A model generated the notes under the pieces. The model was not told the DNA's origin and made no database searches. It worked only from the letters and a program-made list of their open reading frames with translations. Positions 1-64,000 of a stretch of DNA of 64,000 bases are shown here, one piece after another (within the stretch, counting starts at the first letter, position 1; each line of letters starts with the position of its first letter). The translations under genes were made by a program, and so were the position numbers. This DNA is from Brevibacillus ruminantium (GTDB lineage: Bacteria > Bacillota > Bacilli > Brevibacillales > Brevibacillaceae). The stretch lies in assembly GCF_023746555.1 (NCBI RefSeq), contig NZ_CP098755.1, forward strand, positions 5,543,001 to 5,607,000, given 5' to 3'.

Positions 1-577
1 CAATCTGCTCTTTAAACAATCTTCCTTGCCAAGAATAACAGGAAAGCCATTTGAATGGGGTCATATTCAGATGGGACAAGGTCTCACGCAGGATCATATC
101 CTTCATGGTGGATTTATAGAGGAGAAAGAAAATCTGATCTTTTATGGCGGTGTGGGAACGGGGAAAACGTACTTATCCACTCTGATTGGCTTAAATGCCA
201 TTCAGCAGCAAGGGAAAAAGATAAAGTTCTTTACTGTCGCTGGATTAGTCAATCGGCTGCTAGACGCTCACGAGACTGGCTCGTTGAGCCGATTCTTTAA
301 CCATATTGAGAAGCTAGATCTGTTAATACTCGACGAACTGGGGTATATTCCTCTGCATAAACAAGGTGCAGAACTGCTATTTCAGATTATCTCCATGTGC
401 TACGAAAGAAAAAGTATTATTATCACGACCAATCTACAGTTTGGCCAATGGAATCATATATTTGGTGATCCAATTTTAACAGAGGCAGTTATTGATCGCT
501 TGATTCATCACTCTCATTTGATCGTCTTCAATGGCGAAAGCCATCGATACAAAGAATCGCTATTACACGGTAAATAA
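1..577 (+). CDS. istB: IS21-type helper ATPase IstB, 5' end outside the window
   Basis: This is the ATP-binding helper protein of an IS21-family transposon, which works with the IstA transposase in target capture. The frame is open from base 2, so the gene enters from the left edge; the TTG at 26 is only an internal start candidate. A P-loop (GGVGTGKT) lies near residue 41 counted from that TTG and a Walker B stretch (LLILDELGY) near residue 99. About 190 codons are visible against roughly 250 in the family. No istA is visible because it would lie to the left. The sequence just after the stop (about 580-630) has repeated GCAAGTGGTACATTT / GCCATTTGCTACATTT motifs, as expected for an IS21 right end. 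Confidence 0.85.
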   Translation, partial: NLLFKQSSLPRITGKPFEWGHIQMGQGLTQDHILHGGFIEEKENLIFYGGVGTGKTYLSTLIGLNAIQQQGKKIKFFTVAGLVNRLLDAHETGSLSRFFNHIEKLDLLILDELGYIPLHKQGAELLFQIISMCYERKSIIITTNLQFGQWNHIFGDPILTEAVIDRLIHHSHLIVFNGESHRYKESLLHGK

Positions 578-579
578 TT

Positions 580-635
580 TAGGGGTTGGCAAGTGGTACA
601 TTTTTAATTGCCATTTGCTACATTTCTTACTTGCC
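580..635 (+). repeat. Probable right-end repeats of the IS21-type element
   Basis: Two related motifs, GCAAGTGGTACATTT and GCCATTTGCTACATTT, follow each other within 45 bases of the istB stop. IS21 elements carry multiple short terminal repeats that bind the transposase, so this is probably the right end. The exact tip cannot be fixed without the left end. Confidence 0.4.
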
Positions 636-764
636 AAAAACAGCTTGAATGCTTTGGAACAAAACGGGAAAACCAGCACCCCAAGCTTGCCGCATGAAAA
701 CCCCAGTCAATTCTGACAAATAAAGTGAGAGAGTGATAGATTCTATTTATACGATTTCTTTCAT

Positions 765-1085
765 TTGGGTGGGTCTACGAGAAAAAAATTACAAATTTAC
801 ATATCGCCTACTTTCAACGATCTTATGGAGGAAAGACATACCGCTGTTGAAGCCGTACTTCAAGCCGGTCATATCCCTGCTGGAATCGAGCAATTTTTCA
901 ACGAAAGTCCAATGAAAATGGGGAAGAGATGGATCGACGAGTCATTCGATGAGGTATTTGCTGTTAACGTGAAAGCACCATTCTTCCTCGTCCAGCAGGG
1001 ATTGCAGATATAGTCGCTTTCCTCTCCGCATCGACGGCCGGTGGGTAACGGGTCAGATGATCGATGCTACCGGTGGGTCACATTT
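765..1085 (+). pseudogene. Chimeric remnant: DUF4062 N-terminus joined to the end of an SDR gene
   Basis: An 82-codon frame starts like a DUF4062 domain (KLQIYISPTFNDLMEERHT, then AVEAVLQAGHIPAGIEQF) and switches near base 905 to SDR sequence (ESFDEVFAVNVKAPFFLVQQ). It stops at 1013. The SDR C-terminus continues in disturbed frames (ADIVAFLSAS, then VTGQMIDATGGSH) to about 1085. DUF4062 is an N-terminal signalling domain of STAND-type proteins, while SDRs are NAD(P)-dependent oxidoreductases. Neither part is complete. The join looks like a deletion scar and I do not expect a working product. Confidence 0.6.
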
Positions 1086-1099
1086 GTAAGTTTGAGATC

Positions 1100-1133
1100 G
1101 AAGCCCCTTCGAAGGCAAGATGGAAGGGGCTTC
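1100..1133 (+). terminator. Hairpin downstream of the SDR remnant
   Basis: A perfect 11-bp inverted repeat (GAAGCCCCTTC at 1100-1110 and its complement at 1123-1133) closes a 12-base loop. The following bases are only moderately T-rich. It sits just after the decayed SDR end, so it was probably that gene's terminator. Confidence 0.55.
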
Positions 1134-1155
1134 GTTCTGTCCATGTTTAATAAAA

Positions 1156-1179
1156 TTGTCGTTACTTGTGGTATGATTC
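1156..1179 (-). repeat. att-like repeat A: copy of the rlmH 3' end
   Basis: Read on the minus strand this stretch contains TACCACAAGTAACG, matching the rlmH end at 31506-31530 (TATCACAAGTGACG) and the copy at 19408-19431. It sits outside any gene. It is the outermost copy in the window and would mark the distal end of an SCC-like cassette chain. Staphylococcal SCC att sites have the core TATCAYAARTGA, which the native rlmH end here matches exactly. Confidence 0.65.
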
Positions 1180-1356
1180 TGCGCTCACAACTTGCTGGTA
1201 CACATAGGTCGTCACCAATCCAAAGGGATATTCTCTCCAGCTTCTTACTGTCTGTTAAAACTGCTGGCGGATGCGATTTTGACTCAACCTATTATTTTAG
1301 CTACAATTCTATTAATACCATTCACTTCGTATCTACTAGAAAGGAGTATTCCATCC

Positions 1357-1422
1357 ATGAAGAAAAAGTCTCTAAAGTGTATATCTTTTGGATATGGATA
1401 CTCTACTGCTGTTTTTTTCTAG
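1357..1422 (+). CDS. Possible 21-residue peptide, unrecognised
   Basis: An ATG at 1357 follows AGAAAGGAG with about ten bases between and opens a 21-codon frame, MKKKSLKCISFGYGYSTAVFF. The start region is lysine-rich and the end hydrophobic. I recognise no family. It lies in the 1140-1503 stretch that has no other convincing gene, upstream of the RidA gene, and could be a leader peptide or chance. Confidence 0.2.
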   Translation: MKKKSLKCISFGYGYSTAVFF

Positions 1423-1503
1423 AATTCATTTTTACGGGTGAAGTCTGTCCAAAAATGATTAGTGAAAATGGCAGAAAAACTTTAGATTGCGAGGTAATGT
1501 AAA

Positions 1504-1902
1504 ATGGAAAATGCAAAAATAATCAGGAGAAACCCAGCAGGTATGTACAACCCAGTAGGTAACTACACTCACATTACGAAAATTCCAAGAAATGCAGAGT
1601 TGTATGTTGCTTCTGGTCAAATCGGGGCAGATCAGAATGGTGAAATTCCCGATCGTATGAACGAACAAATTGAGAATACTTTTAACAATATACAAACCCT
1701 ATTACACTCAGAGGAGCTAACAGCAGAGCATATTATCAAAGTGAATATATGGGCTACCCAAAAAATCGATTGGGATTATCTTTATGCAAAATGGGAAGAG
1801 TTGTTCGGGAGTAATTATCCGGCTATGACGATTGGTTATATTTCTGAATTAGGATTACCAGAAATAAAAATAGAAATTGAAATATGGGCAGCGCGAGTCT
1901 AA
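1504..1902 (+). CDS. RidA/YjgF family protein
   Basis: This 132-residue protein belongs to the RidA (YjgF/YER057c/UK114) family, cytosolic trimers whose best known members hydrolyse reactive enamine/imine intermediates released by PLP enzymes. The length is typical and family landmarks are present: YVASGQIG near residue 37, a region around QIENTFNNI, and the C-terminal EIEIWAARV. The invariant family arginine is not clear by eye (KVNIWATQ in place of a typical RxxVF stretch), so it may be a divergent member. A GAGGTAAT ribosome site precedes the ATG. It stands alone, with a strong terminator right after it, and faces away from the biosynthetic operon. Confidence 0.85.
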   Translation: MENAKIIRRNPAGMYNPVGNYTHITKIPRNAELYVASGQIGADQNGEIPDRMNEQIENTFNNIQTLLHSEELTAEHIIKVNIWATQKIDWDYLYAKWEELFGSNYPAMTIGYISELGLPEIKIEIEIWAARV

Positions 1903-1923
1903 AACTGCTTGCACACCATCTAC

Positions 1924-1959
1924 CCCACGTAAAAGCCTTGATTTTTACGTGGGTTTTTT
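1924..1959 (+). terminator. Rho-independent terminator of the RidA gene
   Basis: A perfect 11-bp stem (CCCACGTAAAA at 1924-1934 pairing with 1943-1953) with an 8-base loop is followed by six Ts. It sits 22 bases after the RidA stop. Confidence 0.9.
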
Positions 1960-2133
1960 GATGGCTACATTTCTTTCCTTATCGTGTGTAGCGTACTCTT
2001 TTTGCAGATCTTAATATATGGAGATATCCGTTCCATAAAAGTGAAGTTGAAGGCCTTTTGCAACAGAAAGCGACGAAAAAATTTCCCATGATGTACTATA
2101 TAAAGGGATGATCCGCTAACCTGATACAGATAC

Positions 2134-2305
2134 ATGGTGACGGAAAACGACATGGCTGTTTCAGTCTGTTTTAGCGCAAGAAGCAGTGATAAAGCAGCGG
2201 AGGCCGGGGTGGAGACATTGGAGGATTATCGAGGAAAAGGATATGCGATTCGAGTGGCATCTTCCTGGGCCAAAGCTATACGCCAGTCTCAAAGAAGTGC
2301 GATGC
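2134..2305 (+). pseudogene. Fragment of a GNAT acetyltransferase
   Basis: The frame from 2134 reads like the acetyl-CoA-binding part of a GNAT enzyme (ARSSDKAAEAGVETLEDYRG, then KGYAIRVASSWAKAIRQSQR), including the R-G-K-G-Y loop. Homology is lost after about 2305 although the frame runs on to 2460. The N-terminal half is missing; the bases upstream (1960-2133) show no coding signal. I see nothing else between 2305 and the MBL gene end at 2532. Confidence 0.55.
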
Positions 2306-2531
2306 TTTGGTCTAATTCAACCACCTGCTCAAACAGACTTTTTACCTTCTTTATTCAGTTTTTCTGTAATAACTTTTTCACGAAATTTTTCGTGTATGTC
2401 ATTCTTGTTTTTACTTATTGTTCCCTCCCATGCATTCCATCTAACCCCTGCCTACAATAACGGTATAAATTCGTCTCAATCGTACTTTTCCTTCTGCTGA
2501 AAATTCATTTAAGGTGATTTTAGTTTAACTT

Positions 2532-3212
2532 TTATAGATACTCAATTGAGAATTCATGAATGTAGCCTGCTTCCCCATGTCCAGGAAATATAACAGAATC
2601 TTTAGGTAAGGACTTCAAAAACGGCAACGTGATTTCAGAATATTTCTTTTTACTTCCCCCAGGCAACCTTGTAATCGTTGGTTTACCGTTTATTAGACTA
2701 TCGCCAGTAAATACAAACCTATTATCTATTAAAATACATACACTTCCATCAGAGTGACCCGGTGAGTGTATGATCTCGATTTTGTGATTTTCCCAGTTAA
2801 AACACATATAATCATGAAAAGTCTCATCCGCTTTGCAGCTATATGGCTGGATACTTTCACCTGATATTTTGGTCTCGGATGAGTAAAAAAATAAAAGTGC
2901 ATCAAAATAGGCAGAAGCATTGCGTCTAGGATCAGACAAATTTTGTGCACATTGATCTATAGCAATTACCTTACAGTTTAAATTTTCCCTCAACCAGTTA
3001 ACCCCAGATATATGATCATAGTGTTCGTGTGTGAGCAATACGATTACGTTCGTAATATTTGTATCCTTCAACAGCTGTAATGCATCAGTATTTACGCAAG
3101 GGTCTATAATGAGAGCCTTGTCATTCGAAATCACTAGATACATTCTTGAGTCTATAGGAGCAAATGGGTAACTATACGTTTCACAATCAGTAATCTGAAA
3201 TAAGCATTTCAC
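2532..3212 (-). CDS. MBL-fold metallo-hydrolase of the biosynthetic operon
   Basis: This 226-residue protein is a metallo-beta-lactamase-fold hydrolase of the glyoxalase II-like type. Zinc ligands are visible in order: THEHYDH near residue 61, SPGHSDG, the aspartate in FTGDSLI, and FPGHGE near the C-terminus. It is cytosolic, with no signal peptide. Its start overlaps the end of the KAS III gene upstream by 26 bases and it is the last gene of the 12-gene minus-strand operon. In carrier-protein pathways such enzymes often act as thioesterases, so product release from an ACP is a reasonable inference; the substrate is unknown. Confidence 0.85.
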   Translation of the reverse strand: MKCLFQITDCETYSYPFAPIDSRMYLVISNDKALIIDPCVNTDALQLLKDTNITNVIVLLTHEHYDHISGVNWLRENLNCKVIAIDQCAQNLSDPRRNASAYFDALLFFYSSETKISGESIQPYSCKADETFHDYMCFNWENHKIEIIHSPGHSDGSVCILIDNRFVFTGDSLINGKPTITRLPGGSKKKYSEITLPFLKSLPKDSVIFPGHGEAGYIHEFSIEYL

Positions 3213-4260
3213 AAAAATCCATTCTCCCTAGCTCAATAGTCATTGCTCCCCATGTTAACCCAGACCCAAATGCAGACAAACAACATTGATAGGTGTTGTC
3301 AACGACGGCTTTTCCCAAGTTATGTACGATATTTATAGGGATGGATGCGCCGCTTGGATTCCCAAAATTCTCAACGATATTCATTGGAAGCTTTTCATAC
3401 GGGATTTCCAGTTTGTCCGCCAGTTTTTTCAGCATAAACTTATTGGGCTGGTGGAATAGAAACCAATCGATATCTTCTTTTCTTTGTTCAGCAAAACCTA
3501 GTGTTTCACCAATTAAGGTCGGGACTTCCGTCTGGACAAAAGTGAAAACTTCAGACCCTTTCATCTTCAAGTTGTCCAGACTGCGTAAATTCCCATCATT
3601 GTCCAGATCCCTAAGGACTGCTGTTTCTTCAGAACTTGCCAATCTTGAACCTCCGGCAGGTATGATCAATGCATCTCTGCGGCTCCCGTCATTATACATA
3701 GTAAAATGGATATCCTTCGCATTGAGATCATTCTCCACAACAGCAATTCCTGCCGCATCTCCTATTAATGGATAACTGTTTCTGTCCTTCACAGATACTT
3801 TTTTGCTTAGCGTATCTACCGTAAATAGAATAACCTTTTTATCCCCCATATGTTCCAATAACATAAAGGCTTGCATCAATCCATGCAAGAATGCAGCGCA
3901 GCCCTGATTAGTATCAATGCAGATTACGTCATTCGCTAATCCGCATTCACCGTGGATGACGTTGCTTACATGGGGCAGAAGATAATCGGGTGTCGTCGTG
4001 ACGACTATTATGCCGCCGATTTCATCCTTTTTTACAAGCTCTTTTTCCAACATATAGTTTAAGCCAAAGACACAGAAATCAGAACTTGCTGTGGTCTCCT
4101 TCACAATGCGGTGTTTCTCATACCCCATAACTTTTTTTAATCGTAGGGTCTGCTGTTCAGGGAAATTATAATTATGCACCTCATCTTCAAACCTTACTTC
4201 GGTTTGTGGAAGTACACCCAACATACCTGTTATTTTCTTACCCCGAAAAATGGTTTTCAT
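3187..4260 (-). CDS. KAS III-like synthase or acyltransferase (copy 1)
   Basis: A 357-residue beta-ketoacyl-ACP synthase III-family protein. The thiolase-fold catalytic triad is complete: Cys121 in TNQGCAA, His270 in LFHQPN and Asn301 in FGNPSGAS. FabH enzymes condense acyl-CoA with malonyl-ACP, and secondary-metabolism relatives can instead move acyl groups onto hydroxyls or amines. It is clearly more distant from the other two KAS III copies of this operon than those are from each other. It overlaps the upstream ACP stop by 4 bases (ATGA), indicating translational coupling to its likely carrier protein. It is too divergent to be the housekeeping FabH. Confidence 0.88.
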   Translation of the reverse strand: MKTIFRGKKITGMLGVLPQTEVRFEDEVHNYNFPEQQTLRLKKVMGYEKHRIVKETTASSDFCVFGLNYMLEKELVKKDEIGGIIVVTTTPDYLLPHVSNVIHGECGLANDVICIDTNQGCAAFLHGLMQAFMLLEHMGDKKVILFTVDTLSKKVSVKDRNSYPLIGDAAGIAVVENDLNAKDIHFTMYNDGSRRDALIIPAGGSRLASSEETAVLRDLDNDGNLRSLDNLKMKGSEVFTFVQTEVPTLIGETLGFAEQRKEDIDWFLFHQPNKFMLKKLADKLEIPYEKLPMNIVENFGNPSGASIPINIVHNLGKAVVDNTYQCCLSAFGSGLTWGAMTIELGRMDFCEMLISDY

Positions 4261-4487
4261 ATCGCTCCCCCATGTTTTCGAATTACATTAGCGATGGATT
4301 CAACGCTATTGAAATTTTCAGGAACAATATCAAGCGCATCGATTGTTACATTAAATTTCTCATCGAGTTCAGCTACCAAAGAAACAATGTCGAATGAATC
4401 CAATAAGCCATCGGCTATAAAATCATTGCTTTGTCTATAATCAAACTCCGGTCGCAATTCAGTTAATATCCCATAAATTTTATCCAT
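4257..4487 (-). CDS. Acyl carrier protein 1
   Basis: A 76-residue acidic helical carrier protein. The phosphopantetheine attachment serine lies in DGLLDSFDIVSL, replacing the fatty-acid ACP motif DSL. I place the start at the second ATG (4487) because GGAG lies 6-7 bases upstream of it; the alternative ATG at 4499 adds four residues. It overlaps the GNAT gene before it and the KAS III gene after it. No phosphopantetheinyl transferase is in the window, so a genomic Sfp or AcpS type enzyme would activate it. Confidence 0.88.
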   Translation of the reverse strand: MDKIYGILTELRPEFDYRQSNDFIADGLLDSFDIVSLVAELDEKFNVTIDALDIVPENFNSVESIANVIRKHGGAI

Positions 4488-5298
4488 TGTCTTCTCCATT
4501 GAATATCATGATAGAATCAACCAGTCCGTCTGGTGCAAAATGATATTTCTCATATTTATTGATAGCAAAAGTATTATTCGACTCAACCCATAGCTGACAT
4601 ATTACATCTTTAGATAATTGGTTGAATTGATACGTTAATAAATGATCGGCTATCCCTTGTCCTCTAAAACGCTTGTCCACAACTAGCTGATAAAGATAGA
4701 TCAGCTTTTCTCCTAATCTTTCAAAATAGGCGAGTCCTGCTATCTCATTTTGTTGAATAACCAGTGTAACTTCATTATTTTGTATCGCCCTTAACAGCTT
4801 TTCTCTATTCGGGGGATGAGAAATATATATATCAAATTCCGAATAAAGAAGGTGCATGATTTCATCCACTCTACCTTGTGTTGCTAGAGTAACATTGGAC
4901 ACTTCTTTATATTGGTTTTCTAGTCCGGGGCGTTTCATTCTAATCATTGTAGAATGCTTGTGAAAATTATAGAGTTTCAATCCATTTATTATATTCTCTA
5001 CTTGCTTATCTCTTCCAATAATATCTGCAATAATTGGCTTCCCTTTGAAACCACTCAAAGCACTTTTGATTTGTTGAAGGGATGCGAGATCAGTAACATA
5101 AAAAAACAATCGAATCAATTGATCCTCTTCCATTAAAATAACGACAGCATTCTCTGTCAACATTATGGTGACATGATCCAGATCGAGCATAGCCCTGAGT
5201 TGCTGCATCGTGAAAAAAGTATTGGTTAAAAACCCTTTGCACTTACGGATTTCACTTATTTTCTTAACCAATGTTTCAAAATCCATACCAGACACCAA
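4480..5298 (-). CDS. GNAT-family acyltransferase of the operon
   Basis: A 272-residue protein whose C-terminal half (about residues 140-270) is a GNAT domain with the acyl-CoA-binding loop VDKRFRGQGIADHL. The N-terminal 130 residues are not recognised, but have mixed strand/helix character and may be a degenerate second GNAT half. GNATs transfer acyl groups from CoA, or sometimes carrier proteins, to amines. It is followed by ACP 1 with a short overlap and preceded, 30 bases away, by the adenylation enzyme, so it may take an acyl or aminoacyl group from the ACP. Confidence 0.75.
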   Translation of the reverse strand: MVSGMDFETLVKKISEIRKCKGFLTNTFFTMQQLRAMLDLDHVTIMLTENAVVILMEEDQLIRLFFYVTDLASLQQIKSALSGFKGKPIIADIIGRDKQVENIINGLKLYNFHKHSTMIRMKRPGLENQYKEVSNVTLATQGRVDEIMHLLYSEFDIYISHPPNREKLLRAIQNNEVTLVIQQNEIAGLAYFERLGEKLIYLYQLVVDKRFRGQGIADHLLTYQFNQLSKDVICQLWVESNNTFAINKYEKYHFAPDGLVDSIMIFNGEDNG

Positions 5299-5328
5299 TT
5301 CCCTTTTACTTTTTAAAAACTAAATCGA

Positions 5329-6831
5329 TTACATTAATTCTTTCAGTTTCAGGCGATCAATTTTTCCATTATTGTTTATCGGCATTTCATCCAACCTTTG
5401 GAAGACATTCGGTATCATGTATTTGGGAAGTATGTGTTTTATCTTTTCCATTATATAGTCTCTATCTGCTTGTCCTTGGTAGAATAAGATAATTTTGGAT
5501 TTTACAGAATCATATATACAGCAGCATAAGTTAATGTTCTCGAGAGAGCTGACAACCGTTTCAATCTCACCTAACTCTATTCGATGTCCCATATGCTTAA
5601 TTTGAAAATCCTTACGAGAAACATATAAAAGCTCTCCCCGATGATTGTACTTTGCCAGATCCCCGGTTCTATAAATTATCTCGGTGTACGATTTGTTCAG
5701 AGGGTTTTGCACGAAGACTTCTGCCGTTTTTTCTGGATTATTATAATAACCTAGTGCCAAAGATGTTCCTCTAACGCAAACCTCTCCTATTTCCCCAACC
5801 TCAACCAAATTATTTTGTTCATTCAGAACCAATATATCCGTATTCTTGCAAGGAATCCCCATTGGTAGGGGTTCATCATCCTTAAAATCTCTATCAACAA
5901 TATAATAGGTACAAACATCTGTTATTTCAGTTGGCCCGTATAAATTAGCATATTGAGCATCAGGAATGTTTTTTCTCCAAATATTAAGCTGCTTGTTTGG
6001 CATGGGTTCTCCTGCAAAGAGAATCTTCTTCAAGTACTGTGGAATACTGGCTTGAAATGTTCTCAGATTAGCAACCAAACATAAAACAGAGGGCACCCAA
6101 AATATAATATTTATCTTATTCTCATTTAGATACTCTACCAGTTTGATTGGAAAGGAGAAATATTGCTTCGGTACGATAAACATTGTACTTCCGTTACGTA
6201 ATGTACAATATATATCTAATACCGAATTATCAAAATAGAAAGGAGACTGATTTGCAAACCGCTCCTCTTCAGTTATATGAAAAGTTTCACTCACCCAATC
6301 AATATAATCAATGACCGATCGATGACAGATTGTTACTCCTTTTGGTGTACCCGTTGAACCAGAAGTAAATAATACATACAGCGGGTCTGTATCAATCATC
6401 CTACAGCGTATATTTTGTAGTAGCTCTTCATTTACCTTGGTTTCTAATGCATCCTCAAACACAATAAGTTCAGCATTGGACTTTATCTGTTTTGCAGTTT
6501 CTAACGAAGATCTATCTGTTATGATTGCAAATGGCTGAAGAGTATCCATAATATTATTTATTCGCTGAATCGGCATCTCATGATCAAGAGGTGTATACAA
6601 GTTTCCGCTATAAGCAACTGCCAAGAACGACACGATACTATTAATTCCTTTTTCCATATAAATCACTACTGGACGTCTTGTGGTTTTACATTCTGTTATT
6701 TTAGATGCTACTGCTTTTGATTTTTCCTTTAGTTGCTTAAAAGTAATTTCTGAAAAGCTGTCCACGTACGCCGTTTTATTTGGAAATTTTGCAGAAGCCT
6801 CTTCTAAGTAATCAATGATGTTTGTTTTCAA
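5329..6831 (-). CDS. Stand-alone amino-acid adenylation enzyme
   Basis: A 500-residue ANL-superfamily enzyme resembling a free-standing NRPS A domain or DltA. Core motifs appear in order: FTSGSTGTPKG (A3), SPFYFDNSVLD (A4), LYGPTEITDV (A5), YRTGDLAKY (A7), GHRIELGEIE (A8) and the A10 lysine in NNGKIDRLK. The A4 aspartate (FDNS) is the residue that usually binds the alpha-amino group, which points to an amino acid rather than a simple acid. There are no condensation or carrier domains in the protein, so it must load a separate carrier, presumably one of the two ACPs here. The substrate cannot be read with confidence. Confidence 0.85.
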   Translation of the reverse strand: MKTNIIDYLEEASAKFPNKTAYVDSFSEITFKQLKEKSKAVASKITECKTTRRPVVIYMEKGINSIVSFLAVAYSGNLYTPLDHEMPIQRINNIMDTLQPFAIITDRSSLETAKQIKSNAELIVFEDALETKVNEELLQNIRCRMIDTDPLYVLFTSGSTGTPKGVTICHRSVIDYIDWVSETFHITEEERFANQSPFYFDNSVLDIYCTLRNGSTMFIVPKQYFSFPIKLVEYLNENKINIIFWVPSVLCLVANLRTFQASIPQYLKKILFAGEPMPNKQLNIWRKNIPDAQYANLYGPTEITDVCTYYIVDRDFKDDEPLPMGIPCKNTDILVLNEQNNLVEVGEIGEVCVRGTSLALGYYNNPEKTAEVFVQNPLNKSYTEIIYRTGDLAKYNHRGELLYVSRKDFQIKHMGHRIELGEIETVVSSLENINLCCCIYDSVKSKIILFYQGQADRDYIMEKIKHILPKYMIPNVFQRLDEMPINNNGKIDRLKLKELM

Positions 6832-6863
6832 AACCGTGGCCTCCTTTATTATCTAGGAACATC

Positions 6864-7724
6864 TTAACAAGAAATAATTCTTTCTCCATTTTTACCTTTC
6901 GTGTATTCATGCACTAGATCTTCATCTGTAAAAGGCTGCTCTAAAAAGTAATGGATATCACTTTCTAATTTTTTTCGAATCTCTCGATAAGCATCATCTT
7001 TTGAAATACAAGTAATCGGCTTATTACCAATATGGGTCTTTTGTAAGAAACCATTTTCAAATAAATAATCCTCAAAATAATACGAACAAGCTGGCTTTAC
7101 ACCAGCACACCCAGCATACAATATATAGTCATCCTCATATTGGTTTCCTTTTGCATCTATAATTGTTCCGGTAAAATGCATATCAAAACGATAGGGAACT
7201 CTCATAATGTCTTCTACATAATGAATGTAAGTGAAGCATTCGCCTATTTCCGCACCAAAAAAGAGAAACTTCACTTTTTCTTGTTGATGTAGAATATCAT
7301 AACCACTGTTTATTCCGAGTGAACTTTTACCGATATTTTCAAACATATTTGCTTTATCGCCAACGGCTGTCATCGACAAAATTGGATCAATAGATCGTAC
7401 GGCACCCGGCTGATTCCTGATATATTCATTTAATGCTCCCATTGATGTTCTGCTATTTCGCACATCATATATTTCTTTGTTGCAGAAACTAAAGGTATAC
7501 GTAGGAAATACCAGCGTCCCAACGTTTAATTCTTGTAATATTTCATATAAGTAACCCAAATATTGCTTTCTCTTCAACTCCGGATTTAAAGCGCCAAATG
7601 CAACGTCCGTATGTACAAATAAAATATCGCATTCATGAGCTCCTACTTCTTTCAGCTTATCTAAAATATCCTTTGTGGTATTCCAAATTCCATTACTATC
7701 TTTAAATAGTCTCACATCATTCAT
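6864..7724 (-). CDS. AAC(3)-fold N-acyltransferase (Antibiotic_NAT family)
   Basis: A 286-residue member of the aminoglycoside 3-N-acetyltransferase/YokD fold. Landmarks: ILFVHTDVAFGAL near the N-terminus, VGTLVFPTYTF, the SIDPILSMTAVG stretch and the FFGAEIGECFTYIHYVED region that carries the family's catalytic histidine. Within a biosynthetic operon the natural role is more likely amine acylation of the product than antibiotic resistance; Antibiotic_NAT homologues in such clusters act as tailoring enzymes. It overlaps the upstream SDR stop by 4 bases (ATGA), so the two are translationally coupled. The acyl donor could be CoA or one of the ACPs. Confidence 0.82.
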   Translation of the reverse strand: MNDVRLFKDSNGIWNTTKDILDKLKEVGAHECDILFVHTDVAFGALNPELKRKQYLGYLYEILQELNVGTLVFPTYTFSFCNKEIYDVRNSRTSMGALNEYIRNQPGAVRSIDPILSMTAVGDKANMFENIGKSSLGINSGYDILHQQEKVKFLFFGAEIGECFTYIHYVEDIMRVPYRFDMHFTGTIIDAKGNQYEDDYILYAGCAGVKPACSYYFEDYLFENGFLQKTHIGNKPITCISKDDAYREIRKKLESDIHYFLEQPFTDEDLVHEYTKGKNGERIISC

Positions 7725-8485
7725 AGTAAGCCTCCATCCGCATACATATTTCTTCCTGTAATGAATCTAGCCATATCGCTCAATAAAAATGCGCATACGC
7801 TTGCAATATCATCAGGCTTACCCACGCCGAGCAAGGATTGTTCGATAACTTTATTAAAATTTTCTTCGTTAGCATACTCTTTAAGTGTTTCTTGTACCAT
7901 TTCCGTCATAATATTGCCTGCAAGAATTCCATTGATTCGTATTTCTTTTTTAGCTAATTCGAATGCCAGGCTTGTAACAGCAGCATTCATTGCGGCCTTG
8001 GAAGTAATATATCCCGTCTCATATGCCCGCGGTTGTACAGATAATATGGAAGAGATACAGACGATACTTCCCCCGCTTGAATATTTCTTTTTAGCATATT
8101 GCCTAACGAGCTCAATAAACGGAAAAAAATTCGTTTCCATCACATCGGATAAGCGTTTTTTACTAAGACTCTGCAAAGGCATTACATAGGGAATCCCCGC
8201 ACAATGCACCATTCCGTTCAATTTTATTCCGTCTTGAACCATTTGATCGAAAAATGGACTCAATTCTTCTTCTTTTGATAGATCTACAGAAAGAATCTGA
8301 TGATTTCCCCCCGTAAGCTGCAGCATAGTCTCATTTAATCGCTCTTCATTGCGGCCACTCAGTATGATTTGTGCACCGAGCTTTGATAAGTAAATTGCCG
8401 TTGCTCTTCCAATCCCAGACGAGGCACCGGTAACAAGTATCTTTCTCCCCGCAAAATCAAGAGGGTTAAAATTACTGTCCTCCAT
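7721..8485 (-). CDS. SDR oxidoreductase, 3-oxoacyl-ACP reductase-like (copy a)
   Basis: A 254-residue classical short-chain dehydrogenase. The cofactor loop GASSGIGRA and following arginine (SGRNEER) suggest NADPH. The catalytic Ser lies in ISSI and Tyr/Lys in YITSK. The C-terminus (FITGRNMYADGG) is that of FabG-like enzymes. I place the start at 8485 because GAGGAGGC sits 6 bases upstream; a frame-compatible start at 8500 would overlap that ribosome site. The ribosome site lies inside the end of the KAS III copy 2 gene, giving a coupled KAS-SDR pair. Confidence 0.88.
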   Translation of the reverse strand: MEDSNFNPLDFAGRKILVTGASSGIGRATAIYLSKLGAQIILSGRNEERLNETMLQLTGGNHQILSVDLSKEEELSPFFDQMVQDGIKLNGMVHCAGIPYVMPLQSLSKKRLSDVMETNFFPFIELVRQYAKKKYSSGGSIVCISSILSVQPRAYETGYITSKAAMNAAVTSLAFELAKKEIRINGILAGNIMTEMVQETLKEYANEENFNKVIEQSLLGVGKPDDIASVCAFLLSDMARFITGRNMYADGGLL

Positions 8486-9530
8486 AATACGCCTCCTCAA
8501 AATAACTATCAGAATAGATCATTGGAAGTACGTCCTTGGTTTCAATTTCGAAAGATACAACACCCCAAGAAAGCCCGATACCAAAGCCAGATGTGATTAA
8601 TTTCAGTTTATCCGCGACAGCTTCTCTGCTGCATAAATCAACAATCGTAATCGGAATGCTTGCGCCATTTGTATTACCGTATCTGTCAATTGAAATCGGC
8701 AGCTTCGATTGATCGACCTTCAATTTTTTTCGAATATGGTTCATCATAAATAAATTGGCTTGATGTAAAACACAGTAATCATAATCATCCATAGACCCGT
8801 CAAATGTCTTGAAATACTCATCAAATGCCTGTGGTACGTCTGTAATCGTAAATTCAAAAACTGCCGCCCCATCCATTTCCGGCTTTGTAATTTCCCAATA
8901 GGATTCATTATCCTTAAGCGGCCTTCTAGTATTTCCTCCCGGTGTGATTAAAGCGGTGTATCCTTCACCATTTGAATGTAACAAGGAACGGACAGTTGTA
9001 TTGCCTCTTTCAAGAAGAGTGGCAGAACCTGCATCTCCAAACAACATCTCATCTTTAATATTGGTTTCCTTGTTTTTTCTTAGGATATCCCCTGTCAGTA
9101 AAAGAACGCGATTTACAGCACCGCTTTGTATAAGACTTGAAGACAAAAACATTCCATAAACGTATCCGGAACAGCCTAAATTAACATCAAAGGATAAACA
9201 ATTTTTCGATAACCCGAGACGTTTATGCAAAACATGCGAAGTAGCAGGTTGAATATAGTCTGGAGTTTGTGATATAAAAATAATCGCATCTATACTTTCT
9301 GCTGAATATCCCTTATGGGCTAAAAGATTTTTTGCGGCTTCATAGCATAAATCTGAGGTTGTTTGTTTTTCGTGAGTGACATGCCTATGTACAACTCCAG
9401 TGTTTTTAATAAACTTTTTAACTTCCTCTTCGCCTAATACTTCTGCATAATTGTTATTGTCCATTTGTTTGGATGGAACAGCACAAGCTATTCCGCTTAC
9501 TAAGATATGATTAAACAATGCGCTTGGCAT
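8472..9530 (-). CDS. KAS III-like synthase or acyltransferase (copy 2)
   Basis: A 352-residue KAS III-family protein with Cys120 (NLGCSGY), His256 (VLHQAN) and Asn286 (YGNTNGAS). The start at 9530 is chosen for the strong AAAGGGGGG site upstream. It is closely related to copy 3 (11123-12175): triad numbering is identical and both share the SPDY-like/TPDY, ATSHV and HKRLGLSKN blocks. It ends in YFEEAYYGGQ, and the following SDR's ribosome site is embedded in that terminus, exactly as in the copy 3/SDR c pair. This points to duplication of a KAS-SDR module. Confidence 0.9.
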   Translation of the reverse strand: MPSALFNHILVSGIACAVPSKQMDNNNYAEVLGEEEVKKFIKNTGVVHRHVTHEKQTTSDLCYEAAKNLLAHKGYSAESIDAIIFISQTPDYIQPATSHVLHKRLGLSKNCLSFDVNLGCSGYVYGMFLSSSLIQSGAVNRVLLLTGDILRKNKETNIKDEMLFGDAGSATLLERGNTTVRSLLHSNGEGYTALITPGGNTRRPLKDNESYWEITKPEMDGAAVFEFTITDVPQAFDEYFKTFDGSMDDYDYCVLHQANLFMMNHIRKKLKVDQSKLPISIDRYGNTNGASIPITIVDLCSREAVADKLKLITSGFGIGLSWGVVSFEIETKDVLPMIYSDSYFEEAYYGGQ

Positions 9531-9568
9531 TGTGACTTTCCCCCCTTTCACCTTACAATAGAAGCTAC

Positions 9569-10300
9569 TTAAAATCGACCTGCATCAAAATACAGGTTTC
9601 TTCCCGTAATAAATTTTGCCATATCGCTTAGTAAAAATGCTATCGCACCAGCTACATCATTCGAAGGAATCAATCCAAGTAATTGCGGACTCGCCACCTG
9701 AGCCAAATGATCATCTACCGTGGCATTCTCCGGCATCACTACTCCGGGGAAAATAGTATTTACTCTAATATTCTTTTTTATTAACTCAAAAGATAATGAT
9801 TGTGTTGCAGCATTGACAGCGGATTTGGTTGCAGAATAGATAGTCTGACACGCTTCAGGTTGTACACTGGCAATTGAGGATACTGCCACAATACTTCCGC
9901 CATTCGTATATTTATTCTTTGCAAACTGTCGCACCATCTCTATATAAGAATAGAAATTTATATCCATGATTGCCCGCATTTTTTCACGGGTTAATTGTGG
10001 TAAAGGTATGATAGGAATTATACCTGCGCTATAAACTAACCCATTCAGTTTGACCCCATCAGATACAGCTTGCTCAAAAAGATCCCCCGCATTGTCAACT
10101 TCAGTCAAATCAGCCTCTATCAGAATGTGATTTTTTCCGTTCAGAAGCTCTTTGGTTTCGTACAACCTTTCCTTATTTCTACCTTGCAAAACTAGCGATG
10201 CACCCAAGCTGGATAGGTAGATTGCTGTTGTCTTTCCAATTCCGGATGATGCTCCGGTGACAAGTATTTTTTTGTTAGAGAAATCCAGCGGATTTATCAT
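9569..10300 (-). CDS. SDR oxidoreductase, 3-oxoacyl-ACP reductase-like (copy b)
   Basis: A 243-residue short-chain dehydrogenase with GASSGIGKT, LQGRNKER, the catalytic serine in VSSIAS and the YSATK Tyr/Lys pair. It starts INPLDFSNKKILVTGA, a block it shares with SDR copies a and c. It is the only SDR not directly fused in position to a KAS III end: 71 bases separate it from SDR c upstream. It may be a third duplicate that lost its KAS partner, or serve a different reductive step. Confidence 0.87.
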   Translation of the reverse strand: MINPLDFSNKKILVTGASSGIGKTTAIYLSSLGASLVLQGRNKERLYETKELLNGKNHILIEADLTEVDNAGDLFEQAVSDGVKLNGLVYSAGIIPIIPLPQLTREKMRAIMDINFYSYIEMVRQFAKNKYTNGGSIVAVSSIASVQPEACQTIYSATKSAVNAATQSLSFELIKKNIRVNTIFPGVVMPENATVDDHLAQVASPQLLGLIPSNDVAGAIAFLLSDMAKFITGRNLYFDAGRF

Positions 10301-10371
10301 GTTTGCTTATTGTTCTCCCTCGTTTCACATTTGTAAAAAGTCCTACGCTTTCCCCTACACTTCTGTTATTA

Positions 10372-11130
10372 TTAGAAACTGCCGCCATCAACAAATAGCC
10401 GGCGGCCTGTAATGAATTTAGACATATCACTGATTAAAAATGCACATGCACCAGCAACATCATCAGCCTCTCCCAACCCCAATAATTGGAATTTACTCAC
10501 ATCATCCAGATCAGGGCCGATATATTCATCACGTAGAACCATTTCTGTACGAAGCAAACCAGGCAACACCGTATTGATCCTAATGCCCTTCTTGGCTAGT
10601 TCAATGGATAACGTTTGAACGGAGATATCCATAGCCGCCTTGGATGCGGCATAACTCGTTTGGCATTGTCCAGCCCTATCCCCTGCAATTGATGAAATGC
10701 CCACAATACTTCCCGCATCACTATATTTCCTCTTCGCGTATTGACGGACAAGTTCAATAAACGTAAAGTAATTAATATTCATTTCCTCAAGCATCTTAAT
10801 TCTAGTCAACCCATTTAGCGGTATTACTTTTGTAATACCCGCACAATGAACCAACCCATTCAGTTTTACGCCATCTTTCGTTGCCTGATCAAAAAATGAA
10901 CCCATATCTTCCAATTCTGATAAATCGGCAATTATCTGAAGATGACCACTTCCCGATAATTGCTGCATCGTATCATTCAGTCGCTGTTGGTTTCTTCCCG
11001 TAATGACTAATCTTGCTCCTAATTTTGATAAATATATAGCAGTTGCCCTCCCAATTCCGGAAGAAGCTCCTGTAACGAGTATTTTTCTATTTGATAAATC
11101 TAATGGATTAAAAGCACCTAGATTATCCAC
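10372..11130 (-). CDS. SDR oxidoreductase, 3-oxoacyl-ACP reductase-like (copy c)
   Basis: A 252-residue short-chain dehydrogenase (GASSGIGRA; catalytic Ser in ISSIAG; YAASK). A GTG start at 11130 is preferred because GAGGAGGC lies 5-6 bases before it; the longer frame to 11154 would run through that site. The gene begins inside the last codons of KAS III copy 3, the same layout as SDR a with KAS copy 2. FabG-like reductases act on 3-oxoacyl-ACP, which fits a KAS partner, but the actual substrate is unknown. Confidence 0.88.
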   Translation of the reverse strand: MDNLGAFNPLDLSNRKILVTGASSGIGRATAIYLSKLGARLVITGRNQQRLNDTMQQLSGSGHLQIIADLSELEDMGSFFDQATKDGVKLNGLVHCAGITKVIPLNGLTRIKMLEEMNINYFTFIELVRQYAKRKYSDAGSIVGISSIAGDRAGQCQTSYAASKAAMDISVQTLSIELAKKGIRINTVLPGLLRTEMVLRDEYIGPDLDDVSKFQLLGLGEADDVAGACAFLISDMSKFITGRRLFVDGGSF

Positions 11131-12175
11131 GATAGGCCTCCTCGTAATAATCACTGGTATATATCATAGGTAAAACATTTTTAGATTCCACTTCGAAACT
11201 GGTTACTCCCCACGATAGACCTACGCCAAATCCGGATGTGATGAGTTTAATCGTCTCCGGAACCTGCTCTCTTTCGCATAAATCAACAATCCCCAATGGG
11301 ATCGATGCACTGCTTGTGTTAGCATATCTATCTAAGGAAATTGGCATTTTTTCAAGAGGCAGCTTTAATTTTCTTGCTAGTTGTTTAAGAATGAATAAAT
11401 TGGCCTGATGAAATACGCAATAATCATAGTCATGAATATCTCCGCCGTAAAGGTTGAAAAATTCTTTAAAAGCTCTTGGTATTTCAGTAATCGTAAATCC
11501 AAAAACTTCAGCCCCATCCATATGCATGGCTGTTTGTTTATAATAGTTTTTACCACCCATAATTGGATTTCTTACGGCTCCGCCCGGTACGATTAATGAA
11601 CTGTAGCCTTCTCCATTGGCTTTCAGCAAGCATTTCATTTCCGTATTTCCACGCTCGATAATTGTAGCTGTTCCAGCATGTCCAAAAAGGATTACATCCT
11701 TGATGGAGGCTTCCGGATTTTCAACTGAGATTTCTCCGGCTAGGAATAATATTCTCTTAATACTTCCACCTTGTAGCATGGTAGAAGCTAAATACAATCC
11801 ATATACATATCCCGAGCAGCCCAAATTAATATCAAATGCTATACAATTCTTTGATAATCCAAGTCTTTTATGAATGACATGTGATGTCGCAGGTAGAATA
11901 TAATCTGGAGACTGTGTAAGAAAAATTAATGCATCTATGCTCTCCTTATCAATTTGTTTCTCTTTCATTAATTGTTCAGCTGCGACAAAGCACAAATCCG
12001 AAGTAGTCTGATTACCAGACACACAGTGACGTTCCTTGACTCCGGTCGTTTCTATAAATTTGTAAACTTCATTTTCCCCTAATTGGTCAATATAATCGGT
12101 AATTTTCTCGACCTTCTCAGGCACAGCACACGCTATGCCGCCAATATGTATATTCGTAAAAACAGCATTTGCCAC
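11123..12175 (-). CDS. KAS III-like synthase or acyltransferase (copy 3)
   Basis: A 350-residue KAS III-family enzyme with a complete triad Cys120 (NLGCSGY), His256 (VFHQAN) and Asn286 (YANTSSAS). The GTG start at 12175 has AGGGAG upstream. It is a close paralogue of copy 2 throughout its length. It follows ACP 2 after a 174-base gap that contains a long hairpin (12225-12283), so its expression may be lower than that of the ACP. Three KAS III enzymes with three SDRs could run successive condensation/reduction cycles or handle different acyl groups. Confidence 0.9.
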   Translation of the reverse strand: MANAVFTNIHIGGIACAVPEKVEKITDYIDQLGENEVYKFIETTGVKERHCVSGNQTTSDLCFVAAEQLMKEKQIDKESIDALIFLTQSPDYILPATSHVIHKRLGLSKNCIAFDINLGCSGYVYGLYLASTMLQGGSIKRILFLAGEISVENPEASIKDVILFGHAGTATIIERGNTEMKCLLKANGEGYSSLIVPGGAVRNPIMGGKNYYKQTAMHMDGAEVFGFTITEIPRAFKEFFNLYGGDIHDYDYCVFHQANLFILKQLARKLKLPLEKMPISLDRYANTSSASIPLGIVDLCEREQVPETIKLITSGFGVGLSWGVTSFEVESKNVLPMIYTSDYYEEAYRG

Positions 12176-12224
12176 TAAGCTCTACTCCCTCTATGTTAAC
12201 GATATCTCTTGAATAATAGGAAAA

Positions 12225-12283
12225 GTGCTCTAAGTCTTTGCTGGAATGATGTTTCGAACAACATTACTCAAAGATAAGAGCAC
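12225..12283 (-). promoter_or_regulatory. Long intra-operon stem-loop between ACP 2 and KAS III copy 3
   Basis: An imperfect inverted repeat pairs GTGCTCT at 12225-12231 with AGAGCAC at 12277-12283, and TCTTTG with CAAAGA inside it; an inner ATGTT/AACAaCAT stretch can extend the stem. Read on the minus strand it is followed by only four Ts. It lies between the first gene (ACP 2) and the rest of the operon, so it may act as a partial terminator or an mRNA-stabilising hairpin that favours the carrier protein. Confidence 0.55.
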
Positions 12284-12349
12284 CATTTAGGAAAGCCCAA
12301 TACATTCATTCAATAAATCAATACAGAACGATTCAAGTGGATTAAATCC

Positions 12350-12568
12350 TCATTCCATTATATTTATAATATCCTGAATTGTTTTAAACTCTTTAATCAT
12401 TGCTCCACTTATTGTCTTATCAAAGTGTTCATCAACAAGAGCAATTAAAGAAATTGCCGCAACTGAATCCCAATCTTCCAATGATTCAAGCTCTGTCGTT
12501 ACCTCTAATGAACCTTGGTCCAGATCTAGCATTTCCTCTAATAAGTTTAATTTTGTTTGTAAATCCAC
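12350..12568 (-). CDS. Acyl carrier protein 2 (first gene of the operon)
   Basis: A 72-residue carrier protein with the phosphopantetheine serine in EDWDSVAAISL. The GTG at 12568 is the start: AAGGAGGA ends 7 bases before it, whereas the in-frame TTG at 12586 lies just before that ribosome site. The D-W-D-S form resembles carrier proteins of D-alanyl or aminoacyl transfer systems more than fatty-acid ACP, and this fits the free-standing adenylation enzyme in the same operon. Divergent transcription from the GNAT gene at 12856 places the operon promoter in 12590-12855. Confidence 0.87.
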   Translation of the reverse strand: MDLQTKLNLLEEMLDLDQGSLEVTTELESLEDWDSVAAISLIALVDEHFDKTISGAMIKEFKTIQDIINIME

Positions 12569-12855
12569 AATAAAATCCTCCTTCAATAATACTATGTCTG
12601 TTAAACTATACGATAATCCAAAGTAAAAATCTCTATAAACTTAATATCGACTGATTTTGCATAAAACTTTATACTAACCTAACCTTTTATAGTAACATTT
12701 TTTGTTTCGAGTTACGATTGAAATGAGTTTTGTTATTTACCGGATCTTACGTCAATGATATGATCTCCCTAAATGGATAAGAGGGGCATCCCAAAATTCG
12801 AAGGCCTATTATGACGGTACTTCAATAAATCCGCAGCAAAAGGTGGAATGGAGTA

Positions 12856-13980
12856 ATGGAGATCAGGCTATTTAAGAAAGATGAAGCTCCTATGTATATG
12901 GAAGCAATTGACCAAATATGGAAAAAGGGACACATTTTAAGTCGTGACAGAGCTCTTCTTGACTTCATGTTTTATAACAATCCTATGCATGAAAAGTATA
13001 TTGGAAAGGATAACTATGGAGCTATAGGTGTATGGGAAGATGGCAAAATTATTGGGCTAGGCGGCTTGATGTTATATGAATTTAACGTAAATGGAAAGAC
13101 AGAGTTGGCATCTAACGTAACAAATATTATAGTATTGGAAGAATATAGAAAATCCATGGCCGGTTTGCTAATATTCGGAAAACCTTTTGAGCTATATCCT
13201 ATTTTCTGCAGTTTTGGAATAGCTCTTAGTAAATTAGCAATGCGTATTTCTCCTCCCACTATTACACAGGATTATGTAATGCAACCCATACATAAACTAA
13301 TGCGGATGATTGGCATTTTTAATAAGAAAAAAACCGCTGAGGTATTATTAAATGGAAATGAATATTATTTAAGAAATTACAATATCGTTCAAAAGGTTTC
13401 ACAATTCGGGGAAAAAATAGTTAATAGGGACCTGGATGAAAATAAATGGAATACATTTTACTATACGCATATCGCTCCCAAGACTATTAGTGTTTCACGT
13501 AATTATGAATTTCTTAATTGGAGATATTTAAACCATCCAACCTTTGAATACTTAGTGTATACTGTCCAAGATCAACTTGGAAATTATGAAGGCTTGTTTG
13601 TTGCAAGGGTTGAAAGAATAGTCAATGATACTGCAAAGAATTTACGTATAGTTGAATTTATTTCGAAGAATCAGGATGCTTCTATTGCACTAGCTAACAA
13701 AATTGTAGAGATTGGAACTGAAGAGGATGTTCTTTTCGCAGATTTCTATTGCACGACAGATATGTTTAATTTTGGACTAGAATCAGTTGGTTTTAAAAAG
13801 GAATTTACATCAGAAGATGATCAGTTCGTCTTACCATCCAGATTCCTACCCATAGATTTATCCGTTGTAAATTTAAATGCAGTGATATCTTTTTATGGAA
13901 AATCAGTACGGAAATTAAATCTTTTAGAAAACAATATATATTTCACCAAAGGTGATTCAGACCAGGATAGGCCTAACTAA
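12856..13980 (+). CDS. GNAT-superfamily acyltransferase, divergent from the operon
   Basis: A 374-residue protein with GNAT character in its first 130 residues (start EIRLFKKDEAPMY; strand pair YGAIGVWEDGKIIGLGGLML; VLEEYRKSMAGLLIFG in the acyl-CoA loop position) and a second region near residues 195-320 with GNAT-like order. The canonical Q/R-x-x-G-x-G loop is degenerate. AGGTGG and GGAG precede the ATG. Its position, back-to-back with ACP 2, suggests that it acts on the operon's product, for instance in tailoring or self-protection. The intergenic region is AT-rich, and I could not fix promoters there with confidence. Confidence 0.6.
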   Translation: MEIRLFKKDEAPMYMEAIDQIWKKGHILSRDRALLDFMFYNNPMHEKYIGKDNYGAIGVWEDGKIIGLGGLMLYEFNVNGKTELASNVTNIIVLEEYRKSMAGLLIFGKPFELYPIFCSFGIALSKLAMRISPPTITQDYVMQPIHKLMRMIGIFNKKKTAEVLLNGNEYYLRNYNIVQKVSQFGEKIVNRDLDENKWNTFYYTHIAPKTISVSRNYEFLNWRYLNHPTFEYLVYTVQDQLGNYEGLFVARVERIVNDTAKNLRIVEFISKNQDASIALANKIVEIGTEEDVLFADFYCTTDMFNFGLESVGFKKEFTSEDDQFVLPSRFLPIDLSVVNLNAVISFYGKSVRKLNLLENNIYFTKGDSDQDRPN

Positions 13981-14014
13981 AACGTATTACATAATATTAA
14001 AAAATTATCGAAGT

Positions 14015-14080
14015 GTTACAGACCAACCCTTGGGATCTGTAATTTTTGCAAAAAACCCTACACATGTGGGGTTTTTTGCG
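14015..14080. terminator. Two consecutive hairpins between convergent genes
   Basis: The first hairpin pairs TTACAGA (14015-14021) with TCTGTAA and is followed by TTTTT. The second has a perfect 11-bp stem (14048-14058 with 14069-14079) with A6 and T6 arms, so it can terminate in both directions. They separate the GNAT gene from the convergent 14237-14800 remnant. Nothing else is seen up to 14236. Confidence 0.75.
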
Positions 14081-14236
14081 ACTGTCCGCCTCTTCTATCT
14101 TTTAACCTTGTATAATCCTACACTTCTACTTCTTCAATATTGGAAATGTTTACCATCGAATTACCAAAAGTAAATGGAAGTAAGCTATTGTTTGCCAAAA
14201 TACGCTGATTGACAATTTAGAGATTGGTAATTCCCT

Positions 14237-14800
14237 TTATTTCGTTACCGTAAAGATCGTATCATTTTCTTTAAGATGCTTTATTCTTTCCGAATAATCT
14301 TGTTCTGCTTGGTTTTTTGTCAGTATGTTGCTGGAGACTAACAAGTTATAAAATGACTTCAGCATCTGTGTTGATATAGGCATGGGAAGTCTCTCAGAAG
14401 TAATCATCATTCTCTGCCCATCAATCAGGACAGAAGCTATTTTTTCAGGCTGTACAAGCTCAATCTGTACGCCGTTCCCGTCCATTACAAAATACATTTC
14501 CTTTCCATTTTCAAACACTAAATGTTTTACTTCTGCCCCGTTTCTTAAGCGACGCTGGATTTCTTTCATTGAATAGCCTGGAATCGGATCATTTTTCAGA
14601 AGCCAGTTAGCAAAATCTTTTGCGTCGACACCGTCGGTATCATATTTTTTCCAAACTGACCCGTTATCCTTACTAATCAGTATGGAGTTATCATTTGTTA
14701 TACGCAGATACATCTCATTGTCCAAATAAACCGCCCTATATTTTGAAGCGTTAAGTTTGTCAATCAACTCCGGTACATCCGATTTGGTAAATGTTACAGC
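14237..14800 (-). pseudogene. C-terminal fragment of an unrecognised protein, cut by an IS3 remnant
   Basis: The minus-strand frame encodes a soluble, charged sequence from about KSDVPELIDKLNASKYRAVY to ENDTIFTVTK at 14237. It vaguely recalls the extracellular tails of M56/BlaR1-type sensor proteases; I hold that weakly. The frame continues upstream to 14893, but bases beyond about 14800 are the antisense of an IS3 transposase, so the N-terminal part is an artefact of the junction and the true 5' end was lost. Confidence 0.5.
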
Positions 14801-15109
14801 TGCGGAAAATTCAAAGATGCCGAACTTGTTTATCAAGCATTTGCAAGCGTAAAAGGAGATCTGCGTCAAATCCAGCTTTTTCACACGGATCATGGCAGCG
14901 AGTTTAATAATCTCACGATTGATGAAGTGATAACCACATTCAAGATCAGACGTTCATTGAGTATGAAAGGCTGTCCTTATGACAATGCAGTTGCGGAAGC
15001 AACCTTTAAACCGATCAAAGCGGAGTTCGTGAAAAATCGCAAGTTTGAATCGCTAGCTCAGTTAAAAAGGAATTTGTCTAGTTTGGTGTTGACAATCCAG
15101 TTCCGGTGA
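14798..15109 (+). pseudogene. IS3-family transposase (OrfB) remnant
   Basis: The plus-strand frame encodes about 100 residues of the C-terminal integrase core of an IS3-family OrfB. The second catalytic Asp lies in FHTDHGSEF, and MKGCPYDNAVAEATFK carries the catalytic Glu. The N-terminal part with the first Asp is missing, and the end (SSLVLTIQFR) is frame-shifted away from the usual DYVxWxN terminus. It is dead and truncated on both sides, and lies between the protein fragment at 14237 and the GntR gene. Confidence 0.8.
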
Positions 15110-15130
15110 CCGAACAGTATAGAGGGACTG

Positions 15131-15496
15131 TTAATAAATCTTCTTCAACAACTCCATAACTTCACCTAGTGTGAGGCCAAAGGATTTGTAGTATAAGGTG
15201 TCGCTTTCCATTTGCTTTAAGATCAAATCGTTGCGTAATCGCAGCATCTCCTCAGACGAGAATCCGGCTACAAAACACCCTTTGCCTGTTACGGTATGGA
15301 TCAACCCGCTTCGTTCGAGTTCTTCCCAAGCTTTCTTTACCGTAATGACACTAACGCCAAGCTCCAGTGCAGCTCGACGAATAGGAGGTAAACAGTAGCC
15401 GCTTTCCAGCTCGCCCTTCAGAATTTGGGCGCTTATTTGTTCGTAAAGCTGCTGATAAATCGGTTTTTCGGACGTGTTCGAAATCGATACGTTCAT
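15131..15496 (-). CDS. GntR/YtrA-type repressor
   Basis: A 121-residue transcription factor with a winged helix-turn-helix at residues 12-78 (PIYQQLYEQI; LELGVSVITVKKAWEELE; LIHTVTGKGCFV) and only a short dimerisation tail, the YtrA subfamily layout. YtrA-type regulators normally control linked ABC transporter operons. Its start overlaps the permease stop by 4 bases, so it is the third gene of the operon that starts at 16996. The perfect inverted repeat at 17015-17039 in that operon's promoter is its probable autoregulatory operator. Confidence 0.9.
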   Translation of the reverse strand: MNVSISNTSEKPIYQQLYEQISAQILKGELESGYCLPPIRRAALELGVSVITVKKAWEELERSGLIHTVTGKGCFVAGFSSEEMLRLRNDLILKQMESDTLYYKSFGLTLGEVMELLKKIY

Positions 15497-16155
15497 AATA
15501 TCTCTACTTTCAGAAATCGTTTCACCGCAATCCGGTAGGCAATTAGAGTGAATGCAATAAATATCACAATGCCTACGATCAGAATGGATAGTTGAAGCAG
15601 CGTATTGTCAGCCCCAGAGCCATTGAAAATGTCGTTCACCCACGGACTCTGGATGCCGACCCATTGCGCAACTCCGGCAAAAAGCATAGCGGCCGTAATC
15701 GCTGCGACCGATGCCGCGCCAAACTTATACGCCGTCTTGTAATACATGGGTAGGAATACGATGTTGAAAATCGCGAGCATGACAAAACATAATCCCCAAA
15801 AACCCATGTGCGGCGCGAAGAAATAGTAGATTAGATGCGGGTATAAGCGAAGCGTAAATATGCTGAATATCATGGCAAAGACAAGGTGCAATAATTCCAA
15901 GATGACAACAACGGTTATCCTGGCTTTCACGATGTCTTTTTTGTTTACGGGCATCATCGAGCTAAACATCAAATCGTTCTGCGTTTTAAATCCGCCAAAT
16001 ATGTTCGGTACCGATATCCAACAAAAATAAAATGGAACGATAAAATAGATCCAACCAGGAATAAGTGTCAAGGCACCCATAAATAAGGGTAATGTGAAGA
16101 ACCAAGGGTTTACTCCCAATTTCAAATCCTTCATCACCAAATTATACATACGCAT
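15493..16155 (-). CDS. ABC-2-type transporter permease
   Basis: A 220-residue membrane protein with about six hydrophobic segments (for example FFTLPLFMGALTLIPGWIYF, then a segment around VVVILELLHLVFAMIF and a final one near LLQLSILIVGIVIFIAFTL). It is the membrane partner of the ATPase encoded immediately upstream, with which it overlaps by 14 bases. Together they form an exporter of unknown substrate; YtrA-linked systems in Gram-positives often respond to cell-wall antibiotics or antimicrobial peptides. Confidence 0.85.
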   Translation of the reverse strand: MRMYNLVMKDLKLGVNPWFFTLPLFMGALTLIPGWIYFIVPFYFCWISVPNIFGGFKTQNDLMFSSMMPVNKKDIVKARITVVVILELLHLVFAMIFSIFTLRLYPHLIYYFFAPHMGFWGLCFVMLAIFNIVFLPMYYKTAYKFGAASVAAITAAMLFAGVAQWVGIQSPWVNDIFNGSGADNTLLQLSILIVGIVIFIAFTLIAYRIAVKRFLKVEIL

Positions 16156-16996
16156 CCTCCTTTTTCGCGAAATAAATCATGATCTCCTCTAGGCTTGGCG
16201 TTGCCGACTTTATTTCGGAGGATGGATCGAAGTCTTTGGCATGAATCAATCCGGTAAAGCCGAATGAGTTGATTTTGTAGGAAATCAAATGTTCCTTCAC
16301 TTCGTTCAACTGACTCTCGCTGCCGCTGAGCAAACGATAGGACTCCATAAAATCGTGTTTCTCCGAACTGGCGATGATTTGCCCGTTTTCGATGAAGGTA
16401 ATGAAATCTGCGCATTTTTCCAAGTCGGATGTAATGTGCGTGGAGAATAGAATGCTGATCTCGCCGCCAACGATGAGCTCTTGAAAAATATCCAACAGAT
16501 CGTCCCTTGCGACCGTATCGAGTCCGCTTGTCGGTTCATCCAAGATGAGAAGCTTCGCGCCATGGGATAAAGCAAGAGCCAGGCTGTACTTTACTTTCAT
16601 TCCCGTGGACAATTCAGCGATTTTTTTGTTTTCGTCCAATTTGAATCTTTTAAGATAGCTGTAGTAGGTTTCATCGCTCCAATTCTTATAGAACTTCTTC
16701 GTGATATTCGTCAGCGTTTTAATCTTGCTGCGCGTATAGAAATCGACACCGCTGAATGCGCATCCGATGTCCTGCTTCAATTCGATTTCGTGTTCAGCGA
16801 TGTTTTTGCCCAAAATACATATCTCTCCGCTATCGATTTGAATCATGTTCAAGATCGATTTGATCATGGTCGTTTTTCCAGCGCCATTGGCACCGATAAA
16901 ACCCATAATATAACCCTTCTCCAATTGAAACGATACGTCTTTTAACTGAAAGTTGGGGTATTTTTTATTTAAATTCCGAATGTCTAAGGCCAGCAT
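16142..16996 (-). CDS. ABC transporter ATP-binding protein
   Basis: A 284-residue ATPase with Walker A (GANGAGKTT) near residue 37, the signature LSTGMKVKYS and Walker B LLILDEPTSGLD. The start at 16996 (MLALDIRN) follows GAGGAGGGA; the longer frame to 17053 would begin upstream of the promoter's operator and is rejected. About 80 residues follow the ATPase domain, as in the YtrB/BcrA group of exporters. It is the first gene of the exporter operon, with the permease and the GntR regulator. Confidence 0.92.
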   Translation of the reverse strand: MLALDIRNLNKKYPNFQLKDVSFQLEKGYIMGFIGANGAGKTTMIKSILNMIQIDSGEICILGKNIAEHEIELKQDIGCAFSGVDFYTRSKIKTLTNITKKFYKNWSDETYYSYLKRFKLDENKKIAELSTGMKVKYSLALALSHGAKLLILDEPTSGLDTVARDDLLDIFQELIVGGEISILFSTHITSDLEKCADFITFIENGQIIASSEKHDFMESYRLLSGSESQLNEVKEHLISYKINSFGFTGLIHAKDFDPSSEIKSATPSLEEIMIYFAKKEDAYV

Positions 16997-17014
16997 TCCA
17001 TCCCTCCTCAACAA

Positions 17015-17039
17015 ATTGTGCATTTTGTGTATGCACAAT
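17015..17039 (-). promoter_or_regulatory. Operator of the GntR/YtrA regulator
   Basis: A perfect 9-bp inverted repeat, ATTGTGCAT (17015-17023) and ATGCACAAT (17031-17039), with a 7-base spacer. It overlaps the -10 region of the ABC operon promoter and ends about 19 bases upstream of the ABC start codon. Position and symmetry fit a dimeric GntR repressor acting by blocking RNA polymerase. Confidence 0.75.
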
Positions 17040-17066
17040 GTATCACGAGGCATATTGTTAAGTCAA
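17037..17066 (-). promoter_or_regulatory. Promoter of the ABC transporter/GntR operon
   Basis: On the minus strand, TTGACT (17061-17066) and TACATT (17037-17042) are separated by 18 bases, a good sigma-A arrangement. The -10 element is partly inside the inverted-repeat operator. Confidence 0.65.
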
Positions 17067-17127
17067 TTGGTTTTTGGTCTAAATTTGGGTGTTTTGGGGC
17101 GCCACCCGGAAAAGTCCGAATTCACAT

Positions 17128-17174
17128 GAAAAAGCCGCTGCAAGAGCACAAATACGTGCCTTGAAACAGCGGCT
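17128..17174 (-). terminator. Terminator of the 17186/17666 gene pair
   Basis: An 8-bp outer stem (AGCCGCTG at 17133-17140 with CAGCGGCT at 17167-17174) encloses a second pairing, CAAG/GCAC with GTGC/CTTG. On the minus strand it is followed by TTTTT. It lies 12 bases after the stop at 17186. Confidence 0.85.
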
Positions 17175-17185
17175 AGAGGCTTGCT

Positions 17186-17656
17186 TTAATATTCTCCTTT
17201 GATGACAAAAAACGAGCCCCGAATGGTTCCAGCCAGTTTAGACTTCTGCCTAGCAAACTTAAACTTCTCTTCTAGCTCCTTAGGTACCTCCATCCCCTCA
17301 GAAAGCTTAAAACCAACAGCCCGCTTCTTAGGGTCATCAACCGTATACATGACATTGATCCCCAGACCATCCTCATAAAAGACGTAGGCAAATTGGATAT
17401 TTTCCACTTGAAAACGCGAGGTCTCCAAAGGTTTTGCCGAAAACTCAATATTACGTTCTTCCTTCAAAATTCGGTTCACATAATCAAGAGTCTCCTGGCT
17501 TTCGCTGGCTGGTACAACCGTAAATTCATGCTTGTATTTGTTCATAAAGTAACGGGCTTCATTCGCACGTAAACCAGCGAGAGCTTCTGCTACAGGTGAA
17601 GACTCTAAACCAACCGTAGACACATTTTTAAAATCAACGATATAGGACAAGTCCAT
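17186..17656 (-). CDS. Conserved protein of unknown function beside the YobU-like gene
   Basis: A 156-residue soluble protein that I do not recognise. It begins MDLSYIVDFKNVSTVGLESS and ends in a beta-rich segment GTIRGSFFVIKGEY. There is no signal peptide or membrane span. It starts 9 bases after the GyrI-like gene, so both are cotranscribed and share the terminator at 17128-17174. A role linked to the same effector sensing is an inference from context only. Confidence 0.75.
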   Translation of the reverse strand: MDLSYIVDFKNVSTVGLESSPVAEALAGLRANEARYFMNKYKHEFTVVPASESQETLDYVNRILKEERNIEFSAKPLETSRFQVENIQFAYVFYEDGLGINVMYTVDDPKKRAVGFKLSEGMEVPKELEEKFKFARQKSKLAGTIRGSFFVIKGEY

Positions 17657-17665
17657 GCCTCCTCT

Positions 17666-18145
17666 TTATTTCCTAACAACCGGAATCCAGATTTCACCGA
17701 TTACCAAGCCGTCTCGCATCCCCATCTCGACCGTTGTATTTGGCCCTCCAACATAGGCAAAATCCTTTGCTTCAGGCAAGACTTGACCAAAGGCAATGCC
17801 CGTAAGCATATTACTCACTTCATCAAACGTCTTTCCTTCCCCTTTCACAACCAGATATTCCCCCTTGGGAAATTGGATCACTCTAGTCGCTTCCGGCAGC
17901 GTTTCCTCCGTCATGACGCCAGCATAATGCATCATCTTGCTATTCACCGCTTCGTTTACGGCAAAAATGTAGTCATTGGTGGCGATTGCTTTTAAAGTGT
18001 CTAGCCTTCCATCTTGTTTAATTGCCGACCAAAAGTCTGCTTTTTCCTTGTTAATGCCTGCAAAATCTCTGAATTCGCTCGTAATCTCAAATCCAATACC
18101 TAAAACGGTAAAGCCATCCTTTTCTACCAGAGTATAATCTGCCAT
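17666..18145 (-). CDS. GyrI-like effector-binding protein, YobU-type
   Basis: A 159-residue protein of the GyrI/AraC effector-binding (SOUL-related) fold: DGFTVLGIGFEITSEF at the start, VIQFPKGEYLVVKGEG in the middle and EMGMRDGLVIGEIWIPVVRK at the end. It has no DNA-binding domain. It faces away from a WYL-type regulator across 110 bases, the arrangement of Bacillus subtilis yobU/yobV. It probably binds a small cationic or aromatic ligand and cooperates with, or is controlled by, that regulator. Confidence 0.8.
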   Translation of the reverse strand: MADYTLVEKDGFTVLGIGFEITSEFRDFAGINKEKADFWSAIKQDGRLDTLKAIATNDYIFAVNEAVNSKMMHYAGVMTEETLPEATRVIQFPKGEYLVVKGEGKTFDEVSNMLTGIAFGQVLPEAKDFAYVGGPNTTVEMGMRDGLVIGEIWIPVVRK

Positions 18146-18256
18146 AATCCAAAAACCTCCTCGTTTTTACTTGGATCAAATGATATGTCTTTTCCCTTGA
18201 TGAGTTTATAATAGTCTTAAATCATGTCAAAAAATGATACTGTTTAGGAGGCCCCG

Positions 18257-19231
18257 ATGAAAAAAGTTGAACGGATTAATATAATCATGCGGTATATCAA
18301 CAACCGGGCCTACTTTACCATTTCCGAAATCATGCGAGAATTTAACATCTCTCGTTCGACAGCTATTCGAGATATCAGAGAAATTGAAGCCATGGGGATG
18401 CCACTTGTCGCTGAAGTGGGAAGGGCTGGGGGTTACTTTGTCATGAACAACTCTGTCCTTCCCTCTGTTCGCTTTACCGATAATGAGATTAAAGCTCTTT
18501 TTATCGCCTTCATGGCCACAAGAAATAAACAACTCCCTTATCTAAAAAGCCGTCAGTCTCTAGCTGAAAAATTACTCGGCCTCATCTCACAAAACCAGCA
18601 AGATGACCTTGTACTTTTAAATCAAATCTTGCTTTTTGAAGGAACCAACCCCCATAATCCCGACCTGCTTGACCTATCAGATCTCCCCCATCCCATGTTA
18701 GAAAAGCTCATCCAAATCCTTCTTTTGGATCGCTATTTATTCACTTCCGTTAAGGAAGAGAAGGAAATCAAGTCTTATCCCGTTTATCTCTTGCACCTTT
18801 ATCATGAAAAAGGCGTTTGGCTGATTGAAGGCTTTGACTTGAAGGATGAAAAAAGACGGATTTTCCCTGTCGACAATCTCACCGATGTCAAACCATACGA
18901 TACGAAAAAAAGAGTAAGCAGAAAAAAAATAGTAGAAAAACTAAGTAAGCAGGAAGAAGGTACGAACCTTGTCCTGGAACTTGGTCCAAAGGCGATTGCA
19001 CAGTTCAAAAAATACCATCCTTTAAAAGTTTCCCTTTCCTATACGAATCCTTACCAAACCACCGCCATTCTAAAGACTTTTGTCAACGTACATCAACCCG
19101 AAGAGTTGACGGATATCACGAATTGGCTTCTTTTCCTAGGTGAAGATATCAAGGTCAGGGAAGTCCCCGAAGAGGTCTTGGAAGGTTTACAAAAGAGGGG
19201 AGGATGGATAAAAGAGGAGTTAGGTGGATAA
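18257..19231 (+). CDS. HTH-WYL transcriptional regulator, YobV-type
   Basis: A 324-residue regulator with an N-terminal HTH_11 winged helix (residues 1-60: RINIIMRYINNRAYFTISEI, then EFNISRSTAIRDIREIEAMG) and a central WYL domain (about residues 150-230; YPVYLLHLYHEKGVWLIEGF in the WYL position). AGGAGG precedes the ATG. Such proteins sense nucleic acids or small ligands through the WYL domain. Back-to-back orientation with the YobU-like operon suggests that it controls that operon from the shared 110-base promoter region. Confidence 0.87.
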   Translation: MKKVERINIIMRYINNRAYFTISEIMREFNISRSTAIRDIREIEAMGMPLVAEVGRAGGYFVMNNSVLPSVRFTDNEIKALFIAFMATRNKQLPYLKSRQSLAEKLLGLISQNQQDDLVLLNQILLFEGTNPHNPDLLDLSDLPHPMLEKLIQILLLDRYLFTSVKEEKEIKSYPVYLLHLYHEKGVWLIEGFDLKDEKRRIFPVDNLTDVKPYDTKKRVSRKKIVEKLSKQEEGTNLVLELGPKAIAQFKKYHPLKVSLSYTNPYQTTAILKTFVNVHQPEELTDITNWLLFLGEDIKVREVPEEVLEGLQKRGGWIKEELGG

Positions 19232-19407
19232 AAGCAGGGGGCGGCGAAAAATGCGAAAGGAGCTTTCGCGGGCGCGACAAGCTCCTAGCAATCCAATTGA
19301 TGGGTCGGTCATGTCTGCTTCCGACTCAGCCGTTATGGCTCCAGGGTAATCTCGGCCGCTGAGACCGCTGAGTACGAAAATGCATTCTGCGAGTTTTCCG
19401 AAAAATC

Positions 19408-19431
19408 TTGCCGTTACTTGTGGTACGGTTC
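19408..19431 (-). repeat. att-like repeat B: copy of the rlmH 3' end
   Basis: Minus-strand reading gives GAACCGTACCACAAGTAACG, which would encode E-P-Y-H-K-stop like the real end of rlmH at 31513-31530 but is not attached to any rlmH coding sequence. On the plus strand CCGTTAC inside it pairs with GTAACGG just to the right, giving the att-plus-inverted-repeat look of SCC junctions. It marks the boundary between the two cassettes. The remaining bases of the 19232-19526 gap show no gene. Confidence 0.7.
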
Positions 19432-19457
19432 ACCGTAACGGGTCGGACGGTCAATTT
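19429..19457 (+). repeat. 29-bp direct repeat, left copy
   Basis: This 29-base sequence (starts TTCACCGTAACGGG, ends GGTCAATTT) recurs without mismatch at 22056-22084. The two copies bracket the DUF5677-like gene and the P-loop ATPase gene, 2.6 kb in all. It abuts att-like repeat B. Confidence 0.9.
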
Positions 19458-19526
19458 AACTTCTGATAATTGATCAAGTCTAATTGAAATTCATATTTAA
19501 ATACAAGACCATATTTATCCGAAAGG

Positions 19527-20471
19527 TTATTCATTACTCAAGTTGTTTATTTCATAAACATCCAATACTGCCTCTCGTAGGGATAATGCCTCTAACCATA
19601 CTAAATCACTTCGATACTCTGTGAAATTGTGGATGTTATAAAGAATAGGCCAAATCAAAAGTATCAAGTATACTAGATTCCAGTTTAAAACACCCAAAGT
19701 CTGTTTTGATGCCATAGAGGCTTTTCCAAACAAACTTATATGCATACTCTCCATATCTTTAAAGGAAAAAGAGTAGGGGCCTAACATAACACATGCATAT
19801 GAATTATGTAGATATCTGGAATAGTAAGTGTAACTTTTACTCCTTATTTCTTTCAGTTCATTTATTACCTCTTCAGAAAGGCCTAATTTCTTCTCTATCT
19901 CCTCTAAACTAGAGTTTAAACTGTTTATTGAAAAGTACTTACGCCAAATCCCTTTTTCTGCTTCTTCATTCTTTGAATCAAAGTACCTTTTAAAATTATC
20001 TTTCTCAGCAATTACTACAACTGTTAGCCATGATAATTCTAAAAGACCTCTTAAAAGAGTACGCGCTGAAGTATCAAGTCCACTATTCACAAGATTAACT
20101 ATGGCCAGTGAATGATTCGCGATTTGCATCAATAAATTTTGTAATACGAAATTTGGGTCGGGTTTTTCATTAATTTCAAAAAAAGTTTTAGGAATAGGAG
20201 ATCTACCATTTTGGCCTTGTAGCACAGCAAAACCAAGGTAACTTATACAAATAATACTTAAATATGAGAAGCTTGTTTCAGATTTAAGGTATTTGTTAGA
20301 TTCCCTCTTGCTTATAATCTGCCTTCTTATTAACAATCTTTCAATATTTAAAATATCTGTTTTACTGATACTTAAATTATGTTTTTCTGGATTTTGAATG
20401 AATTCTTTTTGTATTCTTTTAATGATTAGGAATAGCAGTTTTCTAGTTTTTCTATGCTTAATTAAGAGCAC
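19527..20471 (-). CDS. Helical DUF5677-like protein, putative defence partner
   Basis: A 314-residue, mostly alpha-helical protein with a GTG start preceded by AAAGGATG. A central helix block (ALAIVNLVNSG-type start NHSLAIVNLVNSGLDTSART, then LLRGLLELSWLTVVVIAE) resembles DUF5677-type/HEPN-like families; I give this as resemblance, not as an assignment. Two hydrophobic stretches (ICISYLGFAVL and VYLILLIWPIL) could be buried helices or weak membrane contacts. It is AT-rich and divergent from the ATPase gene, and the pair sits between exact 29-bp direct repeats, so the two probably form one transferable unit. Confidence 0.55.
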   Translation of the reverse strand: MLLIKHRKTRKLLFLIIKRIQKEFIQNPEKHNLSISKTDILNIERLLIRRQIISKRESNKYLKSETSFSYLSIICISYLGFAVLQGQNGRSPIPKTFFEINEKPDPNFVLQNLLMQIANHSLAIVNLVNSGLDTSARTLLRGLLELSWLTVVVIAEKDNFKRYFDSKNEEAEKGIWRKYFSINSLNSSLEEIEKKLGLSEEVINELKEIRSKSYTYYSRYLHNSYACVMLGPYSFSFKDMESMHISLFGKASMASKQTLGVLNWNLVYLILLIWPILYNIHNFTEYRSDLVWLEALSLREAVLDVYEINNLSNE

Positions 20472-20653
20472 AATGTAACATCCTTTCGAAATAAAATTTC
20501 AAAAATCAGTTTTAACTAGATTATTGTGCTGTATACTCCGAATCCCCAAACTCAAATATGTTTAATATAAAAGTAAAAATTTTTTAAAATTTCAAATAGG
20601 AGTTTTCAATCCAATTACGTATAAAGTTATAATTAGTGACCCATTTTATCTTA

Positions 20654-20662
20654 TGCTATACT
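20654..20662 (+). promoter_or_regulatory. Extended -10 promoter of the ATPase gene
   Basis: TG-C-TATACT (TG at 20654-20655, hexamer at 20657-20662) is a good extended -10 element. No strong -35 is seen 17 bases upstream. It lies 35 bases before the ATG at 20698. Confidence 0.55.
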
Positions 20663-20697
20663 TGGTAAAGATATGTAATAGAAAGGAGGAGCGTACA

Positions 20698-21975
20698 ATG
20701 GTTAGAAGGCAGTATGAATCTTCTGAGGTTTTTCAGCCTACTTCGTTCCCAGAACTTACATATGTAAATAGATCAATTAATGGACGAGATACATATGAAT
20801 CACGATTGTCTAAAGCGCTCAAAACTAAAGGCGTCTTGACCTTAATTACCGGGTCATCAAAATCGGGCAAAACAGTTCTATGTCATAGTGTAATACCTAC
20901 AGATAAAATTATTGAAGTGAGTGGTTCTCATATTCAAAAATCAGATGATTTTTGGATTCAGGTTGCCGAAATACTCGAGATGCCTTTAGAAGTTGAAACC
21001 ACTAGTCAACAAACTTTTGAGAATAACTTTAGTGGTGAAGCTGGTGCAAAGGCTGGTGTACCTTTATTAGCGGATTTTAGTGGTAAAGTTACTTCGGGAT
21101 TGAAAGAAAGCGATTCTGAAACGGTTAAAGAAAAACAGCAGCGAAGTAGCAACAAAATTATTGATTATCTGATACGCAATGAAAAAGTCTTGGTAATTGA
21201 TGATTTTCATTATATTAACTCTGAAGTCCAAAAATATATTTCTCGAATATTAAAAAGTCAAATCTTTTATGGTCTAAAGGCAGTGGTTGTTTCTCTTCCA
21301 CACCGTGCAGACGATGCTATTCGCTTGAATCCTGATTTAAGTGGACGTGTGAGATATATTAATATTGAACCTTGGACCCATGAAGAACTAAGAAAAATAC
21401 CAAAAACGGGCTTTGATCTGTTGCATGTTGAGATTCCTGACGTATTCCTTGATTTATTAGTCAAAGAAAGTATTACTTCTCCTCAATTAATGCAACAAAA
21501 TTGCCTAAACCTATCTTTCGTCTTAAACATTGATGAAGATACAAACATTACTTCCATAGAAAATGAACAAAGCATTTTTGAAGCATTTGAAGAGACAACT
21601 TTGGATCATGAGAATTACGAGGCAGTAATACGCAAATTAGTTATTGGCCCTGTTCAAGGTCGCAATAACCGTACACAGTATAATCTTAGAAATGGAAAGA
21701 ACTTGGATATTTATCATGTTGTCTTATTTGCTCTCGCTGAAGATCCTCCATTAGTATGTATTGATATTGCTGATATACAGAGAAGGATTAATAATGTGCT
21801 CAAAGATGGTGAAAAAACACCAGCTACACTCACCATTTCAAACACTCTTATACAGATACAAAAAATACTTCATGAGAGTGGAGAAATGTTCCGTATTCTT
21901 GAATGGAAGGATCAAGAATTACATATCCTTGATCCATTCTTCCTATTTTATCTACGCTGGAGTTATAACAGATGA
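20698..21975 (+). CDS. P-loop (STAND/AAA-like) ATPase, putative defence protein
   Basis: A 425-residue ATPase. Walker A is GSSKSGKTVL near residue 54, Walker B is KVLVIDDFHYI near residue 163, followed by SQIFYGLKAVVVS in the sensor position. The C-terminal half is helical and ends in HILDPFFLFYLRWSYNR, a winged-helix-like tail seen in STAND ATPases. The start at 20698 is set by AAAGGAGG 8 bases upstream; a longer frame to 20653 ignores it. It is divergent from the DUF5677-like gene and flanked by direct repeats. Such ATPases often sense phage or nucleic acid and drive an effector, but this protein carries no obvious effector domain. Confidence 0.75.
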   Translation: MVRRQYESSEVFQPTSFPELTYVNRSINGRDTYESRLSKALKTKGVLTLITGSSKSGKTVLCHSVIPTDKIIEVSGSHIQKSDDFWIQVAEILEMPLEVETTSQQTFENNFSGEAGAKAGVPLLADFSGKVTSGLKESDSETVKEKQQRSSNKIIDYLIRNEKVLVIDDFHYINSEVQKYISRILKSQIFYGLKAVVVSLPHRADDAIRLNPDLSGRVRYINIEPWTHEELRKIPKTGFDLLHVEIPDVFLDLLVKESITSPQLMQQNCLNLSFVLNIDEDTNITSIENEQSIFEAFEETTLDHENYEAVIRKLVIGPVQGRNNRTQYNLRNGKNLDIYHVVLFALAEDPPLVCIDIADIQRRINNVLKDGEKTPATLTISNTLIQIQKILHESGEMFRILEWKDQELHILDPFFLFYLRWSYNR

Positions 21976-22021
21976 GATATATTATAAGGGCAATAACTTA
22001 AAATACTTTATCTTATCTAAT

Positions 22022-22135
22022 AAATTGACCGTTTGATGTGTTACGTGTGAAAATCTTCACCGTAACGGGTCGGACGGTCAATTTTCTTCACAACCATAAT
22101 AATAACCGTTTGATGTGCTACGTTTGAAAACCCTT
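22022..22135. repeat. Repeat-dense junction (inverted and direct repeats)
   Basis: AAATTGACCGT (22022-22032) and ACGGTCAATTT (22074-22084) are exact inverted repeats. The 26-base sequence starting ACCGTTTGATGTG at 22028-22053 recurs at 22105-22130 with two differences. The 29-bp repeat occupies 22056-22084. The stretch GTTACGTGTG resembles the att-like core GTTACTTGTG. It looks like the right end of the 2.6-kb ATPase module or a decayed att site. Confidence 0.7.
22056..22084 (+). repeat. 29-bp direct repeat, right copy
   Basis: This is identical over 29 bases to 19429-19457. The upstream bases (GAAAATCTT) match those before att-like B, but the 21-base att-like segment present in B is absent here. 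Confidence 0.9.
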
Positions 22136-22151
22136 GCCGCTGACTCGAACC

Positions 22152-22182
22152 AAAAAAGAGCGCAATGCTTGGCATCGTGCTC
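22152..22182 (-). terminator. Terminator of the SEFIR-TIR gene
   Basis: GAGCGCAATGC (22158-22168) pairs with GCATCGTGCTC (22172-22182) with one or two mismatches. On the minus strand it is followed by six Ts. It lies about 70 bases after the gene's stop. Confidence 0.75.
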
Positions 22183-22250
22183 CTTTTCTTCTTACCCCTT
22201 GTTCTTACATCTAGGTTTGAATTCATCCAATGATATGTCTGCTTAAACGA

Positions 22251-24350
22251 TCATCTTGCTCTTGACCCTACCCGTGCAATCTCTCTCTTTATCTTCTCAC
22301 AAGCCGTTAGCAACGCTGCTTCGTAGTTACCGTCCGGTCTACTCGCATCGTAAGGGGCATAGGTGACTCCGAGCAAGTCAGTAGGAATGTGCAAGTCCCC
22401 CAACTCTCGTGGCGCCACAAAGAATGTTCGCTCCCTACCTAGCTTACCCATAGACAGCCCAAGCTCAAACAGCACATTGTCACGTACCATCGTTACTTGC
22501 TGATCCTTCGCTGTAGCGGCATCGTCAGGAGCAAACACGAACACTGCAAAATCCGATTTTTCTAAAGCATCAATCAAGCCATCTAATATGCTGCTCGACA
22601 ACTGAAAATCATGGGCAGTCCAAGGAGTTGGATAAGTTTCGTCTTCTAGGTTAAAGTGTATAGCCTTCGCAAACTTCACATTTTTACCAGATGAGCCTAT
22701 AAAAACAGATGGCTTCTCTTTAGCGATTGACATGGATGTAGCCTCCACTGAAAATGATGCGCTGAGGAACAGGTTGATATATTCCCTTAAGCGTTCCGCT
22801 ACACTCTGATCAAAATTGTTATAATCCGATTCTTTGATCCGTCCCTTTTTATCCCCATAACGAAAATGCATATCAACGATACCGTCTTCAGCTACATTAT
22901 GCTGAGTAATCGCTAATTCCAGTTCTCCCAACCCTATTCGGACACAATAGGAGACAATATCCTCCTCCACTTTGATGGAATAATAGACGTCCCGTTCACT
23001 ATACTCCTTATGGGAGAATTTGAATTCCACTGTGCTATCGTAAACATTCATCTTCTCAATCGGACGTTGGTGATACTCCCCCTCCAATTGTTTCTTCAGT
23101 ATCAGATAAATGTTACTTGTAAGTTTTGCCCTAAAGTGCAGGCCCACCAAATACCTGAATCTGAGCTTCTCCTTCTCACTTTCACTTAACGAACAACCAT
23201 TGACGATTGATAAAATTTGGTTTATCTCTAGATTGCCGCCCCAATTGGTAATAGTCGGAAACCACCCCGTAAGTCTCTCCCCATATTTCTCGAGCAGGGG
23301 GACAATGAGATCAGGATAAAGCAACCCTATGTATAAACTGATCGTGTCCAGTCCATTATCGTCATTCCCCCGTTGTTGGAATCTCTCGTCTGCCCTAGAA
23401 ACGTGTCTATAAAGCGCCTTGATATAATTAATCTCATGCCCGTGTAAGTGATTAAAATATTCACACAACCTCATCAATAACTCTGAATACCGATGATTCT
23501 CAAAACTTTTGATATTCACAAATTGACAGTAGTCAATAACCCGCTCTATAAACAATCCTTCCAGCCCGTATCTCTTCAGTACATCAAGGAAGAGCATCTT
23601 GTCCGTGGCCTGCTCCAGCATCCGATAAATGCGAATTTCCATGTCCAATTGGATAGTTGACGACAAAAGAGCAACGGTTGTCGGACTCGGGTGAATCGCA
23701 TCTCTGAAATATTCAAAAAAAGGGGCTATATACTCAGAATGATCCTCATCTTTCTTGACCAACTGCTGATACCAATAGCGGACTTTCTCTTCTTCCTTTG
23801 CTGAGTCCCTATCCTCATGTTGAGCTGTAAGAGCTACGCCGACCTCGGCCAACAAGTATTGTGGGGGTTGTCCTAGTAAGGGCTTCTTATGAAGCGGAAC
23901 CCCGTAAATATCGCGTACGAGACTCTGGTACTGCTCCTCAAAGGAACTAGATGATGACAAGTCGATATAGAGTCGGGTAGAAAGATAAGTAGGAATATAA
24001 GGTTGACCATCCGTATCCTTCTCGACAACGACAGGAATAAATTTCTCTTGTTTGGCGATGTCGTAAATCTGGGACGTAATGATGTTCGTCTCCGCTCCGA
24101 CACCTCCTTTTCTCGATTCAGCCTTTTCCTTGTAACCTTTATCACATATAATCAGTACCTTATGGATCTCGTTGGAGGTGACCATGCTTTGCATAAAAAC
24201 ATGTACATCATGCCCCTTCTTAAGATCCCATATGTCTATCTTTACTTGAATACCGTCTCTAACAAGCATTTCCGCGAATATCCAAACATTCTTCTTATGT
24301 TCTTCGTTCGTCCAGCTATATGATATATAAACGGTTCGATTCCCGGTCAT
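22251..24350 (-). CDS. SEFIR - helical core - TIR-like protein, putative immune effector
   Basis: A 699-residue protein with two TIR-related domains. The N-terminal SEFIR domain (residues 5-155) has VYISYSWTNEEHK, KVLIICDKGYK and a glutamate in GVGAETNIIT. The C-terminal 150 residues form a TIR-like domain of the Cap12/Pycsar-TIR type (PF10137-like): SVFIGSSGKNVKFAKAIH, DFAVFVFAPDD and the catalytic-position glutamate in RDNVLFELGLSMGKL. The middle about 390 residues are helical and unrecognised, a possible sensor. PF10137-type domains cleave NAD when activated. It has its own terminator, and no cyclase gene is adjacent. Two TIR-type domains at opposite ends of one protein is an unusual architecture. 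Confidence 0.82.
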   Translation of the reverse strand: MTGNRTVYISYSWTNEEHKKNVWIFAEMLVRDGIQVKIDIWDLKKGHDVHVFMQSMVTSNEIHKVLIICDKGYKEKAESRKGGVGAETNIITSQIYDIAKQEKFIPVVVEKDTDGQPYIPTYLSTRLYIDLSSSSSFEEQYQSLVRDIYGVPLHKKPLLGQPPQYLLAEVGVALTAQHEDRDSAKEEEKVRYWYQQLVKKDEDHSEYIAPFFEYFRDAIHPSPTTVALLSSTIQLDMEIRIYRMLEQATDKMLFLDVLKRYGLEGLFIERVIDYCQFVNIKSFENHRYSELLMRLCEYFNHLHGHEINYIKALYRHVSRADERFQQRGNDDNGLDTISLYIGLLYPDLIVPLLEKYGERLTGWFPTITNWGGNLEINQILSIVNGCSLSESEKEKLRFRYLVGLHFRAKLTSNIYLILKKQLEGEYHQRPIEKMNVYDSTVEFKFSHKEYSERDVYYSIKVEEDIVSYCVRIGLGELELAITQHNVAEDGIVDMHFRYGDKKGRIKESDYNNFDQSVAERLREYINLFLSASFSVEATSMSIAKEKPSVFIGSSGKNVKFAKAIHFNLEDETYPTPWTAHDFQLSSSILDGLIDALEKSDFAVFVFAPDDAATAKDQQVTMVRDNVLFELGLSMGKLGRERTFFVAPRELGDLHIPTDLLGVTYAPYDASRPDGNYEAALLTACEKIKREIARVGSRAR

Positions 24351-25218
24351 TATGTCACAAACCCTTCCATTCCAGATACGCGATAGTACTTAAACCCCCA
24401 AAAATCTTGAACTTAGCTGAATTTCCTCGACAATATGCGGGTACGGGTGCTCCCCTTGAAGTGCTTTGCATATTGAGCGATTCATAGAGCGCCTCCATCA
24501 GCTTCAACACTTAGTCAAACTAGCCTCCATCCCACAGTCTTAGGTATACATTCACCCCTTTTATTCCCCTCTTATTAAGAGCATGTAGTTTGCCTAAAAT
24601 TCCACTGTTATTCACAACATTTATTCCATTTAATAATATCATAATTTGGTAAATGGTGGGCTTTGTTGTCGATTTACTCATAGAAAAACATCCATAACAA
24701 ATCTCTAAGAGGCACTATTCATAATTTCCCCAGTAACTTTATACTTCCTCCAACACGACTTCATCAAGCTCTCCGCCACGAAGGCGTTCAGGATAAAAAG
24801 ATTCATGAGCGTGATGCATGACGTATGAAGCAGTCCAATGGCCGTGAACGTTGCCAATCGGTTCAAAAAAATTTGATATGGATTGAAGCGCCTTTCCCGA
24901 TTTTTACGCTTCCGGTTTCTAGAACTAAATCAAAAAAGTCGTGTAAACCCATAGAGATAATACGCTATAAATCGACGAGTTTGCCGAAAGTAATTCGATA
25001 TCGGGTATTTCTAATTCTCTTTAATCATTACTGGACTAACTAAGAACACACTCCTCCGACGTAATAGATCATCAAGAGTAGTGAAGCAGACCAATACAAA
25101 CACACGTTCTTTACAAATGGAAATATTTATAATATACTATTATCTATCATTCGACTTCGCCAATTGCTATCAAGTAGTTTTTCAAAATCTTTTAAAAGTT
25201 TACGAGGTGATGCTTCAA
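24351..25218. other. 868-base stretch without a recognisable gene
   Basis: Only short frames occur and none resembles a known family. The left end must carry the promoter of the SEFIR-TIR gene (minus) and the right end that of the TIR-TPR gene (plus). The stretch is AT-rich with no clear IS ends, and could be decayed island DNA. Confidence 0.5.
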
Positions 25219-26505
25219 ATGCTTAAAGTATTTATTAGCCACTCTCATGATGAAAAAGACTTGGCTCTAGCGTGGCAAACTTTACTAGATCATGTATCTC
25301 AAGGAGCTATTGAGGTCTGGCTTTCTAGTGATACAAAGCCCTCCGGGGGAATGAAAATAGGCGCAGAGTGGCGTGACAGTATTTACGAAAAGCTATCTGC
25401 GGCTGATTATGTGATTGCAATCATTAGTCCAAGAAGTATAGAGAGACCATGGATTCTGTGGGAATGTGGCGTTGCTAGTGGGACAAATAAAGAGAGAGGA
25501 TTAATACCTGTGGTATACTCTATGCCTCTTTCAGATTTTGAAGGACCTTTATCATCCTATCAAGCGTATTCTGGAGAAGAAAAAGATAGAATTATTGAAA
25601 TATGTGAAAGATTGCTTGTAGAGGCTAAACTAACACCCAAAAAACAGTATTGGGAACCGATTTTAGACACATACATTGGTTCGGTGCGTCTACATAGGCC
25701 ACCTCGTAATGCTGGTCCGACGGCCGTTTCTATTTGGATGCGAAGAGTCGAATCTTACTTAAATTCTGGTAGGATTTCGGAACTTCCATCGTTAGTAGAT
25801 TCTATGTATTCTTCATTGGGAACAGATAGTGCTGTAGATGTACAAATTCATGAGTTGTTAAGCCAAGTATTTTTGGAGACGAAAAATTACGGAATGGCAT
25901 TTAATGAAGTTATGAAGGCTCTTGAAATTTTGCCAGACGATCTGGGGCTACTTCATAGGAAAGTTCTCATTTTGCTTGAACAGGGAGAGCATGGCCAGGC
26001 AAAAGAAAGTTTAGATTTTATTTATCGTGATTTCCCTGATGCGAGATTTTTACCAGAAATAGCTGGTCTCGAAGGAAGATTACATAGAGAATTATTTGAA
26101 ACTACTGGTCGGAAAGAAGAACTCGAAATTGCAATTTCAGCCTATGAAGTAGCATATCAAAAAGATTCTTATAGTTATTATTGTGGTGTTAATGCTGTTA
26201 CCCTTAAATTACTTGCAGGAAGATTAGAAGAAGCGCGGGACTTAGCTGCAAACGTACTAAAAGTTTGTCATGATTTATTGACGCATGATAAAGTCTCCTT
26301 TTGGTTGGACTTTACAGTAGGTGAGTTGTTTCTTGTCCTTGGTAAATATGAAAATGCATTAGAATCGTATGGTATTGGTTTAAAGCGTAATCCATCGCCA
26401 AGGGAACGACAAAAAGAATCCGCATTAAAAGGGGTTCGACGTATTTTCACCAGCGCAGAGTTAGATACAAAATATCTTTCCAGTTTTGAAGGTATATTGA
26501 AGTAG
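25219..26505 (+). CDS. TIR-TPR protein, putative NADase sensor
   Basis: A 428-residue protein. Residues 1-135 are a TIR domain: LKVFISHSHDEKD, IEVWLSSD, SAADYVIAIISPRSIERP and the catalytic-position glutamate in WILWECGVASG. Residues about 205-420 are helical TPR-like repeats (for example YGMAFNEVMKALEILPDDLG and ENALESYGIGLKRNPSPRE). The start at 25219 fits GAGGTGAT upstream; the 25081 and 25210 starts are less well placed. Bacterial TIR domains hydrolyse or cyclise NAD on infection, and TPRs commonly mediate sensing or assembly. The SLATT gene follows after 53 bases and the ThsB-like gene 103 bases after that, suggesting one system. Confidence 0.82.
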   Translation: MLKVFISHSHDEKDLALAWQTLLDHVSQGAIEVWLSSDTKPSGGMKIGAEWRDSIYEKLSAADYVIAIISPRSIERPWILWECGVASGTNKERGLIPVVYSMPLSDFEGPLSSYQAYSGEEKDRIIEICERLLVEAKLTPKKQYWEPILDTYIGSVRLHRPPRNAGPTAVSIWMRRVESYLNSGRISELPSLVDSMYSSLGTDSAVDVQIHELLSQVFLETKNYGMAFNEVMKALEILPDDLGLLHRKVLILLEQGEHGQAKESLDFIYRDFPDARFLPEIAGLEGRLHRELFETTGRKEELEIAISAYEVAYQKDSYSYYCGVNAVTLKLLAGRLEEARDLAANVLKVCHDLLTHDKVSFWLDFTVGELFLVLGKYENALESYGIGLKRNPSPRERQKESALKGVRRIFTSAELDTKYLSSFEGILK

Positions 26506-26558
26506 GCGGTGGAAAATGAAGTCCATAGATGTTTCGACTCATAATCCTAGGTGCAATC

Positions 26559-27020
26559 ATGAGTGGATTTAGTGAAAACACAACTATGTCTCCAAGTGAA
26601 TACATCAAAATGCGCTTAGACGAACAAATAGATTGGTATGACAATAAAAGTACTCATGCTCGTAAAATTTATAAAAGGTTGCAAACTTGGGAAATCATCT
26701 TTGCCGCAGTCATTCCTCTTTTGAGTGGATATGTTTCTAATCACTGGTTAGTTCCGTTTGCAATAGCTCTGATAGGCTCAATAATTGTCATTATTGCATC
26801 TATTACTAGACTAGGAGGTTATCACGAAAATTGGATGCAGTATCGAGCTACTTGTGAATTGCTTAGGCATGAAAAGTACCTCTATCTTACCGGTACTACT
26901 CCGTACGAAGAACGCTCCTTCCATTTGTTGGTTGAAAGGGTGGAAAGCATCATATCATCAGAAAATATTAATTGGTCACAACTCGCATCCTCTAGTTCTA
27001 ACAAGAATAAACCAAATTAA
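26559..27020 (+). CDS. SLATT-domain (DUF4231) membrane protein
   Basis: A 153-residue membrane protein with two adjacent transmembrane helices (about residues 48-63 and 69-88: FAAVIPLLSGYV and VPFAIALIGSIIVIIASI) followed by a conserved cytosolic part (ENWMQYRATCELLRHEKYLY). This is the SLATT/DUF4231 layout, predicted to form pores as an effector in nucleotide-signalled immune systems. The start at 26559 follows AGGTG. It lies between two TIR genes, so a TIR-made NAD derivative opening this channel is an attractive inference, parallel to TM-containing effectors of Thoeris-like systems, but unproven. Confidence 0.8.
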   Translation: MSGFSENTTMSPSEYIKMRLDEQIDWYDNKSTHARKIYKRLQTWEIIFAAVIPLLSGYVSNHWLVPFAIALIGSIIVIIASITRLGGYHENWMQYRATCELLRHEKYLYLTGTTPYEERSFHLLVERVESIISSENINWSQLASSSSNKNKPN

Positions 27021-27123
27021 CTTTGAATGAATTATTATGTTACTATTTGAAATAATTTTCGATTTGAGACGAACTTTTCCCTTTGTCAGTATAATTCCAT
27101 ATTAAAAGGAGTGTAAGTAGATT

Positions 27124-27540
27124 ATGAAGACATATAACATTTTTATCAGCCATGCTTGGAAATACACAGAACATTATAACAAAGTAGTTCAATGGCTTAA
27201 TGAAGCTCAATCTGAAGGAAAGTTTAACTGGAAAAACTATTCAGTTCCAGAACATGATCCATTAATTGATCCTAATACATCGAGTGGAAAGACTAAGCTG
27301 AAAAATGCACTTGACGCTCAAATCAAACCAGCATCTATTGTAATTATTTTAGCAGGTATGTATGCTGCACATAGTGATTGGATTGATTTTGAAATCGACA
27401 CTGCAGTATCCTACGAGAAATACATAATCGGTGTTAAACCATGGGGACAAGAGCGAATTCCTACAAAAGTCTCTAATAATGCAGACATCATGGTCGGTTG
27501 GAATAAAAGTTCTGTTGTTGACGCAGTTGCAGCAAGATAA
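27124..27540 (+). CDS. ThsB-like TIR protein (DUF1863/MTH538 family)
   Basis: A 138-residue single-domain TIR-like protein of the ThsB type: YNIFISHAWKYTEHYNKVVQ at the start, a long insert with HDPLIDP, SIVIILAGMY and a catalytic-position glutamate in DWIDFEIDTAV, then IIGVKPWG. ThsB proteins of Thoeris make cyclic ADP-ribose isomers after phage recognition. No ThsA-like SIR2/SLOG or Macro-TM effector is in the window; the SLATT gene 103 bases upstream is the only candidate effector. AAAGGAG precedes the ATG, and a TATAAT at 27090-27095 may give it its own promoter. Confidence 0.85.
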   Translation: MKTYNIFISHAWKYTEHYNKVVQWLNEAQSEGKFNWKNYSVPEHDPLIDPNTSSGKTKLKNALDAQIKPASIVIILAGMYAAHSDWIDFEIDTAVSYEKYIIGVKPWGQERIPTKVSNNADIMVGWNKSSVVDAVAAR

Positions 27541-27652
27541 ACTTTTTATTCAATATAGGAACCCCCACAGCCTTAAACGCTAGCAGGGATTCTTCATTTA
27601 CTATTATGATGTAAGACGGCTTATAGTCATAGTTCCTCAAAATGACGCGGCG

Positions 27653-27692
27653 AAAAAAATCAGGCCCATTTTTCCGGGACCTGATTTTTTTT
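27653..27692 (-). terminator. Bidirectional terminator at the SMC-like remnant
   Basis: ATCAGG (27659-27664) with CCTGAT (27680-27685) plus an inner CCC/GGG pair forms a stem flanked by A7 and T8. It overlaps the stop region of the SMC-like remnant and can also end the ThsB-like transcript from the other side. Confidence 0.8.
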
Positions 27693-28410
27693 ATTTCTTT
27701 ACATAACCGGCTTCTAACTGATACGTTAGGTGCATTGGATTAAGCGACATCACATCCATACCGTACACGTTTCTTCCTTTTAGACTATAACAGGTTGGGA
27801 AATTCGATAAAATTTCATCCGCGCGGTGAGCTGTAAAACATATTAATTTTACTTGATTCTTTTCGGCCACTTCGAAAATCGGTTTTAGGATATGACCGGA
27901 AGAAGCTTTGCCAAACGGGTTGTCCGCAACAATGGTTTTGAAGACATTATATTTGCCGTCCGCTTGTTTCCGTACGTGATTGACCATGATCATATACATG
28001 GTCAAATACACTGCGTACTGCTCTCCACCTGACCAATTATGAACCTTGTCCCACTCCTCGTATTCGTCACCTTTTGGTACGATAATGTCCTCTTTTCTTG
28101 GTTTAAAGGCGGTAATTTTGCAAGACGAAAGAGGGGCGACTTGATTTACGAGATTCCGAGTGCTAAGGCTCTCTTCGATATACCGCCTTCTCTTTTCGAT
28201 ATCTTCTTTTGTTTGAGCCTCTTCAATAACTTCGTCCAAGTGCTTGCGAATGGCTTCGCTAGGCTCCTCTACGTTCGACCAATCAATATTCACCCCGAGT
28301 TCAAAGCTTCGCCTGCAAGCAATGGCGAACATGTGCGCCCCGACTCCGACAAACTCTTTAATCTGTGAACCAATGTTCCATGGCGTTCGACTTCCAGGGA
28401 AATTAGCCCT
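27691..28410 (-). pseudogene. C-terminal remnant of a large SMC-like coiled-coil ATPase
   Basis: About 240 codons remain of a protein that would normally exceed 1000 residues. The ABC-type signature (WSGGEQYAVYLTMYMIMVNH) is followed by the Walker B-equivalent TIVADNPFGKASS and a switch region LICFTAH. Coding similarity extends upstream of the ATG at 28332 to about 28410 (PWNIGSQIKEFVGVGAHMFA); the frame ends at a stop at 28432. The Walker A half and coiled coil are gone. Such SMC-like ATPases accompany anti-plasmid and anti-phage systems, so it may be a remnant of one. Bases 28434-28665 hold nothing recognisable except the ribosome site of the next gene. Confidence 0.65.
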
Positions 28411-28665
28411 TTGGTGGTAGCGTCCCTTGCATCATCAGCATATACACCTCAAGTAGCCGGCCTGCACAGGAATATCCAGTCCAAGCCGCTCCATCCTTCA
28501 CTCCTCGAAGTCAGCGACACGTCCGGCACGGAAACTTTCTCCCGGTCAAATATCAAACTAAACACCTCTGACGAATCAAGATGCGACACAATCCATCAAA
28601 TATATGGATTATTTTCCTGCTTGGAAGTAATATATAACTAGAAAATCATATTAGGAGGTAGGGAC

Positions 28666-29358
28666 ATGGCTAGATGCACAGCTCCAGTAAATGGACATCG
28701 CTCAGCGAGTGCCGCAGCCAACTGCCCAGCGTGTGGTGGGCGTTATGGCCGCTATAGTGGCTACGGGTCGTACTCGCCTCCGTCTTACTCCCCGTCCCTG
28801 AGTGGGGACGGCCGAAGCAACGGCGGAGGTTCCGGCCGCAGTGCAAAGCCACACTGGTCGGGAGCAGGTTCGTCCGTGAGATACACGCCTGAAGAAGTTC
28901 GGGCACTCACACCAGTCCGCAACAGCGTCGAAAACCTAGCAAAGCTGCCTGACCTTAGGGACGTCTTCCTCTGCCATGCGTGGGACGACCGGCAAGGGGC
29001 CGCCAAGGAGCTGCACGATCTGCTTGAGTCACGTGGTGTCTCCGTCTGGTTCAGCGAGAAGGACGTTGGCCTCGGCATGCCGTTGCTTCGCGCCATCGAC
29101 AAGGGCTTGGCGAACTCGCGAATTGGGATTGTGCTGGTGACCCCTGCGCTGCTACGCCGCCTCCCAGCAGAGGGCATCGCCGACAAAGAACTTTCGGCAC
29201 TCCTCGCTCGTGAGCGGCTCGTTCCGATTGTGCACGAGACAACGTATGAAGCTCTCCGCGAAGTCAGTCCCTTGCTCGGATCACGAAGCGGCCTGGACAC
29301 TGCAGAAGAGCCAATGGCAGACGTCGCGGCCAAGCTCGCAGAGCTGGTCGCCCTCTAA
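28666..29358 (+). CDS. Zn-ribbon - TIR protein of actinobacterial character
   Basis: A 230-residue protein. The start holds a C-H-C-C cluster (RCTAPVNGHRSASAAANCPA-C) resembling a zinc ribbon; then comes a low-complexity Gly/Ser/Tyr linker (residues 25-70) and a TIR domain from about residue 97 (DVFLCHAWDDRQGAAKELHD, VSVWFSEKDVGLG, a catalytic-position Glu in IADKELSALL). AGGAGGT precedes the ATG. The gene is strikingly GC-rich against the AT-rich island, and the sequence strongly recalls a family widespread in Actinobacteria (from memory). Transfer from a high-GC organism is likely. It is complete, but its neighbours on both sides are broken. Confidence 0.85.
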   Translation: MARCTAPVNGHRSASAAANCPACGGRYGRYSGYGSYSPPSYSPSLSGDGRSNGGGSGRSAKPHWSGAGSSVRYTPEEVRALTPVRNSVENLAKLPDLRDVFLCHAWDDRQGAAKELHDLLESRGVSVWFSEKDVGLGMPLLRAIDKGLANSRIGIVLVTPALLRRLPAEGIADKELSALLARERLVPIVHETTYEALREVSPLLGSRSGLDTAEEPMADVAAKLAELVAL

Positions 29359-29551
29359 GCTCTGTTTGTCAACCCAGGTTTGCTATTCAGATGGGGCTGC
29401 TTGGACGCACTGCCGTTTGTCGGTTACTTGGCGAACGCGGTTGCACCAAGGTTAGTGAGCAGGTGATCTAACGTTCTAAAAGCGACTCCAAGCGACCCAG
29501 GAAAGCGACGTGACCGCTTTCCTGGGTGCCTGAGCCGCGGCGATAGGGTCT

Positions 29552-30807
29552 GCTCTGTCAAGGCAAAAGTGACTTTGATCATATTGAACCGTTTCGGGCG
29601 GATCACTTCTTTCCCTAGGCGCTTGGAATTTACCATGTTCCGTCATCCCGACACTCCGACAGCGTCTGTATTTAGCCGCTTCGTACAGCTACGATTGGCA
29701 GACGATCTTACTGGAAGAATCGGCCGACTTGATTCGTTCGCTTCAGACGCCACTCACTCCCGTTCAGGTAACCGATCGGCAAAGCAACCAGCAGTTTTGG
29801 TTGCCGCTGGATCTGGATGTCTCTCCGTTTGACAATAGCAAAACCCAAAAAAGGGGTCTTCCTTACGTATAAAAAGGTTGACGGTTACTCTCCCTTCTTC
29901 GCCTATCTCGGACAAGAAGGGTACGGCATCAATGTCAATTTGCGTGAAGGCAGCAAGCATGTGCAGAAAGAAGCAGACGCCTTCTTGTAGCAAAGCTTGG
30001 AACTGGCCAGACGGGCGACGAATCAACCACTCTTGGTACGCATGGACGCCGGTAATGACGCAATTGAAAACTTGAATGTCTGTCTGGATGCTAAGGTGGA
30101 CTTCATCATCAAGCGCAATTTACGCCGCGAATCGCCGGAGAGCTGGTTGGCGATTGCCAAGCAAGACGGCATGTGCTGTGAAGAGCGCGAAGGCAAGCGC
30201 GTCTATTTGGGCGCCATGATCTGGGAAGACAAAAAGCTTCTACGTCCCATTCGCGTTGTGTACCAAGTGATTGAGCGAACAATGGAGGCAGATGGTCAAA
30301 TCCTGCTGACGCCGAGCGTCGAAGCACAAGTGTTCTTTACGACTCTGCAATGTGCGCCCTCGCAGGCGATCCGTTTGTATCGCGATCATGCAACAAGCGA
30401 GCAATTCCATAGTGAGCTCAAAACAGATTTGAATCTGGAGAGATTACCTTCCGGCAAATTCGCCACCAACGATTTAGTGCTTTGCGCGGGCTTATTCGCG
30501 TATAACCTGCTCAGGGCAATTGGGCAAATTTCGCTGCAGGAACCCGACGCACCGGTGAAGGTAAAAGTGACGCGCCGCCGCGTGAGAACGGTTATTGAAA
30601 GCTTGATTTGGCTGGCCTCCCGCATGGTGAAACATGCCCGCGAGATTAAGTTGCGATTTGAATCCATAGTCCGTGGTTTCCAACGTTCTGACGCATTTAC
30701 ACCAAACTTTCGCATGGAACGAAGTACTTTCATAACCCTCCGGAGTGCCCTTTGCGTGGCGCGCTCTGTTTGAATCTGCTCCCTACCGCGTTTGGTGCTG
30801 ACAGAGC
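29552..30807 (+). mobile_element. Decayed IS1380-type insertion sequence
   Basis: GCTCTGTCA at 29552-29560 and TGACAGAGC at 30799-30807 are inverted and bracket a broken DDE transposase of IS1380 type. They are the best candidates for inner parts of the terminal repeats; a target-site duplication was not identified. The 29359-29551 gap before it holds a CAGGAAAGCG/CGCTTTCCTG hairpin and no gene. Confidence 0.6.
29590..30772 (+). pseudogene. IS1380-type transposase, broken by frameshifts and a stop
   Basis: Parts of one transposase appear in different frames: RHPDTPT then LRQRLYLAASYSYDWQTILL near 29641-29710, DVSPFDNS, KKVDGYSPFFAYLGQEGYG (second catalytic region) near 29873-29935, an in-frame stop near 29988, and then an intact 258-codon stretch from 29997 with VRMDAGNDAIENLNVC, DFIIKRNLRRES and YRDHATSEQFHSELKTDLNL, the latter carrying the IS1380 catalytic Glu. 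At least two frameshifts and one stop are needed to link them, so it is inactive. Confidence 0.8.
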
Positions 30808-30874
30808 GCCTCACTCCCCTCTGTTTCCACATAATGGGCGTATAAAGGCCGGGACGCTGCTCTTTTTCACGGAT

Positions 30875-31264
30875 TCAGGTAAATTGTTTTACTGGTTCGG
30901 GATCAATGTGAAATGTCGATTTATCACTTACATACTTTAGATTGAGTTTTTTGAGTTCAGCAACTTCATCAGATTTTAGATACTCCCATGATTCCTTTAC
31001 CATATTATCCCATGAAGACGAAATCTTTATAATCACCTGGGTAGTAAAATAATCAAACTTATGTAGTGCCTCACCAATACTTGCAATGTTTAAAGCAAGT
31101 GCTAGTACGTGCTCATGTGGAGGCAGTTCAGAGCGCCCTGCGCCTTCCCCAACGTACCACTTAGCTGATGATATTGCGAACTCTAGACTGCATAATAGTT
31201 GTAATAATGAAACGAGTGTGGCATCGGTAGAATCTAATTTATCAGCTGTAATCGTCCACTTCAT
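30875..31264 (-). CDS. Small helical protein of unknown function
   Basis: A 129-residue soluble, mostly helical protein (MKWTITADKLDSTDATLVSL and on). The ATG at 31264 is preferred because AAAGGTGA lies 7 bases upstream and would be buried if the GTG at 31276 were used. I do not recognise it. It ends about 70 bases from the decayed IS1380 element, so its 3' end could be altered. It is the first gene downstream of rlmH. The stretch 31277-31505 holds nothing recognisable. Confidence 0.5.
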   Translation of the reverse strand: MKWTITADKLDSTDATLVSLLQLLCSLEFAISSAKWYVGEGAGRSELPPHEHVLALALNIASIGEALHKFDYFTTQVIIKISSSWDNMVKESWEYLKSDEVAELKKLNLKYVSDKSTFHIDPEPVKQFT

Positions 31265-31505
31265 TTGAGCACTCACCTTTCATATCTTTTTGCAATCATT
31301 TCCTATAACGTCTCTAATATTCATGACGCCCCACCACCTTAAATCCCGAAGTAACTAGCCGCGATACGGTAAGATGATGCGGATTAGCCCGGCTGAATAT
31401 GCCTCTCTGTATCTGAGTAGTTCCAAACGAAGTCACTTCAAATTCTGGCCGGCACCTTCCTCCATTATTCCTGCGGATTCTATACTCCCCTTGACACTTA
31501 AATTT

Positions 31506-31530
31506 TTCGCCGTCACTTGTGATACGGTTC
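31506..31530 (-). repeat. att-like repeat C: native rlmH 3' end
   Basis: Minus-strand reading covers the E-P-Y-H-K-stop codons of rlmH (GAACCGTATCACAAGTGACG). TATCACAAGTGA matches the published staphylococcal SCC att core TATCAYAARTGA. Copies lie at 19408-19431 and 1156-1179. Confidence 0.75.
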
Positions 31531-31992
31531 CCCCCGCCCAATCCGAAACGCCCGATAAACCTGCTCCACCAGCATCAACCTTACCAACTGATGCGGAAAC
31601 GTCATTTTAGAGAAAGACAACTGCGCATCCGCCCGCTTCAGCACCTCACCAGCCAGCCCCAGCGATCCCCCGATCACAAACGCCACCTGGCTGCGCCCAT
31701 GCAAAGCCAGCTTGTCCATCTCGGCCGACAGCTTCTCCGACGACCACATCTGCCCGTCGATCGCAAGCGCGATCACATAATGATCCTGCTTGATGTGAGC
31801 GAGGATGCGCTCGCCCTCCTTGCGCTTGACCTGTTCCATCTCGCTCGCGCTCAGCTCTTCCGGCGCTTTCTCGTCGCTGACCTCCACGATCTGCAGCTTG
31901 CAATACGCCGACAGGCGCTTGGTGTATTCCGCGATCCCTTCCCGCAGGTATTTCTCTTTCAGCTTGCCCACCGTCACGATTGTAATCTGCAC
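31513..31992 (-). CDS. rlmH: 23S rRNA (pseudouridine1915-N3)-methyltransferase
   Basis: A 159-residue SPOUT methyltransferase that methylates pseudouridine 1915 in helix 69 of 23S rRNA on assembled 70S ribosomes. SAM-knot features are intact: [18 protein letters not shown] and the C-terminal [20 protein letters not shown] with RGEPYHK. The start is the GTG at 31992 ([13 protein letters not shown]), giving the family length; the longer frame to 32133 runs antisense-like through the upstream gene and is rejected. It follows the CxxH/CxxC gene by 4 bases. Its last codons are the presumed SCC-like insertion site, and the reading frame is preserved after insertion. Confidence 0.97.
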
Positions 31993-31996
31993 GCCC

Positions 31997-32239
31997 TTAC
32001 ATTCCTTTCTCGCGCAACAACGCAATGTCGGCCGGAGCTCCGCACTCGCGGCAGCGCTTGTCCAGCGTCTCGTCCTCGACGGAAGCGGCGCGGTACGTAT
32101 CCGGCGCAGCCTCAAACTCATCCACATACTCATCTATCTGCGTATCCGCATGCTCCATGCAGGCAAAGCGCACCGGATGCTCCGGGTGCAGCACTATGTC
32201 CTTGCCATCGATGCGAATCGTTTTTTCCTTCTTGTCCAT
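31997..32239 (-). CDS. CxxH/CxxC protein (BA_5709 family)
   Basis: An 80-residue protein with CMEH near residue 27 and CREC near residue 63, matching the CxxH/CxxC family found beside rlmH in Bacillus. The four residues could bind a zinc ion. The function is unknown. It is cotranscribed with rlmH, which begins 4 bases after its stop. Upstream, 32240-32606 has no other gene. Confidence 0.85.
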
Positions 32240-32542
32240 TATGTAAATCGTCCTTTCCGTACCTGTTTGTCGTCCTTATTCTACCCCAGAATGCCCCATT
32301 TTCAAATGGTGCGGGGGCTGCGCTTCACATGTCCTTCCCCATTGGAAAAAGAGCGTTCCCCGGCATATGCACCCGAGAATATCATGGGTGGCCGAATTAT
32401 GCGCGAGATGAAGCTTTGATTACACAGACATTGCCCTTGAGCGACAGCTCATTACGCCCCCTTAAGTAATTGGCAAACAGCTCTAATTAACCATTACTCT
32501 CCCTGGACCAGCAGTAATCTCACACCCATAAAAACACGTCTC

Positions 32543-32574
32543 GGAATGCTTTCCCACCCCTCCAGCAAATACTA
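32543..32574 (+). promoter_or_regulatory. Candidate forespore (sigma-G-like) promoter of sspH
   Basis: GGAATG (32543-32548) and AATACTA (32568-32574) are spaced roughly as in sigma-G promoters and resemble TGAATA and CATACTA with mismatches. They end 32 bases upstream of the sspH start. The match is imperfect, and the call leans on the known sporulation control of this gene family. Confidence 0.35.
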
Positions 32575-32606
32575 CTTGGGACAAACAACGCGAGGAGGTC
32601 TGTACA

Positions 32607-32789
32607 GTGAACAAGCAGCGCGCCAAGGAGATCGCGGCTTCCCCCGTCATGGCAAATGTCACCTTGGATAGGGTGCCTGTCTATATCCAGCACGTGGACG
32701 ACGAAACCGACATGGCCAGAGTCTATCCGCTGGACGAGCCAGAACGAGAACAAAGCGTTCCCGTAGACAGCCTGGTAGAGCATCACTAA
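32607..32789 (+). CDS. sspH: H-type small acid-soluble spore protein
   Basis: A 60-residue protein matching the SspH family: NKQRAKEIAASP at the start, VPVYIQHVDDETDMARVYPL in the middle and SVPVDSLVEHH at the end. GAGGAGG lies about 12 bases before the GTG start. H-type SASPs are minor spore-core proteins made in the forespore. It is monocistronic with a strong terminator directly after it, and supports the organism being a spore former. Confidence 0.93.
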   Translation: MNKQRAKEIAASPVMANVTLDRVPVYIQHVDDETDMARVYPLDEPEREQSVPVDSLVEHH

Positions 32790-32834
32790 AAAACATCCCG
32801 TTCCACTACATAACAGTGGGTCGGGATGTTTTTT
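32788..32834. terminator. Bidirectional terminator between sspH and the 32857 gene
   Basis: A perfect 13-bp stem (AAAAAACATCCCG at 32788-32800 with 32822-32834) with an inner CCACT/AGTGG pairing serves both convergent genes. Confidence 0.93.
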
Positions 32835-32856
32835 CCGTTGTCATTCTTTTTGTCCT

Positions 32857-34008
32857 TTACCGCTGTTTCAGCAAATGAGACAGCGGTATGCGATTGTACG
32901 TGTGCAGGTAGCCGTTGACATCCACAACAATCTGAAATCGTTCTCCATTGTAATCAAATTGGGCAGTACCCGTTTGTCTTTCCACGGTCTTATTGTAGGT
33001 TCTCATGCTTATTTCCACTGTTCCGGTCTTCTGATACTGCTTCACATGTTCATTGCCAAGCAGCTTTTGGATGAATTCGGCTGCTTTTTGTCTGTAAAAA
33101 GCCTCCGTTTGCGTACTATTTTTCGGCTCTTCCCTGAAAGTTGGAGAACCAAAGGAGCCGTAATCCAATAGCTCTCCTGTCGTACTGTCAAACTGCATCG
33201 CGGCAAACATCTTCCCCTTGTCGTCAAAATTTCCGGTTTCATGGAGCGCGATCCCCCATACTCCGCGAATTTGCCCGTTGTCTGTCATCGGGCTTTTGGA
33301 ATACCCCGTCATTTTCAGGCTTTTCAGAAGCGGTTCTGCCTCCAATAATTTTTGATAGCTTTGCTGAACATGCTTGGGCAAAGGTTCCTCTGCTTTGTCA
33401 GGAGCAGGTGTTGCGGAGCCCCCTGCACCGCTTTGCGTGGTCGGGGATACTTGTGGAGACAGCTCTGCGCCATCTTCCGGCTTCTGCTGTTTTACTACAG
33501 GAATGTCCAGCTGCCCCGTTGTCTTTGGATCTATCACATTATTGCCAAACGCCACCTTTGCATGCAAGGTAAACTTGTCTGGCAAAGGCTCCGTGAATTC
33601 GATATTCCGTATCCCTTTAAAAAGGTTTCCGTTTACCCGCTCCACTTCTTGATTGCCTTTGTAAGGAACGGGCTTGTCGGAATTATCCACGGTAAATTGC
33701 CAAAGCTTGATTGTCTGGGCCATTTTGAGAGCTTCTGCTTCATTCTGGGCATTGGGTATCTGGATGGCATAACCGATATCCATGCGCGAGCCGTCAAAGA
33801 AGACTTCGTTCACCGTCACTGTCATTCCGTTCACCGTCACACTTGGATTGGCCTGTGCGGCTTTTGTCTGTGCTCCGGTTGCGGTTTTCACAGGAGCCGC
33901 TTGCACGGTTGATGTCTCCCCCGGAAGGACTGCCGATATGCCTGCAACTGTGACCACGCCCGCCAAAAATAGACGGCCGATTGTCTGCGATGTCCGTTTA
34001 TTTGCCAT
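32857..34008 (-). CDS. Secreted protein related to the outer domain of the neighbouring anti-sigma factor
   Basis: A 383-residue exported protein. Residues 1-38 form a signal peptide (SQTIGRLFLAGVVTVAGISA, then AQAA-type cleavage TVQAAP). Residues about 55-180 closely match the extracellular part of the anti-sigma factor encoded upstream: VTVNGMTVTVNEVFFDGSR, DIGYAIQIP, IKLWQFTVDNSDKPVPYKG. The C-terminal 150 residues (from QSYQKLLEAEPLLKSLKMTG) differ and are unrecognised. The start at 34008 is set by AGAGGAGA. It probably arose by partial duplication and is cotranscribed with the sigma/anti-sigma pair. It may compete for or modulate the same signal. Confidence 0.75.
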   Translation of the reverse strand: MANKRTSQTIGRLFLAGVVTVAGISAVLPGETSTVQAAPVKTATGAQTKAAQANPSVTVNGMTVTVNEVFFDGSRMDIGYAIQIPNAQNEAEALKMAQTIKLWQFTVDNSDKPVPYKGNQEVERVNGNLFKGIRNIEFTEPLPDKFTLHAKVAFGNNVIDPKTTGQLDIPVVKQQKPEDGAELSPQVSPTTQSGAGGSATPAPDKAEEPLPKHVQQSYQKLLEAEPLLKSLKMTGYSKSPMTDNGQIRGVWGIALHETGNFDDKGKMFAAMQFDSTTGELLDYGSFGSPTFREEPKNSTQTEAFYRQKAAEFIQKLLGNEHVKQYQKTGTVEISMRTYNKTVERQTGTAQFDYNGERFQIVVDVNGYLHTYNRIPLSHLLKQR

Positions 34009-34029
34009 TATGATCTCTCCTCTTTTCAT

Positions 34030-35190
34030 CTATTTGTTTTGACTGTCCGCTTTGAGCGGAATGGTTACGGCCTTCTCCGTTTCCTCAACGCCGTTCATGC
34101 TGGGGATGAGCTTGACGGACTCCGGTCTTTCCCGAAGTGGAATGACAAACCTTCTCCAGATTCCCTTTTCGTCCCAAGTGAGGGTTTCTTCCACCTCTTC
34201 GATAGCCTCTCCTTTGTCGTTTAACAGCCTGTACGCAGGCTCATACGGTTTGTCGTCCGGCGGAATCTCTTTGAGCAAAATGGTCGTTGAAGCCGGGGTA
34301 AGCTTTACCGATTCCACTTCAAATACATAGCCGTTTTGCATGGTCTTGGAAATATTCAGGGACAGCTCTGCGCTGTCTCCCGGCTTCATCTGTTTTACCA
34401 CCGGGATGTCCAGCTGCGCGGATGTCTTTGGATCTGCCAGATCATCGTCAAACGCCACCTTCGCGTGCAAGGTAAACTTGTCTGGCAACGGCTCTCTCAA
34501 TTCGATATGCTTTATCCCTGCAAACAGGTTTCCGTCCACCCGCTCCACATCTTGACTGCCTTTGTAAGGAACAGGCTTGTCGGAATCGTCCACGGTAAAT
34601 TGCCATATCTTGATATTGCGGGCGATTTTGAGAGCTTCTGTTTCATTTGCGGTTTCGGGCATCTGGATGGCATAGCCGATATCGATGCGCGAGCCGTCAT
34701 AAAACACTTCGTTCATCGTCACTATAATTCCGTTCACAGTCACGCTTTGACTGGACGGTGCGACAAGCCCCTTTTCCCCGGCGATATGCAAGGTTTCATC
34801 CTTGAACAGGGAAAAAACGGATCGGATGAGCGGAATGCTTTTCAGCTTTTCGGCCATCGTCGGTGACGAGAAACCGGCAGCAGGCAAGATGACAAAGAGG
34901 AAGCAGGCAGCGGTCGCCACAAACATCCATTTTCTCGCGACGTTTCGCGGACGAACGGGGGCTTTCGCGGTCCCTGCCGTTTCAAACAATGTTTGCCTGA
35001 TTCTCTCCCGCGTGCCTGGATCTGGGGAAAGGACCTCTCTTTCTCGTTCAAGCCCCTGTACGACCTCGAAGAAACTGGGAAATTCCCGTTCAAGAGCAGC
35101 ACTTCGCATATCCGTCCGGGGTTCCATTACCTGCTTGGCTAGCTGCTCCATCTGCTCAGATAAAGCTGTTTTTTTCCTGTCGCCGTTCAT
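34030..35190 (-). CDS. Membrane anti-sigma factor with DUF4179-type domain
   Basis: A 386-residue single-span membrane protein. Residues 1-85 are cytosolic, one transmembrane helix lies at about 88-108 (WMFVATAACFLFVILPAAGF), and a large outer domain follows with VTVNGIIVTMNEVFYDGSR, typical of DUF4179 proteins. It overlaps the ECF sigma gene by 35 bases, the usual coupling of a sigma factor and its anti-sigma. It should sequester the sigma factor at the membrane until an outside signal arrives; the signal is unknown. Confidence 0.85.
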   Translation of the reverse strand: MNGDRKKTALSEQMEQLAKQVMEPRTDMRSAALEREFPSFFEVVQGLEREREVLSPDPGTRERIRQTLFETAGTAKAPVRPRNVARKWMFVATAACFLFVILPAAGFSSPTMAEKLKSIPLIRSVFSLFKDETLHIAGEKGLVAPSSQSVTVNGIIVTMNEVFYDGSRIDIGYAIQMPETANETEALKIARNIKIWQFTVDDSDKPVPYKGSQDVERVDGNLFAGIKHIELREPLPDKFTLHAKVAFDDDLADPKTSAQLDIPVVKQMKPGDSAELSLNISKTMQNGYVFEVESVKLTPASTTILLKEIPPDDKPYEPAYRLLNDKGEAIEEVEETLTWDEKGIWRRFVIPLRERPESVKLIPSMNGVEETEKAVTIPLKADSQNK

Positions 35191-35731
35191 TCATATCCCC
35201 CCATCCGTGTAATTTGCCTTTCAGCTTTTCCAGAGCCCGGTAGAGCCGGTTTTTCACTGCGCTTTCACCCATCTCCAGAATTTCTGCGACCTCGACGAGC
35301 GTACAGTCCGCGAAAAACCTCAGCATGATGATCTCTCGCTCCGTCTCAGGCAACTGCTGCAAAGCGGATAACAGATCAATTTGAATCGCTGTCCGCTCGG
35401 CATGTCCCTCCGATCGTTCGGTCTGTATGATATCCAGCTCCGTCTCCTTCGGCCGCCGTCGAAGTCTCCGGTTTTCGTCCAGCAGCACACGCTTTGCAAT
35501 CTGAAACAGCCAGGTGGAAAAAAGCGATTCTTCCCGGTAGCTCGACAGTCCATTCATGGCTTTCAAAAAGGTGAGCTGTGTCAAATCTTCTGCATGCGAC
35601 CTCCCCACCTTGAATGCAAAATAGCGGTAAATTCGTTCAAAATAAAAATCGTACAGCGGAGCAAAATCCTCGCGCTTCCGTTTGGCTCGCGAAACCCAGT
35701 AGGCCGGGTCAAAAGGCGTCGACTCTTCCAC
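35156..35731 (-). CDS. ECF RNA polymerase sigma factor
   Basis: A 191-residue sigma-70 family ECF factor. Region 2 (residues 22-92) contains FYFERIYRYFAFKVGRSHAE, DLTQLTFLKAM and the STWLFQIAKR motif; region 4 (residues 118-172) contains LPETEREIIMLRFFADCTLV and GESAVKNRLYRALEKLK. It is followed by its membrane anti-sigma with overlapping frames, and then by the secreted paralogue. Autoregulation is likely; CGTCTAA about 40 bases upstream of the start resembles an ECF -10 but no matching -35 was found. Confidence 0.93.
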   Translation of the reverse strand: MEESTPFDPAYWVSRAKRKREDFAPLYDFYFERIYRYFAFKVGRSHAEDLTQLTFLKAMNGLSSYREESLFSTWLFQIAKRVLLDENRRLRRRPKETELDIIQTERSEGHAERTAIQIDLLSALQQLPETEREIIMLRFFADCTLVEVAEILEMGESAVKNRLYRALEKLKGKLHGWGDMNERRQEKNSFI

Positions 35732-35821
35732 TTCCCTCCCTCACTCCCTTCACATGAATTAGACGCCATCCTTTTGGGGATCGACACATCATTTTTGGAA
35801 ATCGAAAAGAATGCAGAAATC

Positions 35822-35852
35822 AAAAAAAGCGGCCGATTACACGCCGCTTTTT
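35822..35852 (-). terminator. Terminator of cls
   Basis: GCGGC (35829-35833) pairs with GCCGC (35843-35847), with seven As on one side and five Ts on the other. It lies about 90 bases after the cls stop, and on the minus strand ends in T7. Confidence 0.75.
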
Positions 35853-35939
35853 CCTGTCAATTCCTGCTGTGTACTTTGCCTCCCTGCTACTGCCCGCCCG
35901 CTTTGCCTTCATCCCTTCAACAGCCTGGCCATTCACGCC

Positions 35940-37391
35940 CTACAAAATCGGCGACAACAACCGCGTCAGCGACTCCTGCAGCCGCGCTTTCAGCGGGCGA
36001 TTTTCATACTCCTCCCGGGTCACCTCGTGACACTCCTTCAAATCGTCCATAAATATCCGCTCCAACCGCTCTGCCGTGGCTGAATCGAACAAAAACGCAT
36101 TGGTCTCAAAGTTAATCTTAAAGCTCCGGATATCCAGATTGGCCGTCCCGACCGACGCGATCTGTCCATCGACGACGATTGATTTGGCATGAAGAAATCC
36201 TTTTTCATATCGAAAGCAGCGCACGCCGCTCTTGAGCAGCTCACCCAGGTAGGATTGCGAAGCCCAGTAGACCAGCTTGTGATCCGCTCTGCCGGGAATC
36301 ATGACCCGAACATCGACGCCGGACATAGCCGCCATTTTTAATGCCGTGAGCAGGCTGTCATCCGGGATCAGATAGGGCGATTGCAAATAAATCCGTTCCT
36401 TGGCATTGTAGATCATCTTGAGATAGCCATGCTTGATTTGCTGCTTTTCCGAGTTGGGACCGCTGGAGACGATCTGTACGCCCACCTTTCCCGTTCCATG
36501 AATCACAGGGAAATAGCGCACCTCGTCCTTCAACCGCCTCTGCCCCTGCGCCGTCAGATTCCAGTCCAGGTAAAAGCGTGTCTGCAGCAAATGGACGGCA
36601 TTCCCGGTCATCTTCATATGCGTGTCCCGCCAGTACCCCAGCTTTTTATCCATCCCGAGATATTCATTCCCGACATTAACCCCCCCGATAAAGCCGATGA
36701 CACCATCGATGATGACGAGCTTGCGATGGTTGCGGAAATTGACCCACAGGTTCACATAAGGGATCGGTGATCGGAAAAATGAAGCCACTTCTCCGCCTGC
36801 CTCCACCAACGGCCGGAAAAAACGCGGCGTCAGCTCCGAAGAACCGATCGCGTCGTACAGCAGCCGCACCTGTACTCCTTGCTTCGCCCGCTCGGTCAGA
36901 GCCTGGATCAGCCGCTGTCCCAGTTCGTCTTTACGGATAATGTAATACAGCAAATGGATATGATCTTCTGCCTTTTCTATACAGGAAAACAGGGCTTCGA
37001 ATTTGCTATGCCCCTCCGTATACAGCTCGATTTCATTGTCTTGGGTAAACAGGGCGTCATCGCTGACCATATTCATGCGGATCATATTTCGATAATCGAC
37101 GATAGCCGGATCGTGAAAGTGAATCTCACCTTTCTCGATCTGCTGTTTTTGCTCCTTCAAGGCCGACCGATAACGGGAAAATTCCCCTTCTCTCAGTTTA
37201 TACAGCTTTTTTCGCGACAATCTCTGTCCAAACAATAGATAAATCACAAACCCTACACCAGGTAAAAACAATAAGACCATCAGCCAGGCCCAGGTCGAGG
37301 CGATATTGCGCCTTTCCATGAAAATCAAGACTGCTGCCAACAACAGATTGAAGATAGATAAGACCGTATAAAATTGCTGAAACAGCTCCAT
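35940..37391 (-). CDS. cls: Cardiolipin synthase
   Basis: A 483-residue phospholipase D-superfamily enzyme that joins two phosphatidylglycerol molecules into cardiolipin at the membrane. Two N-terminal transmembrane segments (FYTVLSIFNLLLAAVLIFM and WAWLMVLLFLPGVGFVIYLL) are followed by two HKD motifs, HRKLVIIDG with GFIGGVNVG and HAKSIVVDGQ with SVGTANLD. The start at 37391 (MELFQQFY) is preceded by AGGGGGGA and gives the family length; the frame is open to 37487 but without a better site. Confidence 0.93.
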   Translation of the reverse strand: MELFQQFYTVLSIFNLLLAAVLIFMERRNIASTWAWLMVLLFLPGVGFVIYLLFGQRLSRKKLYKLREGEFSRYRSALKEQKQQIEKGEIHFHDPAIVDYRNMIRMNMVSDDALFTQDNEIELYTEGHSKFEALFSCIEKAEDHIHLLYYIIRKDELGQRLIQALTERAKQGVQVRLLYDAIGSSELTPRFFRPLVEAGGEVASFFRSPIPYVNLWVNFRNHRKLVIIDGVIGFIGGVNVGNEYLGMDKKLGYWRDTHMKMTGNAVHLLQTRFYLDWNLTAQGQRRLKDEVRYFPVIHGTGKVGVQIVSSGPNSEKQQIKHGYLKMIYNAKERIYLQSPYLIPDDSLLTALKMAAMSGVDVRVMIPGRADHKLVYWASQSYLGELLKSGVRCFRYEKGFLHAKSIVVDGQIASVGTANLDIRSFKINFETNAFLFDSATAERLERIFMDDLKECHEVTREEYENRPLKARLQESLTRLLSPIL

Positions 37392-37675
37392 CGTGCGGAT
37401 TCCCCCCTGTTCCCATGCTGTTATCTTTTCTTCTACAGTCACATGCCCGCCTCGTTGCGACTCCGCTGCACTTCTTTTGATCTCCATTTTACACGAAGCC
37501 GCCCCAGTTACCTAATTTTTACTGGCAGCTATCTATTCCTCCTATAGAGTCATGAAAACGACACAAGGCCTGCCTTTTCAAATACAAACTCTCCAAAATG
37601 GGTTTCAATCCCAAGAACTTGTGGTAGTTACTATGTAGAATCCATCACCCGTACTTACCTGAGAGGAGAACGACC

Positions 37676-39100
37676 ATGACTATACGAAAGAAAGTATTAC
37701 TCGGCTATGCATCTCTTATCATATGCCTGCTCCTGGCCTCATCGATTGCGTTGTTTCTGATGAACAAAATCGAAGGAAAGGCAGAAGAGATTGATGCAAA
37801 CTGGATGCCCAGTGTTCTGGTGCTTGGCAGTTTGAGTGAGAACATCTCCAACCTTCCAGCCGTTATTTCCGAGATCGGTTTGGAAAGTAAAATTGAGAGA
37901 ATCAGCCAGTTGGAGATTGAAGCAAATACGATTTTAAAAGAGATCGAGAGAGACCAAAAGATATATGAACCTCTGATCTCTTCCGATGCGGAAAAACAAC
38001 TATATCACATATTTTTGGATAGCTGGGAGGTCTACAAGGAGAAAATCCCCCACGTCCTGCAAATCGCAAGAGATAACGACTCGGCTAAAACAATCGCAGC
38101 GATCAATGACACCTTTTCACACTGGAATAAGGCAAATGAAGGGATTAAGGACCTCGTGGCGTTGAATGGAAAAGGAGCCAGTGAAGCCACCGTGGGTGCC
38201 GTTTCCCTGAACCAAACCGGATTGACGATTGTCATCTTGATCAGCTTGCTGGCCCTCATCATCGGTGTGGTGCTTGCTTTGATTACGATGCGCGATATCA
38301 AAAGAGTGACACAGCAGATTCAGCATTCCTCCGGAAGCGTGGCCAGCTCCTCGGAAGAGATTTCGGCCAGTATTGAAGAGGTCGCCAGCGGCAGCCAGCA
38401 TCAAGCTGCGTCTGTCGCCCTGGTGTCCGATATGATTGAACAAATGAATCAGGCCATCAACCAGACAGCTGTGAACATTGAACAGACCAATGAGTTCGTG
38501 AACAAGACAGTCACTGTTGCGTACAGCGGCGGAGAAATGATGGAAAACTCCATCGACGGCATGAAAGATATCACGGCCAAAGTAGATGAGCTGCTGACCA
38601 ATTCGCAGCGGATCGACCGAATTACCAGCTCGATTCAGGATATCGCCAATCAGACGAATCTGCTCGCCCTGAATGCATCCATCGAGGCAGCCCGGGCTGG
38701 TGAGCATGGAAGAGGCTTTGCCGTCGTAGCCAGTGAAGTGGGCAAATTGGCCAAACAAAGCAGCACGGCGACGAAGGAGATTATCGATCTGATCAGCGAA
38801 ATGCAGACCAGCACCCAAAAAACAGTGGAAACCGTGGGCAATGGGAGTGCACTGGTCTCCCAAGCCTACCAATCCTTTGATGAAATCGTACGCTTTGTAA
38901 AAGAGACGTCCTCGCGTATCGCCGAGGTAGCGGCCAGTTGCGAGGAGCAAAGCGCGCAGATCGCAGAAGTGCTGAAAGCTGCCCAAAATATCGCAGCCGT
39001 CACCGAAGAGACCTCAGCCAGCACAGAAGAAACCTCGAATGCAGTGGTTGATCTGGCGAAGATGGCGGAAAATCTGAACCAACTGGTGGCAAAGTTTTAA
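37676..39100 (+). CDS. Methyl-accepting chemotaxis protein without an evident HAMP domain
   Basis: A 474-residue chemoreceptor. The first transmembrane helix is at 9-28 and the second at about 182-203 ([20 protein letters not shown]). The 150-residue outer part is a four-helix-bundle type sensor. The signalling domain has the conserved tip [20 protein letters not shown] and [15 protein letters not shown]. After TM2 only [19 protein letters not shown] leads into the coiled coil, so a HAMP domain is missing or reduced to a stub. AGAGGAGAA precedes the ATG. It stands alone; the ligand is unknown. Confidence 0.9.
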
Positions 39101-39135
39101 GCACAGAAACGCCTGTCTTCACCATACTGCATGCA

Positions 39136-39172
39136 AAAAAGACGGAGCCCTTTCGGGGATCTCCGTCTTTTT
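39136..39172. terminator. Bidirectional terminator between the chemoreceptor and htrC
   Basis: A 12-bp stem, AAAAAGACGGAG (39136-39147) with CTCCGTCTTTTT (39161-39172), plus an inner CC/GG pair separates the two convergent genes. Confidence 0.93.
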
Positions 39173-39213
39173 GCTTATCTGCCCGCCTCCAATGCAGCGA
39201 TCAGTTGAATCAT

Positions 39214-40434
39214 TTAGTTTTGGTTGCTGGGGGCGTCCAGAGTAACTGTTGTCGTTTTCTCGAATCCATCGCGATAGTAGGTGATTTCCATTTTCTCGCC
39301 CGGTTTTTTATTCAGTGTCAGGTATTTGCGCAACTGTGCACTGTTGTTCATCTCTTTGCCGTCTACCTTGACGATGACGTCATACTGCTGCAGTCCGGCT
39401 TTGCCTGCTGCCGAGAATTTGCCGACAGGTCGGCTGACGACAACCCCTGCTTTTACGTCATTAGGGAGGTGGAGTGTCTCTTTCCAATGATAACGAGGCA
39501 CACTGGTCAAATCATAAGGGGCAATACCCAGCTCGGCCCGCTTCAGCTCGCCGTACTGAATCAGATCGTTCACAATCTTTTTCACGTCGTTGATCGGGAT
39601 GGCAAATCCAAGGCCCTCAACGCCCGTTTTGGAAATCTTCATCGTATTGATCCCGATTACCTGGCCGCGAATATTCACCAGGGCACCGCCGCTGTTACCG
39701 GGGTTGATCGCTGCATCTGTCTGCAAGACGTCCAGCTCCCAGTCATCTTGACCGTCGTCGTTGATATCAATCGGCATGGAACGATTCAATGAACTGATAA
39801 TACCTTGGGTAACGGTGCGGGAAAACTCCAGGCCCAGCGGGTTCCCGATCGCAATCGCCGGCTCGCCGACGCGGAGCGTGCTGGAATCACCCAGCTCAGC
39901 GACCTTCGTCACTTTAGACCCGTCAATTTCAAGCACAGCCAGATCGTTGAAGGCATCTGCGCCCAGGACCTTGGCGTCGACGGTGTCACCGTTTGGCAGG
40001 GCCACCTGGATTTTGTTTCCGCCAGAAATGACGTGGTTGTTGGTAATGATCCGTGCTTTTCCATCTTTCTTTTCAAAGATGACACCGGAGCCTTCTCCTC
40101 TTTGCACTTGCTCTTGGTTGAACCAGTTGACGACCTTGCGGGTGTTAATCACCCCGACTACCGCATCCTCGGCCTTTTCCACGGCATCCACAGTAGCAGA
40201 GCTGACCTCAACCGATACCGGCTGGGCAAAAAGATTGGCCGCCGGATTGCTCATCGCATTGGCTGTCCCTGGCTCTACCATAGAAATATATCCTGATTTG
40301 GAGAGAGTCGGCAGCATCAAGAGAACAACCATTCCTCCAATCACCGCTGAGGTAATGGAAGTCATCACCATACGTCCCATTCCAGACTGACGCTTTTTCC
40401 GTTCCACATGAGCCATGTCATCGTAAAATCCCAT
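39214..40434 (-). CDS. htrC: HtrA-family membrane-anchored serine protease
   Basis: A 406-residue DegP/HtrA protease with one N-terminal transmembrane anchor (residues 24-42), a trypsin-like domain and one C-terminal PDZ domain. The triad is visible: His in IITNNHVIS, Asp in AFNDLAVLEID and Ser in AAINPGNSGGALV. The PDZ starts near residue 300 (GVVVSRPVGKFSAAGKAGLQ). It degrades misfolded exported proteins. It lies 3' of walJ, as the htrC/yyxA gene does in Bacillus, separated by a 195-base gap that may hold its own promoter. Confidence 0.93.
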   Translation of the reverse strand: MGFYDDMAHVERKKRQSGMGRMVMTSITSAVIGGMVVLLMLPTLSKSGYISMVEPGTANAMSNPAANLFAQPVSVEVSSATVDAVEKAEDAVVGVINTRKVVNWFNQEQVQRGEGSGVIFEKKDGKARIITNNHVISGGNKIQVALPNGDTVDAKVLGADAFNDLAVLEIDGSKVTKVAELGDSSTLRVGEPAIAIGNPLGLEFSRTVTQGIISSLNRSMPIDINDDGQDDWELDVLQTDAAINPGNSGGALVNIRGQVIGINTMKISKTGVEGLGFAIPINDVKKIVNDLIQYGELKRAELGIAPYDLTSVPRYHWKETLHLPNDVKAGVVVSRPVGKFSAAGKAGLQQYDVIVKVDGKEMNNSAQLRKYLTLNKKPGEKMEITYYRDGFEKTTTVTLDAPSNQN

Positions 40435-40629
40435 GGTTTGCGCTCTCCTTTCTCTAGTACCTAGCTTTTCAGATTTTGCATTTCGGTATACCTTATGTGT
40501 GTGTCCTTCCTTTTTGACACTCTCAGTATACGTCCTCTTTTCGGCAAAATCGCGTGAGAATTATGGAAAGGTTGTGGAACTGCTGGGGCGCCCCTTTGGC
40601 GATGGCGACTCCTCTTTTTGCTGCAACTG

Positions 40630-41418
40630 CTACAAGATTTCGAGCTTGGTCGGCCGGTCCGGATAGGTCTCTTTCAGGTGAATATCGTCTCCTACCTTCA
40701 GGCCGCTCTCCTCCAGAATCCCTTTGACCGTCAGATGCGCCAGGTCGATCATGTTGTTCTCTCTGCTCAAATGAGCGAGGTACACTTTTTCGGACCGGCC
40801 CTGCAAGATATCGATCATCGCTTCCCCTGCCGCTTCGTTGGACAGGTGGCCGACATCGCTCAGAATCCGCCGTTTGATGCTCCACGGATACTGGGACATG
40901 CGAAGCATTTCCACATCGTGATTGGATTCAAATACGTAGGCATCGGCGCCGCGGATGGTCTCCTTGATCCGGTCGCTGACATAGCCCAAGTCTGTCGCGA
41001 CACTCAGCTTCTTCTGATTGTGATAGAAACAGAAACCCATCGGCTCGACTGCATCGTGGGAGATTCCGAAAGACTCGATCCCCAAGTCCTCCAGCTCTTT
41101 CTTTTCGCCCACTTCAAAAAACAGCTTCTGCTCCTCTCGCAGTGTCCCGATCTGCCCGTCCAGTTCCGTCCACGTTTTTTGGTTGGCATAGATCGGCAGA
41201 TTGTAGCGGCGAGCCATCACGCCAATTCCTTTGATATGGTCAACATGTTCATGCGTCACCAGGATTGCGCTCAGTTCTTTGGGATCGACACCAATCTCCC
41301 GCAAGGCCGCCTCTGCCTGTTTTCCGGTAATCCCGACATCGATCAGGACAGAAATCCGATCGGTTGCCACGTAAATCGCGTTGCCGGTACTGCCGCTGGC
41401 CAATACACTAAATCTCAC
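40630..41418 (-). CDS. walJ: MBL-fold DNase-like protein WalJ (YycJ)
   Basis: A 262-residue metallo-beta-lactamase-fold protein with VTHEHVDHIKG, an aspartate in SVATDLGYV and HLSREN near the end. YycJ/WalJ is linked to coordination of cell division and DNA replication and has been described as a 5'-3' exonuclease acting in mismatch repair in Bacillus. The GTG at 41418 (VRFSVLASGSTGNA) gives the family length; the longer frame to 41538 is rejected. It is the last of the walRKHIJ genes, 163 bases after walI. Confidence 0.93.
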   Translation of the reverse strand: MRFSVLASGSTGNAIYVATDRISVLIDVGITGKQAEAALREIGVDPKELSAILVTHEHVDHIKGIGVMARRYNLPIYANQKTWTELDGQIGTLREEQKLFFEVGEKKELEDLGIESFGISHDAVEPMGFCFYHNQKKLSVATDLGYVSDRIKETIRGADAYVFESNHDVEMLRMSQYPWSIKRRILSDVGHLSNEAAGEAMIDILQGRSEKVYLAHLSRENNMIDLAHLTVKGILEESGLKVGDDIHLKETYPDRPTKLEIL

Positions 41419-41580
41419 CAAAAATCCCTCTTCTCTCACTGACACGTACCCAGAAACCAAATGCAGAAGACCCTGTGTCGATCCTTTTCCTGCCTCGGCG
41501 ATGTACCTGCCACCCTGAAAAAATGTTGTTTCTCTCATCTACAAAATTCCATTTTATGGAACCTAGGTCGATTCGATTTG

Positions 41581-42366
41581 CTATTTCCCCGGGAAATAAG
41601 TCGTAACCAATGGCCGCTCCTGTGCGCCCGTAAAGCCATTCACAAAATGCTGCTTTCCGTCGTGAATGATCCGCCATACCGGAGCCAATACCTGGATCTC
41701 CGCATCGAAGGACCCATAGTAACCCAGACTCACATTCTCAATCCGCTCACCCGGATGGATAATCTGCTTCTCCACAAGCGAACGAATCGCCGCATAGCCA
41801 GAGATGATCGGCCTGCTCTGCCCCTGGCTGCGAATATTCAAATAGGTTTGCCGGTATCCCAAAATATTGCCGTCCGCCAGGTATACCTCCAACGGTGCGA
41901 CAAACAACGGCAGCTTGTTGTACATCTGCCAGTACAGCAGCCTCCCCTGATTGGATTGATACAAATCGGCCATGTACTGATCGGCGTACATCATGCGCGG
42001 CCCTATTTGGCGCAAAAGCTCTGTCGGAGTAATCTGGCCGCGGATGGGAATCGGCGGGTCCAGTCTTGCCGCCAATGCCATTTTTTCTACCGTTGCCTGA
42101 ACCCCGTTCATTTCCTGCATCTCAATCGGGCCGATCCCGGTATACTCGGCATCCAGATGTGTCATATCAGGGGTTTCGGTTGGCACCTCTGCATCCAGCG
42201 CCACATTGTGCTGCCGTAGATAGTCTTCCAATTCCCATTTTTCGCTTTGTCCAGCCTCCGGACTTTGCCAATAGCCTCCCCGCGTGGCGTAGACCTGATA
42301 GCCCAGAAACACGTCCAGCATGAGAAAAGCCCAGATCAAGATCGTCTTGGTTTTACTCCAATCCAT
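41581..42366 (-). CDS. walI: WalK regulator WalI (YycI)
   Basis: A 261-residue membrane-anchored protein with one N-terminal helix (TKTILIWAFLMLDVFLGYQV) and an outer YycI domain. With WalH it forms a complex that binds WalK and restrains its kinase activity. It overlaps walH by 14 bases, in the conserved order walR-walK-walH-walI-walJ. Confidence 0.93.
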   Translation of the reverse strand: MDWSKTKTILIWAFLMLDVFLGYQVYATRGGYWQSPEAGQSEKWELEDYLRQHNVALDAEVPTETPDMTHLDAEYTGIGPIEMQEMNGVQATVEKMALAARLDPPIPIRGQITPTELLRQIGPRMMYADQYMADLYQSNQGRLLYWQMYNKLPLFVAPLEVYLADGNILGYRQTYLNIRSQGQSRPIISGYAAIRSLVEKQIIHPGERIENVSLGYYGSFDAEIQVLAPVWRIIHDGKQHFVNGFTGAQERPLVTTYFPGK

Positions 42367-43732
42367 GTTCCGGCCCTCCTCTTTGCTTGAGCTGCGCAGG
42401 AATATACAGATTCGGATAGTTGATGACCTCTACGACCCAGATCGGAATCAGCTCTACGTAATCCTCACGAGTGACAGTCTGATAGGACAGGTAGGCATTC
42501 TGAATCTGGTCGGTGTTGGCCAATCCCTTTTCCCGAATGTATTGAAACAGTTCCGGTCCTGACATCGCCATCCAGGATTTGCTCTGGACGTACCGCTCCA
42601 GATCGATCAGGGAACGCTCCATCGTGACGACCTGCCCCGCTTCCATCGTCACCCGGATGGTATCGATCGGCAGGCCCTCCTTGCTGTAGAGCGGATACGC
42701 TCCGATGTACTGACGGAACGTCACCACGTCTTTATCGTTATAGCTTTTCTTGATCGTCTCAAAATGGAACTCATCCGTCCATCCCAAATGTTTGTTAATA
42801 AATGAGACGGCTCCCTTTACCTTCTCTTCATCCGTCAATTCCGGAGCTGCTGAGAGAGTGGCGGGGTCGGTAAAGGTGATCGTTTGCTGATCAGGCCGGA
42901 GCTGGACCGAGCGACTGCCGTCCGTATAAATCACCGTTTTATCCCGCTCCACGATCTGACGGACCAGTGTCCGGTCGAGAAAATACGCATCCAGGAGTTG
43001 ATTGTTGTCAATCACCTGGTAGCTAAACTGAAACGACTGCATTCTCACCGGGTTCTTCGGCAAATAGTAGATCGAGCCCGATGACCGGTTCTGCTCCAAA
43101 AACGGGACAGCCGGTTCTCGATGGACGACCTTCATGATTTGTTCCGGCATGGTATTTCCTGTAGGCAGATACGACTGCCGCAGATCTTTCGGGCTGATAG
43201 ACGTGCGGCTTCGCAGCGCCTGCTCTTCACCCGACAGGATAAACAACGCGTAGACGAGATCCTCATCCTGTTCATAGTACAATAGCAGCCTGTCGATCCC
43301 CTTCCCTTTATCCCTTACCTCATCGCGAAAGGTAACCAGCCTGCCTACGACAGAGAGCGGAATGCTGTTGCGAAAACGGATTTCGATTCCGGGCTTTTCC
43401 CGGGCAATTTTCTCCCACTTCTCGATAGGCAGAGAATAAGGAGAGAAATCGAGAAAGATCCATTTCGGCATCTCTTCTTTCACCAGTCGATAATGCCCAT
43501 CCGTCGCCGTCGCTTTGGTATGGCGGTCATCCCCGTAGTGAAAAATCACGGATTCCGGTGCGACCAGTTCATCGAGCTGTTTTTCCTTCACGGGCTTTGA
43601 TTCCTTGTATTGGGCCGGCTCGATCAATTGCAGATTCGGTTGGTTTGTCCATAACAAGGCCGTCAAACAAAAGCTGGATATCACCAACAAAGTGAGCAAC
43701 AGGGTTTTGGCCGGTTCAATCCACCGCTTCAT
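42353..43732 (-). CDS. walH: WalK regulator WalH (YycH)
   Basis: A 459-residue protein with an N-terminal transmembrane helix (TLLLTLLVISSFCLTALLW) and a large outer YycH domain. It cooperates with WalI to control WalK. The ATG at 43732 overlaps the walK stop (ATGA) and has GAGGAGGG upstream, so it is preferred to the frame start at 43765. Confidence 0.93.
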   Translation of the reverse strand: MKRWIEPAKTLLLTLLVISSFCLTALLWTNQPNLQLIEPAQYKESKPVKEKQLDELVAPESVIFHYGDDRHTKATATDGHYRLVKEEMPKWIFLDFSPYSLPIEKWEKIAREKPGIEIRFRNSIPLSVVGRLVTFRDEVRDKGKGIDRLLLYYEQDEDLVYALFILSGEEQALRSRTSISPKDLRQSYLPTGNTMPEQIMKVVHREPAVPFLEQNRSSGSIYYLPKNPVRMQSFQFSYQVIDNNQLLDAYFLDRTLVRQIVERDKTVIYTDGSRSVQLRPDQQTITFTDPATLSAAPELTDEEKVKGAVSFINKHLGWTDEFHFETIKKSYNDKDVVTFRQYIGAYPLYSKEGLPIDTIRVTMEAGQVVTMERSLIDLERYVQSKSWMAMSGPELFQYIREKGLANTDQIQNAYLSYQTVTREDYVELIPIWVVEVINYPNLYIPAQLKQRGGPEHGLE

Positions 43733-45567
43733 CCTGCTGTCCCTCCTCTGGCTAACGGCAACCAAAAGGTGACCGTCGTTCCTTCATTTAGATCACTGTC
43801 AATCTCAATCTCTGCCCCGTGCGCCTGTACAAGCTCACGGGCAATCGCCAGACCGAGACCCGTGCCTCCCTGTCCGCGCGAGCGCGCCTTGTCCACTCGA
43901 TAGAAGCGCTCAAATATGCGTTTCAGATCACGCTGGGGAATCCCGATACCGGTATCTGCAATCGAAATAGACAGACGCTTCAAATGACGGTTCACCTGGG
44001 CGGTCACTACGACCGATCCTCCCTCGGGCGTATACTTGACCGCATTGGACAGCAGATTATCGAGCACCTGATTGATCGCATCCTTATCCACATAGACAGG
44101 CGGCAAATTTTCCACTGTCTCCAAGCGAAGCTGAACGCCCTGCTGTTCCCCAAACAGGGAAAACCGATTGACCGCATAACGGAGCAATTGATTGGCGTCC
44201 GTTTCGAGGTAGCGGAGATGAATCCCCTGCGAGTCAAAGCGGGAGAGCTGAAGCAGATCGTTTACCAGACGGATCATCCGCTCCGTCTCCGACATCGTCA
44301 CCTTCAAGAAGCGGTGCGAGAGCTCGGGATCATCTACCGCTCCATCCAACAGCGCCTCGACATAGCTTTTGACGGTCGTCAGCGGAGTCCGCAGCTCGTG
44401 TGACACATTGGCCACAAACTCTTTGCGCTGCTGATCCAGCCGCTGTTGTTCGGTTACATCCTGCAGCACGGTGATAATCCCGCCGCGCCTGCCGCTGTCA
44501 TGCTGCAGCGGGGTAAACGTCACGCGCAGAATCAGCACGTCGCGGTTCGGCAGCATCATCTCGATAATCAGCGGCTCGATCTGGGAGTAGAGCGGCATTT
44601 CCTCTTCGGGCGGCAGACGCAACAGATCGTAGAGCGTCAATCCCTTTGTCATGCAGTCCGTCATCGTCACCTGCAGCATCTCTTCTGCCGTCCGGTTCAT
44701 CAGCATGATGTGGCCATCCCGGTTGGAAGCCACCACCCCGTCGGACATGTTGCTCAAAATACCGGCTAGTTTTTCCCGCTCCTCTTCCTGCTGTGTAATC
44801 GCCTCTTTCAGCCGGAGCGTCATATGGTTGAAGGCCATGCCAAGCTGGCCGATCTCATCATCACTGTAGATTCTCACATTCCGGTTAAAATCCCCGTCCG
44901 AAACAGCCCGTGCCTGACGTGTCATCTCCTTGACCGGTGTGGTAATCGTCCGGGCCAGGACTACGCCCAGAGCGGCTGTAATCGCCAGGGCAAACATCGT
45001 TCCGGTCGCGAGAATCCCGTTCATTTTGCGGACAGTGGCATAGGTAGCCTCCATCGAAGCCGCCATGTACACCGCACCGTAGACAATATTATCTCCTTTT
45101 ACAGGAAGCACCAGAACTTTGACCCGATCCCCTGTCCGCGGATCAATACGCGTCGATTCACTGCGCGTCCCCAGCAGTGCAATCGTCACCTCTGGCTGGG
45201 AGTTGCGCTGGCCAATCGTTCGCTTGTCCTCCGTGGTACTGATCACCGTTCCATTCGAATCGATGACACGTACGTTTGCCCCATTCAGCTTCACCAGATG
45301 GGTGATCAGATTATCAATGCCTTGCCGGACTTCCTCCGTACTTTGTTCTTTTCCCTCGTTTGGACGCAGATAGCTCTGGGACAGGGTAGCCAGCAAGCTC
45401 GCCTGCGCGTTCAGCGTTTCAGAGAAGTTGTTGACGTAGTAGCTTTCCACCTCGCGTGCAAAGTAGGCTCCAATAAACTGCATCGCCATCAAGATCAACA
45501 ACATGTAGATGACGACTACTTTCCACTGGACCGTCTTGAACAGGCGAAACAGTCGAAACGACCTCAT
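43729..45567 (-). CDS. walK: Essential cell-wall sensor histidine kinase WalK (YycG)
   Basis: A 612-residue sensor kinase. It has two transmembrane helices (about 13-33 and 183-203) enclosing an outer Cache/PAS-like domain, then HAMP (about 205-257), PAS (about 265-370; [20 protein letters not shown]), HisKA with the phospho-accepting His in [10 protein letters not shown], and an ATPase domain ([30 protein letters not shown]). It phosphorylates WalR and controls autolysins and wall synthesis; it is essential in most Bacillales. It overlaps walR by 4 bases. Confidence 0.97.
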
Positions 45568-46274
45568 CCAAGGCTGCCTCCCGCCCCTGGGTTGCGCATG
45601 GTATAGCCAAGTCCGCGCCGCGTGATAATGTACTTCGGTTGGCTCGGATCATCCTCGATTTTTTCTCGCAGCCGACGAATGGTCACATCGACTGTCCGCA
45701 CATCCCCAAAGTAGTCAAAGCCCCATACGGATTGCAGCAAATGCTCCCGTGTCAAAACCTGTCCCTGATGGCGCGCCAGATAGACCAGCAACTCAAATTC
45801 CCGATGGGTCAGCTCCAGCGGTTCCCCCACCTTCGCGACCGTATAGGATTGAAGATCAATTTCCAGTTCATACACGCGCAGCACGTGATTCTCCTGCTCC
45901 TCTTGATTCTTCGGCTGCTGGCGGCGCAGGTGTGCTTTAACCCTAGCTACCAGCTCCCGTGCACTGAAGGGCTTGGTCACATAATCATCTGCGCCCAGCT
46001 CCAGACCGAGTACTTTATCGACCTCCGAGTCCTTGGCCGTCAGCATGATGATCGGAACATCACAGGTTTGACGGACGGAGCGGCAGACATCCATTCCATC
46101 CCGTCCGGGGAGCATGACGTCCAACAGGATCAGGTCCGGCTTTTCTTCCTGCACGAGCAGAATTGCCTCCTCACCGTCATAGGCGCAAACCACCTGGTAA
46201 CCCTCTTTTTCAAAGGTAAATTTCAAGATATCGGCAATTGGTTTTTCATCGTCCACAACCAGGAGTTTTGCCAT
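45564..46274 (-). CDS. walR: Essential response regulator WalR (YycF)
   Basis: A 236-residue OmpR-family regulator. The receiver domain has the acidic pocket (VVDDEKP), the phospho-acceptor Asp in [11 protein letters not shown] and Lys in YVTKPFS. The winged helix (about residues 135-232) ends [13 protein letters not shown], then [10 protein letters not shown]. The start at 46274 ([12 protein letters not shown]) follows GGGGGAGAG and matches family length; the 46310 start does not. It is the first gene of the wal operon. Confidence 0.97.
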
Positions 46275-46338
46275 ATCGCTCTCCCCCTTCTGTATCGTAA
46301 TGGATTCCACTTGGCGTACGGATAATCCTTCTCATCCC

Positions 46339-46347
46339 ATTGTAGCA
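46339..46347 (-). promoter_or_regulatory. Extended -10 promoter of the wal operon
   Basis: On the minus strand TG-C-TACAAT (46339-46347) is an extended -10 element about 65 bases before the walR start. No convincing -35 is seen. Confidence 0.45.
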
Positions 46348-46408
46348 GACTGCCACTTCTGACGCTTCTCCCCGCAGCGCATGAGAAAACTTGGCTGCGC
46401 CAGGTTGG

Positions 46409-46503
46409 GGCCGCTGAGTTGGGGTTGCTGAGTTGAGACTGCTGAGTTGAGCCGCTGAGTTAAGGCCGCTGAGTTGAGCCGCTGAGTTAAGGCCGCTGAG
46501 TTG
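46409..46503. repeat. Minisatellite upstream of walR
   Basis: CTGAGTT occurs seven times at spacings of 12-15 bases, mostly within gcCGCTGAGTTgag/aag units. The block lies about 60-155 bases upstream of the walR -10 element. Unit copies differ by 1-3 bases, so it looks like slippage-derived repeats that could vary in number. Two further CCGCTGAG units occur near 19360-19375. Confidence 0.85.
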
Positions 46504-46551
46504 GGATCGAGCCATTATGCTGCTCACGCGTGCTGCCTTTGCTTCGGAACG

Positions 46552-46602
46552 AAAAAAAAGAGGTCCTCTCGATATCGGAGAGGAGCCCCTTGTCTCTTTT
46601 TT
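46552..46602 (-). terminator. Terminator of the M23 peptidase gene
   Basis: TCCTCTC (46564-46570) pairs with GAGAGGA (46578-46584). On the minus strand the hairpin is followed by CTCTTTTTTTT. It lies about 40 bases after the gene. Confidence 0.8.
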
Positions 46603-46624
46603 GAATATGGTCAAACTTTCCAGT

Positions 46625-48121
46625 CTATTTCAGGAAACGAACCGGGTTTTGAACTCGTCCATTTTGTATAACCTCAAAATGCAGGTGGACACCTGTAGAT
46701 TGACCGGTAGAACCCATGACCCCAATTTGTTTTCCTTGGGAAACCACGTCTCCCACCTTTACATTGATGGAATTCAGATGGCCGTAGCGGGTTTGCATGC
46801 CATTTCCATGGTCGATCAGGATCGCTTTCCCGTAGTCGCCATCCCAACCTGCAGAGACGACGCGACCGTTGTCCGCTGCACGTACAGCACCCGAACCGGC
46901 GATGTCAATTCCCTTGTGGAGACGTCCCCATCTCATGCCAAACCCGCTGCTGATGGTACCTCTTGCCGGCCAGGCGAGACGGCCTGTCCCACGAGAAGGA
47001 ATCACTTTTGTTCCGCGCTCTACGATTTTGACCACTGGTTGGCTGATCACTTCTTGTTCCAGGATTTTCTTCTCGACAACTTGTCCATTTTCTTTCACGA
47101 CCTGATAACGGACAGATTTGCTGCCTTCTTTTCCTTCCTGGACGACCTTTGACTCGCCTTTTGGCAATTTTTCGTTATTTTGAATTTGTGTCGCAAATGG
47201 AATTGCTTCCTTTTCCGTCACTTCTTCTTTTACCTGAACGGTCACCAGCGGGCGCAGGGCCGTTACATTAATCTGCTGTCCCAGCTGGAGCAATGTATTT
47301 TCCGTAATCCCCGGATTGTTTGCATAGATATCCTTTGAGGTAATGCCGTACTTCTTGGCAATGCAACCAACGCAGTCGCCTTCCACTACGGTATGGGTAA
47401 CCTGCTTAAACGTGCCTTTGGACAGCAGCTCCTCCAGCTTGTCCACCGGCAAAACCTGCGCAGCAGTAACCGAGTCGCCCTCCATCTTTACGTCTTCTTT
47501 GATCGATACTTCTACACCGAGAGGAGCTTTCGGTTGACCGATAGAGGCCGCTGCCACCGTTTGTTTCTTGACGTGTTCCAGCGGAATGCCGGAAAATTTC
47601 TCCTTTACGACAGTTAGTGCTTTCTCTGCCGCTTCTTTGCTTTCCGCATACCCAATCACATTTCCGTCAACGACCAATTTGACAGCCTCTACTTTGATGT
47701 CGGCAATATCCGACAGTGCTTTGATGGCTGCCTCGTTATCATATTGTCCTTTGTACAGTTGTTCTTCGCTAAACGTTATGTAATCCGACATGGTCAAGTT
47801 CAGGCCGTGTTTTGCCTTTTCCTCTTCCAATTTTGCCTTCGTCCACGTATGTACCACCTGCGGATCGTTGACGATGCCGATTTCCTGGCCATTTACAGCC
47901 ACGTGGTAGATCGAAATGATGTTGCTCTTGTAATAATAGTTGGCGGATGCCCCAATTGCTGTCGTCAGTAGCAGTCCTGCTGCGATGGTTAGAGTTTGTT
48001 TTTTGTAAGTACGGACAAACGTGATTGCTCGCTCGACCGCGCGTTTTGTAGCTGTGCTGCTCGCTTCGACAAATCGCTTTGTCTGATTTTGCAGCTTCGC
48101 CATCCATTCGGCGCTTTGCAT
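46625..48121 (-). CDS. Membrane-anchored LysM-G5-M23 peptidoglycan endopeptidase
   Basis: A 498-residue cell-wall enzyme. One transmembrane helix lies at about 44-62 (TLTIAAGLLLTTAIGASANY); repeats with valine-rich YabE-like segments, a LysM domain (about residues 245-290; HTVVEGDCVGCIAKKYGITS) and a G5 domain (about 294-370) follow. The M23 domain is at the C-terminus with zinc ligands H in LHKGIDIAG (with D) and HLHFE. The LysM segment contains a C-V-G-C pair. The start at 48121 follows GGAGGG. It hydrolyses peptidoglycan cross-links; its place beside walRK suggests WalR control, but I found no clear WalR box. Confidence 0.92.
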   Translation of the reverse strand: MQSAEWMAKLQNQTKRFVEASSTATKRAVERAITFVRTYKKQTLTIAAGLLLTTAIGASANYYYKSNIISIYHVAVNGQEIGIVNDPQVVHTWTKAKLEEEKAKHGLNLTMSDYITFSEEQLYKGQYDNEAAIKALSDIADIKVEAVKLVVDGNVIGYAESKEAAEKALTVVKEKFSGIPLEHVKKQTVAAASIGQPKAPLGVEVSIKEDVKMEGDSVTAAQVLPVDKLEELLSKGTFKQVTHTVVEGDCVGCIAKKYGITSKDIYANNPGITENTLLQLGQQINVTALRPLVTVQVKEEVTEKEAIPFATQIQNNEKLPKGESKVVQEGKEGSKSVRYQVVKENGQVVEKKILEQEVISQPVVKIVERGTKVIPSRGTGRLAWPARGTISSGFGMRWGRLHKGIDIAGSGAVRAADNGRVVSAGWDGDYGKAILIDHGNGMQTRYGHLNSINVKVGDVVSQGKQIGVMGSTGQSTGVHLHFEVIQNGRVQNPVRFLK

Positions 48122-48391
48122 ACCTTGTCCCTCCTGAAAACGATACATCTCCTTCATGTACGTAACGATTTCGAATATTTATACGAAATTTACTAGGTCG
48201 AATATCCCATATATTAGTTTCCAATTATCTGCCAAATTGCCTAATGAAATCAACTATGTCGACTTTACCACAAAAATACCGACAACATCAAGTGTAAAAT
48301 ACCGTCGAATAGTTTTTGACCGTCCGTCGCATAATAGGCTCATCGTATCTGGGATTTTTTATCAACAACAGCATGAGAGGAGAGACAACCT

Positions 48392-48760
48392 GTGAAGGAA
48401 CGTAATATTCTGGCCGGGTTCAAAACGGTAGAAGCCGCAGAAAAAGCAGCCGCTTCGCTTCGTCAGGCCGGATTCGAGACCATTCAGATCGCCCAGATCG
48501 GCCAATATCCTGGCGACGGTATTCAGAACATCACTAATCCCATTACCGGCGATATTCCGAGTCTGGCCTCACTGACAGAGGCCGGAGACTTTCCAAGCGG
48601 CCGTGATGCCAGCATTCTGGCAGCTGCGGGACCGGATGCCAGCGGTATGGCAGATCGCGGAGATGAACGGCTCGGCAGCATTCTGCTGACTGCCGTGGTT
48701 CCCGAGGAACGTGGAGACGAAGCCACCCAAATCATTGAAGCCCACGGCGGCGTGATTTAG
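48392..48760 (+). CDS. Conserved small protein, possible YflT-like stress protein
   Basis: A 122-residue soluble protein with a GTG start after GGAGAG. The start ERNILAGFKTVEAAEKAAAS, then LRQAGFETIQIAQIG, and end ILLTAVVPEERGDEATQIIE have the beta-alpha-beta pattern of ferredoxin-like folds seen in general stress proteins of the YflT type; the middle is Gly/Pro-rich and disordered. The function is unknown. It is monocistronic with a hairpin terminator directly after it. Confidence 0.7.
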   Translation: MKERNILAGFKTVEAAEKAAASLRQAGFETIQIAQIGQYPGDGIQNITNPITGDIPSLASLTEAGDFPSGRDASILAAAGPDASGMADRGDERLGSILLTAVVPEERGDEATQIIEAHGGVI

Positions 48761-48768
48761 TAGAACGA

Positions 48769-48806
48769 AGCCACCTTGTCCTTGCCTGGACAGGTGGCTA
48801 TTTGTT
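48769..48806. terminator. Terminator between convergent genes 48392 and 48823
   Basis: AGCCACCTTGTCC (48769-48781) pairs with GGACAGGTGGCT (48788-48799) with one bulge, followed by a T-rich run. Confidence 0.8.
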
Positions 48807-48822
48807 GTTTGGCATGAGAAGC

Positions 48823-49038
48823 TTACACCTCAACCATCGAGGTAATGTCTTTTACGGCTAACCGCCGAATTGTCGTTTTTCCATCGTCCCGTTTTTTGTA
48901 GGTTGTGATAAAGCAAAGATAGCCGTTGTTAAAATGAGTCATGGTTCCCTTGATGACGACTCCGTTAAACATTTTCACCTGAACATTCTTGCCCAGGAGC
49001 TTCATCGCCTTCTGATCAAACCCCATCATCATGACCAC
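48823..49038 (-). CDS. Small Sm-like-fold protein of unknown function
   Basis: A 71-residue protein (or 69-70 if a later one of the three start-region ATGs is used) with GAGGTGG upstream. The pattern KLLGKNVQVKMFNGVVIKGT, then MTHFNNGYLCFIT recalls the strand order of Sm/Hfq-like barrels; this is a structural resemblance only. The C-terminal part is basic (TTIRRLAVKDI), which would suit RNA binding. It is monocistronic, upstream of nothing in the same direction before the M23 gene. Confidence 0.65.
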   Translation of the reverse strand: MVMMMGFDQKAMKLLGKNVQVKMFNGVVIKGTMTHFNNGYLCFITTYKKRDDGKTTIRRLAVKDITSMVEV

Positions 49039-49164
49039 CTCATTTTTCCTTGATATGCCTTACCATATGCCCAGACGATCCCGTTTCGTGTCTGTCCGTA
49101 CGGAAAAAAAGTGCCACGGCTTTTCCCTTTTTCTATGTACCTGCGTCCCAGGCGCGACGATACA

Positions 49165-49197
49165 CAAAAAACCCCGCCCACTCATGGACGGGGTTTG
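49165..49197 (-). terminator. Terminator of purA
   Basis: AACCCCG (49170-49176) pairs with CGGGGTT (49189-49195) plus an inner CC/GG pair; on the minus strand it is followed by TTTTTTG. It lies directly after the purA stop. Confidence 0.92.
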
Positions 49198-49200
49198 CAC

Positions 49201-50517
<1,317 letters not shown>

Positions 50518-50539
50518 TTATTGGGCCTGAAACAATCTA

Positions 50540-50568
50540 AGTGTACTAAAGGAACCACCGCATGTCAA
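50540..50568 (-). promoter_or_regulatory. Sigma-A promoter of purA
   Basis: On the minus strand TTGACA (50563-50568) and TACACT (50540-50545) have a 17-base spacer. The -35 element is perfect. Confidence 0.85.
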
Positions 50569-50570
50569 TG

Positions 50571-50617
50571 AAAATACGAACGTTAAGTAATTGACAACTT
50601 TATACGTTCGGTATTTT
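50571..50617 (-). promoter_or_regulatory. PurR box pair upstream of purA
   Basis: Two inverted copies of a CGAACGT-containing motif, AAAATACGAACGTT (50571-50584) and ACGTTCGGTATTTT (50604-50617), lie just upstream of the -35. Inversely oriented CGAA boxes at about this spacing are the PurR operator of Bacillales purine genes. No purR gene is in the window. Confidence 0.7.
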
Positions 50618-50625
50618 CATAATAG

Positions 50626-50654
50626 AAAAAAAGCCGGATATAGTTCCGGCTTTT
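50626..50654 (-). terminator. Terminator of the dnaB operon
   Basis: GCCGGA (50633-50638) pairs with TCCGGC (50645-50650), flanked by an A-run and TTTT; it functions in either direction. It lies 65 bases after dnaB. Confidence 0.85.
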
Positions 50655-50719
50655 CTGGAAGTTCCCTCAAATGTATCGAGTCTGTCATTCCATAATCGTT
50701 CGCAAAAGACGGGCCGTTC

Positions 50720-52069
50720 CTATCCGGCCGCATCGCGATAGCGGTTATCCAGGCTGACAAATTTGTTAAATTCCTTCAAAAATGCCAACTCTACCGTTCC
50801 CGTCGGACCGTTCCGCTGCTTGGCAATGATGATTTCAATTACATTTTTGTTTTCCGATTCCTTGTCATAATAGTCGTCGCGATACAGAAAGGCAACGATA
50901 TCGGCGTCCTGCTCAATCGAACCGGATTCACGAATATCTGACATCATCGGCCGCTTGTCTTGACGCTGCTCCACCGAGCGGCTGAGCTGTGACAAAGCGA
51001 TGACCGGTACATTCAATTCCCTGGCAATTCCTTTCAGGGTACGAGAGATTTCCGACACCTCTTGTTGACGGTTGTCGCCTTTTCCCCGCCCATGAATCAA
51101 CTGCAAATAGTCAATCAGAATCATGCCGAGGCCGCGCTCCGCCTGAAGCCGGCGACATTTGGCACGAATGTCCTGCACCGTTACACCCGGCGTATCATCG
51201 ATATAAATCGGCGCTTTTGCCAAGGTCCCGATGGCCATGGTCAGCTTTTGCCAGTCATCCTCTTCCAGCCAGCCGGAGCGCATGCGGGAGGCGTCGAGAT
51301 TGCCTTCCGCACAGATCATCCGCTGAACGAGCTGTGAGGCTGCCATCTCCAGCGAGAAGATCGCGACCGTTTCGCCTGCCCGGGCGGCTACATTCTGGGC
51401 GACATTCAGGGCAAACGCTGTTTTCCCTACAGAGGGACGCGCTGCTAAAATAATCAGGTCACTTCGCTGAAAACCAGCGGTCATCTTGTCCAAATCTGGA
51501 TATCCTGAAGGAATACCAGTGACATCTCCGCGCCTCTGGCTGAGAAACTCAATTCGTTCATAGGTTTCAAGCAGCACATCCCGAATCGATGTAAACCCGC
51601 CGCTGTTGCGATTCTGGGCAATCTCCAGAATGTATTTCTCGGCATCGGCGATGATTTCCCCGACCTCGTCCTCACGGGAATATCCATCATTGGCAATTTT
51701 CGTTGCAGTGAGGATCAATCGCCGGAGCAGCGATTTTTCCTCCACAATTTTTGCGTAGTATTCGATGTTGGCCGCAGTCGGAACCGAGCTGGCAATCTCC
51801 GTTAGATACGGAACCCCGCCCACTTCATCCAACAGCTTGTGATCCTGCAGCTCCGCCGTCACCGTCACCAGGTCGACCGGCTCCCCTTTGTCATAAAGGT
51901 CCTGCATGGTTTTAAAGATTCGCTGATGGGCAGTCTTGTAAAAATCCTCGGGTCGAAGAATCTCGATTGCCGTGATGAGAGCTTCCTTCGATAAGAACAC
52001 GGCCCCCAAAACTGACTGTTCCGCTTCGTTGTTTTGCGGCGGCACACGGTCCAAAAACAGGTCGCTCAC
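50720..52069 (-). CDS. dnaB: Replicative DNA helicase DnaB
   Basis: A 449-residue RecA-fold hexameric helicase (called DnaC in Bacillus subtilis). The N-terminal primase-interaction domain (residues 1-105; PPQNNEAEQSVLGAVFLSKE) is followed by the helicase core with Walker A AARPSVGKTAFALN near residue 210, Walker B GMILIDYLQLI, and the DnaB-typical SDIRESGSIEQDADIV. No intein or insertion is seen. It is cotranscribed after rplI with a 65-base gap. Confidence 0.98.
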   Translation of the reverse strand: MSDLFLDRVPPQNNEAEQSVLGAVFLSKEALITAIEILRPEDFYKTAHQRIFKTMQDLYDKGEPVDLVTVTAELQDHKLLDEVGGVPYLTEIASSVPTAANIEYYAKIVEEKSLLRRLILTATKIANDGYSREDEVGEIIADAEKYILEIAQNRNSGGFTSIRDVLLETYERIEFLSQRRGDVTGIPSGYPDLDKMTAGFQRSDLIILAARPSVGKTAFALNVAQNVAARAGETVAIFSLEMAASQLVQRMICAEGNLDASRMRSGWLEEDDWQKLTMAIGTLAKAPIYIDDTPGVTVQDIRAKCRRLQAERGLGMILIDYLQLIHGRGKGDNRQQEVSEISRTLKGIARELNVPVIALSQLSRSVEQRQDKRPMMSDIRESGSIEQDADIVAFLYRDDYYDKESENKNVIEIIIAKQRNGPTGTVELAFLKEFNKFVSLDNRYRDAAG

Positions 52070-52134
52070 GTCACACCCCTCACTTGTCCTGAATTCATCT
52101 CTTCTAACCGGCTATCCGGCTGTACAATCCTTGC

Positions 52135-52581
52135 TTACTTTTCCTCGACAACATGCACCTTGAGGGTAGCGGTTACTTCATTATGCAGCTTTACTTTCAC
52201 CTGGGTCACACCCAGCGCGCGAATCGCTTCCATCTCCAGCTTGCGTTTGTCCAGCTTGATTTGGAATTGATCTTCCAGTGCCTGTGCGACTTGCTTGCTC
52301 GAAATAGCACCGAACAGGCGGCCGCCGTCCCCAGCTTTGCCCGTTACCTTCACGGTAAGCTCGTTCATTTTTTCAGCCAGCTCCTGAGCGTCGATCTTCT
52401 CCTGCTCTTTGCGCTTGGCTTCGCTGCGCTGCTGGGCATCCAGCGTTTTCATATTGGCATCGGTAGCTTCTTTGACCAATCCCCGCGGCAGCAGGAAATT
52501 GCGTACGTAGCCCTCCGACAAATCCTTCACTTCACCTTTTTTCCCTTGACCCTTCACGTCTTTCAGAAAAATTACTTTCAT
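52135..52581 (-). CDS. rplI: 50S ribosomal protein L9
   Basis: A 148-residue ribosomal protein. N-domain [20 protein letters not shown] with the [13 protein letters not shown] motif, a long charged linker helix, and the C-domain [20 protein letters not shown]. It binds domain V of 23S rRNA. It lies between gdpP and dnaB in the conserved order. Confidence 0.98.
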
Positions 52582-52612
52582 AAAACGTTTCCTCCTTTTC
52601 TAGACAGCAGCT

Positions 52613-54550
52613 CTAGATCACCTCGTCGATCGCTTCCTTCAAGCGTCTGACTGCCTCTTTTAAGGAAATACCCTCGATCTGATTGGCTGCCGCAGTCAGA
52701 TGACCGCCTCCGCCCATATGCTCCATAATCGACTGGACGTTAATGTCGCCCAGTGAGCGGGCGCTGATCAGAACCGTATCATCCGCTCTTCTGGCGACGA
52801 CGAAGGAGGCTTGGATGCCTGACAGCGTCAACAGTTGTTCGGCTGCCTGAGCCACCTGTACTTGTGTAAATTCTTCACTCGGGTCACCGACGGCAATCGC
52901 CATATTATCCCGGTACTTCTCGGTGTTCATGATGACCCGGGCCCGCTTCACGTATTGATTCAAATCTTCTTTGAGCAAGCGCTGCACCGCCGCCGTATCT
53001 GCGCCATTCCGGCGAAGGAATGAGGCCGCTTCAAAGGTTCGCGAGCCGGTGCGGAAAGCAAAGCTTTTGGTATCCACCACGATCCCCGCCAACAAAGCAG
53101 TGGCGATCAGGCTGTCAATGTTCAGACGTTCGCTCTGATACTGCAACAGCTCCGTCACCAGCTCAGAGGTAGAGGATGCATACGGCTCCAGATACAACAG
53201 CACAGGCTCGATAAATTCCTCAGAGCGCCTGTGGTGGTCAATGACGACGATGCGGCTCGTCTCCTCCAGCAGTCGAGGCTCGATCACCAGGGATGGCCGG
53301 TGCGTATCGACAATGACCAGCAAGGTGCGCCCGGTAATCATGCGGATCGCCTGCTCCGGTGTGAGGAAAGCCTCGGCCAGCTCCTCATGCGCGTATATTT
53401 CTTTCATCAAGCGGTCCACGGACGAATTGCCTTCATCCATGACGATATAGGCATCTTTATTGTGAAGCTGTACAGCCTTCAGCACCCCGAGCGAAGCGCC
53501 GATGGAGTCCATGTCCGGCTGCTTGTGCCCCATGACGATCACATGCTCTGCCTCGCGAATCAGATCGCGCAGCGCGTGGGCAATCACCCTTGCGCGGACG
53601 CGCGTTCGTTTTTCCACAGCGTTTGATTTTCCGCCAAAAAACGTCAGCTTGTTGCCGATCTTGACAGCCGCCTGATCGCCCCCGCGACCGAGAGCAATAT
53701 CCAGGCTGGACTGCGCCATTTGTCCCAATTCGATGTAGGAATTGGCCGCAGCACCCGCTCCAATGCTCAGCGTGATCGGAATTTTGTTGTCAGCCGTCAT
53801 CTCCCGCACCACATCGAGAATGTCAAAACGGCTTTCTTCCAGCTTATCCAGCGCCTCCCGCTCCATCAGTCCGAGAAACTTGTCGGAAGAAACGCGGCGC
53901 AGATAGATGCCGTGCCGATTGGCCCATTCCGTAATGACGCCTGCGACGCTCGTTGACAGCAGTGTCCGGCTTTGATCGTCCATCACTTGCCCAACCTCAT
54001 CCAGATTGTCCAGATGAATGATCGCCAAAACGGCCTTTTCACGATGATAGCGAAGCGTCAGCTCTTTGAAGCTGGTAATGTCCGTAAAGTAAAGCAGACG
54101 CTCATCTGCGCGGACAAGCACTTCATAGGTCCGTTCGTTGTAGACAAACTCCAGTCTTTTTTGGTCCGGCTTCAGAACCAGATGAGGAAAGACATCGGGA
54201 AGGCTTTTCCCAATCATCATTTCTTCCCCGGACATATTGGTCATATAGGGATTTACCCACTCGATGATCTTCTCTTCGTTGTACAACAATATCCCAATCG
54301 GCATTTCCTGGATGACGCCTTCGCCTGCCTTCTTTACCCGGTGCGTGACCGTAGCCAGATACAAACGAAGATCCCGCTGAAAGCCTTTTTCTGCCTGCAG
54401 GACATAAATCACGAGCCCGATCAGGCAGATAATCCCGATAGCTCCGTACATCCAATGATGAAGCGTCAAAATTCCCAACAACAGCAAGCTAAAGGTAAGA
54501 GCCAGGACCATATGCAGCCCATACCAGCGCTTTAATAGGAATTTGGGCAT
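52613..54550 (-). CDS. gdpP: Cyclic-di-AMP phosphodiesterase GdpP
   Basis: A 645-residue membrane enzyme that hydrolyses c-di-AMP. It has two N-terminal transmembrane helices (residues 12-50), a PAS domain (about 65-150), a degenerate GGDEF domain (about 165-300, without an intact GGDEF motif) and the DHH/DHHA1 catalytic half: GHKQPDMDSIGAS, VIDHHRRSEEF and MGGGGHLTAAANQ. This controls potassium, wall and stress physiology. It starts 4 bases after the yybS stop. Confidence 0.96.
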   Translation of the reverse strand: MPKFLLKRWYGLHMVLALTFSLLLLGILTLHHWMYGAIGIICLIGLVIYVLQAEKGFQRDLRLYLATVTHRVKKAGEGVIQEMPIGILLYNEEKIIEWVNPYMTNMSGEEMMIGKSLPDVFPHLVLKPDQKRLEFVYNERTYEVLVRADERLLYFTDITSFKELTLRYHREKAVLAIIHLDNLDEVGQVMDDQSRTLLSTSVAGVITEWANRHGIYLRRVSSDKFLGLMEREALDKLEESRFDILDVVREMTADNKIPITLSIGAGAAANSYIELGQMAQSSLDIALGRGGDQAAVKIGNKLTFFGGKSNAVEKRTRVRARVIAHALRDLIREAEHVIVMGHKQPDMDSIGASLGVLKAVQLHNKDAYIVMDEGNSSVDRLMKEIYAHEELAEAFLTPEQAIRMITGRTLLVIVDTHRPSLVIEPRLLEETSRIVVIDHHRRSEEFIEPVLLYLEPYASSTSELVTELLQYQSERLNIDSLIATALLAGIVVDTKSFAFRTGSRTFEAASFLRRNGADTAAVQRLLKEDLNQYVKRARVIMNTEKYRDNMAIAVGDPSEEFTQVQVAQAAEQLLTLSGIQASFVVARRADDTVLISARSLGDINVQSIMEHMGGGGHLTAAANQIEGISLKEAVRRLKEAIDEVI

Positions 54551-54554
54551 TCCC

Positions 54555-55463
54555 TCAGCCCCTCTTCACTCTTGTTTCCAGTCTTTTTCGCAAATTAATT
54601 CCCAAATCAAAGATGCCTAATAAGCTAAGTATAGTGGTTAGCGGAGGAAAAATAAATAGAGAGACAATGAGCACAGGAGCCAATACCTTCCTGTTGTACA
54701 AATGAATGGCAAACAAACAGAAAGAAAGTCCCTGCAGGGTCAGGACCACATCCAGCATCACCTTGACGTTGAACACGGCGCTTGTCCAAAACGATCCGTC
54801 CCACTCATCGCTCATCAACAGAATACTGATCATACAGATAAAATAGTAGTAAAGAATGGAACGCGGGAAGGACCACTCTCTGATCGGAGGCAGGGCTGGC
54901 ACAGGTGATTTTATCAGCCAGCCAAGCAGGCGGGAGAGCCCGTGTGTAACCACACTCTGTATGATACTCATCAAGACCAGGAAGGCCGGCATTACCATTT
55001 TGACAAACTGGATTCCTTGGTCAAATTGCTCCTGTGGCATAAACGGCGGCTTAAATTCAGTGGCCCGTTGAAACATGTCGTTCAGATTGACTCCAAAAAC
55101 GAAAGCGGATAGCGCCAAAATCGCCAGATATCCAAGAAAAACCGCTGCGGCTCCAGCGAAAATCGCAGGAATCGCCGATTCGCTTTTGGCGTATATCTTG
55201 CCCATCACAGCTCCCCAGATGGCTACCGTCACCGCCATCATGGCAGCAGCAATCCCTGCCAAAAGCCCGCCCACACACGTAAAAATGACGATGCTCCAGA
55301 CAATGGATGAACCCGACTGCCTCCTCCCCAGGAAGACAAATGGCAAGGGCAGCAGCAGCGTAGTAAACACGCCTGCTACAGTATATGTACTGAGTATCAA
55401 AAGAGCCGTTGCGATTCCCAAGAGCAGGGCGATTTCCGCCAATCGTTTTGATTGTAAAGGCAT
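54555..55463 (-). CDS. yybS: YybS family membrane protein (DUF2232)
   Basis: A 302-residue polytopic membrane protein with about eight hydrophobic segments (for example ALLLGIATALLILSTYTVAG and PLTTILSLLGIFDLGINLRK at the ends). The DUF2232 family has no assigned reaction. The conserved position directly before gdpP supports the call. A transport-related role is possible but not shown. Confidence 0.88.
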   Translation of the reverse strand: MPLQSKRLAEIALLLGIATALLILSTYTVAGVFTTLLLPLPFVFLGRRQSGSSIVWSIVIFTCVGGLLAGIAAAMMAVTVAIWGAVMGKIYAKSESAIPAIFAGAAAVFLGYLAILALSAFVFGVNLNDMFQRATEFKPPFMPQEQFDQGIQFVKMVMPAFLVLMSIIQSVVTHGLSRLLGWLIKSPVPALPPIREWSFPRSILYYYFICMISILLMSDEWDGSFWTSAVFNVKVMLDVVLTLQGLSFCLFAIHLYNRKVLAPVLIVSLFIFPPLTTILSLLGIFDLGINLRKRLETRVKRG

Positions 55464-55528
55464 GGCGACACCTCTTTATGTATCTCTTCGCGGTCGACAA
55501 AGCGACCCCCAACCATCAATCAATATGG

Positions 55529-55562
55529 AAAAAAGAGGGCCACGCGATTGTGTCCCCCTTTT
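55529..55562 (-). terminator. Terminator of the rpsF-ssb-rpsR operon
   Basis: AAAGAGGG and CAC pair with GTG and CCCCCTTT across a short loop, with poly-A/poly-T arms. On the minus strand it follows the rpsR stop by 13 bases. Confidence 0.8.
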
Positions 55563-55574
55563 CTAGCTTATCAA

Positions 55575-55805
55575 TTATTCAGTGGTGTACGGCAGCAACG
55601 CTACTTGACGAGCGCGTTTGATCGCTACAGTCAGTGCACGTTGATATTTCGCCGAAGTACCAGTTACGCGACGAGGCAAGATTTTGCCACGCTCGCTGAT
55701 AAACTTTTTCAACAGATCGATGTCTTTGTAATCGATATGCTTGATTTTATTTACCTTGAAAAAGCATACTTTGCGGCGTTTATTTGGACGTCCTTTACGT
55801 GCCAT
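55575..55805 (-). CDS. rpsR: 30S ribosomal protein S18
   Basis: A 76-residue basic protein: [20 protein letters not shown] and [20 protein letters not shown] are the family core. It pairs with S6 on the ribosomal platform. It is the last gene of rpsF-ssb-rpsR. Confidence 0.98.
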
Positions 55806-55861
55806 GAAAGTCCCTCCTTTTGTCAGGAAATGTGAACGTTATACGATCGAGTGTCCTTCAA

Positions 55862-56320
55862 TTAGAACGGCAAGTCATCATCCGAAATGTTGATAGGCTT
55901 GCCCGTATTCGCAAAGGGATCCCCAAACGCATCCATCTCATCACGCTGACCGCCAGACGGCTTGCTGCCGCCAAAGCCAGGATCATAGCCCGTGCCTTCT
56001 CCACCTTTTCCGCCCAGAAACTGAACGTTTTCCGCAACAACTTCCGTCACGTATACCTTTTTTCCTTCCTTATTGTCATAGGAGCGCGTTTGCAAACGGC
56101 CCTCGACAGCAGCTTGTCTGCCTTTGCGCAGATAGGTAGCGCACAGATCGGCAAGCTTTTGCCAGGCGACAATATTGATGAAATCGGCTTCTCGCTCGCC
56201 TGCCTGGTTGGCACGCGGACGGTTGATCGCCAAGGTAAAAGTGGTAACAGCCACGCCATTTGGCGTATAGCGAAGCTCCGGATCTTTCGTCAGGTTGCCG
56301 ATGAGAATGACTTTATTCAT
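55862..56320 (-). CDS. ssb: Single-stranded DNA-binding protein
   Basis: A 152-residue SSB with an N-terminal OB fold ([20 protein letters not shown], then [14 protein letters not shown]), a Gly-rich linker, and the acidic tip ISDDDLPF that docks replication and repair partners. It lies between rpsF and rpsR, the common Firmicutes arrangement. Confidence 0.98.
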
Positions 56321-56350
56321 CTTGGGTCCCCCTCTGCCCGATTCGACAGT

Positions 56351-56638
56351 TTACTTCTCGTCACGAACGAACAAGAAGCGGATAATGTCGTCGTTAATTT
56401 TCATGAGACGATCTGCTTCCGCAACAGCATCAGCATTCGATTTGAAGTTCATCAAAACGTAGTAACCTTCACGGAACTTTTGGATCTCATAAGCAAGACG
56501 ACGTTTGCCCATTTCTTGAAGTTTGGTGATTTCTCCGCCGAAGCTGGTAATTACATCGCTGTAACGAGCAACGTTGGCTTTGACTTTCTCCTCTTCAAGG
56601 TCTGGACGCAATACGTACATCACTTCGTATTGACGCAT
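56351..56638 (-). CDS. rpsF: 30S ribosomal protein S6
   Basis: A 95-residue protein with [20 protein letters not shown] at the start and [20 protein letters not shown] in the middle. It is the first gene of the operon, directly after a hairpin leader resembling the S6:S18 binding site. AAGGAGGT precedes the start. Confidence 0.98.
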
Positions 56639-56659
56639 ACCTTTTCACCTCCTTATGGA

Positions 56660-56683
56660 CTTAGCGGCCCGCAAGCGGGCAAG
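56660..56683 (-). promoter_or_regulatory. Putative S6:S18 autoregulatory leader hairpin
   Basis: In the rpsF leader, CTTGCCCGC and GCGGGCCGCTAAG form a hairpin with an interrupted stem (CTT/AAG outside, CCCGC/GCGGG inside) and a bulged GCCG on the 3' side. Bacterial rpsF leaders bind the S6:S18 complex through a CCG-bulge hairpin that mimics 16S rRNA. The match is by eye only. Confidence 0.55.
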
Positions 56684-56740
56684 GAGCGAGTGCTAAAGAA
56701 ACGCACAAAACATGCACTCCATAAATACTCGCATTTAAAG

Positions 56741-56769
56741 ATTATAGCAAAAAGCCTAATTCGAAGCAA
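56741..56769 (-). promoter_or_regulatory. Promoter of rpsF-ssb-rpsR
   Basis: On the minus strand TTGCTT (56764-56769), a 17-base spacer and TATAAT (56741-56746) with TGC before it form a strong extended -10 sigma-A promoter, giving a leader of about 95 bases. Confidence 0.85.
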
Positions 56770-56778
56770 GATAGAGTT

Positions 56779-57879
56779 CTATACATTAAACCGGAAATGC
56801 ATGACATCTCCGTCCTGTACGATGTATTCCTTGCCTTCCAGACGGTATTTTCCTTTGTCCCGGGCTGCCGCTACCGAACCTGCTTCCACGAGATCGTCAT
56901 AGGCGATTACTTCTGCACGGATGAAGCCGCGTTCAAAATCCGTATGGATCACGCCCGCCGCTTGCGGTGCTTTGGTGTTCTGACGAATCGTCCAAGCGCG
57001 GACTTCCTGCACGCCAGCCGTAAAGTAGGTAATCAGACCGAGCAGTTCATAAGCAGCGCGGATCAGACGGTCCAGTCCGGATTCCTGCAGACCCAGCTCT
57101 TCCAGGAACATCTGCTTGTCCTCGCCCTCCAGCTCGGCGATCTCTGCCTCAACCTTTGCACTGATAACGACCACCTGCGCACCTTCTTCAGCCGCAAACT
57201 TGCGAACTGTCTGCACATGCGGATTGTTGTCCGCATCGAGAATGCCGTCTTCGGCTACGTTGCACACGTAGAGGACAGGCTTGATCGTCAGCAGGTGCAG
57301 ATCGCGAATCAGCTTCTGCTCGTCATCGCTGATTTCCACGCTGCGTGCAGACTCGCCTGCTTCAAATGCTGTCTTCAAACGCTCCAGAACATCCAGCTCA
57401 AGCTTTGCTTCTTTGTCCCCGGCCTTTACCTTGCGGCCAATGCGGTCGATCCGTCGCTCCACAGAATCCAGATCGGCGAAGATCAGCTCCAGGTTGATCG
57501 TTTCAATATCGCTCAGCGGATCTACGCGTCCTGCAACGTGTGTGATGTTCTCATCCTCAAAGCAGCGAACCACATGCGCGATTGCGTCCACTTCACGGAT
57601 ATGGCCGAGAAACTGGTTGCCAAGCCCTTCACCCTTGCTGGCTCCTTTTACAAGGCCGGCAATGTCAACGAACTCAAACGCCGTAGGAACGACTTTATTA
57701 GGCACCACGATTTCCGTCAGTTTGTTCAGGCGCGGGTCCGGCACCTCGACTACCCCGACGTTGGGATCGATCGTACAGAACGGATAGTTGGCCGATTCTG
57801 CGCCCGCCTGCGTAATTGCGTTGAACAGAGTCGACTTGCCTACGTTGGGAAGTCCTACAATGCCACAAGATGCACCCAT
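56779..57879 (-). CDS. ychF: Redox-responsive ATPase YchF (OBG family)
   Basis: A 366-residue P-loop protein of the YchF group, which prefers ATP over GTP. G1 is [15 protein letters not shown]3 is [12 protein letters not shown], and the C-terminal TGS domain has [18 protein letters not shown]. It associates with ribosomes and stress responses. It is transcribed toward the rpsF promoter, with a 10-base gap between its stop and that promoter's -35, so read-through is possible. Confidence 0.96.
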
Positions 57880-58262
57880 CTATATACACTCCTTGTATCT
57901 TTTTTCATTCACATCCTTTCTAGTATAAAAACTTGTGTCTCGGATTACAATCGAATCCCTGTGGAAAATTGATTACTTCTATCTTTGTAAAAGAAAGAGC
58001 GGTTGTCAAAGAAAGTTGATATGGGGCAGTTCCGAGGCTGTCAACCCAATGGCCGTCTACTTAGACAACAAAGAGTATCCTCAAAAAGGTACGCAGGACT
58101 ATCGAAAAATCAAAATGATTTTATGCCATTTTCAAATCCAGTGGGTCCTTTCATTTTGTGCAACATCACTCGCTCGCAAAATAGCAGTAGTAGCTAAGGA
58201 CAGAACTAACGTGCTGAATAAGGTCATTTTCAATCCTGACATAGCCCTAAATAGTTTTTAAA
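57880..58262. other. Intergenic stretch between ychF and the lipoprotein gene
   Basis: Short frames occur, but none resembles a known gene. The left part must hold the ychF promoter (minus). No hairpin terminator or IS end is evident. Confidence 0.5.
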
Positions 58263-58271
58263 TGGTATAAT
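58263..58271 (+). promoter_or_regulatory. Extended -10 promoter of the lipoprotein gene
   Basis: TG-G-TATAAT at 58263-58271 is an extended -10 element; the -35 region is weak. It lies 52 bases before the ATG. Confidence 0.6.
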
Positions 58272-58323
58272 AACCTTTATTTTACAAATGTCAGTTTCCA
58301 AAGAAAGGAAGGATAAAAAAATT

Positions 58324-59034
58324 ATGAATAAACATACAATCTTGGCTTTCGCCTCTCTCGCCTTTTTGCTGAGCAGCGGCTGCACAAACACTGATACTTT
58401 ATCCAATTTGGAGCCTCAACCAGCTGCTTCCCCAGTCGCGGACTATGGAAAAAAGCTTGAAATACTTGAGCGATTGCAATACCAGGATTCTACTCTTAAC
58501 CGCATGACAGAGATTCTGACGATTGCCTGGCCTACTCTATTTCAGCAACAAAGTGAAGCTGAGCTTTGGAACGCCTACTTCTCTCTCACTTGGCATATTC
58601 GCCCCGATGAACAGGAAAAAGTCAGAAAGGAGCTATCAACCGTTCACCGGGAATTACAATCCTACTTGGAGCTGCAACAAGAAGGGATTTTACCGGCAAA
58701 ATCCGTCCAGGTGAAAAGCTTAGCAGCAAAGCGAAATGCCGAAGATGACGGATACCTGGTCACAGCTGATTATTTACTCACCCTGCGCGATGGGTCCACG
58801 AAAGAAATACAGGTGGAGCTTAATGCCGATGATTATTTTATGGAGTCATTTAACCCCCGCTTTTTCACCGTATATACAGGTGAAACACTTCCGGAGCCAA
58901 GAAATGAACAGGAAGAGCTTCGTCGGAATTTTATAATGAAGGCACTGGACTATTACATCGTTTTGAAGATGACCTATGAAGAAACATTGGAAATGATCGA
59001 CATGAAGCCTGATCAGATGTCTGTATTGGAATGA
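58324..59034 (+). CDS. Lipoprotein of unknown function
   Basis: A 236-residue exported lipoprotein. The signal sequence HTILAFASLAFLLSSGC ends in a lipobox with Cys18 as the lipidated residue. The mature part is helical with charged stretches (NRMTEILTIAWPTLFQQQ, EQEKVRKELSTVHRELQSY) and a beta-rich segment VTADYLLTLRDGSTKEIQV. I recognise no family. The ATG at 58324 follows GAAAGGAAGG by 11 bases; the frame start at 58288 would bury the signal peptide. It is monocistronic. Confidence 0.75.
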   Translation: MNKHTILAFASLAFLLSSGCTNTDTLSNLEPQPAASPVADYGKKLEILERLQYQDSTLNRMTEILTIAWPTLFQQQSEAELWNAYFSLTWHIRPDEQEKVRKELSTVHRELQSYLELQQEGILPAKSVQVKSLAAKRNAEDDGYLVTADYLLTLRDGSTKEIQVELNADDYFMESFNPRFFTVYTGETLPEPRNEQEELRRNFIMKALDYYIVLKMTYEETLEMIDMKPDQMSVLE

Positions 59035-59060
59035 TCCTGATACAAACACAATGGAAAGAA

Positions 59061-59095
59061 AAAAGAAGCAGGAGGAATACATCCTCTGCTTCTTT
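59061..59095. terminator. Bidirectional terminator between the lipoprotein gene and pepF
   Basis: AAAGAAGCAGGAGGA pairs with TCCTCTGCTTCTTT with one mismatch, with A- and T-rich arms, between convergent genes. Confidence 0.85.
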
Positions 59096-59138
59096 CGGCT
59101 ATAGATTTTCTTTCGTTCGTTCAATCCCGTTCTCACTA

Positions 59139-61052
59139 TTATTTCTCATTCACCAGCTTTTCCAGCTCATTCAGCGTCTCTTCAAAAATCTCCATCGCCT
59201 GCTCTATTGGCTTGGAAGTAGACATATCGACTCCCGCTGCTTTCAGCACTTCGATTGGCGGTGCGGAGTTGCCCGCTTCGAGGAAGTTCTTCTGGATGCG
59301 CTCGACGGCTGCCTCGCCCTCATCCATGACCTGTTTGGCCAGGGCCTGGGACGCCGCAAAGCTGGTGGAGTATTGGTAGACATAGTATTTGTAGTTGAAG
59401 AAATGGGAGACACGGGCCCACTCCATCGCGATCTCTTCATCGGACACCATATCCTTGCCGTAGTACTTCTTGTTGATGTCCAGATAGATTTTCTTGATGG
59501 CTTCCGCATTCAGCGATTCGCCGGCTTGCTCTTTTTCGTGGATCACCCGTTCAAATTCAGCAAACTGGGTTTGACGGAACAACGTCGAGCGGAAGTTCTC
59601 CAGATAGTGATTCAAGAGGTACATTTTTTCTTCCTTGGTTTTAGCCTGGGCGTACATGCTCTTGAACAGAAGCGTCTCGTTCATCGTGGAAGCCACTTCG
59701 GCCGTAAACGTCGGGTAGTCAGACGTAATGTACGGCTGATTTTTGTTGGTATAGTACGACTGCATCGCATGCCCCATCTCGTGGGCAATGGTAAAGACAT
59801 CGTCGAGCGTACCCTGGTAGTTCAGCAGCACATACGGATGGGTGTCGTAGGCGCCCCACTGATACGCGCCGTTTCGCTTGTCGTCTGTGGAGTACACGTC
59901 TACCCAGCCGCTCTCCATTCCGTCAGCAAGGGTTTTGACGTAATCATCACCCATCGCTTTCAGGCCGTCGATCACGATTTTCTTGCCTTCCTCATACGGT
60001 ATGTACTTGTCATCGGAAGGCACGATCGGCACGTAGATATCGTACATATGCAACTCCGGCACGCCCAGCATTTTCTTCTTCAAGGAAATATAGCGATGCA
60101 TAAGCGGCAGATTGTCATTGACCGTCTTGATCAGCTCGTCGTATACCTTGGTTGGAATATTGTTCGGCGTCAGGCTGGCTTCCAGAGCGGAATCGTAATT
60201 GCGAACGCTTGCATAATAGTTGTCAGCCTTTACTTTGGCTGCCAGCGTCTGGGCAAATGTATCCTGAAAATCGGTCAAAGCCTTGTAATAGGCTTGGAAC
60301 GCCTCTTTTCGCACCCGCTGATCTTTGCTTTCCATATAGGAAACGAAGTTGGCTCTGGTCAACTGTACTTCTTTGCCATTCTCGTCCTTGATCTTTGGAA
60401 AACGGACGTCTTTGGACAGCATGCCGTAAATATTTGTCGGAGAGCTGCCAAGCGGCATTGATTTGGCGAGGATTTCCTCAATTTCTTTGGACAAGGAGTG
60501 TTGTTTCGTACGCAGCTGGTCCTCCAGCATCATTTTATACGGCGCCAGCTCTTTTGCATTGAGCAGGGTCTTCATCTTGTCTTCGGGAATCGCTACGATT
60601 TCCGGCTTCACCCAAGCCGTTTTCTCGGAAACCAACGTGTACATTTTCTCAGCGCGATCCGCCAGATCCTGCAGCTCGGAATTGGAGGAGTTCACGTCCA
60701 GAGCCATATTGGCATAGACATACGCCTTGTCGTTCAGTCTCATCATCTCGCTGTAATCGTCGAGTGCCTTTTTCAGAGAGTCAACCGATTGTCCCAGTTT
60801 TCCCTGGTGCTTGGTGAAAGCCTTCGCCAGCTCCTCTACTTTATTTACATCCTTTTCCCAATCCTTCACCGACGCATAGATATGCTCGAGCTTCCACTTG
60901 AAGGCATCCGGTATCTCCGATCGGTCCTTGAACACCGGCACACTTTCCGCGGCCGCTACTACTTGTGTACTGTACGGAATAAATGGTGTGCTGACAGTGG
61001 AAAGAGCAATCGCCAGCGCAGTGAGAGAAACAAAAGCTCGTTTTTTCAACAT
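59139..61052 (-). CDS. pepF: Secreted oligoendopeptidase F (M3B)
   Basis: A 637-residue zinc metallopeptidase. Residues 1-35 form a signal peptide (FVSLTALAIALSTVSTPF, AxA-type end VVAAAES). The zinc site HEMGH lies near residue 425 (FTIAHEMGHAMQSYYTN), with the third ligand Glu in FTAEVASTMNETLL. PepF enzymes cleave oligopeptides; most homologues are cytoplasmic, so the signal peptide predicts an extracellular or wall-associated form. It is monocistronic. Confidence 0.93.
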   Translation of the reverse strand: MLKKRAFVSLTALAIALSTVSTPFIPYSTQVVAAAESVPVFKDRSEIPDAFKWKLEHIYASVKDWEKDVNKVEELAKAFTKHQGKLGQSVDSLKKALDDYSEMMRLNDKAYVYANMALDVNSSNSELQDLADRAEKMYTLVSEKTAWVKPEIVAIPEDKMKTLLNAKELAPYKMMLEDQLRTKQHSLSKEIEEILAKSMPLGSSPTNIYGMLSKDVRFPKIKDENGKEVQLTRANFVSYMESKDQRVRKEAFQAYYKALTDFQDTFAQTLAAKVKADNYYASVRNYDSALEASLTPNNIPTKVYDELIKTVNDNLPLMHRYISLKKKMLGVPELHMYDIYVPIVPSDDKYIPYEEGKKIVIDGLKAMGDDYVKTLADGMESGWVDVYSTDDKRNGAYQWGAYDTHPYVLLNYQGTLDDVFTIAHEMGHAMQSYYTNKNQPYITSDYPTFTAEVASTMNETLLFKSMYAQAKTKEEKMYLLNHYLENFRSTLFRQTQFAEFERVIHEKEQAGESLNAEAIKKIYLDINKKYYGKDMVSDEEIAMEWARVSHFFNYKYYVYQYSTSFAASQALAKQVMDEGEAAVERIQKNFLEAGNSAPPIEVLKAAGVDMSTSKPIEQAMEIFEETLNELEKLVNEK

Positions 61053-61165
61053 AATCGCCCCTTTACTCTATATCTACGATTCGCTATATAGTCTAATTAT
61101 ATCCATTACTGAAAATTCCTTCTTATTAGTAAAAATTTTTTAAATATTCCTTAACCGTCGCACAA

Positions 61166-61304
61166 TTATCCAAAGAATTTCTGGTTTTGTTAATAACATT
61201 GTGGATAACCGTAAGACCTCACCTCGTTTGCCCACAGCCCCCTTGTCGTAATCCGCTCCACCTTCCGCTGTTATCCACATTTTCTGTGGATACATTGTGC
61301 ATAA
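61166..61304. other. DnaA-box cluster near the replication origin
   Basis: Perfect boxes (TTATNCACA or complement) lie at 61200-61208 (TGTGGATAA), 61271-61279 (TTATCCACA) and 61296-61304 (TGTGCATAA). One-mismatch copies lie at 61166-61174 (TTATCCAAA) and 61285-61293 (TGTGGATAC). An AT-rich stretch adjoins at 61100-61147. The cluster fills the non-coding gap between pepF and the YjcZ-like gene. Bacillus uses origin-proximal clusters to titrate DnaA. Confidence 0.75.
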
Positions 61305-61396
61305 CTTAATTTTACCCACCATAGACATTTGCCCATACCGCTTCGCCCACTTCCACATAGCATAGGTATTGAATCCATGGTAGGAGGTGTCAGCTA

Positions 61397-61483
61397 GTGG
61401 GTATCTTCAACGGCTTCGACGATTTCGCGCTCATTCTGGTTCTCTTCATCCTGCTCGTGATCGTCGGTTGTGATTGTAACTAA
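61397..61483 (+). CDS. YjcZ-family small hydrophobic sporulation peptide
   Basis: A 28-residue peptide: MGIFNGFDDFALILVLFILL, then VIVGCDCN. The hydrophobic core ALILVLFILLVIVGC matches the YjcZ/YjcZ-like family found in spore formers, which are small single-span peptides. The GTG start follows AGGAGGTG by 9 bases. It is too short for most gene finders and is followed by a strong terminator. Its precise role is unknown; a coat or forespore membrane location is typical of the group. Confidence 0.8.
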   Translation: MGIFNGFDDFALILVLFILLVIVGCDCN

Positions 61484-61564
61484 CCTATACTTCGCCATCC
61501 AGTCCGTTAAAGGTAAGCTTGCACCGCACCTCTGTTGTAATCTTACCTGCTATTACATCGCTAC

Positions 61565-61605
61565 TAAAAAAGGATGCTCTCCCTTCTGCGGGCGCATCCT
61601 CTTTT
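61565..61605 (+). terminator. Terminator of the YjcZ-like gene
   Basis: AGGATGC (61571-61577) pairs with GCATCCT (61594-61600), with an inner CCC/GGG pair and a CTTTT tail. A poly-A arm precedes it. Confidence 0.85.
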
Positions 61606-61709
61606 CCTTCTGCTTTTCTATTTTTGTTCGCTTTTCCACCTGTGGAAAAATAATAGTCGAAGGCTCGTTACCAGGTTTGTCAACCAGGTTTGTCAATCAG
61701 ATTTTTCAT

Positions 61710-61925
61710 TTAGGCTTGCTCACCCGGCTCTCCCTCGGCGTGAATCAGCACCTTTTTCATTTTGCGCTCAAATTCGAGTCGCGGAATCATCACACTGTGA
61801 TCACAGCCAGTACATTTGATGCGTATATCCATTCCCATGCGGATGACCTTCCAGGCGTTCGTTCCGCACGGATGTGCCTTTTTCATTTGCACCACGTCAT
61901 TCAAAGCAAAATGCTTTCTCTGCAT
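61710..61925 (-). CDS. DUF951 family protein (YyzM-like)
   Basis: A 71-residue basic protein: FALNDVVQMKKAHPCGTNAW, then KVIRMGMDIRIKCTGCDHSV and MIPRLEFERKMKK. Cysteines in HPCG and CTGC could bind zinc. The family is conserved near mscS/ychF in Firmicutes, and its function is unknown. The ATG at 61925 follows GGGGAGGA; the 61946 start would overlap that site. It is cotranscribed after mscS. Confidence 0.88.
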   Translation of the reverse strand: MQRKHFALNDVVQMKKAHPCGTNAWKVIRMGMDIRIKCTGCDHSVMIPRLEFERKMKKVLIHAEGEPGEQA

Positions 61926-61992
61926 GCCATCCTCCCCTTTCTCCATCTTTTTCGTTTGTCTTGGTCATGGTGTTGACCCTCTTTCGTTTCTT

Positions 61993-62907
61993 TTACGATT
62001 CCGCTTGTTTTTTCCCCTGATCGAAGCCTCTTCCCGTCATAGTGACGACACGCGGATACGGGATCTCAATGCCCTGCCTGCTCAATTCCTGTCTGATCAT
62101 GGCCCGCAATTTTCTGCTGACCCCATGGTGGGTATTGGGCTTGCATTCAACCGTCAGTCGCATAGTCACTTCGGATGGACCGAGCGCCTGCACTCCTAGA
62201 AACTGCGGTTCTCCGACGATTTCCTCTACGTTGGCCTGGGCCTGTTTCATCGTTTCCATGATGATTCTCTCCATCCGCCCCAAATCTTCTTCGTAGGGCA
62301 CTGACACATCCACCACAGCCAACGTATTATGAAGGGAAAAGTTCGTCACATGTGTAATCGTGCCATTGGGAAAAATATGAACCTCTCCCGTCCAGCTCCG
62401 AATCCGGGTAATCCGCAACCCAATCTCCTGAACGGTTCCCGTCATGTTGTTGATCGTTACGAAATCACCTACCGCAAACTGATCCTCGAAAATGATGAAA
62501 AATCCGGTGATGACATCACGTACCAGGCTTTGTGCGCCAAACCCCACAGCCAGACCAAGTACCCCCGCACTAACCAGCACCGGCCTTAAATCTACACCCA
62601 GCTGCTGCAGAATTAACAGGATCGCCAAGAAATAGATCGCGTAGCTGGTGACATTGTTCACCAAAACACGCAAGGTGTCTACCCGTCGCTGCTCCATTTG
62701 CAGCTTGCTTCCCTGACGATGCTGAAAGATGCGATTGACGGCTGCCTTCACGATCGTGACAACGATCTTGGAAAGAAACACAATCAATATAATTTGTAAA
62801 AGAGTCAGCCCAATGCGAAGCCACATCTCCGGGTCCGAAACATAATCAAAGGTCTTCTCATAAAGCATCTCCAACCAGTTCCCCTGTTTTACCAACTCTT
62901 CTTTCAT
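61993..62907 (-). CDS. MscS-family mechanosensitive channel
   Basis: A 304-residue small-conductance mechanosensitive channel. Transmembrane segments lie at about 30-50 (IGLTLLQIILIVFLSKIVVT), 85-105 and 110-135, the last being the glycine/alanine-rich pore helix (GVLGLAVGFGAQSLVRDVIT). The MscS beta domain (about 140-200) has FAVGDFVTINNMTGTVQEIG, and an alpha/beta tail follows. It opens on turgor stress. It begins by overlapping the DUF3343 gene by 4 bases. Confidence 0.92.
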   Translation of the reverse strand: MKEELVKQGNWLEMLYEKTFDYVSDPEMWLRIGLTLLQIILIVFLSKIVVTIVKAAVNRIFQHRQGSKLQMEQRRVDTLRVLVNNVTSYAIYFLAILLILQQLGVDLRPVLVSAGVLGLAVGFGAQSLVRDVITGFFIIFEDQFAVGDFVTINNMTGTVQEIGLRITRIRSWTGEVHIFPNGTITHVTNFSLHNTLAVVDVSVPYEEDLGRMERIIMETMKQAQANVEEIVGEPQFLGVQALGPSEVTMRLTVECKPNTHHGVSRKLRAMIRQELSRQGIEIPYPRVVTMTGRGFDQGKKQAES

Positions 62908-63185
62908 ATATCCTGCACCTTCCTGTTGCCTGTCTCATCGATTTCATGATAGCTGTCTGCAAACATACGAAAGTAGCCGCGTATTTCTACATGTTGTTCG
63001 AGAATGATTTCCCTGGCCTGATGATAATCATCCACGGGAAACTCAATGGAAAGGGCGCAACCGGCCGTGATCTCTTTTGGGGTTGGACGGGTATCAATAT
63101 CGATATCGGCATACTCCAGCAACATCTCCGCCCGCAAAGCCTGCTGCGTGGAATCAAATGCGATCAAGACGGTATCTGGGCCCAT
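62904..63185 (-). CDS. DUF3343 protein
   Basis: A 93-residue protein: DTVLIAFDSTQQALRAEMLL, then IDTRPTPKEITAGCALSIEF. The single cysteine after the RPTP-x-x-I-x-x-x stretch is conserved in DUF3343, described as a possible Se/S carrier-like fold. It is translationally coupled to the mscS gene (ATGA) and is the first gene of that operon. Confidence 0.85.
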   Translation of the reverse strand: MGPDTVLIAFDSTQQALRAEMLLEYADIDIDTRPTPKEITAGCALSIEFPVDDYHQAREIILEQHVEIRGYFRMFADSYHEIDETGNRKVQDI

Positions 63186-63464
63186 ACCTTTCCCTCCCTC
63201 CTGATTGTCCGTTCTTGCAGCGAAATGAAAGTCATCCTTCCTGCTTCCGTACTTCTCCTCATTTTACTCGTTCAGCCATGGCGGCGCCAGTTCCCTTCTT
63301 TCTTCCCCTTCACTCCCTCTTTTTTTCATGCAAATAAGAGTTTCAGCATTTGGCAAACTGTTTGAAACCTGCTCAACGTTTCCATTTGAGGTATAAAAAC
63401 GCCAAGACAGCACTATACTGTGAATACTCTATGATTTTGGCCATAGCCAGGAGTGGGGGTAGTC

Positions 63465-64000
63465 ATGAATTTGTCGGATAACAAGGATCGTATTCTTCCG
63501 CCGTTTACCGTTGAATATCGCAATGAGACCGCTGTTGACCAATTGGCCGAACATCTTGTGGAGCGCTTTCAAGCTCATTCGTATTTTGATGAAATTGTCA
63601 TCGTTTGCATTGGTACGGACCGTTCGACAGGTGATGCACTTGGTCCCCTGGTGGGCAGTAAATTATCATCATACAAGCCCCTCCCCTTACATGTATACGG
63701 TACGTTGGAAGATCCGGTTCATGCCGTCAATCTGAGTGAAAAGCTATCATTCATCCAAAGCAAGCACCCGCACTCTATGATCATTGCGATTGATGCCTGT
63801 CTGGGCCAATTCAGCAATGTTGGCAAGATCAATGTCATCGATGGCCCGCTCAAGCCGGGGGCAGGTGTGAAAAAAGAGCTCCCCAGCGTCGGTGTCTTCC
63901 ATGTAACCGGAATCGTCAATGTCGGAGGATTCATGGAGTACTTTGTCCTGCAAAATACCCGTCTGTTCGTCGTGATGGAAATGGCTGAAATCATTGCAAA
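63465..64000 (+). CDS. yyaC: Spore protease-like protein YyaC, 3' end outside the window
   Basis: A 178-residue open stretch of a YyaC/DUF1256 protein, cut by the right window edge. VIVCIGTDRSTGDALGPLVG, the acidic pair in IIAIDACLGQ and the C-terminal GGFMEYFVLQNTRLF, then VVMEMAEIIA match the family, which is related to the GPR spore-protein protease fold. A GGAGTGGGGG purine stretch precedes the ATG. In Bacillus the gene is forespore-expressed and next to spo0J/soj, so parAB should follow just outside. The last visible base is in the terminal helix, so only about 20-30 residues are missing. Confidence 0.93.
   Translation, partial: MNLSDNKDRILPPFTVEYRNETAVDQLAEHLVERFQAHSYFDEIVIVCIGTDRSTGDALGPLVGSKLSSYKPLPLHVYGTLEDPVHAVNLSEKLSFIQSKHPHSMIIAIDACLGQFSNVGKINVIDGPLKPGAGVKKELPSVGVFHVTGIVNVGGFMEYFVLQNTRLFVVMEMAEIIA

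Follow-up and report, generated by a model that had tools for sequence, protein, structure and literature searches.

Background

Work on DnaA-box clusters located outside oriC covers few bacteria so far. In Bacillus subtilis six of them are described, together with the early initiation that follows their joint deletion (PMC5295017, PMC13220808). These clusters are ywcI-vpr, gcp-ydiF, trmE-jag, ywlC, sda-yqeG and yydA, and the membership of trmE-jag is also stated elsewhere (PMC4447404). A further type of DnaA-box site is represented by the DARS loci of Escherichia coli, where, as published, box I is opposed to boxes II and III with equal spacing at both loci, and head-to-head contacts between DnaA molecules lead to the release of ADP. 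B. subtilis is devoid of DARS loci according to a recent review (PMC13220808), and the literature found describes no DARS control in Bacillota; moreover, a literature search returned no paper combining Brevibacillus, DnaA box and oriC.

The present analysis concerns a stretch of 64,000 nucleotides of the genome of Brevibacillus ruminantium (G000:C1:5543001-5607000), here called the window, and in particular a group of DnaA boxes close to its right end. On comparative grounds, this element is probably a DnaA-box cluster near oriC, of the type known from B. subtilis, which would sequester DnaA and help to time initiation.

Results

Composition of the DnaA-box cluster

The cluster occupies 139 bp of non-coding DNA (61166-61304) between two divergent genes, one encoding an M3 oligopeptidase with an apparent signal peptide (N-terminus judged by eye) and the other a YjcZ-family protein. 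It comprises six boxes that differ from TTATNCACA at no more than one position, three of which are perfect (61200 and 61296 on the minus strand, 61271 on the plus strand) while the other three carry a single mismatch (TTATCCAAA at 61166 on the plus strand, TTATTAACA at 61188 and GTATCCACA at 61285 on the minus strand). The sequence-only reading had counted the three perfect boxes correctly, and had listed two near-perfect ones in place of three. The features of the locus are the following.

59139..61052, minus strand: flanking gene of an M3 family oligopeptidase (Pfam PF01432, E=5.8e-79)
61094..61122, minus strand: promoter-like element of the peptidase gene, GAAGGAATT-N11-ATATAATTA (motif match)
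61105..61152, no strand: AT-rich tract, 83% A+T, overlapping the promoter-like element; no DnaA-trio
61166..61174, plus strand: DnaA box 6, TTATCCAAA, one mismatch; TTATCCAGA in most of the genus
61188..61196, minus strand: DnaA box 5, TTATTAACA, degenerate here, genus consensus TTATCCACA; second member of the tandem pair
61200..61208, minus strand: DnaA box 4, TTATCCACA, perfect; first member of the tandem pair, 12-bp pitch
61271..61279, plus strand: DnaA box I-like, TTATCCACA, perfect; head-to-head with box II over the 5-bp spacer TTTTC
61285..61293, minus strand: DnaA box II-like, GTATCCACA, one mismatch; genus consensus CTATCCACA
61296..61304, minus strand: DnaA box III-like, TTATGCACA, perfect; 11-bp pitch, tandem to box II
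61397..61483, plus strand: flanking gene of a YjcZ-family small protein, 28 aa (Pfam PF09680, E=5.3e-10)

The boxes fall into two modules. One is the three-box core (61271-61304); the other, roughly 60 bp away, consists of the tandem pair (61188-61208) and the sixth, inverted box.

DnaA boxes are short and 142 perfect ones are present in the whole genome, so that a chance run had to be considered. None of 20,000 Markov-1 simulations of the intergenic region reached three perfect boxes, or six boxes with at most one mismatch, and the expected number of triples within 105 bp from 142 perfect boxes is 0.0005. Together with the conservation across the family described below, which by itself refutes a chance run, these figures leave that explanation a negligible probability, and the predicted cluster is confirmed as real. 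Clusters were scored over the 896 kb around oriC, the rest of the genome being scanned for perfect boxes only; in the scored region (150- and 250-bp windows) a score of at least 3.0 was reached by this cluster, the mnmE-jag intergenic region and both halves of oriC, and by no others. Across the genome, 67 boxes of the form TTATCCACA were found, and pairs of them less than 200 bp apart occur at four places: the cluster, mnmE-jag, oriC and C1:5058588. The last of these (C1:5058588-5058605) consists of two perfect TTATCCACA boxes placed head-to-tail with zero gap, about 570 kb to the left of oriC. A search of plasmids with the intergenic DNA of the cluster gave no match.

Conservation in the genus and in the family

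Conservation among relatives had been set beforehand as a result by which the cluster would stand or fall, and the cluster was retained in 26 of 26 Brevibacillus genomes, upstream of the same gene in each, and also in most other genera of the family. The three-box core pattern occurs exactly once in each of the 26, always at this locus. Within the 12 non-redundant sequences of the genus, the mean major-base frequency is 0.94 in box columns and 0.60 between boxes (Mann-Whitney p = 1e-16), reaching 0.98 in the columns of box I and falling to 0.54 in the 62-bp spacer between the modules. Elsewhere in the family, the outer boxes remain 24-25 bp apart by offset, and the tandem pair with its 12-bp pitch is present in most; genomes G035 and G031 show no clear pair, and two genera (g2 and g3) have no box II while keeping the outer boxes. 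The distance to dnaA ranges across the family from 14 to 23 kb, for those genomes in which the cluster and dnaA were both located. When the 1.5 kb preceding ychF was inspected in 25 Bacilli from outside the family, no cluster was seen, other places in these genomes being possible, and as far as sampled the cluster is specific to the Brevibacillus family.

Flanking genes and promoter-like DNA

The AT-rich stretch which had been noticed beside the boxes measures 83% A+T (61105-61152), and the motif overlapping it makes promoter DNA a better reading than an unwinding element. This motif, GAAGGAATT-N11-ATATAATTA, resembles a sigma-H promoter, and it was found in 22 of 26 genus sequences when 9 to 14 bases were allowed between the halves. 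On the other side of the cluster, upstream of yjcZ, the window features two strongly conserved blocks, GCCCATACC and ACATAGCATA (61320-61375), possibly a sporulation promoter.

The position of the cluster in a divergent promoter region, beside a conserved promoter-like element, could indicate that DnaA regulates transcription of the gene for the secreted M3 peptidase, the YjcZ gene or both, as it does for sda in B. subtilis, and a role of DnaA as transcription factor is known (PMC4447404). This explanation is nevertheless unlikely, since the cluster is kept in a genome without either gene: in G026 both peptidase and yjcZ are gone, and the cluster alone stands between the DUF951 gene and ychF. 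In G034, moreover, the peptidase copy near oriC is a 53% homologue and the AT-rich promoter tract has been lost, but the boxes stay close to oriC, whereas a closer peptidase homologue (70%) located elsewhere is free of boxes. Regulation of these genes as the only function is weakened by both genomes. The persistence of the cluster in G026 after the loss of both flanking genes suggests that the oriC-proximal position, rather than the neighbours, is under selection, and the near-constant distance to dnaA holds regardless of the flanking genes; these comparisons favour a role tied to chromosome position. In G036 the core is kept and the contig ends there, the comparison thus covering the right side only.

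Location of the origin

From gene order, dnaA had been expected to the right of the window, and it is indeed present there, its start lying at C1:5624673, 20.4 kb from the cluster. Boxes of oriC occupy two stretches, 5624239-5624575 in the intergenic DNA upstream of dnaA and 5626037-5626231 in the dnaA-dnaN region; in the latter a box is followed by a GC-rich stretch and then by TACTACTAT, an arrangement which we read as a DnaA-trio of the B. subtilis type. Calculated over 896 kb, the cumulative GC skew is lowest at C1:5626316, where dnaN starts, 22 kb from the cluster. Given the boxes flanking dnaA, the trio and the skew minimum at the same place, this is a bipartite origin of the usual form, with the cluster about 20 kb to the left of it.

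It had also been proposed that the cluster might be part of a bipartite origin, and boxes adjoining an AT-rich tract do look origin-like at first sight. This idea, like that of a second origin, is very improbable: a complete bipartite oriC already flanks dnaA, the skew minimum and the trio sit at dnaA-dnaN while no TACTACTAT-type repeat was found in the cluster, and the AT-rich tract, which shares bases with a promoter-like element, has been lost from G034, where the boxes are retained. On the basis of skew, trio and location of oriC, an origin role was rejected.

At the other end of the window, an open reading frame at 131-430 encodes a DnaA/IstB-like AAA+ ATPase, and a DnaA-family search gave four places of equal score in the genome, probably copies of an IS21-type element.

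Geometry of the three-box core

On the plus strand the core reads TTATCCACA-TTTTC-TGTGGATAC-AT-TGTGCATAA. The cores of E. coli are TTATCCACT-ATTCC-TGTGGATAA-CCA-TGTGTATTA in DARS1 (bioD-uvrB intergenic region) and TTATTCACC-TTTTC-TGTGGATAG-AGT-TGTGAAGAA in DARS2 (rppH-mutH intergenic region). All three consist of three boxes, with box I head-to-head with box II at an offset of 14 bp and box III tandem to box II, and the 5-bp spacer TTTTC is identical to that of DARS2; however, the start offsets I-II/II-III are 14/11 in Brevibacillus and 14/12 in both DARS loci, so that box III shares the orientation but not the spacing of its E. coli equivalents. The geometry, head-to-head plus tandem, resembles that of DARS and is new and unexpected for a Gram-positive group.

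A DARS-like site would bind ADP-DnaA head-to-head on boxes I and II, aided by DnaA on box III, and free the ADP, so that DnaA would be recharged and initiation promoted. Beyond the orientation and the I-II offset shared with both E. coli cores, this possibility draws on the 5-bp spacer being other than the usual one in Bacilli outside the family (3 of 15 matches) and on the conservation in Brevibacillus DnaA of L290 and D269, named for DARS activity in E. coli DnaA (PMC5742627), but these two are general DnaA residues. The II-III offset also departs from that of DARS, and the I-II spacer is 5 bp in 23 of the 26 genomes of the genus; it is shorter (4 bp) in G003 and G025, where the II-III offset is 12, and longer (6 bp) in G020. 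The outer boxes thus hold their 25-bp distance more steadily than boxes I and II hold theirs, and no other feature of the core is as stable. Box II is absent from g2 and g3, where the outer boxes remain. Furthermore, the residue aligned with Gln208 of E. coli DnaA, which we take to be needed for DARS, is Asn in Brevibacillus, and the E. coli DARS loci sit far from oriC.

A scan of genome contigs for the three-box geometry, with either II-III spacing allowed, returned at least 120 stretches; among the matches listed, they are proteobacterial apart from five Brevibacillus species and a few others, a distribution which speaks for the DARS-like reading. Since the order of the scan was not random and this geometry alone was covered, its counts are descriptive only. 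None of the inspected matches in proteobacteria falls within a long reading frame or has any of the E. coli DARS flanking genes within 2.5 kb, and the flanks of 14 inspected matches share no common gene pair except in two Wohlfahrtiimonas species. Without DARS genes nearby or a shared flanking pair, these matches cannot be called DARS orthologues, and their location away from the E. coli DARS genes counts against the DARS-like reading. A few records of Clostridia and Negativicutes (L195, L237, L256 and L296) also fit the DARS-like three-box geometry, among the matches listed.

On balance, a DARS-like function of the core is unlikely. Slimmer still is the prospect of a working DARS-like site beside oriC in a Gram-positive family, through which Brevibacillus would control the nucleotide state of DnaA in addition to its binding.

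Discussion

DnaA sequestration near oriC is the reading which we prefer. The two spaced modules, the three-box core on one side and the tandem pair with the sixth box on the other, would bind DnaA. Being about 20 kb from oriC, the cluster would be copied soon after initiation, and the additional high-affinity sites thus generated could pull DnaA away from the sister origins. By drawing DnaA to itself, the cluster would help to prevent premature re-initiation. We infer the binding of DnaA in vivo, its sequestration and the effect on the timing of initiation. Of the two roles put forward in the sequence-only reading, the bipartite origin has been abandoned, and titration fits the conservation, the B. 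subtilis precedent and the proximity to oriC. Against the preferred reading speaks the fixed spacing and orientation of the boxes, for which simple titration gives no obvious need.

The compact two-module layout was kept across the family while the flanking genes changed, and it offers well-defined targets for mutation. Should the core recharge DnaA in the manner of DARS, the view that Bacillota exert control on the binding of DnaA rather than on its nucleotide state would have to be revised; such control would depart from the picture currently drawn from B. subtilis. Otherwise titration makes use of the same geometry, which would call for caution in naming DARS from layout alone.

Comparison with known systems

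Like a bipartite oriC of the B. subtilis type, the cluster has DnaA boxes near AT-rich DNA, but it carries no DnaA-trio, lies away from the skew minimum and is 20 kb from dnaA. With datA of E. coli, which lowers active DnaA, it shares the condition of a multi-box site outside oriC in the origin region; datA, however, needs an IHF site between its boxes and has a different box layout. The Brevibacillus core is near oriC, in contrast to the distant DARS loci of E. coli. The locus is without a counterpart among the B. subtilis clusters listed above, whereas the DnaA-box cluster of the mnmE-jag region (C1:5619880-5619980, 4-5 kb from dnaA), with at least two boxes in 10 of the 11 relatives with a readable interval, is the counterpart of trmE-jag. 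In common with the B. subtilis clusters, the cluster described here is an intergenic group of several near-perfect boxes outside oriC, and it is found near the origin, 20.4 kb from dnaA.
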